Below, one piece after another: positions 1 through 64,000 of a DNA stretch of 64,000 bases (positions within the stretch are counted from its first letter, which is position 1; the number at the start of each line of letters is the position of its first letter). The position numbers were made by a program, and so were the translations under genes. Location of the stretch: the NCBI GenBank assembly GCA_043808325.1, contig JAZDEY010000078.1:15717-79716 (forward strand), read 5' to 3'. The stretch is from JAZDEY01 sp043808325 [NCBI: Candidatus Eiseniibacteriota bacterium] (GTDB lineage: Bacteria; Arandabacterota; Arandabacteria; Arandabacterales). The notes below the pieces were generated by a model. That model was given only the letters and a program-made list of their open reading frames with translations. It did no database searches and had not been told where the DNA came from.

Positions 1-407
1 TTCTCCGCTTCATACGCGGCAAACCTGCCGGGAACCGAGATAAGGACCAGGTTGATATCCGGATATTGCTTGAGCGCGCTCTCGAGTCCACGGGCTACGT
101 AGGTTCCGGACTCGTCACCGCCCTGCGGCTTTGCACTCCCTGCGACCTCACTTCGCACCAGTGAAAGCGCGGCCTCAAGGGCGGCGGCGTCCTGAGCATC
201 TATGGCTATCACGAGATCGTTCGCCGAGGCGGCACCCAGGCCCGCAACATCAAACCCACCCTCTCTGAGCAGCAGCAGATTGGTATCGGTCGCCATGGCC
301 ACCATGGCGGTCTTGACCCGGGGTGCGTCGCATACCTTCTTAGAGAGGCGCATCAGGCTTACCGAATCGAGGTAGACCGATTTCTCAATGGATACGTGCT
401 TCATCAT
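1..407 (-). CDS. fdrA: FdrA family protein, N-terminal part (cut by the window edge)
   Basis: The reading frame enters at two adjacent ATGs (407 and 404) and stays open to base 1, giving at least 134 residues. The beginning (MKHVSIEKSVYLDSVSLMRL) and the acidic 'AMATDTNLLLLREGGF' stretch match the N-terminus of FdrA, a succinyl-CoA-synthetase-like protein. In E. coli FdrA (AllF) acts with AllG and AllH as oxamate carbamoyltransferase in allantoin breakdown. A GAGGAG ribosome site lies 4 bases before the second ATG, so 404 is probably the true start. The start overlaps the end of the DUF2877 gene, so the two are translationally coupled. Seen: sequence and overlap. Known: family role. Inferred: the same reaction here, since the AllG-like partner would lie outside the window. 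Confidence 0.85.
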   Translation of the reverse strand, partial: MMKHVSIEKSVYLDSVSLMRLSKKVCDAPRVKTAMVAMATDTNLLLLREGGFDVAGLGAASANDLVIAIDAQDAAALEAALSLVRSEVAGSAKPQGGDESGTYVARGLESALKQYPDINLVLISVPGRFAAYEAE

Positions 408-1392
408 TCTCCTCAAAAGCAGGACATTCCTCACGCCCGAGTGCAAGCTTAAACCAGAAGAGAACCCCTGCCAGCATATCCCGGCCGGAAGTTGCCCCAA
501 GGTCCGATAGGCGATCGATGCAGAATCGCATCTTCGCTGGATCGCGACTCGCCAGCGAGCCGACAAGCCCCCGGAGCGGTTCGGGATAGAACCCTTCGAG
601 AGCCGCCTTGAGCATGAAATAGGATGGCAGTGTAGTCGACCGGATCAAGGGCCGCATCGCGGCAACAAGATCGTCGATGAGCCCCTCTCCGGGCAACACA
701 TCCGTGCCGGCGAAGCAATGGGCCGCGGCGACGAAGCCCGTGACGAAATCGTCTCCCGAGGGCGTGAGGCCAAATCCCAGGCCTATAGCAGGTCCGAGTG
801 CAGCCGCGAGCCGATCGGCCGACTGCGCTTGCCACGCGGCCACGATATCGTTAAGAATGTCGTCAATCCGGGCGCCGAGCAGTGAACGCAGATCGGTGTC
901 CTGCCCCGGCGCCAGCGCCACCGCTCGAGTCGCAAGCACCCTCGCCAGAAAAAGCGACTGGCCGGGGCATGCTCGAGCGAGCACGCGAAGCTCCCGGAGT
1001 GCGGCCGCCGCCGAGCCCCGGGAGAAGTATCCGGTGCGGCCGAGCGCAGCATCCCAGGTGTCGGCGCCTTCAAGCACGATCGCGACTCCGCGATCTCCGA
1101 TCTCTATCAAAGACCTGCTGATCCGCACGCTCTCCCCGGGCGTCGCACACAGGAACGGCACCGCATCAGCACCGACATCGACAATGATCGAATACGCATG
1201 GAGCGGAACCCCAAGCGGATGCAGACTTACCCAGACGCCTCGCCCACCAATGATATTCACAGTCCGCCTGTAGCAGGAATGCACTCTCCACGATTCAGGC
1301 TCCGCCGGGAGCGTAGCCGCAACGAAACCGCTTACGCTAAGGGCTCGAAGTGTCAGACCTGAAGAGCGCACATGATCGACTATGAGTGTCAT
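385..1392 (-). CDS. DUF2877 (AllH/YlbF-like) protein
   Basis: A protein of 335 residues with the DUF2877 signature GFGLTPSGDDFVTGF near residue 205. In E. coli the homologue YlbF (AllH) is encoded beside FdrA and is a subunit of the oxamate carbamoyltransferase that yields carbamoyl phosphate from oxamate. The gene starts inside the stop of the molybdenum subunit gene (ATGA overlap at 1389-1392) and ends inside the start of fdrA, so it sits in the middle of one cotranscribed operon. No signal peptide or membrane segment is seen, so it is probably cytoplasmic. Family assignment is firm; the substrate in this organism is inferred from neighbours only. Confidence 0.85.
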   Translation of the reverse strand: MTLIVDHVRSSGLTLRALSVSGFVAATLPAEPESWRVHSCYRRTVNIIGGRGVWVSLHPLGVPLHAYSIIVDVGADAVPFLCATPGESVRISRSLIEIGDRGVAIVLEGADTWDAALGRTGYFSRGSAAAALRELRVLARACPGQSLFLARVLATRAVALAPGQDTDLRSLLGARIDDILNDIVAAWQAQSADRLAAALGPAIGLGFGLTPSGDDFVTGFVAAAHCFAGTDVLPGEGLIDDLVAAMRPLIRSTTLPSYFMLKAALEGFYPEPLRGLVGSLASRDPAKMRFCIDRLSDLGATSGRDMLAGVLFWFKLALGREECPAFEENDEARIH

Positions 1393-3767
1393 GAGCCGGT
1401 CTTTGGTTCGGCCCTGAGCGCCAGGAAGACACGCTCGGGACTCAGCGGGAGCTCGTGAATCCGGAGGCCCGTGGCGTCAAACAGGGCGTTGCCGATCACC
1501 GTAGGCACAGAAATCATCGGGTGCTCGGCGACCCCCCGCGCGCCAAAAGGCCCTTTGTCGTGGGGCGTCTCCACGAAGATCTGAATCATCTCGCGCGGGA
1601 TATCCTTGGCCGTAAGGATCTTGTAGTCGGTAAACGAGCTGTTGAGGAGGTGACCCTTATCATCATATCTATACTCCTCGGCGAGAGCTGTCCCGATACC
1701 CTGCACCCCGCCACCAATCACCTGCGCCCGGGCGAGCGCATCGTTGATCACGCGCCCAACATCGAACGCGGATACCAGCTTCATAATCTCGATGTCGCCG
1801 GTCGCGGGATCAATCTCAATCTCCACCGCATGGGCGCCATAGGTCCAGTTGAGCGCCGGAAGTCCTTGGCCGGTTTCAGTATCGAGATTGGTGAGACCCT
1901 CGGCGACGTAGCTTCCGCGGCCCACGACCGGGCCCCCTATCGAATTCCCATTGGGGAACTTGTAGCCAAGAACCAAATCCTCATATCGCAGGGCTCTCGC
2001 AGGCTCACGCGTGACAAAGACCCGTCCGTCATCGACTTCGAGATCGTCCCGCGAAACCCCGAGCGCCTGCGCGGCAACCGCTTTCATCTGACTGAGCGCA
2101 TCCTCAGCGGCCCTCATGATGCACAGGCTACCCATCACGGTCAGGCGGCTCGCAACAGTCTGCCAGTCGTAGGGTCCGTACTCAGTGTCCCTTCCCCAAA
2201 CGAAATGAATCTTCTCAAACGGCAGTCGCAGGGCGTAGGCCGCGACCTGACTTAAGGCAGTCGCCGTGCCCTGGCCATAATCGACTCCGCTCACCATCAC
2301 ATTGGCGGTAGCATCTTCGTTAAACCTGATGATTGCGCTTGAAGCCGTATTGGGCGGCATCGCAGGGGCCTTGTGGAGCACCGCAAGCCCCTTGCCCCGC
2401 AGCTTGCCTCCACTGCCTCCCTTGCCTCCACTGTCGCCGCGCACCCTGTTCCCGCTCCCACCGCCGCGGCCGTCCCAGTCGATGGCCTTCGCGACCTCTT
2501 CCAGACACTTGCGGACATTGCCGGTATGCTCGGTGATCTTCTCACCGGTTATGGTTGTCGAGCCGGGCCGGAGCAGGTTGATCATTCTGAACTCAAGCGG
2601 GTCCATGCCCAGGTCCCGCGCCACCATATCCATCTGGGATTCGATCGCCCAGAACATCTCGACGTGTCCGAAACCCCGGTAGGCGGTGCCGAAAGGCTTG
2701 GTGGTGTAGACCGTCAGCGAGTCGATCTTGACATTATCGATGTCGTAGGGGCCCGCCCCCGAATAGCCCGACGCCCGGCCGATGTTGACGCCGTAATCGG
2801 CATAGGCCCCGGCATCCCAGACGTACTCGATCTCCTCGGCAACGATCCTTCCCTCGCGCGTGACGCCGGTCTTGATCCTGCTGTGAAGACCCTGTCGGCA
2901 GGGCAGTGTTATGAACTCCTCGGTCCGCGTGGCAACCAGTCTGACCGGCCGGAAGCCCGCAAACTTGGAGAGCATGACCACCAGCGGCTCCAGATGAATG
3001 CCCGCTTTTCCTCCAAACGCTCCCCCCACGTTGGGCACCATCACTCTTATCCGCGCCTGGGATATGTCGAGGGCAACGCTCAGGAGATGCCGCACCGCAA
3101 AAGGCGACTGAGCCGAAGTCCAGATCTCGATCGCGCCACTGGGCTTCCAGTGCCCGATGCTTGCGTGGGTCTCAAGCGGCGCGTGCTGTACCTGAGGCGC
3201 GTAGAAGGTATTCTCGATCGCCTTGTGGCTCTTGGCGAAGCCCGCCTCGACATCGCCCTTCCTCAAGCGGAAATGATTCGCAACATTGGTGTGATGGATC
3301 GGGCAGAAGACGCCCTTGACGCAGTCATAGGTGTGGAGGAATTCGTGAACCAGGGGCGCTTCGGGCTTTATGGCCTCCCGGGCATCAAGCACCGGCTCGA
3401 GCACCTCGTACTTGACCTTGATCAGGCTCACGGCCTCCTGCGCTACCTCTTCGCTGGTTGCAGCCACCGCAGCCACGGGCTCGCCGCAGTATCGGACCTT
3501 GCCGTCGGCGAGAATCGGCTTATCCACCATATAGAGCCCGACCCGATAGGGAAGATCCTTGCCGGTGAGCACGGCCTTGACCCCCGGGACACCCTTGGCC
3601 CGCTCGATATCTATGCTTACGATCTTAGCGTGAGCATGAGGACTGAGGAGCATCTTGGCATAGAGCATGCCCGGCAGCTTGATGTCGGCCGTGAAGGTGG
3701 CACTGCCCGTCACCTTCTCGACACCATCAATTCGCGGCACGGACTTGCCTATGAGGTCATCCTTCAT
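1389..3767 (-). CDS. Xanthine dehydrogenase family protein, molybdopterin-binding subunit
   Basis: A protein of 792 residues, the usual length for the large subunit of three-gene molybdenum hydroxylases. It starts with the typical GKSVPRIDGVEKVTGSATFTAD segment split here over residues 7-28, carries the molybdopterin motif GGAFGGKAG, GQGT in the second Mo-binding half, and RGVAEHP near the C-terminus with the conserved catalytic glutamate. The reaction is hydroxylation of a purine or other N-heterocycle or aldehyde using water. It overlaps the 2Fe-2S gene by four bases (ATGA), so the complex is coexpressed. Odd: a Gly/Ser/Lys-rich insert around residues 432-455 is encoded by in-frame short repeats (see separate entry). 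Substrate cannot be told from sequence; linkage to FdrA/DUF2877 favours purine or ureide catabolism. Confidence 0.93.
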   Translation of the reverse strand: MKDDLIGKSVPRIDGVEKVTGSATFTADIKLPGMLYAKMLLSPHAHAKIVSIDIERAKGVPGVKAVLTGKDLPYRVGLYMVDKPILADGKVRYCGEPVAAVAATSEEVAQEAVSLIKVKYEVLEPVLDAREAIKPEAPLVHEFLHTYDCVKGVFCPIHHTNVANHFRLRKGDVEAGFAKSHKAIENTFYAPQVQHAPLETHASIGHWKPSGAIEIWTSAQSPFAVRHLLSVALDISQARIRVMVPNVGGAFGGKAGIHLEPLVVMLSKFAGFRPVRLVATRTEEFITLPCRQGLHSRIKTGVTREGRIVAEEIEYVWDAGAYADYGVNIGRASGYSGAGPYDIDNVKIDSLTVYTTKPFGTAYRGFGHVEMFWAIESQMDMVARDLGMDPLEFRMINLLRPGSTTITGEKITEHTGNVRKCLEEVAKAIDWDGRGGGSGNRVRGDSGGKGGSGGKLRGKGLAVLHKAPAMPPNTASSAIIRFNEDATANVMVSGVDYGQGTATALSQVAAYALRLPFEKIHFVWGRDTEYGPYDWQTVASRLTVMGSLCIMRAAEDALSQMKAVAAQALGVSRDDLEVDDGRVFVTREPARALRYEDLVLGYKFPNGNSIGGPVVGRGSYVAEGLTNLDTETGQGLPALNWTYGAHAVEIEIDPATGDIEIMKLVSAFDVGRVINDALARAQVIGGGVQGIGTALAEEYRYDDKGHLLNSSFTDYKILTAKDIPREMIQIFVETPHDKGPFGARGVAEHPMISVPTVIGNALFDATGLRIHELPLSPERVFLALRAEPKTGS
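2403..2433. repeat. In-frame 13-bp direct repeat inside the Mo-subunit gene
   Basis: The 13-mer CTTGCCTCCACTG occurs at 2403-2415 and again at 2421-2433, an 18-bp period (six codons). It lies in a stretch coding on the minus strand for a Gly/Ser/Lys-rich loop that family members normally lack. This looks like replication slippage that lengthened a surface loop without breaking the frame. Confidence 0.7.
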
Positions 3768-4261
3768 GTCTCGACTCGCCCTTCCCCGGCGCGCCCCCGG
3801 TAAGCCGCATCCAGAATGGCCTCGATGATGGGTTTATAGCCGGTACACCGGCAGAGGTTGCCCGAGATCGCTTCCTTGACATCATCTTCGGTGGGATCGG
3901 AATTTCTCATCAACAGGGCGCGCGCCGACATGATCATGCCGGCCGTACAGAAGCCGCACTGAAACCCTGCGTGATCCACGAAGGCTTGCTGGAGCGGACT
4001 TAAATCCCCTTGCCGCGCTTCGCCCTCGATCGTCAAGACCTCGCAGCCGTCCGCCTCGACAGCGAGCACAAGGCAGGAGTTCACGGGCTTGCCACTTAGG
4101 ATTACGGTACAGGCCCCGCACTCACCCTTGCCGCAACCTTCCTTGGTCCCGAGGAGTGCAAGCTGGTCGCGCAGCAGCCTTAAGAGCGTCCAGTTGTCTT
4201 CCACCTGGACCGAGATCTTCTCGCCATTGACAGTTACGCTTATGAGTTTTGCCGGGCTCAT
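3764..4261 (-). CDS. Xanthine dehydrogenase family protein, 2Fe-2S subunit
   Basis: A protein of 165 residues with the plant-ferredoxin-type cluster CGKGECGACTV plus a further Cys in VNSCLV, followed by the helical domain cluster CGFCTAGM ... LCRCTGY. These eight cysteines bind two [2Fe-2S] clusters that pass electrons from the molybdenum centre to FAD. The length is typical of the small subunit of CO-dehydrogenase-like and xanthine-dehydrogenase-like enzymes. It lies 7 bases after the FAD subunit and overlaps the Mo subunit by 4 bases. Cytoplasmic, no signal peptide. Confidence 0.95.
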   Translation of the reverse strand: MSPAKLISVTVNGEKISVQVEDNWTLLRLLRDQLALLGTKEGCGKGECGACTVILSGKPVNSCLVLAVEADGCEVLTIEGEARQGDLSPLQQAFVDHAGFQCGFCTAGMIMSARALLMRNSDPTEDDVKEAISGNLCRCTGYKPIIEAILDAAYRGRAGEGRVET

Positions 4262-4268
4262 ATCCGAT

Positions 4269-5111
4269 CTACGTACGTCCCTTCTTGCGCATAAGCTTCT
4301 CGAGCAGACTTGCGACCAACATCTCAGTCATGTACTGCCTGTAGCGGCCCGAGCCTCGTACGTCGTCTATAGGTGAAATCGACTCACGGACGATTTTGAG
4401 GATCTCATCTCGCTGCCCAAGCCCAAGACCCTCCAGTCTGTGAACCAAGAGCGGCGTCGGAGCGACCGCGCCGAGCGCGACCTTGACCCCACCGCCCGAG
4501 CTCGCCGCGGCGGCGTTCACCACGGCCAGATCGTGCCCCCTTATCCGCGTCCGCTTGGCAGCACCGGACGCGATTCCGGCAGCCACCGGAACTACGATCT
4601 CGGCTACAAGATCATGCCTCGCGAGGCAGGTCTGTTTGGGGCACGTGAAGAACCCTTTGAGCGGCTCGGCCCGTTCGCCCTGTGGCGAAAGAACCTTGAG
4701 ATGCGCATCAAGCACCAGGAGCGGCGGGCCCAGATCGCAGGCAGGCGAGGCATTGCAGAGATTGCCGCCGACAGTTGCCCGGTTTCTTACCTGGTAGGTG
4801 CCCAGCCACGAGGCAGCTTCGCGGAGAGCATCCATCCCTTCCGGCAGATGCTTGTATTCGTGGAGCTCGTTCACGGTAACGCAGGCCCCGATCCGGAGAC
4901 AACCGTCCCTCGTCTCGATTCTGCGAAGCTCCGGAATCCGTTTGATGTCTATCAGGTACCTGGTGCTCGGGCCCGCGGCTGCGCCTTCCTGCATGCCGAC
5001 CAGGAGGTCGGTCCCACCCGCCAGGATTCGCGCCTCCGGCCCATAATCGGACAGGGCCTTCAGGGCTATCCCTATGGTCGTGGGCCTCAGATAACCGAAT
5101 CTCGGAAGCAC
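4269..5111 (-). CDS. Xanthine dehydrogenase family protein, FAD-binding subunit
   Basis: The protein belongs to the FAD-binding PCMH fold: ARILAGGTDLLVGMQEG binds FAD, and RNRATVGGNLCNASPACD is the conserved 'TxGGNlxnaspasD' motif. It takes electrons from the 2Fe-2S subunit. I chose the GTG at 5111 (about 280 residues) because it follows a GAGGAA sequence and gives the normal family N-terminus (VLPRFGYLRP); the frame is open to an ATG at 5234, but that would abut the divergent gene's start and add 41 residues unlike the family. It is the first gene of the Mo-hydroxylase operon. Promoter and operator for both directions must fit in 5112-5235. Confidence 0.9.
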   Translation of the reverse strand: MLPRFGYLRPTTIGIALKALSDYGPEARILAGGTDLLVGMQEGAAAGPSTRYLIDIKRIPELRRIETRDGCLRIGACVTVNELHEYKHLPEGMDALREAASWLGTYQVRNRATVGGNLCNASPACDLGPPLLVLDAHLKVLSPQGERAEPLKGFFTCPKQTCLARHDLVAEIVVPVAAGIASGAAKRTRIRGHDLAVVNAAAASSGGGVKVALGAVAPTPLLVHRLEGLGLGQRDEILKIVRESISPIDDVRGSGRYRQYMTEMLVASLLEKLMRKKGRT

Positions 5112-5167
5112 AACTTCCTCGTCGAAAACAGGGCTCGAAACTTGAATCACAGCGCGGAGTAATCCGC

Positions 5168-5196
5168 TTGCAAATCCACGCCGAATAGCGTAGATT
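5168..5196 (+). promoter_or_regulatory. Candidate sigma-70 promoter for the GNAT-thiolase-DUF35 operon
   Basis: TTGCAA (5168-5173) and TAGATT (5191-5196) are separated by 17 bases, each matching four of six consensus bases. The first gene starts 40 bases downstream with a GGAGAGG ribosome site. The match is moderate. Confidence 0.4.
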
Positions 5197-5202
5197 GAAA
5201 TT

Positions 5203-5217
5203 CCTTGAGATTCAAGG
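5203..5217. promoter_or_regulatory. Palindrome CCTTGAGATTCAAGG in the divergent intergenic region
   Basis: A perfect 6-bp inverted repeat (CCTTGA/TCAAGG) with a 3-base centre, just downstream of the candidate plus-strand -10 box and upstream of the Mo-hydroxylase operon. Position between two divergent operons is what an operator would have. A short T run follows, so a small hairpin in the leader is the alternative. Confidence 0.4.
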
Positions 5218-5235
5218 TTTTTCGGAGAGGCCAAT

Positions 5236-5922
5236 ATGAAACAACTCGAAGAAGTCCTGAGACCGCCCGAGAGGAACCTTCCCCCTTATCCTCCCAAGTC
5301 CATCCTGCTCGCCAGTGGTGAGCGAATGGTGGTGAGACAGGCCGCACGGGAAGAAGTTCCGACTCTGCTCAAGGCCGTCCAGCCCCTGGTCGGCGTTGCC
5401 CGCGACTTTTATGACATCGTGGCTGGCCGAACTTATGCTGAGCTCTTAGGATGGATGCGCTACCGCGTGCGCGACGAGTATTGCCTGGTCGGCTTGATCG
5501 ACGGCACGCTCGTGGGTCTGGTGAACGGCCGCTCGCTCAGTAAGAAGATCGGCGTGAGCTACCACACGATCGCCATGAGACGCGGCCTGCGCGTCGGGGC
5601 ACATCTCTTCGCGGCCAAGATGGAATACCACATCGAGTATCTTGGCCAGGAAGAGGTCTACATAGTTGCCGAGAGCCCCATAGGCTTCAGGCGCTGGATG
5701 ATCGAATATCCGCTTGTGGAGCGGCCCCAGGTCCACCACGAACTCGGCGGTGTGATGTCGTGGGCCCTGACGCGAGATATCTACCTCGCGGCCAAGCCCA
5801 GGCTGGTGGTGGGTGAGCGCCCGGTCTCAAAGGAGTTGCTCGAGACCGCCGCCGAAATCCGCCTGGTCGGGGAAGAGACCCTTATTCAGCAGGTCGCCGG
5901 AAAAGCGGAGCAGAAGAAGTAA
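5236..5922 (+). CDS. GNAT-fold-like protein, first gene of the thiolase operon
   Basis: A protein of 228 residues. After a 30-residue lead it has the layout of an N-acetyltransferase: VVRQAAREEVPTLL, a beta-strand pair around YCLVGLIDGTLVGLVNGR, a glycine-containing turn (RRGLRVGAHLFAAKMEY) where acetyl-CoA would bind, then EVYIVAES and a C-terminal RRWMIEYPLVERP. The resemblance is by pattern and the canonical Q/RxxGxG/A loop is weak, so enzyme activity is uncertain. It begins after a clear GGAGAGG site and lies 23 bases before the thiolase gene, which suggests a role with that enzyme. I do not recognise a characterised homologue. Confidence 0.7.
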   Translation: MKQLEEVLRPPERNLPPYPPKSILLASGERMVVRQAAREEVPTLLKAVQPLVGVARDFYDIVAGRTYAELLGWMRYRVRDEYCLVGLIDGTLVGLVNGRSLSKKIGVSYHTIAMRRGLRVGAHLFAAKMEYHIEYLGQEEVYIVAESPIGFRRWMIEYPLVERPQVHHELGGVMSWALTRDIYLAAKPRLVVGERPVSKELLETAAEIRLVGEETLIQQVAGKAEQKK

Positions 5923-5945
5923 GAGAAGCAGAAAGGTATCACAAG

Positions 5946-7133
5946 ATGCCGTTCGCGCGAAACGTCTATGTAGTCGGCTGTGCCATGACCCGCTTCGGCC
6001 GGAGCGAAGGCAGCCTTTTGGACATCATCGAGGAGGCATCGCTTGGAGCGATCGCAGACTCGGGACTGGACGCCACGGCGATCCGCAGCGTGATCGTTGC
6101 CAACATGGGAGCCGGCATTCTGAATCATATGACCGGACTCGGCTCGGCCACCGTGGACCGGCTGAGCCTTTACCCTGCGGCCGCGGAAGTGGTTGAAAAT
6201 GGCCCAGCCTCGGGCGGTTCGGCCGCGAAGGTTGGGGCCTGCGCAGTTGCATCCGGCTTGGTGGATGTGGCCCTGGTCGTGGGCGCCGAGAAGATGCGGG
6301 ACGTCACCGGCTGGGAATCCACCGATTTCGTGGCAACGCTTTCCCAACCCCAGGTCGAGTATATCTACGGGGTCACGCTGCCATCGCTTGCCGGCATGTT
6401 CGCGCGGCTCTACATGGAGAAGTACGGCATCGAGCCCAGGCATCTCGCAATGGTTGCCATCAAGAATCACGCCAATGCGCTCAAGAATCCTTACGCCCAC
6501 ATTCAGCAGGCCATAACCATGGAAGGCATTCTCACGAGGCCCGAGGCCGTAGTGAATAACCCTCCGGTTGCCGAGCCCTTGCGGATGTTCGATTGCTGCC
6601 CGGTGAGCGACGGCGCAGCTGCCCTCGTTCTCGCGTCGGAAGAGGTTGCAAGGAGATTGCCCCATCGGGTCAGGATTGCCGGAATCGGCCAGGCAACCGA
6701 CACCCACGCGGTTCATGAACGCAAGGACCCAACGGAGCTCACCGCGGTTCGCCTGGCAGCCAAGCAGGCTTTTGACATGGCCGGCGTTAAGCCCGCCGAC
6801 GTCGATGTCGCGGAATTGCACGATGCTTTCACCATTCTCGAGATCGCGGAGAGCGAAGAAGTCGGCTTCTTCAAGAAGGGTACCGGACACGTCGCGCTCG
6901 AAAAGGGCGAGACATCCCTCACGGGTAAGCTTCCCATAAATCCATCGGGCGGCCTCAAGGCCAAGGGCCATCCGGTCGGCGCCACCGGTGTCGCCCAGCT
7001 CGCCGAATTGACGTGGCAACTGCGAGGTGAGGCCGGCGAACGTCAGGTCAAGGGCGCCAAGACCGGGTTCTCCTGTAACTTCGGGGGATTCGGCAATAAC
7101 GTTGTGGCTTTTGTGCTCTCCGGGGAAAAGTAG
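5946..7133 (+). CDS. Thiolase-superfamily protein (SCP-x/lipid-transfer type) lacking the nucleophilic Cys
   Basis: A protein of 395 residues, normal for the SCP2-thiolase group. It keeps HDAF at 292-295, INPSGGLKAKGHPVGATG around 331-348 and the C-terminal SCNFGGFGNN. Where active thiolases have the nucleophile in 'ENACASGG', this protein reads ENGPASGG (84-91), with Pro87 at the cysteine position; I checked the codons (ggc cca gcc). Without that cysteine it should not do ordinary thiolysis. The steroid side-chain enzyme Ltp2, which pairs with a DUF35 protein, is a precedent for cysteine-less thiolase-fold retro-aldolases. The DUF35 gene follows by 5 bases. Inferred: an acyl-CoA aldolase or a non-catalytic acyl-CoA binder. 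Confidence 0.88.
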   Translation: MPFARNVYVVGCAMTRFGRSEGSLLDIIEEASLGAIADSGLDATAIRSVIVANMGAGILNHMTGLGSATVDRLSLYPAAAEVVENGPASGGSAAKVGACAVASGLVDVALVVGAEKMRDVTGWESTDFVATLSQPQVEYIYGVTLPSLAGMFARLYMEKYGIEPRHLAMVAIKNHANALKNPYAHIQQAITMEGILTRPEAVVNNPPVAEPLRMFDCCPVSDGAAALVLASEEVARRLPHRVRIAGIGQATDTHAVHERKDPTELTAVRLAAKQAFDMAGVKPADVDVAELHDAFTILEIAESEEVGFFKKGTGHVALEKGETSLTGKLPINPSGGLKAKGHPVGATGVAQLAELTWQLRGEAGERQVKGAKTGFSCNFGGFGNNVVAFVLSGEK

Positions 7134-7138
7134 AAGCG

Positions 7139-7471
7139 ATGAACGATATCAACGGATTCGTGTGCAAAGCCTGCAGCCACAAGACCTATCCTCGCCACGC
7201 CCGCTGTCCGTCCTGCGGCAAGCGCGAGTTCGACCTGGTTCCACTTGGGCAGAGCGCGACCCTGCTCACTTTCACCCGCGTCCACATGCTCTCCCTCGCC
7301 TTCACCGAGCGGTTCATTACACTGGGGATAGTCCAGTTTGACAGCGGCTTCCGTGCGCTCGGCAGGCTCCTCGTGAGCGAGCCCAGGGTGGGCATGAAAC
7401 TCAAGGCCGAGATCGGGACCGTAAGAGACGACGATGGCGAGAAGGTCGCCGGCCTGTGCTTCACCGCGTGA
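7139..7471 (+). CDS. DUF35 OB-fold Zn-ribbon protein, partner of the thiolase homologue
   Basis: A protein of 110 residues. Four cysteines, C9-x2-C12 and C23-x2-C26, form the rubredoxin-like zinc ribbon, followed by an OB fold (LVPLGQSATLLTFTRVH ... ITLGIVQFDSGFRALGRLL). DUF35 proteins bind thiolase-fold enzymes and channel acyl-CoA, as in the archaeal thiolase/HMG-CoA synthase complex, benzoylsuccinyl-CoA thiolase (BbsAB) and ChsH2-Ltp2. It lies 5 bases after the thiolase gene, so a stable complex is expected. It ends the operon; a strong hairpin follows at 7550. Confidence 0.88.
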   Translation: MNDINGFVCKACSHKTYPRHARCPSCGKREFDLVPLGQSATLLTFTRVHMLSLAFTERFITLGIVQFDSGFRALGRLLVSEPRVGMKLKAEIGTVRDDDGEKVAGLCFTA

Positions 7472-7549
7472 ACGCCTGCTGATTGAAACCCACCCACTGC
7501 TATGCTGCGAAGCTGCCATGAGAGTCAACGGGCGTAGGTTGATACAGCA

Positions 7550-7577
7550 AGGCGTCGGGTCCAATAGCCCGACGCCT
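7550..7577. terminator. Bidirectional hairpin between convergent genes
   Basis: A perfect 10-bp stem, AGGCGTCGGG (7550-7559) and CCCGACGCCT (7568-7577), with an 8-base loop. It lies between the end of the DUF35 gene and the end of the secreted protein gene on the other strand. There is no clear T tract, so termination efficiency is uncertain. Confidence 0.65.
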
Positions 7578-7611
7578 GCGGTCCCCGCTAACCTTAGCCA
7601 GATGACTATCT

Positions 7612-10600
7612 CTATCTCACAACCAGCATTTTCTTGGTGGCCCTGAAGCCTCCGCCGTCCATGGTATAGAAATACACCCCGCTCGAGACGCGCTCGCCTG
7701 CGGCATTTGTCCCGTCCCAGGAGGCGCTGTACCGGCCCGGATCTTTCGATTGCTTGACCAGCGTTCGCACCAACTGCCCCGCGGTATTGAATACACGGAT
7801 CTTTACGTCACATCGGCTCGCTATCTCGTACCTGATCTCCGTGGCAGCCGCCACAGGATTCGGCGCATTCTGAGAGAGCGCCCAGGCGAAAACTGCACGA
7901 CCCGGCGGTGCCACTCCGGCGGTGCCGCCACCGGACGGCTCTAGGCCAAAGAGGTCATGAAGGATGACGTGCATGAGATCCGCTCGCCCATAGTAGTCGC
8001 CCGCATTGAAATCCGGAGCGGGCGATTGCGCACTGCCATCGCAGTAACCGCGGGAGTGGTTCACTGTAGAGCACAGATCGAAATTGAGCGAGACACACTG
8101 CCCCAGGCCCTGGTACTCCACGTAGGTGGCCCCATCTGCGTGAGGATAGGTGCCACTCACATTGAGCACATCAAGCAACTGCTGAGCCGTGTAGCCCGCC
8201 GGTGGAGATAGGTTCGTGAGGATGTAGCTCATATCCTTAAGATATGGGCACCCTCGGTAGACCAGGACCGAGTCCAATTGAATCGAGACCGGGGAGCCGA
8301 ACACATTGACTGTGGGAGCAGCCTTCATGTAAGCATAGGGGGTAGTGAAGCCGGACTCCATCTCTTCCTCATAGGTGCTACCCATGATACCGCTTAGAAA
8401 CTCACCGCCGAGTGAGTCCTCACCAACCACCACCATGTTGTAAGCGATCCGGTCGCCGCACAACACCACCTTGCCTCCGGCGCCGAGATAGGCCTTGATG
8501 ACTCGCTGGGCTTCGGTATCAAACAGGTAATTCGAGAAGTAGGGCCCCGTGAACCACACCACGGCGTCATAGTCATCATACCAAATCGGATGGATGTGCT
8601 GATTGCTACCCGCGCCGCTGATGTCGTACTTGTCGTAGCAGTAGCCGGCATCCGTCAGGGTCTGCTCGTATATAGCTTCGAGCGGGACGGTGCGGTCGGT
8701 CACACTCAGACACGGTGACCAGTCATACAGCCTCCGGTTGTGTCCGTCCACGAGAAGCACCTTGGTACCCGTATAGGTCTCCGGGAAAGTGGGAAGGATC
8801 GAAAACTCGAAGTAGTCGTCGCGCGTTCCCGTGTGTCCCGTGTGTCCGGGATTTGCTCTACCTGGGAAATACCCGAAGTTGCCGAGGGCATCGGTCGCCT
8901 TGACGTAGTACCAGACCTCGGTGCCCGTGGCCCACTCGGTAAGACCGAAGTCGGAAGGGCACAGGGTCCCATAGTACTCGCCGCCCAGGGTTGGATCCGA
9001 GGGCTCCCGAGGCATGGCGAGGTGCATCACCCTATTGACCCAAGTTGCACCGCCGTCGATGCTCCCCCAGACCTCCACTGCCGTAAGATGATCGTCATCG
9101 GCGACGTTGAGATACAGCTGATCCCCCTTCGGAAGCGGGGGCGCCCCCGGGCCTGAGTAGCGCGCCACCGAGTCGGCGTCGTAAGCATCGAAGAAGGAGT
9201 TGTAGCCGCAGATGCCTGTAAAGAAGGTGTCGTGGAGGAGATCTATGCCGCGCGCTGAAAAGACGGTGGCACTTCCGTCAAAGAAACCGATCGAGACATT
9301 GTCCACCTGAAAATCGGTGCCCGTGTGCTTGCCCCGGCATATATCCCCTGGCACAGAGCTATCTATAATATCCCAAGCATATTGCATGGAGTCGGCCGTC
9401 GAGGTCATATAGCGTGAGACGTCTTCCGACCGGTCGAAATTCCAGAAGAAGCACCCGCTACCGCAGATCGAGTAGTCTCTATCTTCCACCCAGGGGCACC
9501 ATCTCTGGGTAGCTGAGTCATAGAACCTTACCCTGGTGGCCGTGTAATCACAGGTGTTGTCCCAGGCACACCTGAACTCGTCCCACTGAACCGCGCACCC
9601 GCTGCTAGGCACGGGCACCTTGGGTGTCATCAGCCGATAGTACCAACCGTTCCTCCAGGCGACTCCACTAGGGTAGCCCTTTTCAGGTCGTGCACGGTAA
9701 ACGAAGGAAGAATCGAGATGGCAGGTAGCTCGCGGGCCTCCGTCACCGCCCTCATACGGTGGGTCGGGATCGTGCGTTATGTGCCACGCGTCGAGCACGC
9801 CGGGGGGATTCTCGAGCGTCCAGTACTCGGGCAGCGGGCCGAAGGCGGCACAGGTCTCAAAGTCCTGAGCGTAGAAGCTCCCGGCATCGCCATAGATCAT
9901 TACGTTGTCAACGAAGGCTGCACCATCGGTGTTGCCCCGGCCATCGCCATCACTCCAGGCGCCGTCAGAAACGAATCTCCATCTCAACTTGGGAGCGTTG
10001 ACCGTCGTGCCCAGCATCGTCTTGGTGATGATCCCCTTGAATGCGGGGACACCCGTGATAGTTCTGGGTTGCCAGTCGCACCGGGTGAGCCTCGAAACAT
10101 CGGTATTCCCGAAGTAATCGGGATTAGGATTGGAGGTCCCACCACAAGCGCTACCCGGGTCATTGCTGGTGGCGTTGAACACGGCGAGGGTCTTCCAGGT
10201 AGTTCCGGCCAAGTAGTCGACGTAGAAATAGTCGTACTTGCACTCGGTGTCATACCGGGGATCGAGGTAAAGTGTACAGCCATTGGCCACACTGAAGGAC
10301 GAAGGCAGCGTGAGCTGCGCTACGCAGTTCCACTGGTCGCCGTAACCCGGGGGATTGATCCAGGTCCCACATTCGACCGGCTGGCCCTGCCACAGCGCCC
10401 CCGATCCACACCACAGAGCGTAGTTGCCGCAATAGGCCCTTTGGTCGGTGCGGTAGGTATCCACGTGCCAGTAGTTGATTCCCATCGGGGACGGCAGGCT
10501 TCTCACATCGACGTGGGTGAAGCACCTGGTATCCCACGGTGGATTGGTGCCGCACGAGTCACCTGGGCCACCCTCAAAACACCAGGTCTCAAGCGGCCCC

Positions 10601-10863
10601 GGGCCACCACTTGTCTCGCCGCCATGCCCCAGGGCGGGGTCCCCCGGGCAGTATGACGCGTTATCATGGGCTTGAAGCCAGGTCGTGTCGCCGGCGGAAG
10701 TCATGACAAAAGGCCCGGAAGCTGAGCCGAGCCCTCCGCCGGGCATTCCCGCAGGATTAAACGGCGGCTGAAGGTCACGCTGGCATTCCGTCATTGGGAA
10801 ACCATCCGAGGAGAGCAACATGAGCGATACAAACAAAAGCCCGACTACGGTCGCTGCTTTCAT
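7612..10863 (-). CDS. Large secreted Cys-rich protein with FlgD-like C-terminal domain, copy 2
   Basis: About 1,083 residues from the ATG at 10863, which opens a clear signal peptide (MKAATVVGLLFVSLMLLSS) and has GAGG six bases upstream; an in-frame ATG at 10875 overlaps the previous gene's stop. The first part is rich in Cys, Gly and aromatic residues, with beta-rich stretches like MAM/immune-inhibitor-A jelly rolls. A central region (LLVDGHNRRLYDW ... GAGGKVVLCGDRIAY) looks like a GATase1/ThuA-type flavodoxin-like fold. The last 80 residues (VKIRVFNTAGQLVRTL ... WDGTNAAGERVSSGVYFY) form the FlgD-like Ig domain used for surface sorting or anchoring in FCB bacteria. It is a close paralogue of the upstream gene. 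Function unknown; probably extracellular. Confidence 0.88.
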   Translation of the reverse strand: MKAATVVGLLFVSLMLLSSDGFPMTECQRDLQPPFNPAGMPGGGLGSASGPFVMTSAGDTTWLQAHDNASYCPGDPALGHGGETSGGPGPLETWCFEGGPGDSCGTNPPWDTRCFTHVDVRSLPSPMGINYWHVDTYRTDQRAYCGNYALWCGSGALWQGQPVECGTWINPPGYGDQWNCVAQLTLPSSFSVANGCTLYLDPRYDTECKYDYFYVDYLAGTTWKTLAVFNATSNDPGSACGGTSNPNPDYFGNTDVSRLTRCDWQPRTITGVPAFKGIITKTMLGTTVNAPKLRWRFVSDGAWSDGDGRGNTDGAAFVDNVMIYGDAGSFYAQDFETCAAFGPLPEYWTLENPPGVLDAWHITHDPDPPYEGGDGGPRATCHLDSSFVYRARPEKGYPSGVAWRNGWYYRLMTPKVPVPSSGCAVQWDEFRCAWDNTCDYTATRVRFYDSATQRWCPWVEDRDYSICGSGCFFWNFDRSEDVSRYMTSTADSMQYAWDIIDSSVPGDICRGKHTGTDFQVDNVSIGFFDGSATVFSARGIDLLHDTFFTGICGYNSFFDAYDADSVARYSGPGAPPLPKGDQLYLNVADDDHLTAVEVWGSIDGGATWVNRVMHLAMPREPSDPTLGGEYYGTLCPSDFGLTEWATGTEVWYYVKATDALGNFGYFPGRANPGHTGHTGTRDDYFEFSILPTFPETYTGTKVLLVDGHNRRLYDWSPCLSVTDRTVPLEAIYEQTLTDAGYCYDKYDISGAGSNQHIHPIWYDDYDAVVWFTGPYFSNYLFDTEAQRVIKAYLGAGGKVVLCGDRIAYNMVVVGEDSLGGEFLSGIMGSTYEEEMESGFTTPYAYMKAAPTVNVFGSPVSIQLDSVLVYRGCPYLKDMSYILTNLSPPAGYTAQQLLDVLNVSGTYPHADGATYVEYQGLGQCVSLNFDLCSTVNHSRGYCDGSAQSPAPDFNAGDYYGRADLMHVILHDLFGLEPSGGGTAGVAPPGRAVFAWALSQNAPNPVAAATEIRYEIASRCDVKIRVFNTAGQLVRTLVKQSKDPGRYSASWDGTNAAGERVSSGVYFYTMDGGGFRATKKMLVVR

Positions 10864-10871
10864 CCCACACC

Positions 10872-13800
10872 TCATCTCAATACCAACATCTTCTTGATCG
10901 ACTTATACCCGGATGCTTCCATCTTGTAGAAATAGACACCGCTCGACACTCGCTGGCCTTGAGCGTTCGTGCCGTCCCAGGCCACATTGTACTCGCCGGG
11001 CCCCTTGCGCTCGGCTACCAGGGTACGCACCATCTGACCGGTCGCGCTATAAAGCGTGATCTTGACTTCCCCGGCACGAGCGACTGCGTACCTGATGTCT
11101 GCGGATGCCCTTACAGGATTGGGTGTATTCTGGAAGAGGTCCCACTGGTGCACCGGGGACTTGGGCTCGGGCGCTCCTGCCTGGCCACCGCTTGAGGATG
11201 GCAGTCCAAAGAGGTCTTCAAGAATCACCCGCACAAGTTCCACGCGGCCATCATAAGTCCCCGCAGCAAAATCCGGGGCCGGGCCGGCGGCATTGCCGTC
11301 GCAGTAGCCGCGCTCATGACTGACCGAGGCCGACAGATCGAAATTGACATAGACGCACTGGCCCAGGCCACTGGCCTCGGTGTAGATCACTTCATCGGCC
11401 TGCGCGATTGTGGGATTCGCAAGGTACATAAGTTGCTGAGCCGTATAGCCCGGAGGCGGAGTGGCGTTGGTGAGCACATACGACATATCCTTCAGGTCCG
11501 GGCAGCTCCGATAGACCAGCAGCGTGTCGAGGTCGACGGCCACGGGAGTCCCGAACACGGCGATCGAATCCACGGCCACGGAATAGGCAAACGGGTAGGT
11601 GAAGCCATCCGGCATCCAGCTCTGGTAGACGCATCCCAGGATCCCACTCAGGAACTCGCCACCGAGCGAGTCCTCGCCGACCTCCGCCATACAGTAGGCT
11701 ATCCGGTCACCACACAGCACCACCTTGCCGCCACCATCGAGGTAGTCTCTCAGGGCCCGCTGGGCCTCGGCGTCAAACAGATAGTTGGCGAAATAGGGCC
11801 CCGTGAACCACACTACCGCATCATAGTCTGAAAACGTGGTCGGATGGATGTGCTGATTGCTCCCGGCTCCGCCGATGTCAAACTTATCGTAGCAGTAGCC
11901 GGCATCCGCCAGGGTCTGGCCGTAGATTTTCTCAAGCATGAACTGCTGGTCTGTCTGGCTGAGGCAGGGCGCCCAATCGTTCACCCGTCGGCTGTGCCCA
12001 TCGACAAGTAGAATTCTCGGACCCTCGTAACTCTCCGGAAACATCGGCAGGATCGAGAACTCCAGATAGTCCTCGCGCGTGCCAGTGCGGCCGGGATGGC
12101 TGGGATCGGCCTTGTCCGGGAAATACCCGAAATTGCCGAGGACGTCGGTGGCCTTGACGTAGTACCAGACCTCAGTGCCTCTCGCCCACTGACCGAGGCC
12201 GAAATCGGCCGGGCAGAGTGTACCATAGTACTCTCCGCCAAGAGCCGGGTCGAACGGATCCGCGGCCTCCGCAAAAGTCATAGGGTTGGAGTGCCAGTTC
12301 GCACCCCCGTCAATGCTTCCCCAGACTGCAACGGCGCCAAGATGGTCAGGGTCGATCACGCGGAGATAGAGCTGGTCTTCCTTGGGAAGCGGCGGCGCTC
12401 CCGGACCTGAGTACTTGGCCACGGTATCCGGGCTATAGACATCGAAGAAGGAGTTGTAGCCGCAGATATCGGTGAGGAAGGTGTCGTGGAGCAGATCTAT
12501 CCCTCTCCCCCCGAAATCCGTGGCCGCGGCATCGTAGAAACCGATTGAGACGTTGTCGACCTGGTAGTCGGTGGAGGTATGCTTGCCCCGACACGGGTCC
12601 CCAGGCACTGATACATCGAGGACCTCCCACGCGAATTGCATCGAGTCGGCGGTCGAGGTCATATAGTCTGAAACGTCTTTCGACCGGTCGAAATTCCAGA
12701 AGAAGCAACCCTCAAGATGGATCGGAGTGGGGTCAAGCCACGGGCACCACTTGCCATACTGGCTATCATAGAACCTCACCCACTCACTCCCATAGTCACA
12801 GGTGACGTCGGAACTGCACCAATAGGAGTCGTACTGGATTAGTGCCCCGCTATTCACCATGGGAACGCGCGGAGTCATCAGCCGGTAGTACCAGCCGTTC
12901 CGCCAGGCAGCCCCCGATGGATACCCCTTCTCGGGCCGGGCGCGCCACATCATCGAGGAGTCCACGACGCAGGTGACGCGGGTTCCGCCATCCCCACCGC
13001 CCTCATACGGCGGGTCGGGATCGTGCGTTATGTGCCATTGGTCGATCACGCCGGCCGGATTCTCGAGCGTCCAGTACTCGGGCAGCTGCCCGAAGGCGGC
13101 ACAGGTCTCGAAGTCCTGAGCATAGAAACTCCCGGCAGCGCCGTAGACCATCACGTTGTCAACGAAGGCTGCGCCATCCGTGTTCCCCCTCCCGTCGCTA
13201 TCACTCCAGCCGCCGTCAGAAACGAATCTCCATCTCAACTTGGGCGCGTTGACCGTCGTGCCCAGCATCGCCTTTGTGATAATGCCCTTGTATGCGGGCT
13301 GTCCGGGCACGGCCCTCTCCTGCCAATTACACTGGGTGAGCCTGTTGAGGTCCGTGTTCCCAAAGTAGTCTGGGTTAGGCGCTGCACTCCCGCCGCAGGG
13401 CCCGCCGGGGTCATTGCTGGTGGCGTTGAACATCGCAAGCGTCTTCCAGGTGGTGCCGCTTAAGTAGTCGACATAGAAATAGTCGTACTTGCACTCGGTG
13501 TCATACCGGGGGTCGAAGTAGACCGTGCAGCCATTGGCCACGCTGAAGGAGGAAGGCAGCGCGAGCTGGGCTATGCAGTTCCACTGGTCGCCGTAGCCCG
13601 GTGGATCGATCCAGGTCCCGCATTCGACCGGCTGACCCTGCCACAGCGCAGCCGAGCCGCACCACAACGCGCGACTGCCGCAGTAGGCTCGCTGGGTGGT
13701 CTTGTAACTATCGATGTGCCAGTAGTTGATGTTCATCTGCGAGGGTAGAGCTCGTACATCCACGTGCTTAAAACAGTCGGTGGTCCAGGGCGGATTGGTG

Positions 13801-14114
13801 CCGCACGAGTCGCCTGGGCCACCCTCAAAACACCAGGTCTCGAGCGGCCCGGGACCGCCGGTCGCCTCGCCGCCGTGACCCAAGGTAGGATCGCCAGGGC
13901 AAGCGGCCGACGTGTTGTGAACCTGGACCCAGGTGGTGTCTCCCCCTGACGAGAGAACGTAGGGTTCATTGACCGACAGGTAGTTGGTCGCTGCGAGCGG
14001 CGGTGGCGCGATTTGGCCGCGTTCGACCATCGCAAAGCCCGAAGCAGCGAGTACTAACAAGATGACTGCAATAGTCAGCAAACCTAAGAGCAGATCTGTC
14101 TTCCTTGCGTCCAT
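10872..14114 (-). CDS. Large secreted Cys-rich protein with FlgD-like C-terminal domain, copy 1
   Basis: 1,080 residues from the ATG at 14114, preceded by AGGAGA at a 7-base spacing; the frame extends upstream but the extra nine residues lack a ribosome site. The N-terminus (MDARKTDLLLGLLTIAVILL) is a signal peptide or anchor. Domain order is the same as in copy 2: Cys-rich beta region, GATase1-like region (ILLVDGHSRRVNDW ... DGGGKVVLCGDRIAY), and the C-terminal FlgD-like domain (VKITLYSATGQMVRTL ... NAQGQRVSSGVYFY). Long stretches are identical to copy 2, so this is a tandem duplication, and the two genes are adjacent and cotranscribed. Many paired cysteines suggest disulfides outside the cytoplasm. 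No enzymatic motif is recognised. Confidence 0.88.
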   Translation of the reverse strand: MDARKTDLLLGLLTIAVILLVLAASGFAMVERGQIAPPPLAATNYLSVNEPYVLSSGGDTTWVQVHNTSAACPGDPTLGHGGEATGGPGPLETWCFEGGPGDSCGTNPPWTTDCFKHVDVRALPSQMNINYWHIDSYKTTQRAYCGSRALWCGSAALWQGQPVECGTWIDPPGYGDQWNCIAQLALPSSFSVANGCTVYFDPRYDTECKYDYFYVDYLSGTTWKTLAMFNATSNDPGGPCGGSAAPNPDYFGNTDLNRLTQCNWQERAVPGQPAYKGIITKAMLGTTVNAPKLRWRFVSDGGWSDSDGRGNTDGAAFVDNVMVYGAAGSFYAQDFETCAAFGQLPEYWTLENPAGVIDQWHITHDPDPPYEGGGDGGTRVTCVVDSSMMWRARPEKGYPSGAAWRNGWYYRLMTPRVPMVNSGALIQYDSYWCSSDVTCDYGSEWVRFYDSQYGKWCPWLDPTPIHLEGCFFWNFDRSKDVSDYMTSTADSMQFAWEVLDVSVPGDPCRGKHTSTDYQVDNVSIGFYDAAATDFGGRGIDLLHDTFLTDICGYNSFFDVYSPDTVAKYSGPGAPPLPKEDQLYLRVIDPDHLGAVAVWGSIDGGANWHSNPMTFAEAADPFDPALGGEYYGTLCPADFGLGQWARGTEVWYYVKATDVLGNFGYFPDKADPSHPGRTGTREDYLEFSILPMFPESYEGPRILLVDGHSRRVNDWAPCLSQTDQQFMLEKIYGQTLADAGYCYDKFDIGGAGSNQHIHPTTFSDYDAVVWFTGPYFANYLFDAEAQRALRDYLDGGGKVVLCGDRIAYCMAEVGEDSLGGEFLSGILGCVYQSWMPDGFTYPFAYSVAVDSIAVFGTPVAVDLDTLLVYRSCPDLKDMSYVLTNATPPPGYTAQQLMYLANPTIAQADEVIYTEASGLGQCVYVNFDLSASVSHERGYCDGNAAGPAPDFAAGTYDGRVELVRVILEDLFGLPSSSGGQAGAPEPKSPVHQWDLFQNTPNPVRASADIRYAVARAGEVKITLYSATGQMVRTLVAERKGPGEYNVAWDGTNAQGQRVSSGVYFYKMEASGYKSIKKMLVLR

Positions 14115-14341
14115 GACGTGTCTCCTGATTTCATGGTACACGGTTCTGGGGCGCAGGTCGTGGCATCACTGGAAACCGCTCGGGAAGCACAGGTGCTGAT
14201 GAGTACATAGAGCTTGATGAAGAGATGAAGCAGGGCAGAACAGCCGACAGACAGATCGGCCCCTCGCTTCTCACGGCGTCCCTCCGGGCAATCTAAAGCG
14301 GGAACCCTATGCCCACTTGCAAAACCACCCCAACCGCCAAT

Positions 14342-14370
14342 ATTATACCACATTTCGCTCAAACCGTGAA
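14342..14370 (-). promoter_or_regulatory. Extended -10 promoter for the two large secreted proteins
   Basis: On the minus strand TTCACG and TATAAT are 17 bases apart, and TGG directly precedes the -10 box (TGn extended -10). The predicted transcript has an untranslated leader of about 220 bases before the ATG at 14114. The rest of the 14115-14417 gap holds only a weak hairpin and no gene that I can support. Confidence 0.6.
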
Positions 14371-14417
14371 GGGGTAGAACTTGGGCAGCCTCCGTGAGCC
14401 AGGTGGCGCATGCGAGG

Positions 14418-16778
14418 TCACCTCCTGACCACGTACGCCGTGGTCCAGGGAGGCGCGGCGGGCGGCCGGCTTATCAGCATCTCGGTCCACGCTTCGTCGG
14501 TCAGGCGATCGCCCATCGGCTGCTTGAATTCGAAATAGGACAACTCGGGACCGGCAGCCGCATAAGTCCCCCGGCCGATCCTCATCGCCGTGACAAGGAT
14601 GTCCAAGTGACCGCAGGCCTCTTCGAGCACCACGCCGCTGTTTGCGTCAGTGTGGACATCGGCAACCATGACGGTCCGCTTGGATCTGGCATCCAGCCCT
14701 TCAAACACTCCACCCAGGACGCCCCCGAATCCCCGAATGAAGGCCAGGTCTTGCTCGGTCAGGGCCTCCCCATTAAGCTCCCCGGTCGAAATCCTGATCA
14801 AGGTGGTGAGTGCATCCTCAAGCCTAACGAGACTAGCGGCCTGCCGATCCGTAATCAAGGTCATCGCCTTTAGCCCATTGCGCATCATCCGGGTAAGGCT
14901 CAAGAGGCGGTTATAGACTTCGGGCACGGGTTCCACGTAGCCGGTCACCTTTGGTGCCTCTGTAGGTCGGTCACTAACCATCCCGGTGGTTTCTATCGTG
15001 TAGCTCTGCTTGGCATAAAGGATGGTATCATGCCTGAGCTCGGCCCACGAGGCGAGTCCAAGGGTCACGAGCCTGGTCCTCCAGGCATCGCTCGCCATAA
15101 AGGCAGGGAAGCCGGGGCCATGCTGATTGAGGAGAGCCTTGAGCACCCAGAGCCAATTCCAGTAGAGGTTCTGATTCCAGTCCGCAGGTTTAAGCTGGTC
15201 GATCTCCGTCTTGATCTGGGCGAAGGCCTTGTCGAAGTTCTCATACTTGCTGTCACCCAGATCATCCAAGATGGCCCTCGCCCGGTCGGAGCCGAGAACC
15301 GCCAGCACATCGAGCCCGCGAGGCAGCCCCCGTGCCTTCCCCACACCGGCCATGCCGACGACCGTGAAGGGCATTCCTGTACCGGTGAACGGGCCCGTAT
15401 AGGGATTAACAAGCTTGGAGAGTATGTAGGAATCCGGAACGAAGCGTTGACCCATAAACCTGAAACCCCGGGTCTTATCGAGACACTCGTCGGCCTGGTC
15501 GGGAGTGAAAGGTGGCACAAGGGCGCAGTCACCGGTCCCGCCGTAGATGCGGGCCGAGCGGTATTCGGCGAGCCTTGCCTTGAGGGCGCCCTGTTTGGCC
15601 GGATCGCCAAAGAGGGCCGGATCAGGCACACCCTTGCTTCCGCCAAATACCCGGTTCATGGCCTCGAGGTACTGATATGGCCCAAGATCATCCGAGAAGC
15701 CGACAAAGAAGGCGGTCGCTCGGTAGACCTGGCCCCACAGCGCCGTCAGGTTCTTATCATCGCCCATCAGCCTGGCTATGAGGCAGGCGCCCATGGTCTG
15801 AATCCTGGCGTCATACTCGGATATCAGGGCATCGCAGGTGAAGCAAGTAGTGCCCGCCGGGATATCGGCGCTACCTTTGAGCAGCATAGTCATCCTGCCA
15901 AACCACATCATCGCCCGGAAGTAGCTCTTGAGTTTCTCCGAGATGGTGTAATGGCCGCGGGGCACATACTGAGAGTAGTCTTCCGCATATATGACCAGGG
16001 GCGAAGACGCAAAACCAGCATGCTTGGCGATAAGGTCACGTTCTGCCTTGACGACTGCAGCGAATTCCGCCGGAACTTCGAACCGGTAGGTCGCGAGGTC
16101 GGCGCTCGTGAATTCCCGCGATTGTCCCGACCGATTGTCGCCGGGGCGCTGGGGCCCCCCGATTCGGGCTCCATCCGATGGCCCGCCCGCTTGACTGGCT
16201 TGAGGTTGGAGCAGGGAAAGCCCGACTGCCAGAAACGTCGCATCCCGCCCTGCGGCCTCTTTGGCATCCCCGCTGGAACTGCGGTAGACATCCGAACACT
16301 GCTCGAAGAGCCGCACGCTCATTGTCCAGAGAGCATCATAGAGATACTGCGCCTCGATTGAACTCAAGGTATAGTCGAAAAGCACGTGGTAGGTATGAAG
16401 CAGAGATGCCGAGGTCACCAGGATCGGAACCCCGTGGGCCGCAAGGGCCTCATAGGCCTCGGCGACATCCTCGCACTGATGCACCAGATTGAAGTCTGTG
16501 ACTACGAAACCGTTCTTGAGGAAGATATCGTTCGCCTCGGGGGCGAGTTGGAGAGCCGTAAGGTCCCGGTAGTTGGCAATTGAGCTCGCACTCAAGGGCA
16601 GTGAATATGCCGGAGCAGCATATGAACCTGCTAGCGGCTGGTACTCGAAGTAGTGCCTGAAATCCAGGCTCCCATCCGGAGCCTCCACATCCGACGGGGC
16701 TCCTATCGTCACGACTGACCAGATCAAGCCCAGAGCGACCGGCAATACCATCGCCCTCGTGCCAATTCGCTTCGTCAT
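14418..16778 (-). CDS. Secreted DUF3160 protein
   Basis: 786 residues from the ATG at 16778, which follows a GGGGG ribosome site and begins a signal peptide (MTKRIGTRAMVLPVALGLIW). The mature part matches the DUF3160 family in its order: NGFVVTDFNLVHQCEDVAEAYEAL region, a helix-rich middle (TISEKLKSYFRAMMWFGRM), and a C-terminal region (DVHTDANSGVVLEEACG) that is the best-conserved block. DUF3160 proteins are large secreted or surface proteins with no established biochemical role. The gene is upstream of the two large secreted proteins on the same strand but has a promoter between, so it is probably a separate unit. Confidence 0.85.
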   Translation of the reverse strand: MTKRIGTRAMVLPVALGLIWSVVTIGAPSDVEAPDGSLDFRHYFEYQPLAGSYAAPAYSLPLSASSIANYRDLTALQLAPEANDIFLKNGFVVTDFNLVHQCEDVAEAYEALAAHGVPILVTSASLLHTYHVLFDYTLSSIEAQYLYDALWTMSVRLFEQCSDVYRSSSGDAKEAAGRDATFLAVGLSLLQPQASQAGGPSDGARIGGPQRPGDNRSGQSREFTSADLATYRFEVPAEFAAVVKAERDLIAKHAGFASSPLVIYAEDYSQYVPRGHYTISEKLKSYFRAMMWFGRMTMLLKGSADIPAGTTCFTCDALISEYDARIQTMGACLIARLMGDDKNLTALWGQVYRATAFFVGFSDDLGPYQYLEAMNRVFGGSKGVPDPALFGDPAKQGALKARLAEYRSARIYGGTGDCALVPPFTPDQADECLDKTRGFRFMGQRFVPDSYILSKLVNPYTGPFTGTGMPFTVVGMAGVGKARGLPRGLDVLAVLGSDRARAILDDLGDSKYENFDKAFAQIKTEIDQLKPADWNQNLYWNWLWVLKALLNQHGPGFPAFMASDAWRTRLVTLGLASWAELRHDTILYAKQSYTIETTGMVSDRPTEAPKVTGYVEPVPEVYNRLLSLTRMMRNGLKAMTLITDRQAASLVRLEDALTTLIRISTGELNGEALTEQDLAFIRGFGGVLGGVFEGLDARSKRTVMVADVHTDANSGVVLEEACGHLDILVTAMRIGRGTYAAAGPELSYFEFKQPMGDRLTDEAWTEMLISRPPAAPPWTTAYVVRR

Positions 16779-16885
16779 CGGAGAACCCCCTTTCGGGCCG
16801 ACCAACCCCATCGATTGTCTCCACGGGATATCCTGGAATGTGGTCTACCTAACTATGCCCGTTTGCGGCATCAACGTCCACTGTT

Positions 16886-16912
16886 CGATTGAATCCTCCG
16901 GCGATTCAATTG
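16886..16912. promoter_or_regulatory. Operator-like inverted repeat ATTGAATC-N7-GATTCAAT
   Basis: Perfect 8-bp arms at 16888-16895 and 16903-16910 around CTCCGGC, with one further matched pair outside a single mismatch. It lies in the 180-bp divergent region between the DUF3160 gene and the sulfatase-like gene. Binding of a dimeric regulator is inferred from symmetry and position only. Confidence 0.4.
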
Positions 16913-16960
16913 CAAGGTTTGAAGTTGACCCGGCTGCAAGCCAACTGGTAGATTTCGACT

Positions 16961-18805
16961 ATGAGCGCACGACCCACAGACCAGCCACAGGCAAGGGACG
17001 GACTTCGGAGCGAGATATGGAGATATGTGGCGCTGGGGCTTGGTCTCGGCTATTTTGCCGGAGTCGTTGAGGCCGTCTTCGTCCACCGGGCGGGTCTTCC
17101 CTACATCCCTTTCGCAGGCCTCGCCTATAGCGTGTTATTCGGGGCGGGCTTCCTGGTGCTTGCGCTGGTCGCAAGGTTGGCTCGACGCGACCTCGTGCCA
17201 CTTGGTTTGGGGATTGCCACAATTTTGTTCATCGGGCTTGAGGTCGGCTTTTATCTCAATGTAAGGGCAAATCCCTTCGAGGAGTCGTCGTCACGGAGAA
17301 TCGGAAATATCGTTGTCCTTGCGGCGAGCGTGGCCCTCGGGGTCGCGGTCTATCTTCTCACGCGCCGGAGATCGCGAAAGATCAAACCCCGGCGGCCGAT
17401 CGCCTGGATTGTACTCGCGACACTGGTGGGTCTCGCCGTCTATTTTGGAATCTCATCCCACGCGTCCCAGCCCGGGACCAATTGCATCCTTATCTCCGTC
17501 GATGCCTTGCGAGCCGATCACCTGGGCACTTACGGCTACCTAAGGAATACTTCTCCCAATATCGACGCCTTGGCTGCGAAGGCGAAACTCTGGCTCAACG
17601 CCTACACGCAGTCACCGGGCACCACAGGCGGGCACGCGGCAATGCTTACGGGGCTCTACACCCTGACCAACGGAGCGTATCTCAACGGCTTCCCGCTGGA
17701 TCGCAAGGTTGAGACCCTGGCCGAGGTCTTTGCCAAGAACGGATATGCCACAGCGGCCTTCATAAACAACTGGTACCTGAGCCCGGCCCTGGGATTCGGG
17801 CAAGGCTTCGACTGCTTTGTCGACGGGGGCAAGGCGGCCATTCTCAACGACGCAAGCCCCCAGATATTCTTACGGGGCCTCCTCATCTACCAGGTGATCC
17901 ACCGGAGTTTGGTGCCGCCCGGAGCGCCGACCGATCTCGATGTCGTCGACACGATCCGATGGATCGAATGGCGCAGGAACCATCGCTTCTTTGTGTTTCT
18001 TCACATTCTTGACCCGCACAGCCCCTATGTACCCCCGTGCGATCTCATGGGCCGGATGGGCGGAAGCGGGTCTGAGCTTGATCCCGCATATATCGAGAGC
18101 CTGCATCAGAAGTCGCTTGAGACCGCACTCACCCCTGCGGAGCAGGGCACGCTCGTCGACCGCTATGATGAGGAAGTCCTGAGCGCCGACCGCAAGATTG
18201 GAAGAATCATGGATGCGCTCGCCCGGCTGGACCTACTCGGCAAGACCCTGGTGATCGTGGCCGCCGATCACGGCGAGGTGCTGGCTGATGGCGTCGAGAA
18301 GCAGTTCAGGCACGGCACGCTCGACTATGTCTGTCTTCACGTGCCCTTGGTCGTCCGTCCTCCCCGAAAGGCGCTGGCGCCGGAGAGAATCGAGCGGATT
18401 GCGCGATCGATCGACATTCTTCCCACCATAGTTCACGTGCTCAATCTTAAGGATGACGCCCGCAGACAGGGTTCATCGCTTTTTTCATCCGGTCGGGATT
18501 TGCCGGGGCGCACCGCCGCGTTTGCGACAGGTGATATAGGGGCCCGCGACGAGTACAGCGTGATTACCGATCAGTGGCAATACGCGATAAGAGGTGAGAG
18601 GCTATCGCTCTACAACCTCAGCGACATCGAGGCCGATGTGACCGCGCAGTATCCCTCAGTTGCGGAAAGCCTTCAGACGCTCGTGGAGAATTGGATCACG
18701 CGGGCCATCGATGATGCGGTCGTACCTTACTCGATCAAGGGCCGTTCCATAGCCCCGGGCAGGGAAGCCCTCGAGCGGCTCAAGGCTCTCGGCTATATAC
18801 AATAG
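16961..18805 (+). CDS. Membrane-anchored sulfatase/phosphotransferase (alkaline phosphatase superfamily)
   Basis: A protein of 614 residues. The first 165 residues contain about five hydrophobic segments; the rest is an extracytoplasmic hydrolase domain. Metal-site motifs are visible: SVDALRADHLGTYGY (first Asp), AADHGEVL (Asp-His) and FRHGTLDY (His). The nucleophile region reads SPGTTGGHAAMLTG, where true sulfatases have C/S-x-P-x-R; the Cys or Ser that becomes formylglycine is absent and a Thr sits there, as in phosphoglycerol or phosphoethanolamine transferases. So a phosphotransferase or phosphodiesterase acting on envelope lipids or glycans is as likely as a sulfatase. Transcribed alone. 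Confidence 0.82.
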   Translation: MSARPTDQPQARDGLRSEIWRYVALGLGLGYFAGVVEAVFVHRAGLPYIPFAGLAYSVLFGAGFLVLALVARLARRDLVPLGLGIATILFIGLEVGFYLNVRANPFEESSSRRIGNIVVLAASVALGVAVYLLTRRRSRKIKPRRPIAWIVLATLVGLAVYFGISSHASQPGTNCILISVDALRADHLGTYGYLRNTSPNIDALAAKAKLWLNAYTQSPGTTGGHAAMLTGLYTLTNGAYLNGFPLDRKVETLAEVFAKNGYATAAFINNWYLSPALGFGQGFDCFVDGGKAAILNDASPQIFLRGLLIYQVIHRSLVPPGAPTDLDVVDTIRWIEWRRNHRFFVFLHILDPHSPYVPPCDLMGRMGGSGSELDPAYIESLHQKSLETALTPAEQGTLVDRYDEEVLSADRKIGRIMDALARLDLLGKTLVIVAADHGEVLADGVEKQFRHGTLDYVCLHVPLVVRPPRKALAPERIERIARSIDILPTIVHVLNLKDDARRQGSSLFSSGRDLPGRTAAFATGDIGARDEYSVITDQWQYAIRGERLSLYNLSDIEADVTAQYPSVAESLQTLVENWITRAIDDAVVPYSIKGRSIAPGREALERLKALGYIQ

Positions 18806-18880
18806 ATCCCGTCAGCCCGCCTGCCCTTGGAGATTTGAAGCCCAACGCCCTCGACGATCCGCCTTCAGACGAGATCGCGG

Positions 18881-19264
18881 TCACTGTCCGTGTTTCATCC
18901 CCTCGGCCGGCTTCGGCTTCTCCACTTTGATCGTGACCGTCTTCTTGCCGGCGATGCTGCACGAGGCGATTACGGTCAGCTGGTCGCCGATCTTGACGTC
19001 GTTAATGAGGTAATGGCCCATCTGCATATCGGCGGTCGGCTGGGACTTGAATTTTTGGTCAATCAGCTTGTCGCCGTTAAGGCTGACCTCAATCGTGCCA
19101 ACGAAATGCTTGGTGGCATCTTTGGTATCGTGCATCGCCATAACCATCATCATGTGGTTGTCGGGATTGAACTCCACCTGGACGTCCTTGGGCGGATGCG
19201 CCAGGCCCGCGCCGGCAAGCATCAGAACTGCTGCAAAACAAACCAGAATGACCGAGGACTTCAT
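18881..19264 (-). CDS. Secreted superoxide-reductase-like protein with an incomplete iron site
   Basis: 127 residues from the ATG at 19264, which has a GGAGGGG site upstream and opens a signal peptide ending near LAHPP (cleavage about residue 22). The mature part resembles the Ig-like iron domain of superoxide reductase: H23 (HPPKDV), H45 and H53 (MHDTKDATKHF) and C102 (ASCSIAG) fall where three histidines and the cysteine ligand lie, but the fourth histidine (CNLHG in the family) is Ala105. The assignment is by eye and remote. It follows the 60-residue membrane protein gene by 16 bases. Possible roles are a periplasmic copper, iron or redox protein; a pure beta-sandwich without metal cannot be excluded. 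Confidence 0.6.
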   Translation of the reverse strand: MKSSVILVCFAAVLMLAGAGLAHPPKDVQVEFNPDNHMMMVMAMHDTKDATKHFVGTIEVSLNGDKLIDQKFKSQPTADMQMGHYLINDVKIGDQLTVIASCSIAGKKTVTIKVEKPKPAEGMKHGQ

Positions 19265-19280
19265 GATACCCCTCCCCTTT

Positions 19281-19463
19281 CTAGAAGATCTTGGTGTACA
19301 GAACCACCGCGGCATGAATCGATGCCAAGGTGATGCCGATGAAACCCAATCTCCTATGCCATACGAATCCCAACTTGATCTTTCTTGTGCCGCTGAGGAC
19401 TGAAAGCCACACGATCGCGTACGTGGCAATTCCCAGCGGAATGACAAGCCGGAACAGATTCAT
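19281..19463 (-). CDS. Small membrane protein with two His in hydrophobic segments
   Basis: 60 residues with two hydrophobic segments (6-24 and 32-56). His36 and His50 are 14 residues apart in HRRLGFIGITLASIHAA, a spacing and context like the heme-binding helix of ferric-reductase or b561-type proteins. AGGGGAG lies six bases before the ATG, supporting translation. It lies 16 bases upstream of the superoxide-reductase-like gene, in one operon with it. Heme binding is inferred from the pattern alone; it is too short to be a complete cytochrome, so it would have to multimerise. Confidence 0.6.
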   Translation of the reverse strand: MNLFRLVIPLGIATYAIVWLSVLSGTRKIKLGFVWHRRLGFIGITLASIHAAVVLYTKIF

Positions 19464-19752
19464 TCGTTCTCCCCTCGCTCCAGACCCAGGTTGGGCCGAC
19501 TAATCCCACATGGTGCTGGATTCTATTCTATATGATCGCCCGGATCTTTGGCTACTCCGACCTTACCGTTTAGACTCGGCAGGGGAAGAAAGGTTCCTGC
19601 GCCCGGGACTTAGCCTTGGGGAATCGGGCGACATGAATCGAAGATTCTGGCTTCCATGGATTGCAGGGACATGTATAATCGATTACCTCGATGCAGCCTG
19701 GGAAGCGGACTCAGGCCGTACTCACGAAGCTACCTATCCGGGGGATGATGCG

Positions 19753-22395
19753 ATGCAGAGTAGTCGCGGTCTCACAGCGCGCTTGGCGCGCCCGATCGTC
19801 GCAGGCTTACTTGCCGTTCTGGTCCTTTCGACTCCCTGGACGGCCCGGTCCGCCGGCCTGATTCCGACCCTCGCGGATACGGTCGATCTTGAGGACTGGC
19901 ATTTCCTCGGACCCTTCTCCATAGGGCCGCGAGAAGGAATCACGGGGATAGCGGATGACCCCGACTCCCTGATACCTCCCGGCAGATCGGCGCCCTCAGC
20001 CCGTGCCGAGTACCCCAGCATGATTGCCCAGGGTGGCTTCGTCGGATGGAAAAGTGCTGCTCCCGATTCCACAGGCTGGGTCAATATCCACTTTGAGAAT
20101 GTGTTGTGGGATTCGCTGGCCAGCGTCTACGGCGGCGCCGGAGTGCTGAGTGCGTCGTATGCGTATGCCGAATTGGTGCGGCCGCGCGAGGAGCGGGCGC
20201 TCGCGATTGCCGAGCGGATCGGCTCCTTCTATCTCAATGGGAGGGCCCATCTCGGCGATCCTTACGGCCACGATTTCGTGCGGGTACCGGTGGTCCTGAA
20301 GCAGGGCTTGAATCGGATCCTCATACGCCTCTCGGGCTACGGTGACACCGGCTTTAGGTTCGGGCTGATCCCTGCGCCCGCACCGCTGGTCTTGCTCAAC
20401 GACTATACCGTCCCCGATCTCATCCGGGGCGAAGATGGTTGCTTCTGGATAGGCGTCACCGTTCTTAATACTATCGATGAGAGAATCGATCGGGCGACTC
20501 TTACGGTGGGCGACGGCATAAGGGTGCGCGTGTCATCGCGTGAGATCTATAATCTCACGCCCCTATGCCCGCGCAAGATACCCATCGAAATCGAATTGGC
20601 CGGGCCCGCGGACGGGGACAATCTGGTGGTTCCCATCGAGATCACAACCGAAGGCGGTGCATCTCGCGACGGCAGTGGATCTCGTGACGCCGGTGAATTT
20701 CGCGACGGCAGCACCTTCCGGGATTCCGTGACATTGAGGGTGCGCGAGCCCGGCCAATCCGTGAAGCGAACGTTCATCTCGCGCATCGATTGCTCCTGCC
20801 AGTACTATGCGGTTCTGGCGCCTACGGATTACGACCCCGGCAGGCAGTACGCTCTACTCTTCTCACTTCACGGGGCCGGCGTACGCGCCGAGGGTCAAGT
20901 GGATGCCTACAAGCCCAAGCCCTGGGCTCTCATAGTTGCGCCGACCAACCGCAGGCCCTTCGGATTTGACTGGCAAGACTGGGGAAGGTTGGACGCACTG
21001 GAAGTTCTAGACATAGTCAAGTCCACCTACCCCATAGATCCCGATCGCATCTACCTTACCGGCCACTCGATGGGCGGGCATGGGGTGTGGCATGTTGGAC
21101 TTGCTCACCCAGACCTGTTCGCGGCAATCGCCCCGGGCGCAGGCTGGACATCGTTCGATCTATACGTTCCCTGGTTCCTCCAGAAGGCGAGCATCTTCGC
21201 CGAGCCGGGCCAGATAGGCATCCGGAACATGAGTCTGAGGGAGGACCAGCCGCTCAATCTCGTCGAGAATGCGGCGAACCTGCCCGCCTTCATTTTTCAG
21301 GGCGGCGCCGACGATAACGTGCCACCCCTGCACGCGCGCATGTTTGTGGATCGACTCGACCGCCTGGGGTACAAATACAGGTATAAGGAGATACCGGGTA
21401 AGGGCCACTGGTGGAGCATTGACAGTCTCGGAACATCCTGCGTCGATGACCCCGATCTGATGGAGTATGTCGAGGGGTTGCGCCGGGATAGTTGCCCGTC
21501 ACATATCGTTTTCAAGACCACCGACCTGGGCAAGAGCAGTCAGGCCTACTGGACGAGGATCACGGAACAGGAGCGACCTTTTCGAGAGTCTTGGATCGAG
21601 GCCAGGCTGATGGATGCGGCTCCCGATGCCGATCCGGTTCAGCACACGGTTGAGATTGAGACTCAGAATGTCAGCGAATTCACGATCGCTCCCTGCCCCA
21701 GGATCGCTGCCGACCGCCGAATGCGGGTGCGAGTCGATGGGACCGAGTGGGTTACGGACCTGGAGGCCGGAGGCCATCTCACCTTCTCCAAGCGTGCGGG
21801 CCGCTTCCGAATGGGTGAGACGCGGTACAACCACATGAGGAAGACGCCCGAGTTGTTTGGCCCGATCAAACAGGCATACTTCTCACCCTTCGTTCTCGTC
21901 TATGGCACGATGGGAGACTCCGCGACGACCGACTTGCTCTTGAATCAGGCCCGCATTGAGGCGACCCAGTGGTGGATCCGGGGCAACGGCTTTGCTGAAA
22001 TCCTCCCCGACACTGAGGTAGCTGCCGAGATCTTGAGCGACTACAATCTGATTCTCTTTGGAGGGCCTGGGGAAAACCGGGTGACTGGCGCAATCAACAG
22101 GCAGCTTCCAATAAAGATGATCGGTGACCACATTCTGGTGGGCGGCCGGGAGATCAGGGGCACGGGCCTCGCCGCCGAGTTTGTTTACCCGAACCCGCTC
22201 AGTCAAGATAAGCTGGTGATTGTCCACGAAGGCATCGGGTTCGAGGGGCTCAAGATTTCGACCTTCTTTGGCACCCTCTACTCCGCGGCAGGGCTGCCCG
22301 ATTACATGGTCTTCGACCCCTCCGTAAAGCAACGAGGCTGGGCCGGAGTTACCGAGGCAGGTTTCTTCGACTCCAACTGGCAAATGGAAAAATAG
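19753..22395 (+). CDS. Secreted alpha/beta-hydrolase (prolyl-oligopeptidase/esterase type)
   Basis: 880 residues from the ATG at 19753, chosen because it opens a signal peptide (MQSSRGLTARLARPIVAGLL); the frame is open to 19510 but that part has no such feature. A beta-rich N-terminal half precedes the hydrolase domain: GHSMGGHG with Ser439, D520/D521 (GGADDNVP) and His552 (GKGHWW) are the catalytic triad candidates. Ser-Arg-Asp-Gly repeats near residues 302-322 look like slippage. A TATAAT at 19674 with a weak -35 may be the promoter. The stop codon TAG lies inside the left arm of an inverted repeat, so the original C-terminus may have been replaced. Substrate unknown; peptides or esters outside the cell. 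Confidence 0.82.
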   Translation: MQSSRGLTARLARPIVAGLLAVLVLSTPWTARSAGLIPTLADTVDLEDWHFLGPFSIGPREGITGIADDPDSLIPPGRSAPSARAEYPSMIAQGGFVGWKSAAPDSTGWVNIHFENVLWDSLASVYGGAGVLSASYAYAELVRPREERALAIAERIGSFYLNGRAHLGDPYGHDFVRVPVVLKQGLNRILIRLSGYGDTGFRFGLIPAPAPLVLLNDYTVPDLIRGEDGCFWIGVTVLNTIDERIDRATLTVGDGIRVRVSSREIYNLTPLCPRKIPIEIELAGPADGDNLVVPIEITTEGGASRDGSGSRDAGEFRDGSTFRDSVTLRVREPGQSVKRTFISRIDCSCQYYAVLAPTDYDPGRQYALLFSLHGAGVRAEGQVDAYKPKPWALIVAPTNRRPFGFDWQDWGRLDALEVLDIVKSTYPIDPDRIYLTGHSMGGHGVWHVGLAHPDLFAAIAPGAGWTSFDLYVPWFLQKASIFAEPGQIGIRNMSLREDQPLNLVENAANLPAFIFQGGADDNVPPLHARMFVDRLDRLGYKYRYKEIPGKGHWWSIDSLGTSCVDDPDLMEYVEGLRRDSCPSHIVFKTTDLGKSSQAYWTRITEQERPFRESWIEARLMDAAPDADPVQHTVEIETQNVSEFTIAPCPRIAADRRMRVRVDGTEWVTDLEAGGHLTFSKRAGRFRMGETRYNHMRKTPELFGPIKQAYFSPFVLVYGTMGDSATTDLLLNQARIEATQWWIRGNGFAEILPDTEVAAEILSDYNLILFGGPGENRVTGAINRQLPIKMIGDHILVGGREIRGTGLAAEFVYPNPLSQDKLVIVHEGIGFEGLKISTFFGTLYSAAGLPDYMVFDPSVKQRGWAGVTEAGFFDSNWQMEK
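20660..20732. repeat. Degenerate in-frame tandem repeat coding (S/F)RDG units
   Basis: Four similar units of the type TCTCGCGACGGCAGT / TCTCGTGACGCCGGT / TTTCGCGACGGCAGC lie head to tail inside the hydrolase gene and code for a polar loop between beta strands. The reading frame is kept. Confidence 0.6.
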
Positions 22396-22536
22396 GGACA
22401 CACCCCATTTTCCGCATTCGGGCTTTCTATAATGGGGACACGCCCCATTCTCCGCGACCTGCTCTCCAATAGAAATACTTCGGGAACCTCCCCCGTTAAT
22501 CCGCAACGACTTAAGAAATGGGGTGTGTCCCTATTT
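22390..22536. repeat. Inverted-repeat element with a third internal copy, between convergent genes
   Basis: A perfect 21-bp inverted repeat (22390-22410 and 22516-22536, core GGGACACACCCCATT) brackets a 105-bp centre that holds a third, diverged palindromic copy (GGGGACACGCCCCATT, about 22434-22449) and shared flanks reading CCGC. Each unit is itself a small palindrome (GGGG-ACAC-CCCC). The hydrolase stop TAG (22393-22395) lies in the left arm, and the desulfoferrodoxin stop TAA (22535-22537) overlaps the right arm. This resembles REP/BIME elements mobilised by Y1 (RAYT) transposases; no such transposase is in the window. It may also act as a bidirectional terminator. Confidence 0.85.
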
Positions 22537-22909
22537 AAGCTTTCCAGAGGCCGTGGAGATTGCAGTATTCGCGGGCTGTGACGGCTCCCATCTCGACCGT
22601 GAAGATCCCCTCGGGCTGGCCCGCCGGCTTCAAGAAGATCCGATAGGCATTGCCGTCCGCTACGATCTGGACCCACTCGATGTAGTGTTTCTCTTCCATT
22701 GGATGAGGAGCGCTTCCGACCTTCACTTTGATGCCGCTTGCGGTCCGCTCTACGACGGGAACGTGCTTCTCCCTGGCCGCATCGACCGTGTTCTCGACCT
22801 GCTGCTTCATCGGCTTGCCACAGCACACCAACTCTCCTGCGCCCGGATGAAGCACTTCAACTATGTTGCCGCATATCTCGCACTTATAGATCTGGAGTCC
22901 CTGAGTCAT
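22535..22909 (-). CDS. dfx: Desulfoferrodoxin (superoxide reductase, two-iron type)
   Basis: 124 residues, full length. The N-terminal desulforedoxin domain has C10-x2-C13 and C29-C30; the catalytic domain has His in [15 protein letters not shown] (two His) and EYCNLHGLW (Cys and His), the complete His4-Cys iron site. It reduces superoxide to peroxide without releasing oxygen, using electrons from rubredoxin-like donors, in the cytoplasm. AAGGAGG precedes the ATG. It lies 73 bases after rubrerythrin in the same operon, so peroxide formed is passed on. Its stop codon overlaps the arm of the inverted repeat. Confidence 0.96.
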
Positions 22910-22982
22910 CTCTGTTCCTCCTTGTCCCTCGACCTTACTGGGTCTGATTGCCGCGCTGCCCTCCGCTCCGGTGGCTCATTCT

Positions 22983-23567
22983 TCAGTAGTTCTCGCCCAA
23001 GAGCTCGAAGTGTGCTCTCGGATGCGCACATGCCGGACATTGCTCGGGGGCCTCATTGCCCTCGTGGAGATAACCGCAATTGCGACATCTCCACACCACC
23101 TTATCGGGACGTTTGAAGACTCTGCCCTTTTCGATATTGGATGCAAGGTCCACGTAACGCTTCTCGTGAAAGCGCTCGGCCACGGCAATACTCATGAAGA
23201 CAGCCGCGATGTCACCCAACCCTTCTTCCTTGGCCACCTTGGCAAACCCCGGATACATCTCGGTCTGCTCATAATGCTCGCCTGCCGCCGCCGCCTTAAG
23301 GTTCTCAAGCGTGGGGCCGATCACCCCAGCCGGGAAGGACGCCTTGACCTCCACGTCGCCACCTTCGAGGAATTTGAACAGCCGCTTGGCATGTTCCCTC
23401 TCCTGATTCGCGGTCTCCTCAAAGATAGCTGCAATCTGTTCGTAACCGTCCTTCCTCGCCTGGCTGGCAAAGTAGGTGTAACGGTTTCTTGCTTGAGATT
23501 CACCGGCAAACGCCGTGAGCAGGTTTATCTCAGTTCTGGTACCTCTGACTTTTCCCGCCACCGCCAT
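22983..23567 (-). CDS. rbr: Rubrerythrin
   Basis: 194 residues, typical length. The ferritin-like diiron domain shows FAGESQARNRY and ETANQEREHAKRLF (two glutamate/histidine helices) plus a third and fourth helix; the C-terminal rubredoxin-like domain has CRNCGYLHEG and CPACAHP. It reduces hydrogen peroxide in the cytoplasm of anaerobes. An AAAGGAG site lies seven bases before the ATG. First gene of an oxidative-stress operon with desulfoferrodoxin, driven by the promoter at 23692-23720. Confidence 0.96.
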   Translation of the reverse strand: MAVAGKVRGTRTEINLLTAFAGESQARNRYTYFASQARKDGYEQIAAIFEETANQEREHAKRLFKFLEGGDVEVKASFPAGVIGPTLENLKAAAAGEHYEQTEMYPGFAKVAKEEGLGDIAAVFMSIAVAERFHEKRYVDLASNIEKGRVFKRPDKVVWRCRNCGYLHEGNEAPEQCPACAHPRAHFELLGENY

Positions 23568-23691
23568 GTATTAGCTCCTTTCGCTTGCGCCGGGCTGATT
23601 CGTAGCCCTTGTCTTCTTCCTCGGATGTGTTGGTTCCACAGACCCCACTTCTCCAATAAGATGCATTCGGATGGTCGCAGGCTTCGCGAGG

Positions 23692-23720
23692 ATTATAGGT
23701 TGTGGGGATTCCATCGACAA
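23692..23720 (-). promoter_or_regulatory. Sigma-70 promoter for rubrerythrin-desulfoferrodoxin
   Basis: On the minus strand TTGTCG and a perfect TATAAT are 17 bases apart, about 125 bases upstream of the rubrerythrin start. The remaining leader holds no gene. No convincing PerR or Fur box was found by eye. Confidence 0.6.
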
Positions 23721-23827
23721 CAGGAATCCGCGCCCGGTCGAGATGTTGCCGGTCAGATTAGATGGGGAGCTTTCTCGATGTGAATGTCTCAAGACTGGAA
23801 CGTCATCAGATTGGGATGCTTTCAGGA

Positions 23828-24283
23828 TCACCGGCGAGGTCTCTTGTGCGCGAGGTGCTTCTCCAGGAGAACCGCTTGGTCGACCAGCCCATGCCGCCGG
23901 TAAAACCTGATCGCACCCTGGTTATCGGGCATCGTGCTGACCGACACCTCGATGCAACCGGTCTCGCGCAGCACCGAGATCAGCCTGTCCATCAGCATGC
24001 TCCCGATCCCCTTGTCTCGTGCCGAGGGTAGCACGACAAGTTCCTCGATCAGACAGGTCGGACCGGCATGATAGAGATCGGGGCGGATCGAGTAGCTCAG
24101 CAATCCAACAACGCTACCTCCGTCTTCAGCCAGCAGGATAGTGCTCGTCGGAGATGACATGTACTGCCTGACATACGTCTCAGTTGTCGGGCTCGTCTCT
24201 TCCAGCCCCTCCACCAGTTCTCCGATGAGACGAGCAATCGCCGACGTGTCACTCGAATGCGCGTTCCGGATTTCCACTCCCAC
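23828..24283 (-). CDS. GNAT family N-acetyltransferase
   Basis: 151 residues, standard length. It begins VEIRNAHSSDTSAIARLIGEL, has the central strand IEELVVLPSARDKGIGSMLMD with the acetyl-CoA loop (R-D-K-G-I-G), and ends with GAIRFYRRHGL, all typical GNAT motifs A and B. It moves an acetyl group from acetyl-CoA to an amine; the substrate is unknown. It is transcribed away from transketolase and towards rubrerythrin, with an extended -10-like TGGTATGAT about 40 bases upstream. Confidence 0.9.
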   Translation of the reverse strand: MGVEIRNAHSSDTSAIARLIGELVEGLEETSPTTETYVRQYMSSPTSTILLAEDGGSVVGLLSYSIRPDLYHAGPTCLIEELVVLPSARDKGIGSMLMDRLISVLRETGCIEVSVSTMPDNQGAIRFYRRHGLVDQAVLLEKHLAHKRPRR

Positions 24284-24514
24284 GGTCAGGCGCCCCTTCC
24301 TACGGGTTCTCTCACGACCTGTTTATCATACCATCGGGCATTCGTCAATCGGCGCGCCGGAGGACTCCCTTGCGGTTTGGCCTCGGGCTGTGATACCTTG
24401 AGCCTGAATCAGATCCGACGGCTCGATCGACATTGGATCGGCCTCAGCGTGACGTAGAGGGAGCAGCGTGACCCAAGAGAAGACTGCCGGAGAACCCCGG
24501 AGGTAGCGGCTCGC

Positions 24515-26557
24515 ATGAAGGCTTCACACGACATTGATGGTCTCTGCGTGAATGCACTGCGTTTTCTTGCAGTGGACGCCGTCGAGAAGGCAAAGTCGGG
24601 TCATCCCGGGATGCCGCTCGGCGCGGCCCCCATGGCGTATGTCCTTTGGGGCCGCTTCTTGCGACACAATCCCCGCAATCCCGCATGGTTCAACCGGGAT
24701 CGCTTTGTCCTCTCGGCCGGCCACGGCTCGGCTCTACTCTACGCGCTGCTCCATATGACGGGCTACGACTTGCCACTTGACCAGCTCCGGCAGTTTCGCC
24801 AATGGGGAAGCATCACGCCCGGTCACCCCGAGCATGGCCTCACCCTGGGCGTCGAGGCAACCACGGGGCCGCTCGGCCAGGGTTTTGCGATGGGTGTGGG
24901 CATGGCAATTGCGGAACGATTCCTCGCCGTCCGGCTGAATCGCCCGGGCTTCCCGGTGGTCGATCACTACACCTACGCGATAGTCTCTGACGGCGACTTG
25001 ATGGAGGGCATATCATCCGAGGCCGCCTCCCTCGCCGGCACCCTGGGGCTCGGCAAGCTGATCTATCTTTATGATGACAATGGTATCTCGATCGAAGGGC
25101 CGACCGCACTTACCTTCCGAGAGGATGTCGGCGCACGCTTCACCGCGTATGGCTGGCGGGTGCGGCACGTGAGTGACGGCAACGACCTCGATGCCCTCGA
25201 GCAAGCAATCCAGGATGCGCGCAAAGACCTCAAGCGGCCGTCGCTCATAGTAGTCAGCACTCACATCGGCTATGGCAGCCCCAAGCAGGACTCGGCGGAA
25301 TCCCATGGGGAACCCTTGGGACCAGACGCGGTACGAGCAACCAAGCAAGCCCTCGGCTGGCCGATCGAGCCCGATTTCTACATACCTGAGGAGGCTCTCA
25401 CTCATATGAGGGAGGCGCTCGATCGCGGGGCAAGGCTTGAAGCCGATTGGCGGGACCTGGTCGATCGCAATCGCCGGGATCACGAGGTGGAAGGGCACCT
25501 CCTTGAGGCGGTGACACAGGGCCTCCTGCCGGCGGGCTGGGATCGGGACCTACCGGCTTTCGCCCCCTCCGACGGCCCGGTTGCTACCCGCGATGCCTCA
25601 GGCCGCATCATGAACGCTCTCGCTGAAAGCCTGCCGAATCTGATCGGCGGTTCTGCCGATCTGGCGCCATCCACGAAGACGCTGCTCAAGGCGTCGTCGG
25701 ACTTCGGGCCCGGCATTGACGATCCCAAGGCACGGAATCTTCACTTCGGTGTCCGCGAGCACGCGATGGGCGCAATCGTGAATGGGATGGCCCTCCACGG
25801 CGGCGTGATCCCATATGGCTCGACGTTCCTCGTCTTTTCAGACTACATGCGGCCGGCGCTGCGTTTTGCTGCCATGATGCAGACGCCTGCAATCTTCATC
25901 TTCAGCCACGACAGCGTCGCGCTCGGCGAGGACGGTCCCACTCATCAACCCATCGAACACCTGATGAGCCTGCGCACGATCCCCGGCTTGACCGTGATCC
26001 GGCCCGCCGATGCGAATGAGACAGTTGCTGCGTGGCGGCTCGCGCTGGCGAGAGGGAAACCTGTTGCGCTCATCCTGACCCGCCAGAAGATCCCCATCCT
26101 TGACCCGCGGATTTATCCGGTGGCCGAGGGCGTCCAGCGCGGCGCCTACCTGCTCGAGCCGCTGACGGGCAAAACGCAGGCCGGCCCGCTACCCGATATC
26201 ATTCTCATTGCAACCGGCTCCGAGGTTCATCTCGCGCTCGCCGCAAGCCAGATTCTCAAGGACCGCGGGGTGCGAGCCCGGGTCGTATCGATGCCGTCAT
26301 GGGAGATCTTCGAGGAGCAACCGGCCGGATACCGGGGGGCCGTGCTCCCGCCGGGCATGCCCAAGCTTGCGATCGAAGCCGGCGCGACCCTCGGTTGGTA
26401 CAAGTACGTCGGCGAAAACGGAAGTGATAAGGGCGACGTGATCGGTCTTGATCGCTTCGGCGCCTCCGCGCCGGGCGAGATCGCCTACGAGAAACTTGGA
26501 TTCACTGTCGATAATGTGGTTCAAAGGGCAATGCGGCTAATCGGACGGCCGACTTAG
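24515..26557 (+). CDS. tkt: Transketolase
   Basis: 680 residues, full length. The thiamine diphosphate site is visible: [14 protein letters not shown], the signature [16 protein letters not shown] with the DDN loop ([10 protein letters not shown]), and in the central domain [11 protein letters not shown] and [11 protein letters not shown] with the catalytic Glu. It transfers two-carbon units between sugar phosphates in the non-oxidative pentose phosphate pathway. GGAGG lies upstream at a long spacing (11 bases). The isomerase gene follows after 89 bases on the same strand, so a sugar-phosphate operon is likely. No transaldolase gene is seen here. Confidence 0.96.
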
Positions 26558-26646
26558 AGTGGGGGCGGCAGATCCCGGCGGGACACGGCCCCATCGGAGA
26601 AAGCCGCGCGGGACCGGCAAGGTACGAGCATTACTGTAGGGGCATT

Positions 26647-28317
26647 ATGGACGTGAAGTTTAGCTTAGGACCCATCGCGGATCGCGTGGATCGGAGGCTC
26701 CGCCAATGGGAGGCGGAGCAGTTTGCTCGGCGGCTGTGGGCCAAGGACCCGACAATCTGGTCGCCGACTCAGGTCCCGGAGATCGCCGACCGACTCGGCT
26801 GGCTCGACCTGCCGCAGCAATCCAGGAACGAGGTCGACAAGTGGGACGCGCTGCGCCGCGAGGTGATCGCTGAAGGGATAACAAGCGTGCTGCTCCTTGG
26901 CATGGGAGGCTCGAGTCTTGCGCCAGAAGTATTTCAGGATGTTTTCGGCAATGCTCCCGGCCATCCGCAGCTCCTGGTTCTCGACACCACTCATCCGGCA
27001 GCCATCAGCGACCTCACCGCGCACCTTCGCCTGGACAAGTGTCTCTTCGTTGTATCCAGCAAGTCAGGCACCACGATCGAGACGATGTCCCTTTTCCGCT
27101 ACTTCTACGGGCGGCTTTCTGAGATCACTGGCACTCCCGGTCGCCATTTCGTCGCCGTCTTCGATCCCGGCACTCCCCTTGAGGAACTCGGGAGGGCCGG
27201 GGACTTCCGCGACATCTTCGTCGCTCCTCAAGATGTTGGCGGGCGATATTCGGCCCTGAGTACATTCGGGCTGCTGCCGGCAACTCTGATCGGGATCGAT
27301 ACGCGGGAATTGCTCGCTCGATCCGCGATGACCGATCCTGCCTGCAGCGACTGCGTCTCCAGTCGGTCGAATCAATGCCTCGCGCTCGGCGCCGCACTCG
27401 GCGAGCTTGCCCTCGCCGGAAAAGACAAGATTACCTTGATCACATCGCAGTCGCTCTCGGCCTTTCCTCTCTGGGTCGAGCAATTGCTGGCTGAGAGCAC
27501 GGGCAAGAACGGCAAGGGCATAATACCTGTGGTCGACGAACCCCTAGAGGTCTACTCGAGCGCAGTGGGCACCGATCGCGTTTTCGTCCACATCTCGCTC
27601 CGACAGGATGCCGACCAACATAAAGACCTTCTGAAATCGCTTGAATCCGATGGTCACCCGGTTATCCGCATCGTCCTCTCCGACAATCTCGATCTTGGTG
27701 CCGAGATGTTCCGTTGGGAAATGGCCACGGCTGCAGCATGCGCAATCCTGGGCGTGCACCCCTTCAATCAACCGGATGTCGAGCTGGCGAAGCAGCTTGC
27801 TCGCATAGTTATGGCGGAGTCGCAAGCGGGTGGTCCGACACCAACCAGGCTGGAAGATCATACCGGCGGGGATATGCGAATTAGCGGGGAGAACCCCAAG
27901 CAAGCCGCAGACTCCATCAAGCGGCTTCTGGCCAATACCAAGCCTGGGGACTATGTCGCCCTTCAGGCCTTCCTCGCGCCTACCTTCGAGACGACAAGAT
28001 TGCTCCAGGCGATTCGGTGGCGTCTTGGTTGTCGGACAGGGCTCGCCACTACGCTCGGTTATGGGCCGCGCTTCCTGCATTCCACAGGGCAGCTGCACAA
28101 GGGCGGGCCCGACACCGGGATCTTCATCCAACTCGTGGACCGACCCCGTAGCGACCTCAAGATCCCAGAGGCAGCCTATTCCTTCGGCGACTTGATTGAG
28201 GCCCAGAGTCTCGGTGACTATCAGGCTCTCCGCCGACGCGGCCGCCGCGTGCTCAGAATACACCTCGGCGCCAACGCCGTCCGCGGCCTCCAAGCACTGG
28301 CCAACGCCCTCGCATAG
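26647..28317 (+). CDS. pgi: Glucose-6-phosphate isomerase
   Basis: 556 residues. LLLGMGGSSLAPEVF and VSSKSGTTIETM are the two SIS sugar-binding motifs, and HSTGQLHKGGPDTGIF in the C-terminal part carries the conserved His and Lys of the active site. It interconverts glucose 6-phosphate and fructose 6-phosphate. The sequence is closest by pattern to the isomerase half of bacterial transaldolase-isomerase fusion proteins, but the transaldolase half is absent. It follows transketolase, and a TAGGGG site precedes the ATG. It ends 9 bases from the end of the convergent ABC permease gene. Confidence 0.93.
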   Translation: MDVKFSLGPIADRVDRRLRQWEAEQFARRLWAKDPTIWSPTQVPEIADRLGWLDLPQQSRNEVDKWDALRREVIAEGITSVLLLGMGGSSLAPEVFQDVFGNAPGHPQLLVLDTTHPAAISDLTAHLRLDKCLFVVSSKSGTTIETMSLFRYFYGRLSEITGTPGRHFVAVFDPGTPLEELGRAGDFRDIFVAPQDVGGRYSALSTFGLLPATLIGIDTRELLARSAMTDPACSDCVSSRSNQCLALGAALGELALAGKDKITLITSQSLSAFPLWVEQLLAESTGKNGKGIIPVVDEPLEVYSSAVGTDRVFVHISLRQDADQHKDLLKSLESDGHPVIRIVLSDNLDLGAEMFRWEMATAAACAILGVHPFNQPDVELAKQLARIVMAESQAGGPTPTRLEDHTGGDMRISGENPKQAADSIKRLLANTKPGDYVALQAFLAPTFETTRLLQAIRWRLGCRTGLATTLGYGPRFLHSTGQLHKGGPDTGIFIQLVDRPRSDLKIPEAAYSFGDLIEAQSLGDYQALRRRGRRVLRIHLGANAVRGLQALANALA

Positions 28318-28326
28318 GCCCGGCGA

Positions 28327-29424
28327 TCACTTGACGCGTTTCGAGAACCTCACCCACGAGAAGCCGAAGACCACCAGGCCGAATATCACCATGGAGATGA
28401 CTTCCGGGTAGAGCACGTCGATCGAAGCGCCCTTCATAATTATCCCGCGGACGATCTTCAGAAAATACCGCATCGGGTTCGCATAGGTGATGTATTGGAC
28501 CAGGCGCGGCATGTTTGATATCGGCGTAAAGAAACCTGAAGTAAGGATCGCAAACAGTGAGAAGAACCACGAGAAGAACATCGCCTGCTGCTGGGTCCTG
28601 GTAACGGTTGAGATCAGGATTCCCGCGCCCAGCGTCGTAAGCAGGAAGATAAAGGCAAGCCCATAGAGCAGGGCCCATGAGCCCGCAAACGGAATCCTGA
28701 ACCACAGGATGCCGAAGGCCAGCGCGATGGACATCTCAACGAAGCCGATGATGGCAAAGGGAATGGTCTTGCCCAGAAGCAGAGCAGGCGTGGATATGGG
28801 TGTCACCATCAGCTGCTCCAGGGTGCCGAGCTCGCGCTCGCGGACGATCGCCATGGAGGTGAGCAGTACCGTGATCATCGTAAGCAGGGTCGCCACGATT
28901 CCCGGGACCATGAAGTAGATAGACTCCCCTTCGGGGTTATAAAGGCGCTGCAGCCGGAGCGATATGGGCGGCTCCACATCGATCAGCCGTTGGTTGAACT
29001 GCTGGGTCATGGTGCCGGCGTACCCCATCGCAATCGCCGCCGAATTGGCGTTGGCCCCATCCACCATAAACCCGACTGTGGCCTGCTCCATATTCCGAAG
29101 CCTCTGCGAGAAGTCCTCCGGGATAATAACAACAGCGTCATATTCGTTCTTCTCGAACCCGAGATCCGCCGCACCCAGTGGAATCGCAGTGGGGCTCGTG
29201 ACGAAGTAGTCGCCCGCCGTGAGAGCCCTCACGTACTCCCGGGATACACCGCTTCGGTCAAAGTCATGGACGGCAGTCCGTATCAACTTGACGTCGGTCG
29301 AGACCACATAGCCAAAAAGCAAAATCTGGATCATCGGCATCACGAAAATCAGCCGCAGCATCACCCGGTCGCGCCTGACCTGGTAGAATTCCTTCCTTAT
29401 TAGAGCCAAGATCGTGCGAATCAT
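28327..29424 (-). CDS. ABC-2 type export permease (YbhR-like)
   Basis: 365 residues with one N-terminal membrane segment, a soluble domain of about 130 residues, and five C-terminal segments. The block VRERELGTLEQLMVTPISTPALLLGKTIPF is the hallmark of ABC-2 permeases of the YhhJ/YbhR group. It is the last gene of a five-gene export cassette and lies 18 bases after the other permease. Probably half of a heterodimeric channel with the 29443-30549 product. Confidence 0.93.
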   Translation of the reverse strand: MIRTILALIRKEFYQVRRDRVMLRLIFVMPMIQILLFGYVVSTDVKLIRTAVHDFDRSGVSREYVRALTAGDYFVTSPTAIPLGAADLGFEKNEYDAVVIIPEDFSQRLRNMEQATVGFMVDGANANSAAIAMGYAGTMTQQFNQRLIDVEPPISLRLQRLYNPEGESIYFMVPGIVATLLTMITVLLTSMAIVRERELGTLEQLMVTPISTPALLLGKTIPFAIIGFVEMSIALAFGILWFRIPFAGSWALLYGLAFIFLLTTLGAGILISTVTRTQQQAMFFSWFFSLFAILTSGFFTPISNMPRLVQYITYANPMRYFLKIVRGIIMKGASIDVLYPEVISMVIFGLVVFGFSWVRFSKRVK

Positions 29425-29442
29425 GTTCTATCCTACGGTCTC

Positions 29443-30549
29443 CTATCCCATCTTTAGCCGGAATTTCCTGGCCGCTACACCGAGCAGAATCAGGGTCAGC
29501 GCCGCCAGGAACACCCCCTGGATCCACAGCACCCCGATCCCGGCGCCCTTGAGCATTATTCCCCGGATGATCAGCTGAAAGTACCTGGCGGGCACGATGT
29601 AAGAGACGTACTGAAGCACCCGCGGCATGTTCCTCAAGTCAAAAATGAATCCTGAAAGCATCACCGACGGCAGGATGGTCAAGAGCTGGGCCGACATCAT
29701 CGCCACTTGCTGGGTGCTGACAAGCGTTGAGATAAGGATCCCGGCAGAAAGCGCCGCAGCAATGTAGATGAAGCCGAAGAGCGCGAGCAGCGCCGCCGAG
29801 CCCACGAAGGGCACACCGAAATGAAAGACGGCAAACGCTATGACCAGTACCGCGTCCAGAAAGGCCAGAGCAATGTACGGAAGTACCTTCCCCACTATCA
29901 CCTGACCCGGTGTTATCGGCGAGACCAGGAGCTGCTCCATTGTGCCCGTCTCTTTCTCACGGGCGATCGTGATCGACGTCAGCATCGCCGATATCACCAT
30001 CAGAATAATCGCGATGATCCCGGGCACAAAAAAGTTGGCCGACTTGAGATTGGGATTGTAGAGAATCTTGGTGGATATCACGACCCGTGGGATTTCGATG
30101 CCACTCGGCAACCATTCCTCGCCGAACCGTGCTACGATTATACTCGCATAATTGGTGGCGGCCGCCGCCAGGTTAGCATCGGCACCGTCCACCAGAAGTC
30201 CCACCTGGTAGCCTGTGAGGTTGGTCAACGCCGCGGCGAATCCCGGCCTTACGGTGAGGATGGCGTCGGCATCTCCCTTCTTCAGGATTCTTTCCGGATC
30301 GGTGGGATCGACGGCCGCGGCAGGCCGCACGAAGTAGCCTGAGTTGTAGAACCTGCCTACGAGATCCCGCGACTCGGCGGTTCTATCGGAATCGATGATG
30401 GCCAGTCTGACGTTCTTGACATCAAGATTGATCGCGTAACCGAAGAGCAGTGTCATCAGCATCGGCAGCGCGATGGCCATGGTGAGCGATCGTGAATCCC
30501 GCAGGATGTGGCGGACCTCTTTAAGAGCGATGACTTTCGTGGCCCCCAC
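29443..30549 (-). CDS. ABC-2 type export permease (YbhS-like)
   Basis: 368 residues. Same layout as the following permease: segment at 20-40, external domain, then five segments, with IAREKETGTMEQLLVSPITPGQVIVGKVLPY as the signature. Its start touches the stop of the second ATPase gene (shared base 30549). Works with the neighbouring permease, two ATPases and the HlyD-like adaptor. Confidence 0.93.
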   Translation of the reverse strand: MGATKVIALKEVRHILRDSRSLTMAIALPMLMTLLFGYAINLDVKNVRLAIIDSDRTAESRDLVGRFYNSGYFVRPAAAVDPTDPERILKKGDADAILTVRPGFAAALTNLTGYQVGLLVDGADANLAAAATNYASIIVARFGEEWLPSGIEIPRVVISTKILYNPNLKSANFFVPGIIAIILMVISAMLTSITIAREKETGTMEQLLVSPITPGQVIVGKVLPYIALAFLDAVLVIAFAVFHFGVPFVGSAALLALFGFIYIAAALSAGILISTLVSTQQVAMMSAQLLTILPSVMLSGFIFDLRNMPRVLQYVSYIVPARYFQLIIRGIMLKGAGIGVLWIQGVFLAALTLILLGVAARKFRLKMG

Positions 30550-31289
30550 TACAGCTTGCCTCCCGTCGCAGATTCCCTTCCCGCGACCAGATGGACGAAG
30601 AGGTCCTGGAGGCTTGCCTTGCCATACTTGGCCTTGAGCTCGAGGGGACTTCCGACCTCAACGAGCTTGCCACGGTCCATGATCGAGATGCGCCGGCAGA
30701 ACTCGGCCTCGTCCATATAGTGAGTGGTGACAAAGAGGGTGGTGCCCTGGTCGGCAAGTCGATACAGGATTTCCCAGAAGCGGCGGCGGAACACCAGATC
30801 GACACCTCCGGTCGGCTCATCCAGAAAGAGCATCTTGGGTTGGTGGAGCAGTGCGGCGGCCAGGGCTAGCCGCTGCCGCCAACCTACCGGAATCGATCCT
30901 GCGGGACGGTCGATGAATTCGGCCAGTCCGAGATTCTCGGCAAGCTCACCGATCCGCCGCGTGAGCTCACCCGACCGCAACTCGTAGACGGAGCCGTAGA
31001 ACCGCAGGTTCTCACGTCCCGTGAGATCGCGGTACAGCGAGAACTTCTGAGACATGTAGCCGATGCTTCGCTTGATCTTCTCGCTGTCGCGGTAGATATC
31101 GAAGCCCGCGACCGTGCCGCTCCCCGAAGTGGGCAAGAGCAGCCCGCAAAGCATCCGTATCGTGGTGGTCTTACCTGCACCGTTGGCGCCAAGAAAGCCG
31201 AAGATCTCGCCCCGCTCTATGGTGAGGCTGACCTCGTCGACGGCAACGAAGTCACCGAACTTCTTGGTCAGCTTGTCAATCTTCACCAT
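30549..31289 (-). CDS. ABC exporter ATPase (YbhF C-terminal-half type)
   Basis: 246 residues. Walker A is GANGAGKTTT, Walker B LFLDEPTGGVD, with a switch His in VTTHYMDEAEFC. The signature loop is not LSGGQ but IPVGWRQRLALAAALLH, which is the usual degenerate form in the second ATPase domain of YbhF-type proteins. In E. coli both ATPase domains are one polypeptide; here they are separate genes four bases apart. Confidence 0.93.
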   Translation of the reverse strand: MVKIDKLTKKFGDFVAVDEVSLTIERGEIFGFLGANGAGKTTTIRMLCGLLLPTSGSGTVAGFDIYRDSEKIKRSIGYMSQKFSLYRDLTGRENLRFYGSVYELRSGELTRRIGELAENLGLAEFIDRPAGSIPVGWRQRLALAAALLHQPKMLFLDEPTGGVDLVFRRRFWEILYRLADQGTTLFVTTHYMDEAEFCRRISIMDRGKLVEVGSPLELKAKYGKASLQDLFVHLVAGRESATGGKL

Positions 31290-31293
31290 GGGG

Positions 31294-32211
31294 TCATCTC
31301 GGCCGATCGGCCATCAGCTGAATGAAAGCATCTTCGAGACTCGGAGAGGCCTCTTCGACCGCTTCCGGCAGGATACCGATCGCAAGGAGTCTCTGCTCGA
31401 AATTGCTGATCGTCTCGGCGGAATCCGTGTAGAGATAGGCCGACGACCCGAACCGTCTTTGGGCCAGACCCTCTATGCGGCTGAGCCCGTCCAGCTGTTC
31501 GCCGCTCAGGCTGCCCTTGATGCGATAGACTCGGCCCCTGAACAGTCTCGCCAGCTCCGCGGGGGTACCCTCACCCAGCTTCCGCCCCCCGTACACGAAC
31601 GCGGCTCGATCGGCCAGGGCCACTTCATCCATATAGGGCGTGGAGACAACGATCGCCGAGCCGCGCGATCTGAGGTCTTTCAGGATGTTCCAGAACTGCT
31701 GGCGCGATACGGGATCGACTCCCGTGGTCGGTTCATCGAGGACCAGCACGTCCGGGTCGTGGACGAGAGCGCAACTCAGTGAGAGCTTCTGTTTCATCCC
31801 CCCCGACAAGGCCCCGGCCCGGCGCTTTGCGAAGGGACCAAGCCCCGAGAAATCATAGAGGACCTGCTTCTTTTTCAGGAGATCCTCCCGGCTGACCTTG
31901 AAAAGACCTGCATAGAAGTCGAGGTTCTCCTCGACCGAGAGATCGGGATAAAGTGAGAAGACCTGCGGCATATATCCAAGATAGGGCTTGATCTTCTCGA
32001 AATCCCTGGACACGTCGAGATCCGCGACCCTGATAAGCCCCGAGTCGAAATCTATCAGCCCGCATGTCGCCCGGAAGATGCTGGTCTTGCCCGCGCCGTC
32101 GGGCCCGACAAGAGCAACGATCTCCGCCCGGTCAGCTGTGAGGTTGAATTGGTCCACCGCTTTGATCGGGCCGTAGGTCTTTGTGAGACCGCTGATCTCT
32201 ACAAGACTCAT
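31294..32211 (-). CDS. ABC exporter ATPase (YbhF N-terminal-half type)
   Basis: 305 residues. Walker A is GPDGAGKTS, the signature LSGGMKQKLSLSCALVH, Walker B LVLDEPTTGVDP and the switch region VVSTPYMDEV (Pro instead of His, as is common in this subgroup). A C-terminal extension after residue 220 is typical of drug or lipid exporters. It is the first ATPase of the cassette and lies 31 bases after the membrane fusion protein gene. Confidence 0.93.
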   Translation of the reverse strand: MSLVEISGLTKTYGPIKAVDQFNLTADRAEIVALVGPDGAGKTSIFRATCGLIDFDSGLIRVADLDVSRDFEKIKPYLGYMPQVFSLYPDLSVEENLDFYAGLFKVSREDLLKKKQVLYDFSGLGPFAKRRAGALSGGMKQKLSLSCALVHDPDVLVLDEPTTGVDPVSRQQFWNILKDLRSRGSAIVVSTPYMDEVALADRAAFVYGGRKLGEGTPAELARLFRGRVYRIKGSLSGEQLDGLSRIEGLAQRRFGSSAYLYTDSAETISNFEQRLLAIGILPEAVEEASPSLEDAFIQLMADRPR

Positions 32212-32242
32212 CGGCGGTTCACCGATCGACGATCCGGCGAGT

Positions 32243-33157
32243 TCACTGGATCCTGACCGCGACGGGCATGCCGATCTTGAGCCGGCCGCCGGGATTGGGG
32301 ATCGTTACCTTGACTGCGTAGACCAGGTCCGCGCGAGCTTCCTTGGTTTGGACGTTCTTGGGAGTGAACTCCGCCTCATCCGCGATCCACGTCACCGTAC
32401 CCCCGAGCTGCTCGGTGCGACCGTCCTCAGGGTCGACCTTGGCGGCGCCGCCGAGCGCTATCCGCGTGAGATCGCCCGCCGGCACGTACACCTTGACCCA
32501 GACGGTATCAAGCCTGGCAATCTTCACCAGAGGCTTGCCCACACCGATCCATTCGCCGACATCGACAAACTTGGTAGTGACCACCCCCGCGAGCGGCGAT
32601 ATAGGGAAGCAATCACCGAGCTGCTTCTCGAGTAACTTGACGTCGGAGTCCGTTTTCGTGAGCTCGGCTTGCGCGGCTTGATACGCGGCATCCGCCTGCC
32701 GCTTCGCCAGCGCAGCCTGTTTGTATGCGCTCTCTGTCCGGTCATACATCTGCTGATTGATCGAACCGGATTGGACGAGAGCGCTCACTCGATCGTATTC
32801 CTTCCTGGCAAGATCCTCACTGTAGGCGGCCTGCTCAATCATCAAGGAAGTGATTCTGATCCTATCCCCGGCGGCCAACACGGCTGCCCGAGCTTGGCGC
32901 AGACGGAGCATCGTCGACAGCGTATCGATCTCGGCCACGGTGTCCCCTCGGGCAACTTTATCCCCTTCCTCCAACCTGATCGCCTTCACTTGGCCGGCAA
33001 TCTCCGCCGAGAGGATGGCCTCAGTCGCCTCAATAAACCCCGACCCGCCCGGGGCAGCCTTCTCCTTGGCACACGATGGGAGCATCGCCAGTGCCGACAT
33101 CACACCAGCAAGAACTACGCCCCACACCGGGAGCTGAAGTAGTCGAATCGCTTTCAT
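32243..33157 (-). CDS. HlyD/YbhG-like membrane fusion lipoprotein
   Basis: 304 residues from the ATG at 33157, which follows GAGGAA and opens a signal peptide (MKAIRLLQLPVWGVVLAGVM) ending at LPSC, a probable lipobox. Biotinyl-lipoyl-like strands (GFIEATEAILSAEIAGQVKAI) flank a long alpha-hairpin (about residues 75-175), followed by a beta-barrel (FPISPLAGVVTTKFVDVGEWI). It links the inner membrane exporter to an outer membrane channel. First gene of the five-gene YbhGFSR-like cassette. Confidence 0.9.
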   Translation of the reverse strand: MKAIRLLQLPVWGVVLAGVMSALAMLPSCAKEKAAPGGSGFIEATEAILSAEIAGQVKAIRLEEGDKVARGDTVAEIDTLSTMLRLRQARAAVLAAGDRIRITSLMIEQAAYSEDLARKEYDRVSALVQSGSINQQMYDRTESAYKQAALAKRQADAAYQAAQAELTKTDSDVKLLEKQLGDCFPISPLAGVVTTKFVDVGEWIGVGKPLVKIARLDTVWVKVYVPAGDLTRIALGGAAKVDPEDGRTEQLGGTVTWIADEAEFTPKNVQTKEARADLVYAVKVTIPNPGGRLKIGMPVAVRIQ

Positions 33158-33233
33158 CTGCAATTCCTCACTCACATTGGACGGACGATCTCCGCCGGCG
33201 AATCACCGGTCTAGGGCCGGTTTAGGGCCGTGG

Positions 33234-34940
33234 TCAGCGGCGCGGTTCGATTCGATAGATGACATTGGCAGCATCGCTGGTCATATAGATCGTTCCCGAA
33301 GGGCCGACAGTTACCCCATTGAATATCCAGGTTGGATGGTCGCCCTGGAGGCAAGGGGCAAATCCTTCGGCGACAATCGTGACCTTATGAGTGGCAGGGT
33401 CTATGCGCGAGAGCCGCCCGGCCTCGGCCTCCACCACCAACAGGTTCCCATCGCCATCTATGGCAAGCCCCTCGGGGTACTCAAGCCCCGTAGCCACCTG
33501 CACCGGCTGGGCCAATACCTTGCCCTCGGCTGCAACCTGAAGCACCATGCCCGTCACCCAATCGCTCACCCACAGATCGCGATCGGTCGCGGCCAGCCCG
33601 ATCGGAAGGGCAAGCCCCTTAGCCAGAGTCGTGCGGTCCTCCGGTCGGGGGCCCGTTATCCTCACCACACTGCTCGATCCCCGCTCAGCAACCACAATGT
33701 CACCCCGGAAGCGGATCGCATTGAGAGGCTCATCGAACCCCGGGTACTCCTCGAGCACTGCTCCGCTCTCAGGATCAAGCACCTGTACGACGTCTTTCGG
33801 GAGCCACGAGGTGAGAATCAAGTTCTTGCCGTCCGCGGCGACCGTGAACGGAGATGTGATACCCCCACGCAGCCCTACACAGTGGCGCCGACAGGACTGC
33901 TCTTTGCCCGCCCCATCGAACTCACGGAGCGTCCAGAAGTCGGCAACAACTACCAATTCGCCTCCGGGCTTCGAAACGACCGCGATGCCTCCAGGCGCGA
34001 TCATGCCGCCCGTGCACACCGCCCGAGCCGCACCATCCGGGAGCACCTCGAGCACGCAGCCGTCCTGGCCGTGGGAAACAAACAGCCGGTCATTGGAATC
34101 GAAGGCAAGGTTATCGAGGCCAGGGGTGAGTTGTGCTACGACAGATTTCTCACCTGTCTTGGTATCGACGCGCACCACCTGGCCGGTCACTTGCTCAACC
34201 ACGTAGAGGTTTCCACGGGAGTCAAACTTGACCGCCGACGGGATCTTGAAACCAATGGCTACGGGCGTAATCTCCCCCGTATTCACATCTATCCGCACTA
34301 TCTCGCCCCGGGTCCACACGGGCCCATATAGGAATCCATCCGGGCCCCAATCCACACCGTTGACAAAGCCCAGCTTCTCGGCAATCAGCCGGGGAGGAGC
34401 TACGAGCTCGGGATCGAGTTCGTACAGGGCATCACCCATGAAAATCAGGGTCACAAAGAGGCGGCCGTCCCTGGAGAAGGCGATTCCGTTGACACCGGGG
34501 CGAAGGACCTGGCCGGTCCGTGTGCCGTCGGGCGATATCCGGCCGACTTCGCCGGTCGAGAACGACGTCCAGTAGAGCGATCCGTCCGGGCCGAAGGCAA
34601 TGTCATCGGGGCCGACTACTCTCTGGTTGGCGCCGATGGTGCTGATCACGTCCCCCGTCTCGGGGTCCATAACCACTATTTCATTACCCAGGACGCTCGC
34701 GATGTGGAGCCGACCCTGGCTATCGAACCTGATACCATTGGCCCCATGAATGGTCGCACCCTTCGCGAAAACAGCGGGCTCCGGCCGGGATACGGCGGGA
34801 GACCCGCTTGCTTCGCTCCGGCGGAGCGCCTGCGCCGAGCCGGGCGGACCGCTTACAGGGTGTGGGACCCGGTGACACGCGGCCAAGACCGTCAAGGCCA
34901 GCAAGACCGTGACCGTCAAACCTCTGGCAAACCGCAGCAT
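33234..34940 (-). CDS. Beta-propeller (NHL/SMP-30-like) lipoprotein
   Basis: 568 residues. MLRFARGLTVTVLLALTVLAAC ends at a lipobox (LAAC, Cys22), so the protein is a lipoprotein. Then come repeats of the type 'NGIRFDSQGRLHIASVLGNEIVVMDPETG', about ten copies, forming one or two beta-propellers as in SMP-30, NHL and Vgb (streptogramin lyase) proteins. No catalytic metal site can be fixed. It lies 76 bases upstream of the exporter cassette on the same strand and may be cotranscribed. Role is probably binding of a ligand or protein in the periplasm. Confidence 0.85.
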   Translation of the reverse strand: MLRFARGLTVTVLLALTVLAACHRVPHPVSGPPGSAQALRRSEASGSPAVSRPEPAVFAKGATIHGANGIRFDSQGRLHIASVLGNEIVVMDPETGDVISTIGANQRVVGPDDIAFGPDGSLYWTSFSTGEVGRISPDGTRTGQVLRPGVNGIAFSRDGRLFVTLIFMGDALYELDPELVAPPRLIAEKLGFVNGVDWGPDGFLYGPVWTRGEIVRIDVNTGEITPVAIGFKIPSAVKFDSRGNLYVVEQVTGQVVRVDTKTGEKSVVAQLTPGLDNLAFDSNDRLFVSHGQDGCVLEVLPDGAARAVCTGGMIAPGGIAVVSKPGGELVVVADFWTLREFDGAGKEQSCRRHCVGLRGGITSPFTVAADGKNLILTSWLPKDVVQVLDPESGAVLEEYPGFDEPLNAIRFRGDIVVAERGSSSVVRITGPRPEDRTTLAKGLALPIGLAATDRDLWVSDWVTGMVLQVAAEGKVLAQPVQVATGLEYPEGLAIDGDGNLLVVEAEAGRLSRIDPATHKVTIVAEGFAPCLQGDHPTWIFNGVTVGPSGTIYMTSDAANVIYRIEPRR

Positions 34941-35123
34941 CTTACATCCTCCACGAGACGTGGCCCTCTGCGCCTCAGCCCCTGGCGAATCGTGTGGGTG
35001 AAACTCTTGCCGGAACGATGCGCTCCAAGCCAGTGTAGCCCTGCCCGAGAGCCGAGGTCAACACCTATTCAGGTAATCGGGCCGCCCCCGGCTGGGCCCT
35101 CGGGGCATTGATAACTGTGGAGC

Positions 35124-35143
35124 CGGTGTGTATCGGTGTGTAT
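35124..35143. repeat. Tandem 10-bp repeat CGGTGTGTAT x2
   Basis: Two perfect head-to-tail copies of CGGTGTGTAT lie about 55 bases before the glycosyltransferase start. They could be a regulator site or chance. The rest of 34941-35196 shows no gene. Confidence 0.5.
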
Positions 35144-35196
35144 ACTCGCCGTGACGATTGCGGTTGGCTGAGGCAAATTTGCGATCTGCGATTCCG

Positions 35197-37080
35197 ATGG
35201 AAAACGTGAAAACGTACGCGGCTCTTGCAGCAATCCTCGCGGTGTTCGTCTTTCATTCCATTTCACTCAATTTCACCCAGGATGATGCCTTCATCTCGTA
35301 CAGGTACGTCAGGAACTTGGTCGCGGGTCACGGCCTGGTCTTCAATCCCGGTGAAAGGGTCGAAGGCTATACCAACTTCATGTGGATCCTTTTGCTTGCA
35401 GTCTTCACGCGGCTTGGCCTGGACACCATTCTCGCGTCCAAGATTTTCGGAGTCACGTCCGGATGCATCGCTTTGGTTCTCCTCTATAAGATATCCAGAC
35501 TGGTCTTGCGGACCCAGTACGTTCGGGCAGACAGCCCAGCGTCCACAAAGGCCCGGGGCTCTGAACCTCAGGGGTCGGTCGCCAGCTCCCACTGGCTCTT
35601 TGCCGCGATCCCACCCGCGATTCTTGCATCCAACGGCGCCTTCGCCTACTGGACGATCAGCGGCCTCGAGACCGCCTGTTTCGTTATGGCGGTCCTGCTC
35701 TCGGTATACTGCTACTTATCCCGCGGGCGGCTGATGATGGTCGCTGCGGCCCTGGCGACTCTTCTCCGCCCCGAAGGAGCGCTTGTCTTCGCGATTATCG
35801 TGGCGCACAGCTTTCTCACAAGAGAGAGGAGATTCAGGCATTGCTTGGTGCAGGTGCTTGGCTTCACCCTGCTGGTCACACCGCTCCTCGCTTTTCGAAT
35901 TAGCTACTACCGCGACATCCTGCCGAATCCTTTCTATGCCAAGACAGGGCTCTCCTTGGGATATGTGAGGGCTGGGGTTACGTATTTCTGGCTCTTTCTC
36001 AAGGCCTATGGTTTGTGGGGCGGACTCTTGCTGGTGCCGCTTCTTCTTTACCGCCGCCTTCGGCCGATGGAGAAGTTCATCCTGCTCTTCGTCTACATCT
36101 ATAGTGCCTACGTGATCGTGGTCGGCGGGGATGTGCTCCGGGCTCACAGGTTCTTCCTGCCGATCTTGCCACCCGTCTACGTTCTCTTTGCGCTTGGCAT
36201 CGCCCGCCTGCACTCCTGCCTGCGGATGCGCTCTAAGTACGCGGCCTCGGTGGGCGCGGCTGTCCTGGTCGCAGCCCTGTCGATGATGACATTCCTTCTG
36301 CCTCGGGCGTCGATAAAGTCGGCCCGCGGAGCTGAGATCGCGCTTTATGACAAGATGGCAAAGCATGCGGAGGCTCTTACACATTCCTTCGGCCGTGATT
36401 TCACTCTTGCGGCGAGCACGATCGGTGCAATTGGGTACCTCGCGGACGTTAAGGTGATCGACATGCTCGGCCTGACCGATCGGTATATCGCCAAACATCC
36501 CGAGCGGATCCCCGGGATCTCTTCCGCCTGGAAGGAGAAGACCTTCAATACCCGGTATCTTCTCTCCAGGGACCCCGACGTCATCCTTTTCTCTACGGGG
36601 ATCAGGCCTAGCGCCCCGGCCGAGAAAGCGCTTTTCTTGTCATCCAAGTTCAGGCGGAACTACTACCCCTATTATTTTCCTGCGATTCCAGGCACGGTGT
36701 ACAAGAGGAAAGGGCACTTTCCGGGAGAGAACGTGATCTTCGCGGATGCGGCCTTCGTCGACCTCTATGCCGAGACCCTGTACCTGGGCCCGGTCCAGGG
36801 TGATCTGGAGAAGTGCATCGAGAAGCTCGGGGAGATCATCGTGATCGGCCCCAAGGACTTTGCCCGAGCCTATGAGTACACGGGCACCTGCTATTATCTC
36901 CTCGGGCGCATCCAGACGGCGGAGCAATTCGCCAGGAAAGCAATCTCTATGGATGATTATTGCGTTGAAGCCCACACCGTGCTCGAAAAGATCTATCTCG
37001 CCGAGGGCAACCGCGAAGCCGCGCTTCAAGAAAGGGAAAAGGTTCTCAAGTACAATCCTGAAAGGCTCGACAGCAGGTAG
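35197..37080 (+). CDS. GT-C family membrane glycosyltransferase (AftB/ZomB-like) with C-terminal TPR
   Basis: 627 residues from the ATG at 35197; the frame is open to a TTG at 35158. An N-terminal segment is followed by FTQDDAFISYRYVRNL, the acidic DD motif of GT-C enzymes, and then by NPGERVEGYTNFMW, typical of AftB-like arabinosyltransferases. About ten membrane segments follow. After a periplasmic domain, the last 70 residues contain two TPR-like helix pairs (ARAYEYTGTCYYLLGRIQTAEQF). It should transfer a sugar from a polyprenyl-phosphate donor to an envelope glycan. A paralogue without the TPR lies at 62002-63558. No strong ribosome site is seen. Confidence 0.85.
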   Translation: MENVKTYAALAAILAVFVFHSISLNFTQDDAFISYRYVRNLVAGHGLVFNPGERVEGYTNFMWILLLAVFTRLGLDTILASKIFGVTSGCIALVLLYKISRLVLRTQYVRADSPASTKARGSEPQGSVASSHWLFAAIPPAILASNGAFAYWTISGLETACFVMAVLLSVYCYLSRGRLMMVAAALATLLRPEGALVFAIIVAHSFLTRERRFRHCLVQVLGFTLLVTPLLAFRISYYRDILPNPFYAKTGLSLGYVRAGVTYFWLFLKAYGLWGGLLLVPLLLYRRLRPMEKFILLFVYIYSAYVIVVGGDVLRAHRFFLPILPPVYVLFALGIARLHSCLRMRSKYAASVGAAVLVAALSMMTFLLPRASIKSARGAEIALYDKMAKHAEALTHSFGRDFTLAASTIGAIGYLADVKVIDMLGLTDRYIAKHPERIPGISSAWKEKTFNTRYLLSRDPDVILFSTGIRPSAPAEKALFLSSKFRRNYYPYYFPAIPGTVYKRKGHFPGENVIFADAAFVDLYAETLYLGPVQGDLEKCIEKLGEIIVIGPKDFARAYEYTGTCYYLLGRIQTAEQFARKAISMDDYCVEAHTVLEKIYLAEGNREAALQEREKVLKYNPERLDSR

Positions 37081-37133
37081 CCGCAGATCTGCGAAACCGA
37101 GCCCTACCTTCTCCCCACATGATGAGATGTGCG

Positions 37134-38381
37134 TCACTTCGGCGGGGATTTCTTCCGCGACAACTCCTGAAACTCCGTCTTAAGCCTGTGATCGACGGAA
37201 GGATCGGCCGAAGCCAGCCCCGCTTTGATGAGATACCTGTTGACGAAGATTCGGTTCTTCAAGTAGACGTAGGCAGATATCGTGTCCTCGCCAGGCGCCT
37301 TTCCTCCATCGAACTTCAGAATTACACTCTTCCCCAAGACATACCTCCGCAGGTACGATAAAGCCTCCTCCTTTTTCTGCACTCGAACGCCCAGGAACCT
37401 GACCTCGGTGCCCGTGTTAAGCCGGATTGTGCTTTCATTTACTATCTCGGCAACCTTGTGGAGGTCGTCTGCCTCCGAATCAAAATCCTTGGGATCCATT
37501 TTCGGCTGCGCATCTTGTATTCCCGGTACGTAATCGATTTCTGGATGCAGCCCCTCAACGGATTCCTGCCTCTCAATTTCAACGCCTTCATTGAGTCTGA
37601 GCAAGTCCTGTTGCATGCCAACCTTCTCCATTATGACTTCAAGGAACGCCTCATTGATCTCGTAGCCTATTGCATTCCTCTCGAGCTGCAGAGCCACTTT
37701 CAATGATGTTCCGCTGCCCAGAAAGGGATCAAGCACCGTGTCACCAACGAACGTGAACATCCTTATCAAGCGCCGCGGAAGCTCGTCTGGAAACATAGCT
37801 TCGTGGCCTACCTGCCTTGCTCCCCCAAAGTACCAGTGCCCGGAGAAGAATTCCTTCCACTCATCCGTGGAAAGTCTCGAGGTGCGCTTTACCTCCTCTC
37901 CCACCTTCTTGTTCTTTCCAGGCTTCTTGAAGATATGAATGAACTCGTAATCGATCTCGATAATACCATTGGGCGGGTGTGGAAACGATCCCATCACCGT
38001 CGCGCCGCCGGTTGTATTCATCGTCGTTTTCTTCTGCCAGATGATCGAGCCCATGAAATCAAAGCCGATCTTTTCACACTGGGCGATGAACTCGGCATGA
38101 AGGGGGATTACCTTGTACCGTCCATAAATCGCCGATCTTGCAAACTGGTCGCCGATGTTGATACAGAGTCTGGCGCCTGGCCTGAGTATCCTGTGACATT
38201 CGGTCCAAACGTGGTAGAGGTCTACCAAGTACTCATGAAGAGTCTGCCCGAACCCAATCTGGCCGGGGGTCCCATAATCTTTGATGTGCCAGTATGGAGG
38301 AGATGTCACAACCAGGTCAATGCTCTGGTCGCCGACCTTCTTCATCTTGCGACTATCGCCGACTACTATCTTACCCCACAT
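37134..38381 (-). CDS. Beta-class DNA methyltransferase fused to a degenerate SNase-like domain
   Basis: 415 residues from the ATG at 38381, preceded by GGAAGG; an in-frame ATG at 38402 lacks a site. The catalytic motif TSPPYW (26-31) comes before the AdoMet motif DPFLGSGT (218-225), the beta order, and SPPY suggests N4-cytosine or N6-adenine modification. After a linker (260-305) residues 311-393 resemble the staphylococcal nuclease/Tudor-SN OB fold (EVRFLGV ... ISAYVYLKNRIFVNRYLIKAGLA). Of the three nuclease catalytic residues Arg35 is kept as R328, but Glu43 is K336 and Arg87 is T367, so nuclease activity is unlikely. No restriction enzyme gene lies next to it. Confidence 0.85.
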   Translation of the reverse strand: MWGKIVVGDSRKMKKVGDQSIDLVVTSPPYWHIKDYGTPGQIGFGQTLHEYLVDLYHVWTECHRILRPGARLCINIGDQFARSAIYGRYKVIPLHAEFIAQCEKIGFDFMGSIIWQKKTTMNTTGGATVMGSFPHPPNGIIEIDYEFIHIFKKPGKNKKVGEEVKRTSRLSTDEWKEFFSGHWYFGGARQVGHEAMFPDELPRRLIRMFTFVGDTVLDPFLGSGTSLKVALQLERNAIGYEINEAFLEVIMEKVGMQQDLLRLNEGVEIERQESVEGLHPEIDYVPGIQDAQPKMDPKDFDSEADDLHKVAEIVNESTIRLNTGTEVRFLGVRVQKKEEALSYLRRYVLGKSVILKFDGGKAPGEDTISAYVYLKNRIFVNRYLIKAGLASADPSVDHRLKTEFQELSRKKSPPK

Positions 38382-38506
38382 ACACGCACCTTCCATCTGC
38401 ACCAGATCATACTACGCAACGCGATTTACCAGAATGCTTTTCCACTTGTATGAGAAGAGACACGGAAGAGGCCACAGAACGGAGCAACAATCGAGGGTCC
38501 CGCCAG

Positions 38507-39823
38507 CTATCCCCGAATCGCCCATTTCACGATGTTGCCGAGATTCGCGGACTTGCCCTGCATCAGGATGCCCACGCGGAAGATCCGGCTTCCGGCCCAC
38601 ACGCTCAGGACAGCAAATGCTAGCACCCCGACCGCTCCCACCCAGGGCTGCCAGGCCGGAATGGCGACAGGGGTGCCCATTCGGAGCATCATCAGCATCG
38701 GTGTGAAAAGCGGGAAGAGCGAGAGTCCCGTGGAGAAAGTGCTGAGGGGCTCTCTCATCAGCGGAACCATGACGAACATCGGGAGAATCACCGGAAACAT
38801 AGCCGGCATCATTAGGGACTGCGCATCCCGCGCATCATTGCAGGTCGAGCCGAGCGAAGCAAGCATCGCGCCGAACATCAGGATCGCCAGAACCATATAG
38901 GCGAAGAACCAGGGCAGAATGTGGTATGGGATGTAGTCCGCGAGCCCCATCTTTCCGACCGATATGGCCCCCCCGGCAACATAGACAAGAGAGGCCGTCA
39001 GCGATACACCGACACCTCCAAGCACTTTGCCCATCATAAACTCAAACGGTCTCACCGATCCGAGCAAGACTTCGGCAATCCGTTGAGATTTCTCTTCCAT
39101 CACCGAATTGAGAAGGGGCACAGCCCCCATCATGATCATCATGAACATCAGCATCTGCATGATGAAGGGAATAGCGACAGCCCGCGCCTCACTGCTGCGT
39201 TTGGCCTCCTTGATCTGGCCGGTCTCGGCATCGACCGAGACCAGATCCAGTCCCTCCACGGGGAGCCAGATCATCATATCCTTGACTGCATCCTGGTCGA
39301 TCCCGTACTTGGCCATCCGCAGGTTCCGGAGATGATTATTGAGGGGCGAAATCATCCAACCCCGTACATCGTCCACCACCGCGTTTTCGGCATGATAGGC
39401 AATCCTGGCAGAGGTTGAATCCTGGCCCGGCTTGAGCACATCGGGGCCGACATCGAGGAAGGCGTGGAGATCCCGGCTGCGCACGCGGTCCGAGAGCATA
39501 AGCCGCTGCCGATCGAGATTGCCCTCGTCAGGCTCGATCGCCTCTACGATGTAAGCCGGTTTGATCTTCTTGCCGGAGGCCTTGTCATAGACCTCGGTCT
39601 TGTTGCGTTCCTCAGCTGCTTTGGCCAGAGCCTCGGCCACTACACCCGAGCGATCGATCACCGCTATCTTCTTGTCGGTAGTGTCGACACGGTTCTGCGT
39701 AAGCAGCATCACGATCGCGCTGCCGCCCATAAAGATGGGCATGATCAGAAGGCCGATGATGAAGGCCCTGGTTCTCACGGCCGCCAGATACTCGCGCCTG
39801 GCCACTTTGAGGATCTTAAGCAT
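38507..39823 (-). CDS. ABC-2 type permease (NatB-like)
   Basis: 438 residues from the ATG at 39823 (MLKILKVARREYLAAVRTRAF), which overlaps the end of the ATPase gene by eight bases; an upstream ATG at 39946 adds residues that only mirror the other frame. One N-terminal membrane segment, an external domain of about 170 residues, and five to six C-terminal segments with EEKSQRIAEVLLGSVRPFEFMMGKVLGG. This is the NatB/YhaP type, which exports sodium or other small ions and compounds with NatA-type ATPases. Confidence 0.9.
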   Translation of the reverse strand: MLKILKVARREYLAAVRTRAFIIGLLIMPIFMGGSAIVMLLTQNRVDTTDKKIAVIDRSGVVAEALAKAAEERNKTEVYDKASGKKIKPAYIVEAIEPDEGNLDRQRLMLSDRVRSRDLHAFLDVGPDVLKPGQDSTSARIAYHAENAVVDDVRGWMISPLNNHLRNLRMAKYGIDQDAVKDMMIWLPVEGLDLVSVDAETGQIKEAKRSSEARAVAIPFIMQMLMFMMIMMGAVPLLNSVMEEKSQRIAEVLLGSVRPFEFMMGKVLGGVGVSLTASLVYVAGGAISVGKMGLADYIPYHILPWFFAYMVLAILMFGAMLASLGSTCNDARDAQSLMMPAMFPVILPMFVMVPLMREPLSTFSTGLSLFPLFTPMLMMLRMGTPVAIPAWQPWVGAVGVLAFAVLSVWAGSRIFRVGILMQGKSANLGNIVKWAIRG

Positions 39824-40778
39824 CGCTTGCCCGCCCCCGGGATGCCGCTCCGGCCTCGCGTCCGGCGTCCTTGGCCGCCGCCTCCCTTGCCTCGGGCCCG
39901 GCAATCCGGATGAAGATATCGTGGAGTGAGGGTTTGGCGACTTCAAAGCTGTTCACGCAAGTCCTCGCCATGACCGTTGCCAGAATCTCCTGCGGATCGC
40001 AGGTGCGAGTCATTCGCAATTCCTGCATACGGCCGAAATCGCTGATCTTCTCAATGCCCTTGAGATCGTCGAGCATCGCGCGGCCACCCTCGCAACTAAG
40101 GCGGAGCGTGTCGTTGCCGTACTGCTCTTGAATCGATGCAAGCGTCCCATCCAGTACCTTCTTGCCCTTGAAGATCATAAAGATGAAGTCACACATCCGC
40201 TCGGCAACGTTCATGTCGTGGGTGCTCAGGATCACGGTGGTGCCCTCGGCCTGGAGCTCCAGCACCGCCGACCTTATGACGTCGGCATTGACGGGATCCA
40301 GCCCCGTGAAGGGCTCATCAAGAATCAGCAGTTCGGGCTTGGCAACCACGGCGGCTATGAACTGGACCTTCTGGGCCATCCCCTTGCTCAAGGTCTCGAC
40401 CTTCTTGCCGGCCCAGGCCGCCAGGTCGAGTTTCTCCAACCACTGGTCCACTTCCCGGGTGAGATTGCCGCCGCCTTTGAGCTCACCGTAGAAGCGCAGG
40501 ACATCACGCACCTTCATCTTCTTGTAGAGGCCGCGTTCCTCTGGCAGATAGCCGACTCCATCCGGCGAGGATGAATCGACCTGCTTGCCGAAGATGCGGA
40601 TCGCACCCGAATCCGGGTAGAAGATATTCATGATCATGCGGAGCGTGGTGGTCTTGCCGGAGCCGTTAGGACCGATGAATCCGTAGACGCTGCCCCTGGG
40701 TACCTTAAGCGACAGGTCATCAACCGCCCTGAGCCCGCCGAAGGTCTTGGTGACGTGGTCTATCTCAACAGCGTTGAT
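39816..40778 (-). CDS. ABC ATPase (NatA-like) without a standard start codon
   Basis: The domain is complete: VEIDHVTKTFGGLRAVDDLS, Walker A GPNGSGKTTT, signature LSKGMAQK, Walker B LLILDEPFTGLDP, switch STHDMNVAE. The first ATG (40637) is after Walker A, so it cannot be the true start. Upstream the frame is open to a TAG at 40842-40844, yet it contains no ATG, GTG, TTG or CTG before the conserved N-terminus. Two ATC codons are candidates: 40776-40778 with AGGGAG six bases upstream, and 40794-40796 with AAAGGGG six bases upstream. An AUC start or a base error in the assembly would explain this. Coupled to the permease by an eight-base overlap. Confidence 0.85.
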   Translation of the reverse strand: MNAVEIDHVTKTFGGLRAVDDLSLKVPRGSVYGFIGPNGSGKTTTLRMIMNIFYPDSGAIRIFGKQVDSSSPDGVGYLPEERGLYKKMKVRDVLRFYGELKGGGNLTREVDQWLEKLDLAAWAGKKVETLSKGMAQKVQFIAAVVAKPELLILDEPFTGLDPVNADVIRSAVLELQAEGTTVILSTHDMNVAERMCDFIFMIFKGKKVLDGTLASIQEQYGNDTLRLSCEGGRAMLDDLKGIEKISDFGRMQELRMTRTCDPQEILATVMARTCVNSFEVAKPSLHDIFIRIAGPEAREAAAKDAGREAGAASRGRASDA

Positions 40779-40907
40779 CGTGGACTCCCTGTTGATGGTA
40801 GACCCCTTTCTCCGAGACTGGCCCCTGCCAGGAAAGCGAGCCTAATCCAGGGCCCACGCTGGCAACTTAGATGGCGCTAGGCGACCAATATCCTAAAGCG
40901 CCCCATA

Positions 40908-40936
40908 TTGTTATGCAAACACGGCCCTCTTGTCAA
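40908..40936 (-). promoter_or_regulatory. Candidate promoter of the NatAB-like operon
   Basis: On the minus strand a perfect TTGACA (40931-40936) is 17 bases from TAACAA; an 18-base spacing gives AACAAT. The start of the ATPase gene is 110-130 bases downstream. The rest of 40845-41065 shows no gene. Confidence 0.45.
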
Positions 40937-41065
40937 CGGTTGAGTTCCTGCTCGCGAAGGTCAATGAGCTGCGCGAGAGGTTTTCGGTTCTGGCTGTGGA
41001 AGCCAAGGATAGCTACCGGCTCTCGGGGCAAGTGAGCACCGCGGGCACCACAAGACAACGTGGCC

Positions 41066-42172
41066 TCACGGCGCCAGGAACTTCCCGTTGCGCTGGATAG
41101 ATTTGCCGTCGCCGTAGATGGTGAAGCCCTTGCGGGTATCGCAGACCATGTCCCAGTGGATCGCCGACCGGTTCTTGCCGTGTGATTCGCGCAGCGAGTC
41201 TCCAACGGCTATGTGCATCGTCCCGCCGATCTTCTCATCGAAGAGGGTGTTCTTGGTGAAGCGCGTGATCGAGTAGTTGGTGCCGAATGAGAGCTCGCCT
41301 ACGCGCCTTGCTCCCGAATCGGTGCTGAGGACCGCCTGGAGGAGATCGTCCCCCTTATCGGCCGATGCCTTGACCACAACGCCTTTCTTAAAGGTAAGCC
41401 CGACGTTGGTGATCTCGCGTCCGGCGTAGACAGCCGGGAAAGTATACCGGATATGCCCCTCAGCGGAGTTCTCAATCGGGCTGGTGAAGATCTCACCGTC
41501 GGGGAAGTTGAGCTGTCCGTCGCAGTTGACCCAGGGCCTGCCTTCCACTCGGAAGGCGAGATCGGTATCCGCTCCCACGATCCGTATGGTCTTGAGCGTC
41601 CCCAAGAACTTTGCCAACCTGGCCTGCCGGCGTGAGACCTCCCCCCATGCCGCCACCGGGTCGGGCTTCGCCAGCATCCCGGCGCCGTAAACGAAATCCT
41701 CATAGTCCACGAGCGCCATCTCGGCATCCTGGGCAGACGATTGGGTCGGAAATTGGGTCAGACACCAGCTCGCGAGCCCTTTGGCGGTACGGTCGTGAAG
41801 CACGCGGGAAATCTTCTCCATTGATTTCTGCGTCGCCGAGATCTTCTTGGGATCGACACCGGTCAGTTCTTTGGTGTTCCAGTCACCCCGGACGAAAAGA
41901 ATCTTGTCCGCCTTCGTGAAGACGGCCCTATCCGTCGGGGAGACAAACTCGATCTGGTCATTGCTGGCACGCTTGAGGAAAAGGTGTCTTGCCCCGGGAA
42001 TCCTGACATTCAGGGTCGGGTGCCCACCCGCTGCGAGCACCTCCCCGAGGGCGGCCCGAAGTAGATCCCGTGCAATGTCGGGACCATCTATTTGAACCCA
42101 CTCCCCCTTCTTAACGCCCAGACTGTAACGAACTAGAACTTGCGCCAGCTTGGTCACACGCGGATCGGCCAT
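41066..42172 (-). CDS. M29 family metallo-aminopeptidase (thermophilic aminopeptidase type)
   Basis: 368 residues. The C-terminal half has the metal-ligand blocks of the M29 family: SPIENSAEGHI, GTNYSITRFTKNTLFDEKIGG split around 295-315, GTMHIAVGDS and SAIHWDMVCD. These proteins remove N-terminal residues using cobalt, zinc or similar metals in the cytoplasm. The start MADPRVTKLAQVLV is the family norm. It follows the dimethylargininase gene on the same strand but has its own promoter 100 bases upstream. Confidence 0.92.
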   Translation of the reverse strand: MADPRVTKLAQVLVRYSLGVKKGEWVQIDGPDIARDLLRAALGEVLAAGGHPTLNVRIPGARHLFLKRASNDQIEFVSPTDRAVFTKADKILFVRGDWNTKELTGVDPKKISATQKSMEKISRVLHDRTAKGLASWCLTQFPTQSSAQDAEMALVDYEDFVYGAGMLAKPDPVAAWGEVSRRQARLAKFLGTLKTIRIVGADTDLAFRVEGRPWVNCDGQLNFPDGEIFTSPIENSAEGHIRYTFPAVYAGREITNVGLTFKKGVVVKASADKGDDLLQAVLSTDSGARRVGELSFGTNYSITRFTKNTLFDEKIGGTMHIAVGDSLRESHGKNRSAIHWDMVCDTRKGFTIYGDGKSIQRNGKFLAP

Positions 42173-42264
42173 GTCACACCTCCATTGGGGTCATGCCTGC
42201 AAGGCTGTGAATTCATATGTATCAGTCCCTTCATCATTTCAGATCGCACAGGGACGATTGTTGG

Positions 42265-42293
42265 ATTGTACAACTTCGAGCCGCCGGTGTTAA
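42265..42293 (-). promoter_or_regulatory. Sigma-70 promoter of the M29 aminopeptidase
   Basis: On the minus strand TTAACA and TACAAT (each five of six) are exactly 17 bases apart; the start codon is about 90 bases downstream. Confidence 0.55.
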
Positions 42294-42310
42294 CAAAAAT
42301 GATGGGTGCT

Positions 42311-43090
42311 TCAGTCGAGTCCCTCCGGGACAATCAGGCTACAACAGGTGACTCCACCCTCGGCCTTAGCCAATTCCGACATGTCAACTGTTCGCACGGA
42401 TATCCCGCGGGCCTCCAGGCGCTCGCGGGTCGCCGGATGGTGAGCGGGATAGACTACGACTTTCCCGATGAGGAGGGCATTGGCCCCGTTGGGCTCATCG
42501 GCTGCAACCTCGATCAAGCGCATATCCTCGAACTGTCCCGCGTAGGCCCATTTAGGATTGATCAGCAAGGTATCTTCGGCCACCAGCCCCACCGCGGACT
42601 TGAGGTGCAGGGCCCCCACGACCGGCACGCCCTCCACCTTGTAGCCAAAGGGCGTGAGCAGGCTCCGCATCTGCGCGAAGCCCCCCTGGTTGGTTCTCCT
42701 GGAAATGCCGACAAAGACCATCTTCCCGGCCACCAGGACGTCTCCCCCATCGAGAGTGCCCGGCAGCTGAATGTGCGAAATTCTGCGATAGCCCGCCAGG
42801 ATTTCAGCTACCGCCTGAGTCTCCGCCCGCCGCGAGCGCGCCCCAGGCCGGGCGATCACGGCAAGCTCATCGATCACCACCGCCGTATCCTCGACGAACA
42901 CCGAATCCGGCAACCGGGGTTCTGCCGCAAGGCGAATGATCTCGCAGCCGAGCCCCGCAAGGCACTCCTCATACTGGCGGTGCTGGGTCCGGGCGCGGTC
43001 AAGATCGATTGCCTGACGAGCAAGGTAAGTCAGCTCGCAATTCCCAATGCTTGGGCTGACCTCTCGCGTAACAGCTTTAAGTGCGGTCAT
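42311..43090 (-). CDS. Dimethylarginine dimethylaminohydrolase (DDAH)
   Basis: 259 residues from the ATG at 43090, which has GGAGCC eight bases upstream; the longer open frame to 43405 is a shadow of the ferredoxin region. FVEDTAVV and GTLDGGDVL bind substrate, the active His is in GALHLKSAV, and the nucleophile Cys in EGGVTCCSLI near the C-terminus. The family hydrolyses methylated arginine, or arginine in some bacterial members, to citrulline and an amine. Length matches bacterial DDAH. Confidence 0.92.
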   Translation of the reverse strand: MTALKAVTREVSPSIGNCELTYLARQAIDLDRARTQHRQYEECLAGLGCEIIRLAAEPRLPDSVFVEDTAVVIDELAVIARPGARSRRAETQAVAEILAGYRRISHIQLPGTLDGGDVLVAGKMVFVGISRRTNQGGFAQMRSLLTPFGYKVEGVPVVGALHLKSAVGLVAEDTLLINPKWAYAGQFEDMRLIEVAADEPNGANALLIGKVVVYPAHHPATRERLEARGISVRTVDMSELAKAEGGVTCCSLIVPEGLD

Positions 43091-43241
43091 CGGTACCGGG
43101 CTCCTACGCAGGTGCATGCATTCATCACTGCCTGAACCCACCAGTGCTTGCACCACGGAATATGGCCCAACCCCTACGAAAATTCTATCAAATTCTCCTT
43201 GGTTTATTCCGGGCCGCGGGCTATGCTCTAAGAAGCTCACC

Positions 43242-43451
43242 ATGCTCGAGGGGTTCAGGGGCAAAATCACGGCGGATGCCGCTAAGTGTATCGGTTGCAA
43301 GCTATGCATGCGGGACTGCCCGAGCGACGCCATCCACATCAATAAAGTCGAGGAGAAGCGCTTCGAGATCGAGATCGACCTCGATAAGAAGAAGTTCAAG
43401 ACCATCTACCAAAATGCCGGACCTACGGAAGATACTCCAAAAGAGCCTTAG
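43242..43451 (+). CDS. Single-cluster 4Fe-4S ferredoxin-like protein
   Basis: 69 residues from the ATG at 43242, giving MLEGFRGKITADAAKC as N-terminus. One cluster motif, CIGCKLCMRDCP, is present; the second motif of classic 2[4Fe-4S] ferredoxins is lacking, and a charged tail follows (EEKRFEIEIDLDKKKFK). The end overlaps the start of the HycI-like gene by 38 bases in another frame, so the two are coupled. It resembles the ferredoxin-like subunits of membrane hydrogenases and of Ech-type complexes, but there is no hydrogenase subunit here. A weak promoter (TTGGTT-17-TATGCT) lies directly upstream. Confidence 0.75.
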   Translation: MLEGFRGKITADAAKCIGCKLCMRDCPSDAIHINKVEEKRFEIEIDLDKKKFKTIYQNAGPTEDTPKEP

Positions 43452-43974
43452 CGGTGCCGAGCGGATCGCCTTGCTGGCGGTTGGCTCCGACCTCCGGGGT
43501 GACGACGCTGCCGGCCTACTGGTCGCCGAATCCCTGGAGCAGCTCCGCGGGCGGCACGGGCGCACGTCCCGGTTCAGGATCTTTTTGGGAGAGACGGCCC
43601 CGGAAAACCTGACGGGTGCGATCCGGGAATTCGCTCCTACCCATATCATCGTGATCGATTCGGCCGATGCGGGCAAGAAGGCCGGAACCATCTTCGCGAT
43701 CGACCCCAAGGAGGTCGGCGGCATCTCCTTCTCGACCCACCAGCTGCCTCTATCGCTTATGATCCAGTACCTGCAGGAATCCATCACGTGCTCGGTCTCG
43801 ATCATCGGCATTCAGCCCAAGAGCCTCGGTTTCGGCGCCCCCGTGTCCCAGGAGATCCGTAAGGCGGTCGCCCAGGTGGCTGCCGATATGGACGCCGTGA
43901 TCCAGCAGATATTGGGCGGGAAACCCACCCGAACAAAGAAGCCTGCCCGGAAGCGGGGACCCGCGAGGACTTAG
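43414..43974 (+). CDS. hycI: HycI-like hydrogenase maturation protease
   Basis: 186 residues from the ATG at 43414. The family motif GSDLRGDDAAG has D31, and D82 (VIDSAD) and H109 (STHQLP) complete the nickel-sensing triad that matches D16, D62 and H90 of E. coli HycI. GIQPKSLGFG is typical for proteases acting on group 4 [NiFe] hydrogenases. It removes a C-terminal peptide from the large subunit after nickel insertion. An Arg/Lys/Pro-rich tail (GKPTRTKKPARKRG) is unusual. The hydrogenase itself is not in the window. Its stop codon overlaps that of the convergent DedA gene (TTAG). Confidence 0.88.
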   Translation: MPDLRKILQKSLSGAERIALLAVGSDLRGDDAAGLLVAESLEQLRGRHGRTSRFRIFLGETAPENLTGAIREFAPTHIIVIDSADAGKKAGTIFAIDPKEVGGISFSTHQLPLSLMIQYLQESITCSVSIIGIQPKSLGFGAPVSQEIRKAVAQVAADMDAVIQQILGGKPTRTKKPARKRGPART

Positions 43975-44579
43975 GCTGTGACCGCTTTCTTTCTGCGTCT
44001 CACGACCAGATAGATCACAGCCCCGACGATGCAGACCGCGACTACGATATCGAGGATGTGGAAATACGGCCTCATCTTCTCCCATTGAGGGCCGAGAAGC
44101 ACGCCCAGGTAACCAAGCAACAAGCACCAGGGTAGGGCGCCGACGAAGGTATATATGCAGAACTTGATGAAGTTCATTCGGGCGATGCCCGCAGGCAAGG
44201 ATATGAAGGTCCGGATGATCGGCATCATGCGGCTAAAGAAGACGGCCTTCGAACCGTACTTGTTGAACCAGCGGTCGGCGATCTCGAGCTTCTTGTGACT
44301 GATGAGGAGATACTTGCCGTATCTCTCCAGAAAGGGTCTGCCGCCGTACGCCCCGACCAGGTAGGCGACGATTGAGCCAAACAGATTTCCCAGGGCGCCT
44401 GCCATAGTGATCGCCCACAAGGTCATCTTGCCTTCGGAGACCACGAAACCCGCAAACGGCATTATGACTTCACTTGGGAAGGGGATACAGGCACTCTCTA
44501 TAGCCATCGTAAAGAAGACGCCTCCATAGCCGGAGGCCTTTATCATGCCGATCACCAGATTGCTCAGCCATTCGATCAT
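43971..44579 (-). CDS. DedA family membrane protein
   Basis: 202 residues with about five hydrophobic segments. Family motifs are visible: ESACIPFPSEVIMPFAGF with the conserved acidic residue, GALGNLFGSIVAYLVGAYGG, and FFSRMMPIIRTFISLPAGIARM with the two Arg needed for activity. DedA (SNARE-associated/VTT) proteins flip polyprenyl phosphates and phospholipids. It is divergent from the APC permease gene. Confidence 0.95.
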   Translation of the reverse strand: MIEWLSNLVIGMIKASGYGGVFFTMAIESACIPFPSEVIMPFAGFVVSEGKMTLWAITMAGALGNLFGSIVAYLVGAYGGRPFLERYGKYLLISHKKLEIADRWFNKYGSKAVFFSRMMPIIRTFISLPAGIARMNFIKFCIYTFVGALPWCLLLGYLGVLLGPQWEKMRPYFHILDIVVAVCIVGAVIYLVVRRRKKAVTA

Positions 44580-44637
44580 ACGCCTAATATCATTCCCCTT
44601 CTAAGTTGTGTCAATAAAAGTTGTTAGCATTCCTCAC

Positions 44638-44775
44638 TTGCTTTTACCGGAAAAGGCCCTATGATTTGGCATTTGCAGGCCGATTAAGATCGGGTTACTG
44701 CAGGATAACGCTGCGGTACCCGGGGCAAGTTAGGAAGCGAGGTGCTTGATCTTCGGGTCGCGGTGACCCGAGCCT
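44638..44775 (+). promoter_or_regulatory. Candidate promoter and structured leader of the APC permease
   Basis: TTGCTT (44638-44643) and TATGAT (44660-44665) are 16 bases apart. The leader then holds two short hairpins, CCGAT-TAAG-ATCGG (about 44681-44694) and TCGGGTC-GCGGT-GACCCGA (about 44755-44773) ending just before the ATG. No riboswitch class matched convincingly. The second hairpin would hide the start region, and no ribosome site is clear. Confidence 0.35.
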
Positions 44776-46800
44776 ATGGAAACGGACAGCCCCCCATCCT
44801 TAAGAAAACGCCTTAGAACCACGATAATTGGCAAACCCCACAGTCCTCACGACAGGAGGCTTTTCCACAGGCTTTCCTTGATAGCCTTCTTTGCCTGGGT
44901 GGGGCTGGGCGCCGATGGGCTGTCATCGTCGTGTTACGGCCCGCCGGAAGCCTTCCTGGCCCTGGGACGACACCACTTTCTCGGGATCTTTGTCGCTCTG
45001 GGTACGACTCTCACCATTTTCGTGATCACGTCGAGCTACTCACAGATAGTTGAATTGTTCCCGTCGGGAGGCGGCGGCTACGTAGTCGCGAGCAAGCTGC
45101 TGTCGCCCAAATTCGGGATGGTGGCGGGATGCGCCCTCTTGATCGATTATATGCTCACGATCACGGTCTCTCTCGCGAGTGGCGCCGACGCGCTCTTCAG
45201 TTTTCTCCCGCCCGAATGGTATGGGTCGCGGCTTGCTTTTGCGCTAGGCTCCGTGGTGCTGCTTACCCTCTTGAACATGCGGGGCATAAAGGAATCGGTT
45301 CTGCCGCTAGTGCCCATCTTCCTCACTTTCGTTATCACGCACGTCGTTATAATAGTCTATGCGATCCTCTCGCACCTGGGGAATCTCCCCGAATTGAGCC
45401 AATCCCTGGCTGCCGACGTTCATCAGACCACCACAGAGCTTGGATTCCTCGGAATGATCTTCCTGATCCTCAGGTCATACAGCATGGGCGCCGGGACCTT
45501 CACCGGGATCGAGGCGGTCAGCAATGGGCTGCCGATCCTGCGCGAACCCAGGGCCAAGACCGCTAAACGGACCATGCTCTATATGTCGGGTTCTCTTTCC
45601 TTCATGGTCTTGGGGTTGATGATTGGCTACCTCCTCTTCCAGACCGAATTCCAGCCTACCAGGACCTTGAACGCGGTGCTTTTTGACAAGGCCACCGCGG
45701 GATGGGGAGACTGGGGCCAGATCTTTGTGCTTGTGGCGCTGCTTTCCGAGGGGGCGATCCTCTTCGTCGGCGCCCAGGCAGGCTTCCTAGACGGCCCCAG
45801 GGTGCTGGCCAACATGGCCAAGGACCGTTGGGTTCCGACCCAGTTTTCCATGCTGAGCGACCGGTTTGTGACCCAGAACGGCATCCTGATAATGGGCGGG
45901 GCTGCCTTTCTCCTTATGCTCCTCACGCACGGCTCGGTCCGGTTCTTGGTTGTTCTCTATGCCATCAACGTGTTCATTACCTTCTCCCTTTCACAATTGG
46001 GAATGGTGCGCCACTGGTGGCAGGAGCGCAAGACCTCAAGGGGCTGGGGACACAAGCTCCTGGTCAACGGCATAGGCCTGGTTCTCACACTCTTCATCCT
46101 GATCTCCGTCACCACACTCAAATTCCATGAGGGCGGCTGGATAACTTTGCTGATCACGGGCGCCTTGATACTTGTGGTTATGTCAATCAAGCGCCACTAC
46201 AAATATGCCGCCCGCCTGCTTCAGCGGCTCGAAGTTCTGGTAAAGGCGACCGAAGTGTCCTTGACCACATCTATTCCGGGGGTGCCCGGCAAGGAGCTGC
46301 CGATCAAAGCCGCCCTCCAGAAGCCCGCGGCGCCTTTTGATCCCGAAGCCAAGACCGCGATCTTGCTGGTCAACGGCTTCAGCGGGCTGGGGCTCCACAC
46401 CCTCTTTAGCGTCATTCGCGTATTTGAGGATTCCTTCAAGAACTTCATCTTCATTCAGATCGGGGTGATCGACTCCGGGAATTTCAAGGGCTCATCGGAG
46501 ATCGAGCATTTGCAGACTTATGCCCAGGGCGAGGTCGACCGCTATGCCGAGTATATGCGTCGCCACGGTTATCATGCCGAGGGAATCACCCAGATCGGGG
46601 TCGATGTGGTCGATGAGGTTGCCAAGATCGTTCCCGAGATAATGAAGCACTGTCCTCACGCCGTCTTCTTCGGAGGTCAGCTGGTATTCCCACACGAGAC
46701 GATCCTTACAAGGGCACTCCACAACTACACTGTGTTTGCGGTCCAGAGGAGGCTCTACCAGCAGGGAATCCCCATCGTGATCATGCCGGTCCGCGTCTGA
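44776..46800 (+). CDS. APC-superfamily amino acid permease
   Basis: 674 residues: about twelve membrane segments in the first 475 residues followed by a cytoplasmic domain of about 190 residues. The first segment LSLIAFFAWVGLGADGLSSS carries the glycine-rich unwound region of the APC fold, and FPSGGGGYVVASKLLSP follows in the third. MGAGTFTGIEAVSNGLP is typical of this subgroup. The C-terminal domain (TAILLVNGFSGLGLHTLF) has no clear catalytic motif. It probably imports an amino acid or potassium with proton coupling; the substrate is unknown. Transcribed alone. Confidence 0.9.
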   Translation: METDSPPSLRKRLRTTIIGKPHSPHDRRLFHRLSLIAFFAWVGLGADGLSSSCYGPPEAFLALGRHHFLGIFVALGTTLTIFVITSSYSQIVELFPSGGGGYVVASKLLSPKFGMVAGCALLIDYMLTITVSLASGADALFSFLPPEWYGSRLAFALGSVVLLTLLNMRGIKESVLPLVPIFLTFVITHVVIIVYAILSHLGNLPELSQSLAADVHQTTTELGFLGMIFLILRSYSMGAGTFTGIEAVSNGLPILREPRAKTAKRTMLYMSGSLSFMVLGLMIGYLLFQTEFQPTRTLNAVLFDKATAGWGDWGQIFVLVALLSEGAILFVGAQAGFLDGPRVLANMAKDRWVPTQFSMLSDRFVTQNGILIMGGAAFLLMLLTHGSVRFLVVLYAINVFITFSLSQLGMVRHWWQERKTSRGWGHKLLVNGIGLVLTLFILISVTTLKFHEGGWITLLITGALILVVMSIKRHYKYAARLLQRLEVLVKATEVSLTTSIPGVPGKELPIKAALQKPAAPFDPEAKTAILLVNGFSGLGLHTLFSVIRVFEDSFKNFIFIQIGVIDSGNFKGSSEIEHLQTYAQGEVDRYAEYMRRHGYHAEGITQIGVDVVDEVAKIVPEIMKHCPHAVFFGGQLVFPHETILTRALHNYTVFAVQRRLYQQGIPIVIMPVRV

Positions 46801-46870
46801 CGATCTCCTCTCGCCTCATCAAGCTTGATCGCCGTGCCCAGCGGCATCTCATGATTTCCGCTCTCCATCA

Positions 46871-46899
46871 TTGACACCCGCCCCCGGGCTCACTATAAT
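46871..46899 (+). promoter_or_regulatory. Perfect consensus sigma-70 promoter of hppA
   Basis: TTGACA (46871-46876) and TATAAT (46894-46899) are exactly 17 bases apart, a full match to the consensus. The start codon lies 82 bases downstream and has GGAGG at a 6-base spacing. High constitutive expression is inferred. Confidence 0.85.
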
Positions 46900-46980
46900 T
46901 CCTGACTTGCTTGCGTCTGCTATATGAGGAGAGGATGTCTGACATCTAAGAGCGGTCTCGGCACTTCCTGGAGGTAACGT

Positions 46981-49236
46981 ATGGGAACCGGTCAGCTTAT
47001 CGCATTGGTCATAGGCTTCAGTCTGTTCGGGCTGCTCTTTGCGGCCTATCTTGCGAGGTGGGTCCTCCGCTTCTCTACGGGGAGCGAGGCCATGCAGCGC
47101 ATCTCCAATGCGATCAAGGAGGGCGCTGAGGCTTTCCTGCGCCGTCAGAACAGGACCATCATCGTCTTGGCCTTGTGCGTTGCGGTCCTCCTGTTCGTGG
47201 GGTACGGCTTCCTGAGAAGCCATCGTCCTTTTGACCCGGTGGGCTCCTCTCTTCAACTGGCGAGCTGGATCACCCTATCCTTCGTCTTCGGCGCGTTGTG
47301 CTCCGTGTTCGCCGGATACGTCGGGATGTGGATATCGATCCGCAGCAATATCCGCACCGCCACCGCAGCCCTGACAAGCCTCAATGACGCGCTCCGCATC
47401 GCCCTGCGTGCCGGGGCCGTGTCCGGCCTCCTTGTGGTGGCCATGAGCCTGCTCGGGGTAACGGGGCTTTATGCGATCGTGGGAAAATTCAGCAACTTGA
47501 GCGCCACCGCTCCCGAGAAGATACCCTTGCTTATCGTGGGATACGGGTTCGGCGCATCCTTTGTCGCTCTGTTCGCCCAGCTGGGAGGCGGTATCTATAC
47601 GAAGGCTGCCGACGTAGGGGCAGACCTTGTGGGCAAAGTTGAAGCGGGTATACCCGAGGATGATCCGCGCAATCCGGCCGTTATCGCCGACCTCGTTGGA
47701 GACAACGTCGGCGATTGTGCCGGCCGTGGCGCGGACCTTTTTGAATCGACGGCCGCCGAGAACATCGGCGCCATGATCCTGGGGGCATCTCTGGCCGCCG
47801 CGGCCCAGAAACAGGGGATGGCCTTCTCGGCCGGCATTGTCGGCGTGATGATGTTCCCGCTCGTGGCCCGCGCATTCGGGATAGTAGCCTCGATCGTGGG
47901 GGTAATGGCTGTCCGCATGGATAAGGCCGAGAAGATGGATCCCATGGAGGCCCTCAACCGCGGCTACTATGTTGCGGTTGTGCTGGCTGTGATCGCATTC
48001 GGCGGCGCCACCTACTGGCTCTTGAACAGCCCGCAGGCGCCCAACGCCTGGTGGCACTTCTTCATCTGCGGGATCGTCGGAGTCTTGACCTCGGTGGCCT
48101 TTGTCTACATCACCCAATACTACACCGAGTACAGGTACCGGCCAGTAAAGTCCATTGCCGAGGCGTCCCAGACGGGGCCTGCTACCAACATCATTGCCGG
48201 GCTGAGTGTGGGCTTTGAGTGTGTTGCGGTGCCTGCGGTCGTGATGGGCGGCGCCCTGCTCGCCTCCTACTTCCTGGGCCAAAGCGCTTTTCCCAAAGAT
48301 TCGGGGGTCTTCGGCGGCCTCTTCGGCACCGCCGTCGCCACAATGGGCATGCTCGCCACGGCGGCGTATATTCTGGCGATGGACACCTTCGGCCCGATTA
48401 CCGACAATGCCGGGGGCATCGTCGAGATGTCCCAGCAGCCTGAGAACATCCGCAAGAAAACCGACCGCCTGGACGCGGTGGGCAACACCACCAAGGCGCT
48501 CACCAAGGGCTACGCCGTGGGCTCCGCCGCCCTGGCAGCCTTCCTGCTCTTCCAGGCCTATATGGAAGAGGTGGCCAACTACGCCGGCAAGAAGATGGAA
48601 TTTGTCAATCTGGCCAACCCCGTGGTCTTCGTCGGCGCTCTCCTGGGCGCAATGCTTGTCTTCCTGTTCTCGGCACTTGCGATCCGCGCCGTGGGACGCG
48701 CAGCGCAATCGATCATCGAGGAGGTCCGGCGCCAGTATGCCAAGCTCCCGAGAGTCAACGACATCATTCAGTTCCCGGATGATTTCAAGCCTGATTATGG
48801 AGCTTGCGTGGATATCGTCACCAAGTCGGCCCTGCGCCGGATGGTGGCGCCGGGGCTTCTGGCGGTGCTCATGCCCGTCACGGTGGGCGTGGTCTTCCGA
48901 GTTCTCTTCGTCGGCCCCGGCCGCGAACTGATTGCGGCCGAGGCAGTCGCCGCCCTGCTTATGGTGGGTACGATCGTGGGCATCCTGGTCGCTCTCTTCC
49001 TCAATAACGGCGGCGGTGCCTGGGACAACGCCAAGAAATATATCGAGGCCGGTGCCTATGGCGGCAAGTATCTCACGGGACCGGACGGCACCAAGACCAA
49101 GAACCCCACGCACGCCGCAGCCGTGGTGGGCGACACCGTGGGAGATCCGTGCAAGGACACCGCGGGCCCTTCACTGCACGTCCTGATAAAACTGCTTTCA
49201 ACAATTACACTGGTGCTAGCGCCGCTCTTTATTTAG
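46981..49236 (+). CDS. hppA: Membrane-bound proton-pumping pyrophosphatase
   Basis: 751 residues with about 16 membrane segments. The pyrophosphate site is complete: TKAADVGADLVGKVE, EDDPRNPAVIADLVGDNVGD (from E226) and CAGRGADLFES, plus GDTVGDPCKDTAGPSLH near the end. GNTTKALTKGYAVGSAAL has Lys505 where potassium-dependent enzymes have Ala, so this is a potassium-independent, hence proton-pumping, type. It uses pyrophosphate to build the gradient used by the convergent ATP synthase operon. Strong promoter and ribosome site. Confidence 0.96.
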   Translation: MGTGQLIALVIGFSLFGLLFAAYLARWVLRFSTGSEAMQRISNAIKEGAEAFLRRQNRTIIVLALCVAVLLFVGYGFLRSHRPFDPVGSSLQLASWITLSFVFGALCSVFAGYVGMWISIRSNIRTATAALTSLNDALRIALRAGAVSGLLVVAMSLLGVTGLYAIVGKFSNLSATAPEKIPLLIVGYGFGASFVALFAQLGGGIYTKAADVGADLVGKVEAGIPEDDPRNPAVIADLVGDNVGDCAGRGADLFESTAAENIGAMILGASLAAAAQKQGMAFSAGIVGVMMFPLVARAFGIVASIVGVMAVRMDKAEKMDPMEALNRGYYVAVVLAVIAFGGATYWLLNSPQAPNAWWHFFICGIVGVLTSVAFVYITQYYTEYRYRPVKSIAEASQTGPATNIIAGLSVGFECVAVPAVVMGGALLASYFLGQSAFPKDSGVFGGLFGTAVATMGMLATAAYILAMDTFGPITDNAGGIVEMSQQPENIRKKTDRLDAVGNTTKALTKGYAVGSAALAAFLLFQAYMEEVANYAGKKMEFVNLANPVVFVGALLGAMLVFLFSALAIRAVGRAAQSIIEEVRRQYAKLPRVNDIIQFPDDFKPDYGACVDIVTKSALRRMVAPGLLAVLMPVTVGVVFRVLFVGPGRELIAAEAVAALLMVGTIVGILVALFLNNGGGAWDNAKKYIEAGAYGGKYLTGPDGTKTKNPTHAAAVVGDTVGDPCKDTAGPSLHVLIKLLSTITLVLAPLFI

Positions 49237-49243
49237 AACGACG

Positions 49244-49273
49244 GGGCCGTCCTGCTATGAGGTAGGACGGCCC
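49244..49273. terminator. Bidirectional hairpin between hppA and atpC
   Basis: A perfect 10-bp stem, GGGCCGTCCT and AGGACGGCCC, with a 10-base loop, fills the gap between the two convergent genes. There is no T tract on either side, so it may need Rho or act as a stabilising 3' end. Confidence 0.7.
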
Positions 49274-49278
49274 GGCAA

Positions 49279-49512
49279 TTACCCCGCTAGCACAAGAACC
49301 CTGTTCTTGGATATCTCGGCGTAGCCGTCGCCAATCGCGATGGTCTTGATCTCGCTGCCTTTGTGGGTGTGAAGCGAGCCTCTCTTGAGCATTATGACGA
49401 AGTCCGCATGGTCTTCCAGGATGCCCATCTCCCCCTCTGCGGCCGGCAGCACTACCATGTCGACCTCGTCCGAGTAAATCATCCGATCCCTGGCCATGAC
49501 GTCCAGCTTCAT
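49279..49512 (-). CDS. atpC: ATP synthase epsilon subunit, short form
   Basis: 77 residues from the ATG at 49512 (MKLDVMARDRMIYSDEVDMV), one base after the atpD stop; the longer frame upstream is inside atpD. Only the N-terminal beta-sandwich is present (VVLPAAEGEMGILEDHADF, GDGYAEISKNRVLVLAG). The C-terminal helical hairpin, about 50 residues that inhibit the enzyme in E. coli, is missing, so it cannot give epsilon-type inhibition. Last gene of the operon. Confidence 0.93.
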   Translation of the reverse strand: MKLDVMARDRMIYSDEVDMVVLPAAEGEMGILEDHADFVIMLKRGSLHTHKGSEIKTIAIGDGYAEISKNRVLVLAG

Positions 49513-49513
49513 C

Positions 49514-50917
<1,404 letters not shown>

Positions 50918-51772
50918 CTATGCCATGGTCTCTGCTGCCCCGACTATGTCCGTCAGTTCCCTGGTTATCGCTGATTGCCGCGCCTTGTTCATAACCATCA
51001 CGAGCGCTGCTATCATGTCGTCGGTATTCTTGGTTGCCCGCTCCATCATGAACATCCTGGCCGCATGCTCGCTCACCATGGACTCCATCACGCCGCTCCA
51101 TACTCGGGTTCTGACCAACCTCGGCAGGATCGAGGTGGTGATCGCAGCGGGATCGGGCTCGTAGGAGTAGTTCATGTAGTTTCTCTCCGGCTCGGGGGAT
51201 AGATCAACGGGCAGGATCATCTTGACCTTCGGTATGTGGCGCGCGATCGAGGCAAATTCCGTGGCTATCAGATGGACCTCCGAGACCTCTTTCGCCACAT
51301 ACAGATCAATCACCCGCCGGACGATCTCCTCGGTGTAACTGTGGGGCAAGGAAGCCGGCAAATTGACGTGGCTCTCCAGGATCTCATAATGATGCTTCCG
51401 CAGGAAGTCGGCCCCCTTCCGACCCAATGCCACGAATTTCACTCGGTCCCTGCCGGTCGTGTCCGCGAATTCCCCGGCTTTTTCGATCACCCGAGTGTTA
51501 TAGCCTCCGCAGAGCCCGCGATCGGAGGTCACCAGGATCGCCAGCACATAGCCCTCCTGATTCCTCACCGTCAGGGGATAGACGGCCTCGGGTTGGGAAC
51601 TTAGCAGATCCCGAGCAATCTGCTCCAGAGCTGCCGCATAGGGTTTCGAATTGGCGAGCGACGTCTTGGCCCTGAAGAGCCGCGCTGCGGCAATCTTCTC
51701 CATCGCGCTGGTGATGCGCCTTATGTTCTCTATCGCCCGGATTCTCTTTCTGAGGTCTCTAATGTTTTGCAT
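50918..51772 (-). CDS. atpG: ATP synthase gamma subunit
   Basis: 284 residues. The N-terminal coiled-coil ([20 protein letters not shown]) and C-terminal [19 protein letters not shown] form the rotating central shaft, and [12 protein letters not shown] is the family signature. It overlaps the end of atpA by 14 bases, so the two are coupled. Confidence 0.97.
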
Positions 51773-53267
51773 TGGTGGAGGCTTGCTTGCATTCGGCTAT
51801 CAGCTTGTCGAGCATAGCCGATGTGTTTTGATCTATCGCTTTCGCCTTTATCGTCTCTTTGAGCTCCGGGTACTTGGTATCGAGATGGTCATACAGCCGG
51901 ACTTCGAGATCCTTTATCTCACCGGTCGGTACGTCATCGAGATGGCCGTGGACCGCGGCGTAGACCAGAAGGATCTCCTTCTCAACCGGCAGGATCTTGC
52001 TCTCGTCTTGCTTCATGGCCTCGGTGGCCTTCTCCCCTCTCAAGAGCTGGTTCCTGCTGGCCTGATCCAGGTCGGCCCCGAACTGGGCAAACGTGCTCAG
52101 GGCCCCGTACTGGGCAAGGTCCAGCCGGAGCCGGCCTGCGACCTGTTTCATGGACTTTATCTGGGCCGAGCCGCCGACACGCGAGACCGACAATCCTATA
52201 TTGACTGCCGGGCGTACTCCCGAATAGAAGAGGCTGGTTTCCAAGTAGATCTGGCCGTCGGTGATCGATATCACGTTGGTCGGCACGTACGCAGAGATAT
52301 CTCCGGCGAGCGTTTCAATTATCGGCAGGGCGGTGATTGACCCTCCACCCTTTTCGTCACTGAGCTTGACCGCTCTCTCCAGCAGGCGCGAGTGCAGATA
52401 GAATATATCGCCGGGATAGGCCTCGCGGCCCGGGGGCCTTCTCAAGAGCAACGACAACTGCCTGTAGGCGACTGCGTGTTTGGAGAGATCATCATAGACT
52501 ATCAGAACGTCCTTCCCCTTCCACAAGAACTCTTCCGCCATGGCACAGCCCGCGTAAGGGGCAATGTACTGGAGCGGCGCGGGATCATTTGCCGTCGCAC
52601 AGACCACAATCGAATAGGCCATAGCTCCGTGACGCTCGAGTTTCTCTATGGTCCTGGCCACAGCCGACTGTTTCTGACCTATCGCGACATAGACGCAGAT
52701 TACGTTTTCGTGCCTCTGGTTTATGATCGAATCGATCGCTATCGCGGATTTTCCGGTCTGGTGGTCACCGATTATCAGCTCTCGCTGGCCTCGGCCTATC
52801 GGGATCATCGCATCGATCGCCTTTATCCCGGTCTGCAAGGGCACCCTTACCGGCTGGCGGTCGACTACGCCGGGCGCGATCACTTCGATGGGCCTGGAAT
52901 TTGTCGCTTCTATTCTGCCCTTGCCATCCAGGGGTTCGCCTATCGGGCTCACCACCCTTCCTATGAGCGCCTCCCCGCACGGCACCTCGAGCACCTTCCC
53001 GGTTCTCCTAACCTCGTCGCCCTCCTTTATTCCGCCGTCACTTCCCAGGATGATCACGCCGACCGATTCCCGCTCCAGGTTAAAGACCATGCCCGACGTG
53101 CGGTCCGGGAACTCCACCAGCTCGCCGTTCATCACCTTATCCATCCCGTAGATCTTGGCGATGCCGTCACCGACCTGGATCACGTACCCAGTCTCCTCAA
53201 TGCTTACCCGGGACTCAAAGCCTTCCAGCTGCTTCTTTATGATCCCGATTATCTCGTCCGTTTTCAT
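51759..53267 (-). CDS. atpA: ATP synthase alpha subunit
   Basis: 502 residues, normal length. [18 protein letters not shown] is the non-catalytic nucleotide site and [17 protein letters not shown] carries the conserved arginine finger. The start touches the atpH stop (shared base). Confidence 0.97.
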
Positions 53268-53791
53268 CAGGTGACCAACCTCTCTCTTACCATCTTGAGC
53301 TTAGTCTTTACCGTGTTGTCGATCACTCTGTCTCCTATCTTCACCCATATTCCCGCCAAGAGATCAGGGTCCGCAGCCACCTCCAGCTCCACGCGCTTGC
53401 CGGTAAGCCTCTCCAGCGCCTCTCCCAGTGTGGTCTGGTCCCCGGCGCTCAACGGAGCTGCAACCCTGATCTCGGCCCTTACCATACCCCGTTCATTTCC
53501 TGCCAGAGTGCTGAACTGCGAATATATCTCCCCGGTGAGGCTCAGATTCTTGGTCTCCATGAGCACTTTGATCAGTTGAGGCACGATCCTGGTCTCCGTG
53601 ACCTCTCTCAGGAACTCTTCCTTCCTGGCCATCGGTACCAGCGGGTGCAACAGGAAGTACATCACCCGCCTTTGAGCGGCCATCATCTCGACCACCTTCC
53701 CCAGGTCCCGTTCGATCTTTGCTAGTTCTCCGGTCTTGCGGGCCAACCTCAGAAGCGCAATGGCGAAGTGGTAAGATATGTTGCTAGTCAT
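53267..53791 (-). CDS. atpH: ATP synthase delta subunit
   Basis: 174 residues. The helical N-terminal domain ([20 protein letters not shown]) binds the top of F1, and the C-terminal part ([19 protein letters not shown]) binds subunit b; together they form the peripheral stalk. It overlaps atpF by eight bases. Confidence 0.95.
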
Positions 53792-54269
53792 TCTTGAGCT
53801 CGTCTATGAATTCCCCAAGCATTCTGTCCTGGGTAGCCTTGTCGACCGATTGCCTGAGGATCTTCTCCGCGATCAGGACTGCGAGATCGACCGTCTCCCG
53901 CTTGATCTGCCTCGATGCCAGTTCCCTCTCCGTCACTATCTCGGCCTTCGCATTCGCGAGAAACGCCCGTGCCTCTTCGTGGGCAGACTTGAGAATCTCG
54001 TCCTTTGCATGCTGGCCGTCCGCCATAGCGGCATCGAGGATTCTCCTGGCTTCATCCCGTATTTGTGACAGCTGCTGCTCGTAGTCTTTCCGGATCCTGT
54101 CGACGGCCTCCCTGCCCTCTTTCGCATCCTCGATGTCCCGGCTGATCGAGCGTCTTCTACGCTCGATCATCTGCGTAAGCGGCCCCCAGAAGAGCTTCCA
54201 CAGTATCAACACCGCTACCAGGAACGACAGAATCTGAGCGAGCAGCAGCGGGAAGTTTATCTCGATCAT
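53784..54269 (-). CDS. atpF: ATP synthase subunit b
   Basis: 161 residues: one membrane segment (PLLLAQILSFLVAVLILWKLFW) then a long charged coiled coil (RRRRSISRDIEDAKEGREAV onwards). It forms the stator stalk. One b gene only, so a homodimer is likely. Confidence 0.96.
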   Translation of the reverse strand: MIEINFPLLLAQILSFLVAVLILWKLFWGPLTQMIERRRRSISRDIEDAKEGREAVDRIRKDYEQQLSQIRDEARRILDAAMADGQHAKDEILKSAHEEARAFLANAKAEIVTERELASRQIKRETVDLAVLIAEKILRQSVDKATQDRMLGEFIDELKND

Positions 54270-54299
54270 CCAATCACCCTTGCCACCTTCGGCCCAAAC

Positions 54300-54674
54300 C
54301 TACTTCGTGAAAAAGCCCACGAATGGGTTCGCATAGATCAGAATCAGCGCGATCACCAGCACATAGATCGTCAAAGACTCGATGAACGCGAGACCGATCA
54401 TAGAAACCGTAAGAATCCTGTTGTAGGATTCCGGCTGCCGGGCAATGCTCTCCACGGCCCTGGCAACTGCGTTGCCCTGCGCTATCCCGCAGACAGCCGC
54501 GGTTATCGCGAGCCCCAGCACCGCAGCCACGCTGACCGCTATGAAGAACCACGCCGAGCCGGTGGCCGGAGCTCCAGCCTGCGTGCCCGCCGCACCGGCG
54601 GCAGGCTCACCCGCAGCCGCCGCAAGCCCGGTCAACGCTACTGCGATCATCAGAACAAGCAAGAACGTCCTCAT
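54300..54674 (-). CDS. atpE: ATP synthase subunit c with N-terminal leader
   Basis: 124 residues from the ATG at 54674; the open frame to 55007 is a shadow of atpB. Instead of the usual 75-90 residues it has an extra N-terminal signal-like segment ([20 protein letters not shown]) and an Ala/Gly linker to residue 40. The hairpin that follows has the ion carboxylate Glu99 and, at the equivalent positions of the Ilyobacter sodium ring (Q32, E65, S66, Y70), Q66, E99, S100 and Y104, all offset by 34; the Thr67 equivalent is Leu101. Sodium or proton coupling is thus open. The leader is likely cleaved. Confidence 0.94.
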
Positions 54675-54676
54675 CT

Positions 54677-55423
54677 CTAATTCCTCCCTTCGTGGCGGAT
54701 TTCCACTTGGTGTTGAACTTCGACTGCTGAACCTACGTAGAATATGGTCAATATCGTGAATATGAATGCCTGGATGAAGCTGATCAGCGTGCCCAACAGA
54801 TAGATGAACGGCAGAACCAGGAACGGTCCGGCAGTCAGCGCCTTCTGTATCAGGTTCTTGGAGGGGAGAAGCAACACCACCAGCATGGCAAGCACTCCCA
54901 GGAGCACCTCCTTGGCCATCATGTTGCCGAACAGTCTGAACGACAGGGATAGGGGTCTCGCCAGCTGGCTTATCATCTCGATCACGAACATGAAGGGCTT
55001 GAGCCACCAGGGGACCTCCCCGGTAAAGTGCTTCAAATACCCCACGAGCCCATGTTGTCTTATGCCGAAGTAGTGCGTGCTGAAGAAGACCACCAGGGCC
55101 AGCGCGACCGTTACATTGAGGTTGCTGGTCGGTGCCGTGAGCCCGGGGACCAGCCCCATCAGATTGCCCACGAAGATAAAGAGGAAGAGCCCCAGAAACA
55201 GAGGGTAATAGCGCTTCGCTTCCTCCCCTATTACCGAATCCGCCAACCCGTATACGAATCCCAGCCCGATCTCGAGCACCCCCTGGAGCCTCCTTGGAAC
55301 CATCAACATGCGCCTGGTCGCAAAGAAGGAGATCAAGGCAATGAAAAGGATCGCGAGCCAGCTCATCAGCAGAATCTTGGGGACCCCGATCTCTATGTTA
55401 ACAGCTTCCGGTAAGCCCGTCAT
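54677..55423 (-). CDS. atpB: ATP synthase subunit a
   Basis: 248 residues with five to six membrane segments. [18 protein letters not shown] carries the essential Arg of the ion half-channels, and [20 protein letters not shown] is the last conserved helix. It overlaps the AtpI-like gene by 26 bases. Confidence 0.96.
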
Positions 55424-55682
55424 AAAGGCTCCGTCTCCATATCACAAGAACAAGCAGGCCGATTGAAATGCCCGCAAGCAGCCCAAGCGGGCTGCCCCAC
55501 TTGTACTTCAGGAAGACATAGATCAGTGCGCCGAAGCCGCCATAGCGCAGAACATAGAAAATGGCGAATGTGAACCGCACAATCTTCTTGCTCTTAGACA
55601 CGAAGTACTTCATCGTGAAGTAGAGGACGAGGAAATTCAGGGCACTCGCGAGTACTCCGTAAATCAGTCCTTTGACGAACAA
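55398..55682 (-). CDS. AtpI-like small membrane protein
   Basis: 94 residues, with four hydrophobic stretches (YGVLASALNFLVLYF, FTFAIFYVLRYGGFG, ALIYVFLKY, LGLLAGISIGLLVLVIW). Position before atpB and size match AtpI-type accessory proteins that help c-ring assembly. Sequence similarity is weak, so the name rests on context. Confidence 0.75.
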   Translation of the reverse strand: MFVKGLIYGVLASALNFLVLYFTMKYFVSKSKKIVRFTFAIFYVLRYGGFGALIYVFLKYKWGSPLGLLAGISIGLLVLVIWRRSLYDGLTGSC

Positions 55683-55933
55683 TCCTTATCTCCCCGCCTG
55701 ACGCTCCTAAAAAGGTTGACGAACCCCGCGACAATCCCCAGCACCAGAAACACGATCATCAGGTGCGGCCGGGTATGCAGGACCTTGTCCAATCCCAGAC
55801 CGATTGCCAGCCCAATAAAGGTTGAGAATACCAGGGTCAGCCCTAAGGTACTCAGCTCAAGCAATTCCTTAGACCGGCGTAGGTCTTTCTTGGGATTCAC
55901 ACCGGCCAGAGTATATTTCTTCCACCGCGGCAT
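55664..55933 (-). CDS. AtpZ/AtpQ-like protein
   Basis: 89 residues from the ATG at 55933 (MPRWKKYTLAGVNPKK), which has AAGGA upstream; the longer frame to 56044 lacks a site. After a charged lead there are two membrane helices with STFIGLAIGLGLDKVL and LMIVFLVLGIVAGFVNLFR, the signature of AtpZ (DUF AtpR/AtpI-like) proteins next to F-type ATP synthases. First gene of the ATP synthase operon. Assembly or magnesium-related roles are known for the family. Confidence 0.85.
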   Translation of the reverse strand: MPRWKKYTLAGVNPKKDLRRSKELLELSTLGLTLVFSTFIGLAIGLGLDKVLHTRPHLMIVFLVLGIVAGFVNLFRSVRRGDKDCSSKD

Positions 55934-55969
55934 TGCAAGTCCTTGTATTTCCATGGCGGGCCAAGGCCC

Positions 55970-55999
55970 AAAAGAAAAGGGGCCGCGCCTTGGCGGCCC
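55970..55999 (-). terminator. Rho-independent terminator of the TonB operon
   Basis: On the minus strand a 7-bp GC stem (GGGCCGC/GCGGCCC, loop of 6) is followed by a run TTTTCTTTT. It lies between tonB and the ATP synthase operon and should end transcripts from upstream. The ATP synthase promoter must therefore overlap or lie just before it. Confidence 0.75.
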
Positions 56000-56081
56000 A
56001 TCCCCTAAACACTCTATGCGAAGCCTGGTTGCCGTCACAATCATCCGAGATCGGATGGCGGCCGGCTCGTAACTTCCTCCC

Positions 56082-56816
56082 CTATCCCTTCATAGAGAAA
56101 CGGAATGGAATCACAACCCAAACCGGCACCGGCTTGTCTCGCTGGAGAGCAGGCTTGAAGACCCACTTCATACTGGCTTTGATTGCTTCCTCGTAGAAGA
56201 TCTCCGGACCCTCCACGGGCACTGCCTTCTTGACCTTGCCCTCTTTGTCCACCAGAACCTTTATGTAGACCGTACCTTCGACCTCAGCAAGCCGCGCCAC
56301 ATTAGGATAGACAGGGTCGACCTGCACCACAACCACCGGCTCGACCTCGACAGCGACAAAGTCGTTAATATCGGGCATAACATCGGGGATCTCGGTCACT
56401 ACCAGAGAATCCCCACTACCCATGCCCGTGCTCAAGACCGGCGCCGTCGCCATTTCCGACTGCGTGGCGATCGTGGCCTCCTCTGAGATCTGATCGTCCT
56501 TCACCGGCACAGGCACACCGATCGTGGGCCGGGCAACCGGAAGCGAAACCGCCACCGCCGGCGGAGCAGCCTCCTCGGAGATCGATGGCGGAGGCCCCAG
56601 ATCCGTATACTTGACGAGCCTGACAACACGGTCCATAGGAGGTTCAGCCTGTCGCTGCAAGTATCCGGCAAGGAAGTAACTCCCCAGGAGCAAGAAGTGG
56701 AAGGCTATGGATATTAGGAGGGCCGTCAAGAGATACCTCTCGAAGACCCTACGTAACTCGGAGGCCCCATACGGGAATAGGTCTAGAAAATCGTTCATGG
56801 TCGCGATTTTCTTCAT
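56082..56816 (-). CDS. tonB: TonB family energy transducer
   Basis: 244 residues. One membrane helix near residues 29-50, a Pro-rich periplasmic linker, and a C-terminal TonB domain (VDPVYPNVARLAEVEGTVYIK, VPVEGPEIFYEEAIKASMKW). It overlaps the end of the second exbD by four bases (ATGA). It carries proton-motive energy to outer membrane receptors. Last gene of the operon; a terminator follows. Confidence 0.94.
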   Translation of the reverse strand: MKKIATMNDFLDLFPYGASELRRVFERYLLTALLISIAFHFLLLGSYFLAGYLQRQAEPPMDRVVRLVKYTDLGPPPSISEEAAPPAVAVSLPVARPTIGVPVPVKDDQISEEATIATQSEMATAPVLSTGMGSGDSLVVTEIPDVMPDINDFVAVEVEPVVVVQVDPVYPNVARLAEVEGTVYIKVLVDKEGKVKKAVPVEGPEIFYEEAIKASMKWVFKPALQRDKPVPVWVVIPFRFSMKG

Positions 56817-57307
56817 AGCACCTTTTCCACCTCCTTGACATCCGCCTCCAACATCGGGGCCAAGCTGAAACGCCCTACGTTGGCAAGCTGAAGCTCGTCC
56901 AGGATGTCCACCATGTTGTGATACTTGGCTTTGCGATCGACCTTGATAAGGTTGATCAGCCTGGGATTGGCAGCATTCCTTTCCACGAGCAAGTTGCGAA
57001 GGTCTTTGAATTCAACCTTCTGCGGCGGTTCAGTCCCGAGATTCCAGAAAATGCTCCCGTCTCCCGTCACACGCAGAGTAAAGAGATTCTTCTCGGCCAC
57101 CTCCACCTTCACGTCCTTGGGCGGCAGGTTGATTTCCATTGTCTGCGGAGCGCTGAACACGGTAGTTAGCATAAAGAAAGTCAAGAGCAGGAAGGCGACA
57201 TCCACCATAGGAGTCATATCCATACGTATGCCCACCCGCGTCATCTTGCGCCGTTTCTTGCCCTTGCGCTTTCCAGAGCGTGGGGCAACTTCACCTACGG
57301 CACCCAT
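56813..57307 (-). CDS. exbD: ExbD-like biopolymer transport protein (copy 2)
   Basis: 164 residues. A lysine-rich lead (RKGKKRRKMTRVGIRMDMTP) precedes the single membrane helix MVDVAFLLLTFFML, with the essential Asp. The periplasmic domain ends with NVGRFSLAPML. The N-terminal block is the same as in copy 1, so this is a duplicated gene. Works with ExbB and TonB. Confidence 0.94.
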   Translation of the reverse strand: MGAVGEVAPRSGKRKGKKRRKMTRVGIRMDMTPMVDVAFLLLTFFMLTTVFSAPQTMEINLPPKDVKVEVAEKNLFTLRVTGDGSIFWNLGTEPPQKVEFKDLRNLLVERNAANPRLINLIKVDRKAKYHNMVDILDELQLANVGRFSLAPMLEADVKEVEKVL

Positions 57308-57326
57308 TTTCTTACCTCCTCAACTA

Positions 57327-57797
57327 TCAACTGGCAGTCTCTAAGTTGGTCACCAAGTTGAAACGGGTGATGTTCACCTTCTCGAGAATATCCATGACAT
57401 CCATGATTACCCCGTACTCCGCGTCACGGTCGCATTTGAGAACCGTCCGGAGCTTGGGATTGGAAGTACGCGCTTCAACCAGCTTCTGCTGCAGATTGAT
57501 CTGGTCGACCTGGATATCGGTCCGCAGCTTATTCTCTTCACCGAAGAGCCTGGCCCGCAGCATCTGGGAGTCGACCCCCATGAAAATGCGTCCGTCCTGG
57601 GCGACGCTGACCGTGATCACATCCGACTCCGGCAGCTTGATCGCCGAGTGGGAATCCGGCAGCACCACCTCCACCTCAGTGGGCGGGCGGAACTGGGTGG
57701 TCAACATGAAGAAGGTCAACAGAAGGAAAGCCACATCGACCATGGGCGTCATATCCATCCTGATACCCACTCGCCCTTTCTTAGGTCTCTTGGGCAT
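57327..57797 (-). CDS. exbD: ExbD-like biopolymer transport protein (copy 1)
   Basis: 156 residues. The N-terminus reads KKGRVGIRMDMTPMVDVAF, with the Asp of the ion path, then one helix and a periplasmic domain (TVSVAQDGRIFMGVDSQML). It lies 19 bases before copy 2 and 21 bases after exbB. Confidence 0.94.
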   Translation of the reverse strand: MPKRPKKGRVGIRMDMTPMVDVAFLLLTFFMLTTQFRPPTEVEVVLPDSHSAIKLPESDVITVSVAQDGRIFMGVDSQMLRARLFGEENKLRTDIQVDQINLQQKLVEARTSNPKLRTVLKCDRDAEYGVIMDVMDILEKVNITRFNLVTNLETAS

Positions 57798-57818
57798 GGT
57801 ACTCGACCCTCCTCTCTG

Positions 57819-58595
57819 TTACTTCTCGTGCTTGCTCGTAAGGATCTGCATAATGCTGTACGCGGCCTCGTCGATCATATAGGTGAAGCCATCGACTCTG
57901 GTCACGAAGTAGTTGTAAGCGACGATCCCTGCGATGGCCGCAAAGAGGCCGCCCGCGGTGTTTATGAGCGCCTCGGAAATACCGATAGCCAGCTGGATCG
58001 CGTCCGGGGCGCCGGCATGGGCCAGAGCCTGGAAGGCTCGAATCATACCGATCACCGTTCCCAGGAGGCCGACCATGGTGGCGATGGAGGCAATAGTGGA
58101 CAGAGAGACCAGGTTCTGCTCCAGGAGAGGCACTTCCAGCATCGTAGCTTCTTCAATCGCGCGCTGGGTCTCAGAGACCACCTTCTCCGGGGAGATCGTA
58201 CCGGTGTTGACCGCCTGGTACCGCTCCAAGCCGGCGCGGATGATGTTGGCGGCCGATCCGCGCTGCTTGTTACAAGCTTCCAGGGCATCTGCGACTTTCC
58301 CCTGATTTAGATCCTCGTGAACCTTCCGCAGGAAGGTCGGGAGCGAACCCGTGCCCTTGGCCTTATTCAAGATAAGCAATCGTTCGATAATAAAAGTTAT
58401 GACCATGATGGACAGGGCCAGCAGCAACGGGACCAGAGGCCCGCCGGTGTAGACACGGCCCATCAGGTTAGTAGGATCCTTACGGGTAGCGCCGTCCTTG
58501 AAATTGCTCGACGCCCCGAAGACGAACTGCCATATCAGAATCGAAACTATCAGGGCTACGACCAAGACAACCGTAATGAACACGCCTTGCTTCAT
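57819..58595 (-). CDS. exbB: ExbB/TolQ/MotA-family proton channel protein
   Basis: 258 residues with three membrane segments: near the N-terminus (FITVVLVVALIVSILIWQF), about 52-70 and the pair NLVSLSTIASIATMVGLLGTVIGM / GGLFAAIAGIVAYNYF. These last blocks are the MotA/TolQ/ExbB signature. It forms the pentameric channel around ExbD that energises TonB. Confidence 0.95.
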   Translation of the reverse strand: MKQGVFITVVLVVALIVSILIWQFVFGASSNFKDGATRKDPTNLMGRVYTGGPLVPLLLALSIMVITFIIERLLILNKAKGTGSLPTFLRKVHEDLNQGKVADALEACNKQRGSAANIIRAGLERYQAVNTGTISPEKVVSETQRAIEEATMLEVPLLEQNLVSLSTIASIATMVGLLGTVIGMIRAFQALAHAGAPDAIQLAIGISEALINTAGGLFAAIAGIVAYNYFVTRVDGFTYMIDEAAYSIMQILTSKHEK

Positions 58596-58631
58596 TAGCC
58601 AAACCTCCTACAGAACGTTCAACACCATGCT

Positions 58632-58976
58632 TCAACTAAGCGCGAAGCCCGCCAATGCTTCCTTCACGTTGGGATGAATATCAAAAACCGCGGTCAGTCT
58701 CGTAATGACCAGAACATTCTGGATTCTATCGCTCAGCCCACAGAGTTTGATCTTCCCCCCTCTCTGGGAATAGTCGTTGTACCCGGCAATAAGAACGCCA
58801 ATCCCAGTACTATTAATATAATTCACTTTGCTCAATTCGACAACCGCCCTAGTGTTGCCCTCCTTTCTCAACTGATCAAGAGCATTTCTCAATTCGTCCG
58901 TCTCTTTGTCTCCGATCAAAGCGCCTTGGGGGTGCAGAATCGCAACCCCTCCCTCAGCAAGCTTCTCGATCTTCAT
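58632..58976 (-). CDS. STAS-domain (anti-anti-sigma factor-like) protein
   Basis: 114 residues. The STAS core VVELSKVNYINSTGIGVLIAG has Ser at the position that is phosphorylated in SpoIIAA/RsbV (usually DSSGLG). AGGAGAG precedes the ATG. It lies between the TPR gene and exbB in the same operon, which is unusual; a role in a partner switch that controls the operon or the transport system is inferred. No anti-sigma kinase is seen nearby. Confidence 0.92.
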   Translation of the reverse strand: MKIEKLAEGGVAILHPQGALIGDKETDELRNALDQLRKEGNTRAVVELSKVNYINSTGIGVLIAGYNDYSQRGGKIKLCGLSDRIQNVLVITRLTAVFDIHPNVKEALAGFALS

Positions 58977-59004
58977 AGACTCTCTCCTTCGCTGTCGGAC
59001 TGAT

Positions 59005-60549
59005 CTACTCCAACATCTTGACTCTCTTATCTGCCTCGGCGTTATTCGGATCGTATTTCAGGACTCTCCTGTATTCAGCGAGAGCCGGATCCCACTGCTT
59101 GCTCAAATAGTAAGCCTGAGCCAGCAACAGACGGGCCTGGACGTTGCTTGGATCCAGATCCAAGGCCTTGTCGAGAATCGATATGGCTGAAGGATAATCC
59201 TTCTTGAGCAAATAGTAAAAGCCTATGTAGCGACGCGCCTCGAAGTTGGTTGAATCCATCCTGGCCACGATTTGGTACTCCGCCTTGGCCTGATCCATGG
59301 CATCCAGGGTCGCGTAGCTCTGGGCCAACCAGAGATGGCCCTGGACGTAATCAGGCTTCAGTTCGACTCCTTTCCGGAAGGAATTGGCGGCCTCCTTGTA
59401 GTCTTTGAGTCCGATGTAGCTGATCCCCCGGTTAAAATAGGCGCTGGACGCCTGCGGGTCGGATTGAATCTTCTTGCCAAAATGGGCAATCGCCTCGGGG
59501 TAGCGCTGCTCAAGATAGAGCATGGTCCCAATGTCGGAATGAAGGTCGAGGGTCGAATCCATGGCAACGGCCTTCTCCAACGCCATGATCGCCTGGGGCC
59601 TCTGTTTCAAGGCCTCATAGCTCCTGCCCCACTCCAGACACTCCTGAGTGCTCAGGCTGTCTATGCGGGCCAGCCGCTCGAACGTCGCCGCGGCCTTCTC
59701 GTAGTCCCTGGTGTCAAAGTAGCTGTTGCTGAGGATCCGAGTCAATTCCACATTGGAGCTGTCGGTCCTGATCACCTCTTCGCCGAACTGAATCGCCTCC
59801 GCATATCTCTTGCCCAGGTAGTACAGATTCGCAACCTGGAAGTGGGCATCGCGATAGGTGGGATCCAGCTGGATCACTGCCCGATACTCCGCCAGGGCTT
59901 CGTTGTATTGGCGCTCCTTGTAATAGAGCTTGGCGAGATTGTAATGCACTTCTATCAGAGTGGAATCCAGTCCAACCGCCTGCTTGTAGTTATCAATCGC
60001 AATAGAGCCGACCTTCTGCTCGGAATAGGCATCACCGAGGGCTACGTAGACTTTGGTATCCTTGGGATCCAGCTCGCGGGCCTGCATCAGGTAAACGATG
60101 GCCGAATCCAGAGAATCGGCGGCCATCTGCGCCTTACCCAATCCGTAAAAGTAACGTTCTCTGTTACTCTTGCTGCTCGAACGCCCCAGGCCGGTCCGGA
60201 ATACCTGCGTGGCCTCGGCGGTCATATCCTTCTCAATGTAGAGGGTTCCCAATGAATTGGTATAGTCGGCATTCTTGGAATCAAGTTTCCAGGCCTTCTG
60301 GAGGTGGATCAGGGCGGAATCCGGGTTGCCCGCACTCCACAGAGCCATGCCAAGATAATACTGCGCCTGCTTGGAGTCGGGTGTCTTGCCGATCTCAGCC
60401 CGCAGCAGCGATATGGCCTCGGGATACTGCTTGTTCTGGTAGGCCTTCACGCCCTTTCCGAGATTGCCCTCCTGCGCCAGAATCGGAACGCAGGCCACCC
60501 ACAGCAAAGCACCGATGTAGAGAACAAATCGCTTCATAAGTACCCTCAT
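59005..60549 (-). CDS. Exported TPR-repeat protein
   Basis: 514 residues; ATGs at 60549 and 60537 are both possible, the second starting a better signal peptide (MKRFVLYIGALLWVACVPIL). The mature part consists of about 13 tetratricopeptide repeats (for example PEAISLLRAEIGKTPDSKQA, AEAIQFGEEVIRTDSSN), so it is a periplasmic scaffold. It lies 15 bases after the PstS-like gene and 28 before the STAS gene. Proteins of this kind often occur with ExbBD-TonB in FCB bacteria. Confidence 0.92.
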   Translation of the reverse strand: MRVLMKRFVLYIGALLWVACVPILAQEGNLGKGVKAYQNKQYPEAISLLRAEIGKTPDSKQAQYYLGMALWSAGNPDSALIHLQKAWKLDSKNADYTNSLGTLYIEKDMTAEATQVFRTGLGRSSSKSNRERYFYGLGKAQMAADSLDSAIVYLMQARELDPKDTKVYVALGDAYSEQKVGSIAIDNYKQAVGLDSTLIEVHYNLAKLYYKERQYNEALAEYRAVIQLDPTYRDAHFQVANLYYLGKRYAEAIQFGEEVIRTDSSNVELTRILSNSYFDTRDYEKAAATFERLARIDSLSTQECLEWGRSYEALKQRPQAIMALEKAVAMDSTLDLHSDIGTMLYLEQRYPEAIAHFGKKIQSDPQASSAYFNRGISYIGLKDYKEAANSFRKGVELKPDYVQGHLWLAQSYATLDAMDQAKAEYQIVARMDSTNFEARRYIGFYYLLKKDYPSAISILDKALDLDPSNVQARLLLAQAYYLSKQWDPALAEYRRVLKYDPNNAEADKRVKMLE

Positions 60550-60564
60550 GAGTCCTCAGGTTGT

Positions 60565-61449
60565 CTAATCAATCCGAATCAATTTTACCGGCATGGTGAC
60601 CGGCACCAATCCCGAATCCAGAAATATCTTCTGCCCCGGTGCACTTGCGAGAAACGAGATAAACCCGGAGGCCGGCGTATACGCTCCCGCCGTAGTAATC
60701 GCATATATGGTCTGCACCAAGGGATAATCCCCCTGGTGGACCGATGCCTGATGAATGGTGATGAACTGGTTGGAGGCATCCTCGGCGAGGGCCAGGGCCC
60801 TGACTCGATCCGAGAGCCAGTTCATGCCCACGAAACCCACGCTCAAAGGGTCCTTGGCGACCAGGTCGGCAATCTCACGGCTGCCGGGCAGAACCCTGAG
60901 CGCCCCCGAGAGCGTGGTATCCACGCCGATCGTCCTTAAGAAAACCTCCGTGGTTCCCGAGTTCCTCGGCATCGCCAGCGGCGTTATCTTTCCGCCACCA
61001 CCGCCGACTTGGTCCCAGCGGCTGATCCTTCCTGAATAGATGCCGCCAACCTGATCCAGGTTGAGCTCCCGCACCGGATTATCCGGATTGACGATTACGG
61101 CGATGCCGACTTTGGCAAGAGCAAATGTGCCGGGGGAATATTTCTCGGCCGCAAGGGACGCGGCTTCCTCGGCGTTGACCTCGCGGGAGATGATCACCAT
61201 CGCAGTCTCTTTGTTAAATAACTTGATAAGCGCTTCCCGCGTGGTCGTGGTATCGAAAGCGATGCTTGCCTTGGTGTAAAGCCGCTGGAACTCCGCTGCC
61301 TCTTTCTGAATAACCGGGGCAACCGACTCTGCACAGACGAATCTCAAGATCCCGCTGGTGGGAGACTCCGTTTCCTGCTTCTGGCACCCGAGACATAGCA
61401 CGAGGGGGATCAGGAGCCAGACCAGAAAAACCCGGGGCAGGGCTTTCAA
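60565..61449 (-). CDS. PstS-like phosphate-binding lipoprotein
   Basis: 294 residues. Signal peptide with lipobox CLGC. The type II periplasmic binding fold shows SGRISRWDQVGG, PRNSGTTEVFLRTI (anion-binding loop) and DPLSVGFVGMNWLSD, as in PstS. No PstABC genes are near, so it may serve as a binding component for a TonB-linked system rather than an ABC importer. It overlaps the small membrane protein gene by four bases (ATGA). Confidence 0.9.
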   Translation of the reverse strand: MKALPRVFLVWLLIPLVLCLGCQKQETESPTSGILRFVCAESVAPVIQKEAAEFQRLYTKASIAFDTTTTREALIKLFNKETAMVIISREVNAEEAASLAAEKYSPGTFALAKVGIAVIVNPDNPVRELNLDQVGGIYSGRISRWDQVGGGGGKITPLAMPRNSGTTEVFLRTIGVDTTLSGALRVLPGSREIADLVAKDPLSVGFVGMNWLSDRVRALALAEDASNQFITIHQASVHQGDYPLVQTIYAITTAGAYTPASGFISFLASAPGQKIFLDSGLVPVTMPVKLIRID

Positions 61450-61697
61450 GGGCGCTCATCCCCCCTTCCCTTTAACCAGAGGGTTACTATTCGAAAAACG
61501 CCATAAAGGACAAAAATGACACCCATCAGGATACGGAAATCCGACTTGATATATCTGAGCTGGAACCAGCCGCCAATCAAGAGGATGCCGATCACGATGA
61601 AAGCGGCTCTGACGGCGACGTTCAATACCCGCAGAACACTGTGAATGCCGATCCCGCGTCGCTCTAGTCCCGGTTGTCTACCGACAAGCCCCGGCAT
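61446..61697 (-). CDS. Small membrane protein, first gene of the TonB operon
   Basis: 83 residues from the ATG at 61697, preceded by GAGGTG; a TTG at 61718 is possible. Two hydrophobic segments (VAVRAAFIVIGILLIGGWF and LMGVIFVLYGVFRIVTLWL) and basic ends. No known family recognised. Coupled to the PstS-like gene by an ATGA overlap. Confidence 0.75.
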   Translation of the reverse strand: MPGLVGRQPGLERRGIGIHSVLRVLNVAVRAAFIVIGILLIGGWFQLRYIKSDFRILMGVIFVLYGVFRIVTLWLKGRGDERP

Positions 61698-61774
61698 ACG
61701 GAACACCTCACCCTCCAACCACTCTTGTAACAGGAGACGTAGAGCACCTGCCGCACTATACGCACGAACGCCCG

Positions 61775-61793
61775 GACTGCCCAGGGGGCAGTC
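61775..61793 (-). other. Hairpin in the leader of the TonB operon
   Basis: A perfect 8-bp inverted repeat (GACTGCCC/GGGCAGTC) with a 3-base loop lies between the promoter and the first gene. Its stem could protect the transcript end or bind a regulator. The rest of 61698-62001 has no gene I can support. Confidence 0.55.
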
Positions 61794-61827
61794 TCGTCAG
61801 CGCGCACAACCCCCTTAGTGTTTGCGG

Positions 61828-61856
61828 AACTATAACGACTTTTTTTTCAAAACTCA
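61828..61856 (-). promoter_or_regulatory. Sigma-70 promoter of the TonB operon
   Basis: On the minus strand TTGAGT and TATAGT are exactly 17 bases apart, with an A-rich spacer. The first start codon is about 130 bases downstream. Confidence 0.6.
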
Positions 61857-62001
61857 AGAAGAATTTTGGCATGTATTGCCGAGGCGTGAGAGCCTTCCGG
61901 AGGTTCAAATCAGTCGCCTGATCCTACTCTCTTTTCGGTCTTCAGGAAGACCGTGCTGACCAGTGCGAGGGCGAGCCCGATCAAGGTCCCTACACCTCGG
62001 C

Positions 62002-63558
62002 TTACAGCCCAATCCGTTCATAGTACCGGAAGATCAACCCGTTGGTTATCTCCGGGTTCGGGTTCCCGTTTCTATCGAGCACCACCTGGCGCATCGCATA
62101 GTCGATCTTGAAGCGGGGATCATCCCGGATTTCCCGATCTGACAGGAAGCGCACGTGGTCGATATGCGCTCCCTGAGCCGGGCCGATGATTATGAAATCA
62201 GGGTTCCGGGATAGAACATACTCGCCGTCACCTTTGGCGTGACCTGCCAGATAGCGTCCGGAAACCAGGGGCCTATCGATGCGACGCCTGGCGATATGAC
62301 GGTCGTTGATGCCCAGCATATCTATGTAGCGGTTCTCGGTGGCATAGTAGGGGGTTGACCCTGCTGTGTTGAGGGCAATCAGAGAGTTCCTGGGCCAATT
62401 CTTGGTGATATACCTGCCGACCACGGTTCCCACGCCTGCCGCCGGATCTTCGGCTGCCGGATTGAGTTGCCGCGAGGCAATCTGGGCCAGGGAGAGCCCG
62501 AAGATCAGAACATACACTGCGAGGGCTTGGAGCCTCGCCTCTGGAGCAATGACCTTCCGTAGAAGCAGCTGAAGCGCGTAGCCCGAGAGAGGAACCAGCG
62601 GAAGCAGCAGCCGAAAACCCACCATGTGGTCGCCGCCGACATAGACTATGAAAATGAGGTAACCGATGACGCAGGTGACGATGTAGAGGATCGCGCGATC
62701 GAATCTTCGTGAATAGACGGCGTAACAGATTGCGGCTAAAAGCCAGATGAGCAGATATGGGGGTGACAGGGCAAACTTGGCGACGTAAAGCAGCCCCGCG
62801 TTGAGTTTAAGCAAAGAGAAACCTTCGGCTTTGGCATAGAAGGTGTTGGACAGAAAATCACCATAGTAGGCCTTGGTCCAGATCGCGTAGGGGATGAGGA
62901 CGAGCGCGCACGGCAGAAGAAGGGCCCCCATTGCGCGCAAGCGCCTGCCCCGCGCGAGCGCGGCCACAAAGATCGACGAGACCAGTAAGAATATGGCGCC
63001 GTCAGGCCGGGCCAGCGACGCAAGCGAGAGCCAGGTGCCGCTGGCCGCGAGAGGCACGAGCTTCGTGCCGGAGGCGGTCGCATACAGGAATGTCGTAACG
63101 CCGAACGCAACCAGGGCGCTGAAGAGAACCCCCTCCAATCCCCCGAGCATCCAGATTACGATGGGTGCCGACGCAAATACGAGGAGGAAAGGAATCATAT
63201 CAAGCGGATGCGAGCGGTCCCGGCCTTCAAGGCGAAGCGGTCTAAAGAAGGTATAAGCAGCCAGGGCCAGCAAAGCCGCGGCGCAAACGATTCGTGAAGC
63301 CAGCCACAGATCGATCCCAAGGAAGCCCAGCAGACTGACCAGCATCAGGTGCAGGAAATTGGAGTACCCCTGGACGCGTTCGCCGGGATTCCAGACTATG
63401 CCGGCGCCGTGAACGAAGTTGTGAGCATACCGCAATGTGATGAAGGCATCATCATGATAGAAGGCATGGTTCTTGACCAGGAGTGGCACGAAGACAGCCA
63501 CGCAACTGGCCAGGGCAACGAGCCGGTAGAACTTGATAGATTTCGGCGCAGCGTCCAT
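62002..63558 (-). CDS. GT-C family membrane glycosyltransferase (AftB/ZomB-like)
   Basis: 518 residues from the ATG at 63558, preceded by GGGGG; a TTG two codons upstream is also possible. [16 protein letters not shown] and [14 protein letters not shown] match the paralogue at 35197, including the DD of the active site. About ten membrane segments precede a periplasmic domain ([12 protein letters not shown], like MLGLTDRYIAKH of the paralogue). It lacks the C-terminal TPR. Its start is three to six bases from the stop of the small Cys-rich gene upstream, so the two are coupled. A polyprenyl-phosphate sugar is the likely donor. Confidence 0.87.
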
Positions 63559-63560
63559 TG

Positions 63561-63725
63561 TCAACCCCCGGCGTGACCGGCCCTCTCGACCATCTTGATG
63601 CAGTCCTCCGGGCAGACATCACAGCAACCGCAGTTTGACACCCAGAATCGATCGTGGGCTGCGATGATATCCTTGGCTTTATCGTGCGTGCAAACATAGT
63701 GCACCGGCAAGTCAGGCGTGTTCAT
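63561..63725 (-). CDS. Small Cys-rich protein (54 residues)
   Basis: A short gene found by reading the strand: GGGAGA lies six bases before the ATG at 63725, and the frame stops with TGA at 63561-63563. The product has Cys12 and the cluster C32-G-C34-C35-x2-C38-P-x2-C42, like half of a ferredoxin-type 4Fe-4S or zinc site, with a conserved-looking [13 protein letters not shown] end. It has no signal peptide. The stop lies three bases before the ATG of the glycosyltransferase, implying cotranslation. I know no named family; metal binding is inferred. Confidence 0.65.
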
Positions 63726-63946
63726 GATTGTCTCCCGTGCAGTCTACTGGGCGCTCTCCCCGCTGCGGGTCCGTCCCTGATCAAGCGGACTCTCTCACGT
63801 CTCGAACATTCTGTGGATTCCCCGGAGGTATTGCAAGCTATTCTCACCGACCCCAGGGCCCCTGTTGCCTCAAGTAAAAAAGTATCTGAACGGGTATTCG
63901 TTGCCTCACAAATAAATGTATCTGAGATGATTCCGATCGGGGCGGG
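63726..63946. other. Intergenic stretch without a supported gene
   Basis: No coding signal was seen on either strand. It contains two copies of GTATCTGA (near 63882 and 63918) in an A/T-rich stretch, which may mark a regulatory site. Confidence 0.4.
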
Positions 63947-64000
63947 TTAGGAGACAGCCGCATAAGCCACATCCTCCAGGGTTTCTTGGGTCGTCAGGGG
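63947..64000 (-). CDS. Possible C-terminal end of a gene running off the right edge
   Basis: On the minus strand the frame is open from the edge for 17 codons and ends with TAA at 63947-63949; the last residues would be TLEDVAYAAVS. The ending is protein-like but too short to identify. Confidence 0.35.
   Translation of the reverse strand, partial: PLTTQETLEDVAYAAVS

What the first reader, a model, noticed from the sequence alone, without database searches (positions are those of the whole stretch)
5236..7471. Thiolase-DUF35 pair in which the thiolase has Pro in place of the catalytic Cys, with a GNAT-like gene
The motif ENGPASGG replaces ENACASGG while the GHPVG and HDAF blocks and the DUF35 partner are intact. 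DUF35-linked thiolase-fold enzymes include the cysteine-less retro-aldolase Ltp2. The set could be a new acyl-CoA aldolase (carbon-carbon cleaving or forming) operon, with an unusual GNAT-like third gene, divergent from a molybdenum hydroxylase operon.
Basis: partly seen in the sequence, partly recalled or inferred. Interest (0 to 1): 0.65.

Follow-up and report, generated by a model that had tools for sequence, protein, structure and literature searches.

The report
Cysteine-less thiolase cassette in pyrimidine cluster
A thiolase-like enzyme that has lost its catalytic cysteine travels, in many bacterial phyla, with a small zinc protein and an unclassified GNAT-fold protein, often beside genes that look like a pathway for breaking down uracil-type bases; it is probably a new enzyme complex for the malonate-like fragment of that pathway.

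Summary
The thiolase (5946-7133) has Pro87 where the catalytic Cys should be. All 80 homologues kept by the search (61-80% identity) have ENGPASG, and all 80 have HDAF instead of HDCF. The GNAT-like gene is found in 78 of 80 loci and DUF35 in 79 of 80; the exceptions lie at contig ends. The genes mostly overlap or nearly touch.

The context points to nucleobase breakdown. Many cassettes sit with an AllFGH-type transcarbamylase, a PF04199 cyclase and a Mo hydroxylase; in actinobacterial genomes a barbiturase stands instead of the cyclase. I read this as oxidative pyrimidine catabolism, with the cassette acting on the resulting malonyl unit.

The GNAT protein has a GNAT fold (Z 13.3) and an SPIGF..W motif and His reminiscent of malonyl-CoA decarboxylase, but that link is not statistically significant. 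Ltp2-type aldolase chemistry is unlikely: the catalytic Tyr is absent. Best reading: a malonyl-unit decarboxylating complex (0.35). Substrate, complex and activity are inferred. The literature searches run found no paper on the cluster.

The parts
5236..5922 (+). GNAT-fold protein, 228 aa, unnamed family; invariant H110, R116, G117, R119, G121, H123, H132, E146-S147, G150, F151, W154, H168-E169
5946..7133 (+). Cys-less thiolase-fold protein, 395 aa; P87 at the nucleophile site, A294 in HDAF; H292, H342, N378 kept; C218 invariant
6195..6218 (+). ENGPASGG codons (residues 84-91), Pro in place of the catalytic Cys
7139..7471 (+). DUF35 (zinc ribbon plus OB) protein, 110 aa, with invariant C9, C12, C23, C26
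4269..5234 (-). FAD subunit of a xanthine-dehydrogenase-type Mo hydroxylase (true start probably inside this ORF)
3764..4261 (-). 2Fe-2S subunit of the Mo hydroxylase
1389..3767 (-). molybdopterin subunit of the Mo hydroxylase
385..1392 (-). AllH-family (PF11392) transcarbamylase subunit
   Evidence: E 1.9e-19
1..407 (-). N-terminal part of an AllF/FdrA-like protein, cut by the window edge
   Evidence: by BLAST clustering with AllF homologues; coordinates

Best explanation
The three genes encode one complex: a thiolase-fold dimer without the catalytic cysteines, its DUF35 zinc/OB scaffold, and a GNAT-fold subunit. It works in an oxidative pyrimidine (barbiturate) catabolic pathway. Proposed route: a base such as uracil is hydroxylated by the Mo hydroxylase to barbiturate; a PF04199 cyclase, or a barbiturase in some lineages, opens the ring to ureidomalonate; an AllFGH-type transcarbamylase releases the carbamoyl group as carbamoyl phosphate for carbamate kinase, leaving malonamate. 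The cassette then acts on this malonyl unit, most likely as a decarboxylating enzyme giving an acetyl-level product and CO2. Without Cys87 it cannot form the usual acyl-enzyme, but the His pair (H292, H342) can stabilise an enolate; the GNAT subunit, with a Ser and a His placed like the catalytic pair of malonyl-CoA decarboxylase (S147, H168), is the likelier decarboxylation site. Shown: gene content, conservation, the missing cysteines, the predicted folds, co-occurrence. Inferred: every substrate and reaction, complex formation, the decarboxylation step, and whether CoA is the carrier.
For: ENGPASG, HDAF, H342, N378 and C218 in 80 of 80 loci. Tight packing: median gaps -4 and +2 nt. AllH, AllF, AllG, cyclase and Mo hydroxylase next to the cassette (counts). 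AllG in 16 of 20 cassette genomes. Cyclase in 13 of 20 at E<=1e-30 and barbiturase in 5 of 20, never both. One barbiturase scored 528 bits to solved barbiturase 5hwe and 331 to the best cyanuric acid hydrolase, and it and six others share 5hwe's SNG where the two hydrolases shown have SRG. In 198 genomes of one class all 6 with barbiturase are among the 7 with the cassette. Carbamate kinase over cut-off in 17 of 20 genomes against 2 of 14 controls. AllFGH forms carbamoyl phosphate in E. coli (PMC11326118, abstract). GNAT-fold decarboxylases exist: MCD and CurA (PMC3701320, passages). TbSLP, thiolase-like without the nucleophilic Cys, decarboxylates malonyl-CoA slowly (as reported in PMC12329534, passages).
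Against: The GNAT family has no Pfam MCD hit. The profile comparison with MCD is not significant: score 27.3, P 0.0086, 15 columns, against a best null of 24.9 in 114; seven of eight single MCD sequences scored below that null, and the eighth (25.3) aligned elsewhere. Two published cases count against the analogy: CtSal, also without the Cys, does not decarboxylate malonyl-CoA, and in the malonyl-ACP decarboxylase MadA the GNAT domain is not the decarboxylase (PMC8666670, passages). The five barbiturase-containing genomes are actinobacterial, so the complementary pattern may be one event. 26 of 80 loci show no pathway gene in the flank held. G014 has no match for AllG, cyclase or barbiturase. 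Carbamate kinase is also present in the four genomes without AllG. A 25-kb Embleya region around a barbiturase lacks the cassette, so barbiturate breakdown need not involve it. Nothing shows where a CoA thioester of malonate would come from. C218 could be a relocated thiol.
Confidence: 0.35

Rival explanations
1. Amide-to-thioester exchange: the GNAT subunit runs in reverse, moving the malonyl group of malonamate (or ureidomalonate) onto CoA, and the Cys-less thiolase-fold subunit decarboxylates malonyl-CoA, so that amide energy is kept as acetyl-CoA.
For: GNAT fold, and GNATs join acyl-CoA and amines (established knowledge); the pathway appears to save energy as carbamoyl phosphate; TbSLP precedent.
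Against: GNAT motif A has Arg119 in place of the usual Gly in 77 of 77 sequences covering it, so ordinary CoA binding is doubtful; CtSal shows no malonyl-CoA decarboxylation; I know of no precedent for such an exchange.
Confidence: 0.15
2. Catalytically silent thiolase: the Pro protein is a structural partner and the GNAT protein does the chemistry.
For: The nucleophilic Cys is absent in 80 of 80 and the HDCF Cys too.
Against: Residues around the site (E84-G90, H292-F295, H342, N378, F382) are invariant in 80 of 80, more than a scaffold role predicts.
Confidence: 0.15
3. A cysteine-less aldolase of the Ltp2/Sal kind acting on a beta-hydroxyacyl thioester.
For: No nucleophilic Cys; DUF35 partner; the model aligns with Ltp2 (Z 49.2) and Sal (Z 49.3).
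Against: Catalytic Tyr of YDHF/YDCY is His here in 80 of 80; thiolases align better, e.g. 6esq Z 60.6; stand-alone DUF35; ureide-type context.
Confidence: 0.08
4. Still an acyltransferase, with the nucleophile moved to C218 (or C377).
For: C218 in 80 of 80 and C377 in 78 of 80; 8 of 10 other thiolases read have Ser at 218.
Against: 2 of the 10 other thiolases have Cys at 218 as well as the normal nucleophile, so the residue is not special to the cassette; C377 is missing in 2 of 80; I know of no nucleophile at either place.
Confidence: 0.1

Closest known systems
Archaeal acetoacetyl-CoA thiolase/DUF35/HMG-CoA synthase complex (6esq, Methanothermococcus)
   Same: Thiolase fold (Z 60.6, 39% identity); DUF35 partner; a third enzyme in the set
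   Different: 6esq keeps the ACASG cysteine; here it is Pro, the third gene is GNAT-fold, and the gene context is ureide-type catabolism
Ltp2-ChsH2 and Sal-Shy steroid aldolases
   Same: Thiolase fold without the nucleophilic Cys, bound to a DUF35 domain
   Different: Their catalytic Tyr (YDHF, YDCY) is His here; their DUF35 is part of a hydratase; steroid pathway
TbSLP (SCP2-thiolase-like protein of Trypanosoma brucei)
   Same: Thiolase fold without the nucleophilic Cys; reported slow malonyl-CoA decarboxylation
   Different: YDCF motif, no DUF35 partner, 22-23% identity
ST0096 of Sulfolobus tokodaii (4yzo)
   Same: Second-best PDB match by profile; also Cys-less at the site (DNTSGSGG); G-(F/Y)-G-N C-terminal loop
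   Different: Different residues at the site; its gene context was not examined
Malonyl-CoA decarboxylase and the CurA GNAT domain
   Same: GNAT fold; an S-P-x-G-F..W motif and a His near beta6 at similar places; imperfect motif A
   Different: No significant sequence match; far shorter, without MCD's helical domain and beta5-beta6 insert
E. coli AllFGH oxamic transcarbamylase
   Same: The AllF, AllG and AllH families occur together beside the cassette
   Different: Predicted substrate ureidomalonate rather than oxalurate (inference); allantoin genes were not searched for

Membership tests
Catalytic thiolase (SCP2/archaeal type) | Nucleophilic Cys in the ACASG-type motif | tested here: not met
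   Pro in 80 of 80 loci; 9 of 10 other thiolases read in cassette genomes have Cys
Catalytic thiolase (SCP2/archaeal type) | Thiolase fold and GHP histidine | tested here: met
   Z 60.6 to 6esq; H342 in 80 of 80
Catalytic thiolase (SCP2 type) | Second catalytic Cys (HDCF) | tested here: not met
   HDAF in 80 of 80; 7 of 10 other thiolases read have HDCF. Not diagnostic alone: Cys-bearing thiolase 7yvy also has HDAF
Ltp2/Sal aldolase | Catalytic Tyr in YDHF or YDCY | tested here: not met
   His292 in 80 of 80; motif from PMC12329534 passages
Ltp2/Sal aldolase | DUF35 carried by the hydratase subunit | tested here: not met
   DUF35 ORFs in 79 loci are 110-135 aa, stand-alone
Benzoylsuccinyl-CoA thiolase BbsAB | NCBIfam equivalog cut-offs | tested here: not met
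   BbsB 178.7 against 750 bits; BbsA 35.3 against 250
DUF35 (ChsH2-like) partner | Cys4 zinc ribbon C-x2-C-x10-C-x2-C | tested here: met
   C9, C12, C23, C26 in 79 of 79
GNAT superfamily | GNAT fold | tested here: met
   Predicted model pLDDT 90.3; Z 13.3 to 8gxj
GNAT superfamily, acetyltransferase type | Motif A (Q/R)xxGx(G/A) | tested here: not met
   Central Gly is Arg119 in 77 of 77 sequences covering it
Malonyl-CoA decarboxylase | Recognisable sequence family (PF05292) | tested here: not met
   No PF05292 hit among 52 members scanned; profile comparison not significant
Malonyl-CoA decarboxylase | Ser-His catalytic dyad after beta5 and at beta6 | tested here: inconclusive
   S147 and H168 in 78 of 78 at fitting places in the model; no superposition made
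Oxidative pyrimidine pathway | Barbiturase | tested here: met
   In 5 of 20 cassette genomes, closest to 5hwe barbiturase where tested. No match in the other 15; 13 of these have the cyclase
Oxidative pyrimidine pathway | Mo hydroxylase acting on uracil or thymine | not testable with these tools
   Subunits present; specificity unknown
AllFGH transcarbamylase | AllF, AllG and AllH families together | tested here: met
   Family hits in L042; AllG in 16 of 20 genomes. In the window only AllH and part of AllF are inside the window

The most novel reading that the evidence does not exclude
A widespread, undescribed, energy-saving pathway for pyrimidine bases in uncultured bacteria: barbiturate is opened by a new cyclase-type hydrolase, the carbamoyl group is saved as carbamoyl phosphate by an AllFGH-type transcarbamylase, and the remaining malonamate is turned into an acetyl product by a three-part complex of a cysteine-free thiolase, DUF35 and a GNAT-fold decarboxylase, a new combination of folds and a new use of the thiolase active site.
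Probability: 0.25. Interest if true: 0.8.

Novelty: new variant of a known kind. Interest (0 to 1): 0.6.

Why it matters
If true, it adds a third kind of partner to thiolase/DUF35 complexes, a thiolase active site that works without either catalytic cysteine, and a candidate gene set for oxidative pyrimidine breakdown, a pathway described since the 1950s and held to be rare (PMC3758960, passages). It also gives testable functions to several families now annotated only generically (FdrA, DUF1116, DUF2877, PF04199 cyclase and an unnamed GNAT family) in uncultured phyla.

Tried and rejected
Local mutation or sequencing error at residue 87: rejected. Ltp2-type aldolase: not favoured. BbsAB membership: rejected. 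Purine or allantoin pathway: considered because AllFGH acts on oxalurate in E. coli; the barbiturase genes favour pyrimidines, but purines are not excluded for genomes that have only the cyclase, and allantoin genes were not searched for.

The MCD link by sequence: Pfam, PDB profile searches and hhalign gave nothing significant. In one search three E. coli GNATs (RimI 12.4, RimJ 10.9, SpeG 14.9) scored below every MCD sequence (16.5-25.3), but shuffled MCDs reached 24.9 and the GNATs are shorter, so this says little. MCD was not among the 50 rows shown by either fold search, which does not exclude it. PF05292 was not found in 58 genomes or 3 records (L115 was not searched, being too large); a set of 6 records gave one, which served as query for more.

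The cassette's GNAT gene had no match in the plasmid collection at E 1e-10, and in one phylum sample only the centre genome had it (1 of 296). Published description: searches listed no paper on this cluster; the library is open-access PMC only. One search (Cys-less ketosynthases) was read only as a listing; the KSQ and chain-length-factor comparisons are recalled, not tested. The Ser247 pantetheine position of bacterial thiolase, which made C218 look interesting, is recalled.

Corrected on re-checking: C218 is not specific to the cassette (2 of 10 other thiolases have it); the identity range is 61-80%; site counts were redone on all 80 loci in place of the 53-row alignment.
Full report
OBSERVATION. 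The middle protein is a thiolase by Pfam (Thiolase_C_1 9.9e-47, Thiolase_N 1.5e-26) and carries Pro87 in ENGPASGG. Its best NCBIfam model is the thiolase subfamily NF004720, at 410.6 bits just under the 420 cut-off. The third protein is a DUF35 protein, weak by Pfam (OB_ChsH2_C 2.1e-5, below cut-off) but with the four zinc-ligand Cys in 79 of 79 homologues. The first protein has no significant family hit.

NOT A LOCAL MUTATION. A scan of genome contigs gave 169 relatives, of which the tool kept the best 80. All 80 have ENGPASG; 78 have the GNAT-like gene upstream (one of these, L045, only in part) and 79 the DUF35 gene downstream. The two without the GNAT gene (L025, L041) begin within about 120 bases of the thiolase, and the one without DUF35 (L064) ends 24 bases after it. 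Identity is 61-80%. Record titles carry about twenty phylum- or class-level names (Eisenbacteria, Bipolaricaulota, Zixibacteria, Verrucomicrobia, Ignavibacteria, Elusimicrobia, Acidimicrobiia, Riflebacteria, Planctomycetota and others), and all 80 are labelled MAG or uncultured. The median gap is -4 nt between GNAT and thiolase (77 of 78 within 200 nt) and 2 nt between thiolase and DUF35 (79 of 79).

THE THIOLASE SITE. In all 80 loci residues E84-N-G-P-A-S-G90, H292-D-A-F295, H342, N378 and F382 are unchanged. I searched 20 whole genomes with the profile of 53 sequences (window plus 52 of the 80 loci). Each has one cassette copy at 665-774 bits, and the next best thiolase has 408 bits. Ten of the 21 lower matches were given loci and read: 9 of 10 have Cys at the site (the tenth, L161, has Ser) and 7 of 10 have HDCF. 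So relative to most of these the cassette protein lacks both catalytic cysteines; HDAF alone is not unusual, since Cys-bearing 7yvy has it too. The cassette rows form one side of a 100/99-supported branch (18 cassette rows, 10 others). C218 is present in 80 of 80 and C377 in 78 of 80; at position 218 the ten other thiolases have Ser in 8 and Cys in 2. A relocated thiol cannot be excluded. The model (pLDDT 89.0, residues 120-142 mostly low) aligns best with archaeal thiolase 6esq (Z 60.6, 1.5 A over 383), and less closely with TbSLP (Z 49.9), Sal (Z 49.3) and Ltp2 (Z 49.2).

THE GNAT-LIKE PROTEIN. The model has pLDDT 90.3 and is a GNAT fold: 8gxj, Z 13.3, 3.0 A over 162 residues (Foldseek). One copy was found in each of 20 cassette genomes and no second member at E 1e-3. 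The usual motif A Gly is Arg119 in 77 of 77 sequences covering it; S147, G150, F151, W154 and H168 are invariant in 78 of 78, P148 in 75 and I149 in 76. In malonyl-CoA decarboxylase, a GNAT-fold enzyme, motif A is also imperfect and the catalytic pair is a Ser and a His (PMC3701320, passages). The printed sequences place these, by my own count of residue numbers, in LSPxPGF and FHLGNGA. The best profile match between the two families is VAESPI-GFRRWM on VTLSPVPGFARWL, but it is weak (P 0.0086, 15 columns). In a null of 114 proteins (66 unrelated, 48 shuffled or reversed MCD) the best score was 24.9, against 27.3 for the MCD profile; single MCD sequences scored 16.5-25.3. I treat this as a lead only. 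The pattern SP[IVLMA]P?GF..[WY] occurred in 65 of 1938 ORFs scanned (sets overlapping in part), all of them in this GNAT family.

GENOMIC CONTEXT. Clustering of ORFs around the 80 loci and Pfam/NCBIfam scans of representatives show recurring neighbours: AllH (DUF2877), AllF/FdrA, AllG (DUF1116), a PF04199 cyclase, the subunits of a xanthine-dehydrogenase-type Mo hydroxylase, and at times an NCS2 permease or a carbon-nitrogen hydrolase. By tblastn in the flanks held, AllG is in 34 of 80, Mo subunits in 33, AllH in 29, AllF in 29, cyclase in 20, NCS2 in 7, CN-hydrolase in 3 and barbiturase in 1; 53 of 80 have a Mo, All, cyclase or barbiturase gene, and 26 of 80 have none of the genes looked for. 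Many contigs are short. Four of these 26 were checked genome-wide: L015, L024 and L079 (G004, G005, G020) have AllG and the cyclase elsewhere in the genome, L057 (G014) has neither. In the window itself the Mo hydroxylase, AllH and the start of an AllF-like ORF lie divergently at 1-5234.

PATHWAY. In E. [quoted passage not shown] In the actinobacterial regions L087 and L088 a ring-opening amidohydrolase lies beside a gene that I take, by eye, for AllH. The L088 protein scores 528 bits against solved barbiturase 5hwe and 331 against the best cyanuric acid hydrolase. It has SMDISNG and 5hwe SMDLSNG, where the two cyanuric acid hydrolases shown have SMAYSRG; the six homologues found in one class also have SNG. 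The literature notes that the Arg at this place is replaced in barbiturases, naming Gln (PMC4051656, passages); the printed 5hwe row shows Asn. PF09663 is present in 5 of 20 cassette genomes and the cyclase (E<=1e-30) in 13 of 20; none has both and two (G003, G014) have neither. G015's cyclase lies about 95 kb from its cassette and is 51% identical to the query, so its role there is unsure. In 198 genomes of one class the cassette is in 7 and the barbiturase in 6, all six among the seven; that class was chosen because its centre has both, and relatedness inflates the figure. Carbamate kinase reaches its cut-off in 17 of 20 genomes (19 of 20 at E 1e-30) against 2 of 14 controls, but also in the four genomes without AllG. 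An Embleya region with a 70%-identical barbiturase has a carbamate-kinase-like gene directly beside it (by eye). Some 6-12 kb away are Mo hydroxylase subunits (molybdopterin subunit 28% identical to the window's), a partial NCS2 match and a CN-hydrolase 39.5% identical to that of L035. In the 25 kb examined it has no cassette, AllF, AllG or AllH.

READING. Together these suggest oxidative pyrimidine catabolism: base, barbiturate, ureidomalonate, then malonamate plus carbamoyl phosphate. The classical pathway ends in malonate and urea (PMC3758960, passages). The unassigned cassette would act on the malonyl unit. Two hints agree: the MCD-like motif of the GNAT protein, and the reported malonyl-CoA decarboxylation by TbSLP (kcat 0.005 per s; PMC12329534, passages). 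Two results disagree: CtSal does not decarboxylate malonyl-CoA (same paper), and in MadA the GNAT domain is not the decarboxylase (PMC8666670, passages). I commit to a malonyl-unit decarboxylating complex at 0.35. An amide-to-thioester exchange is at 0.15, a silent thiolase at 0.15, a relocated Cys at 0.10 and an Ltp2-type aldolase at 0.08. The remainder is for reactions I have not thought of.

LIMITS. No activity, complex or substrate was shown. No whole genome is held for the window. The genomes are MAGs of unknown completeness. The barbiturase pattern is confined to actinobacterial genomes among the 20. G008 and G015 lack AllG but have a CN-hydrolase near the cassette, which may replace the transcarbamylase; a CN-hydrolase was seen in 3 of 80 loci only. 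The cassette is rare in some groups (only the centre genome of 296). No published description was found, which cover open-access PMC only.

Noticed in passing
window 7612-10875 and 10872-14141, minus strand: Two tandem, similar, probably secreted proteins of about 1088 aa with a C-terminal tail (SSGVYFY...KKML) that looks like a sorting or anchoring domain.
   Followed up: no
L161 (G008): A second thiolase without Cys at the site (ESASSTGA, HDAF) outside the cassette.
   Followed up: partly
L042 11308-12126 and homologues: The PF04199 cyclase may be a barbiturate ring-opening enzyme: present in 13 of 20 cassette genomes and never together with barbiturase.
   Followed up: partly
L116 10956-11912: Carbamate-kinase-like gene directly beside the Embleya barbiturase (by eye), suggesting carbamoyl phosphate there too although AllF, AllG and AllH were not found in the 25 kb examined.
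   Followed up: partly
L084 3446-4843: Dihydropyrimidinase-like gene (by eye) upstream of AllH in the G005 cluster.
   Followed up: no
PDB 4yzo (ST0096, Sulfolobus tokodaii): Archaeal thiolase-like protein without the Cys (DNTSGSGG), second-best PDB profile match; its gene context might show a related system.
   Followed up: no
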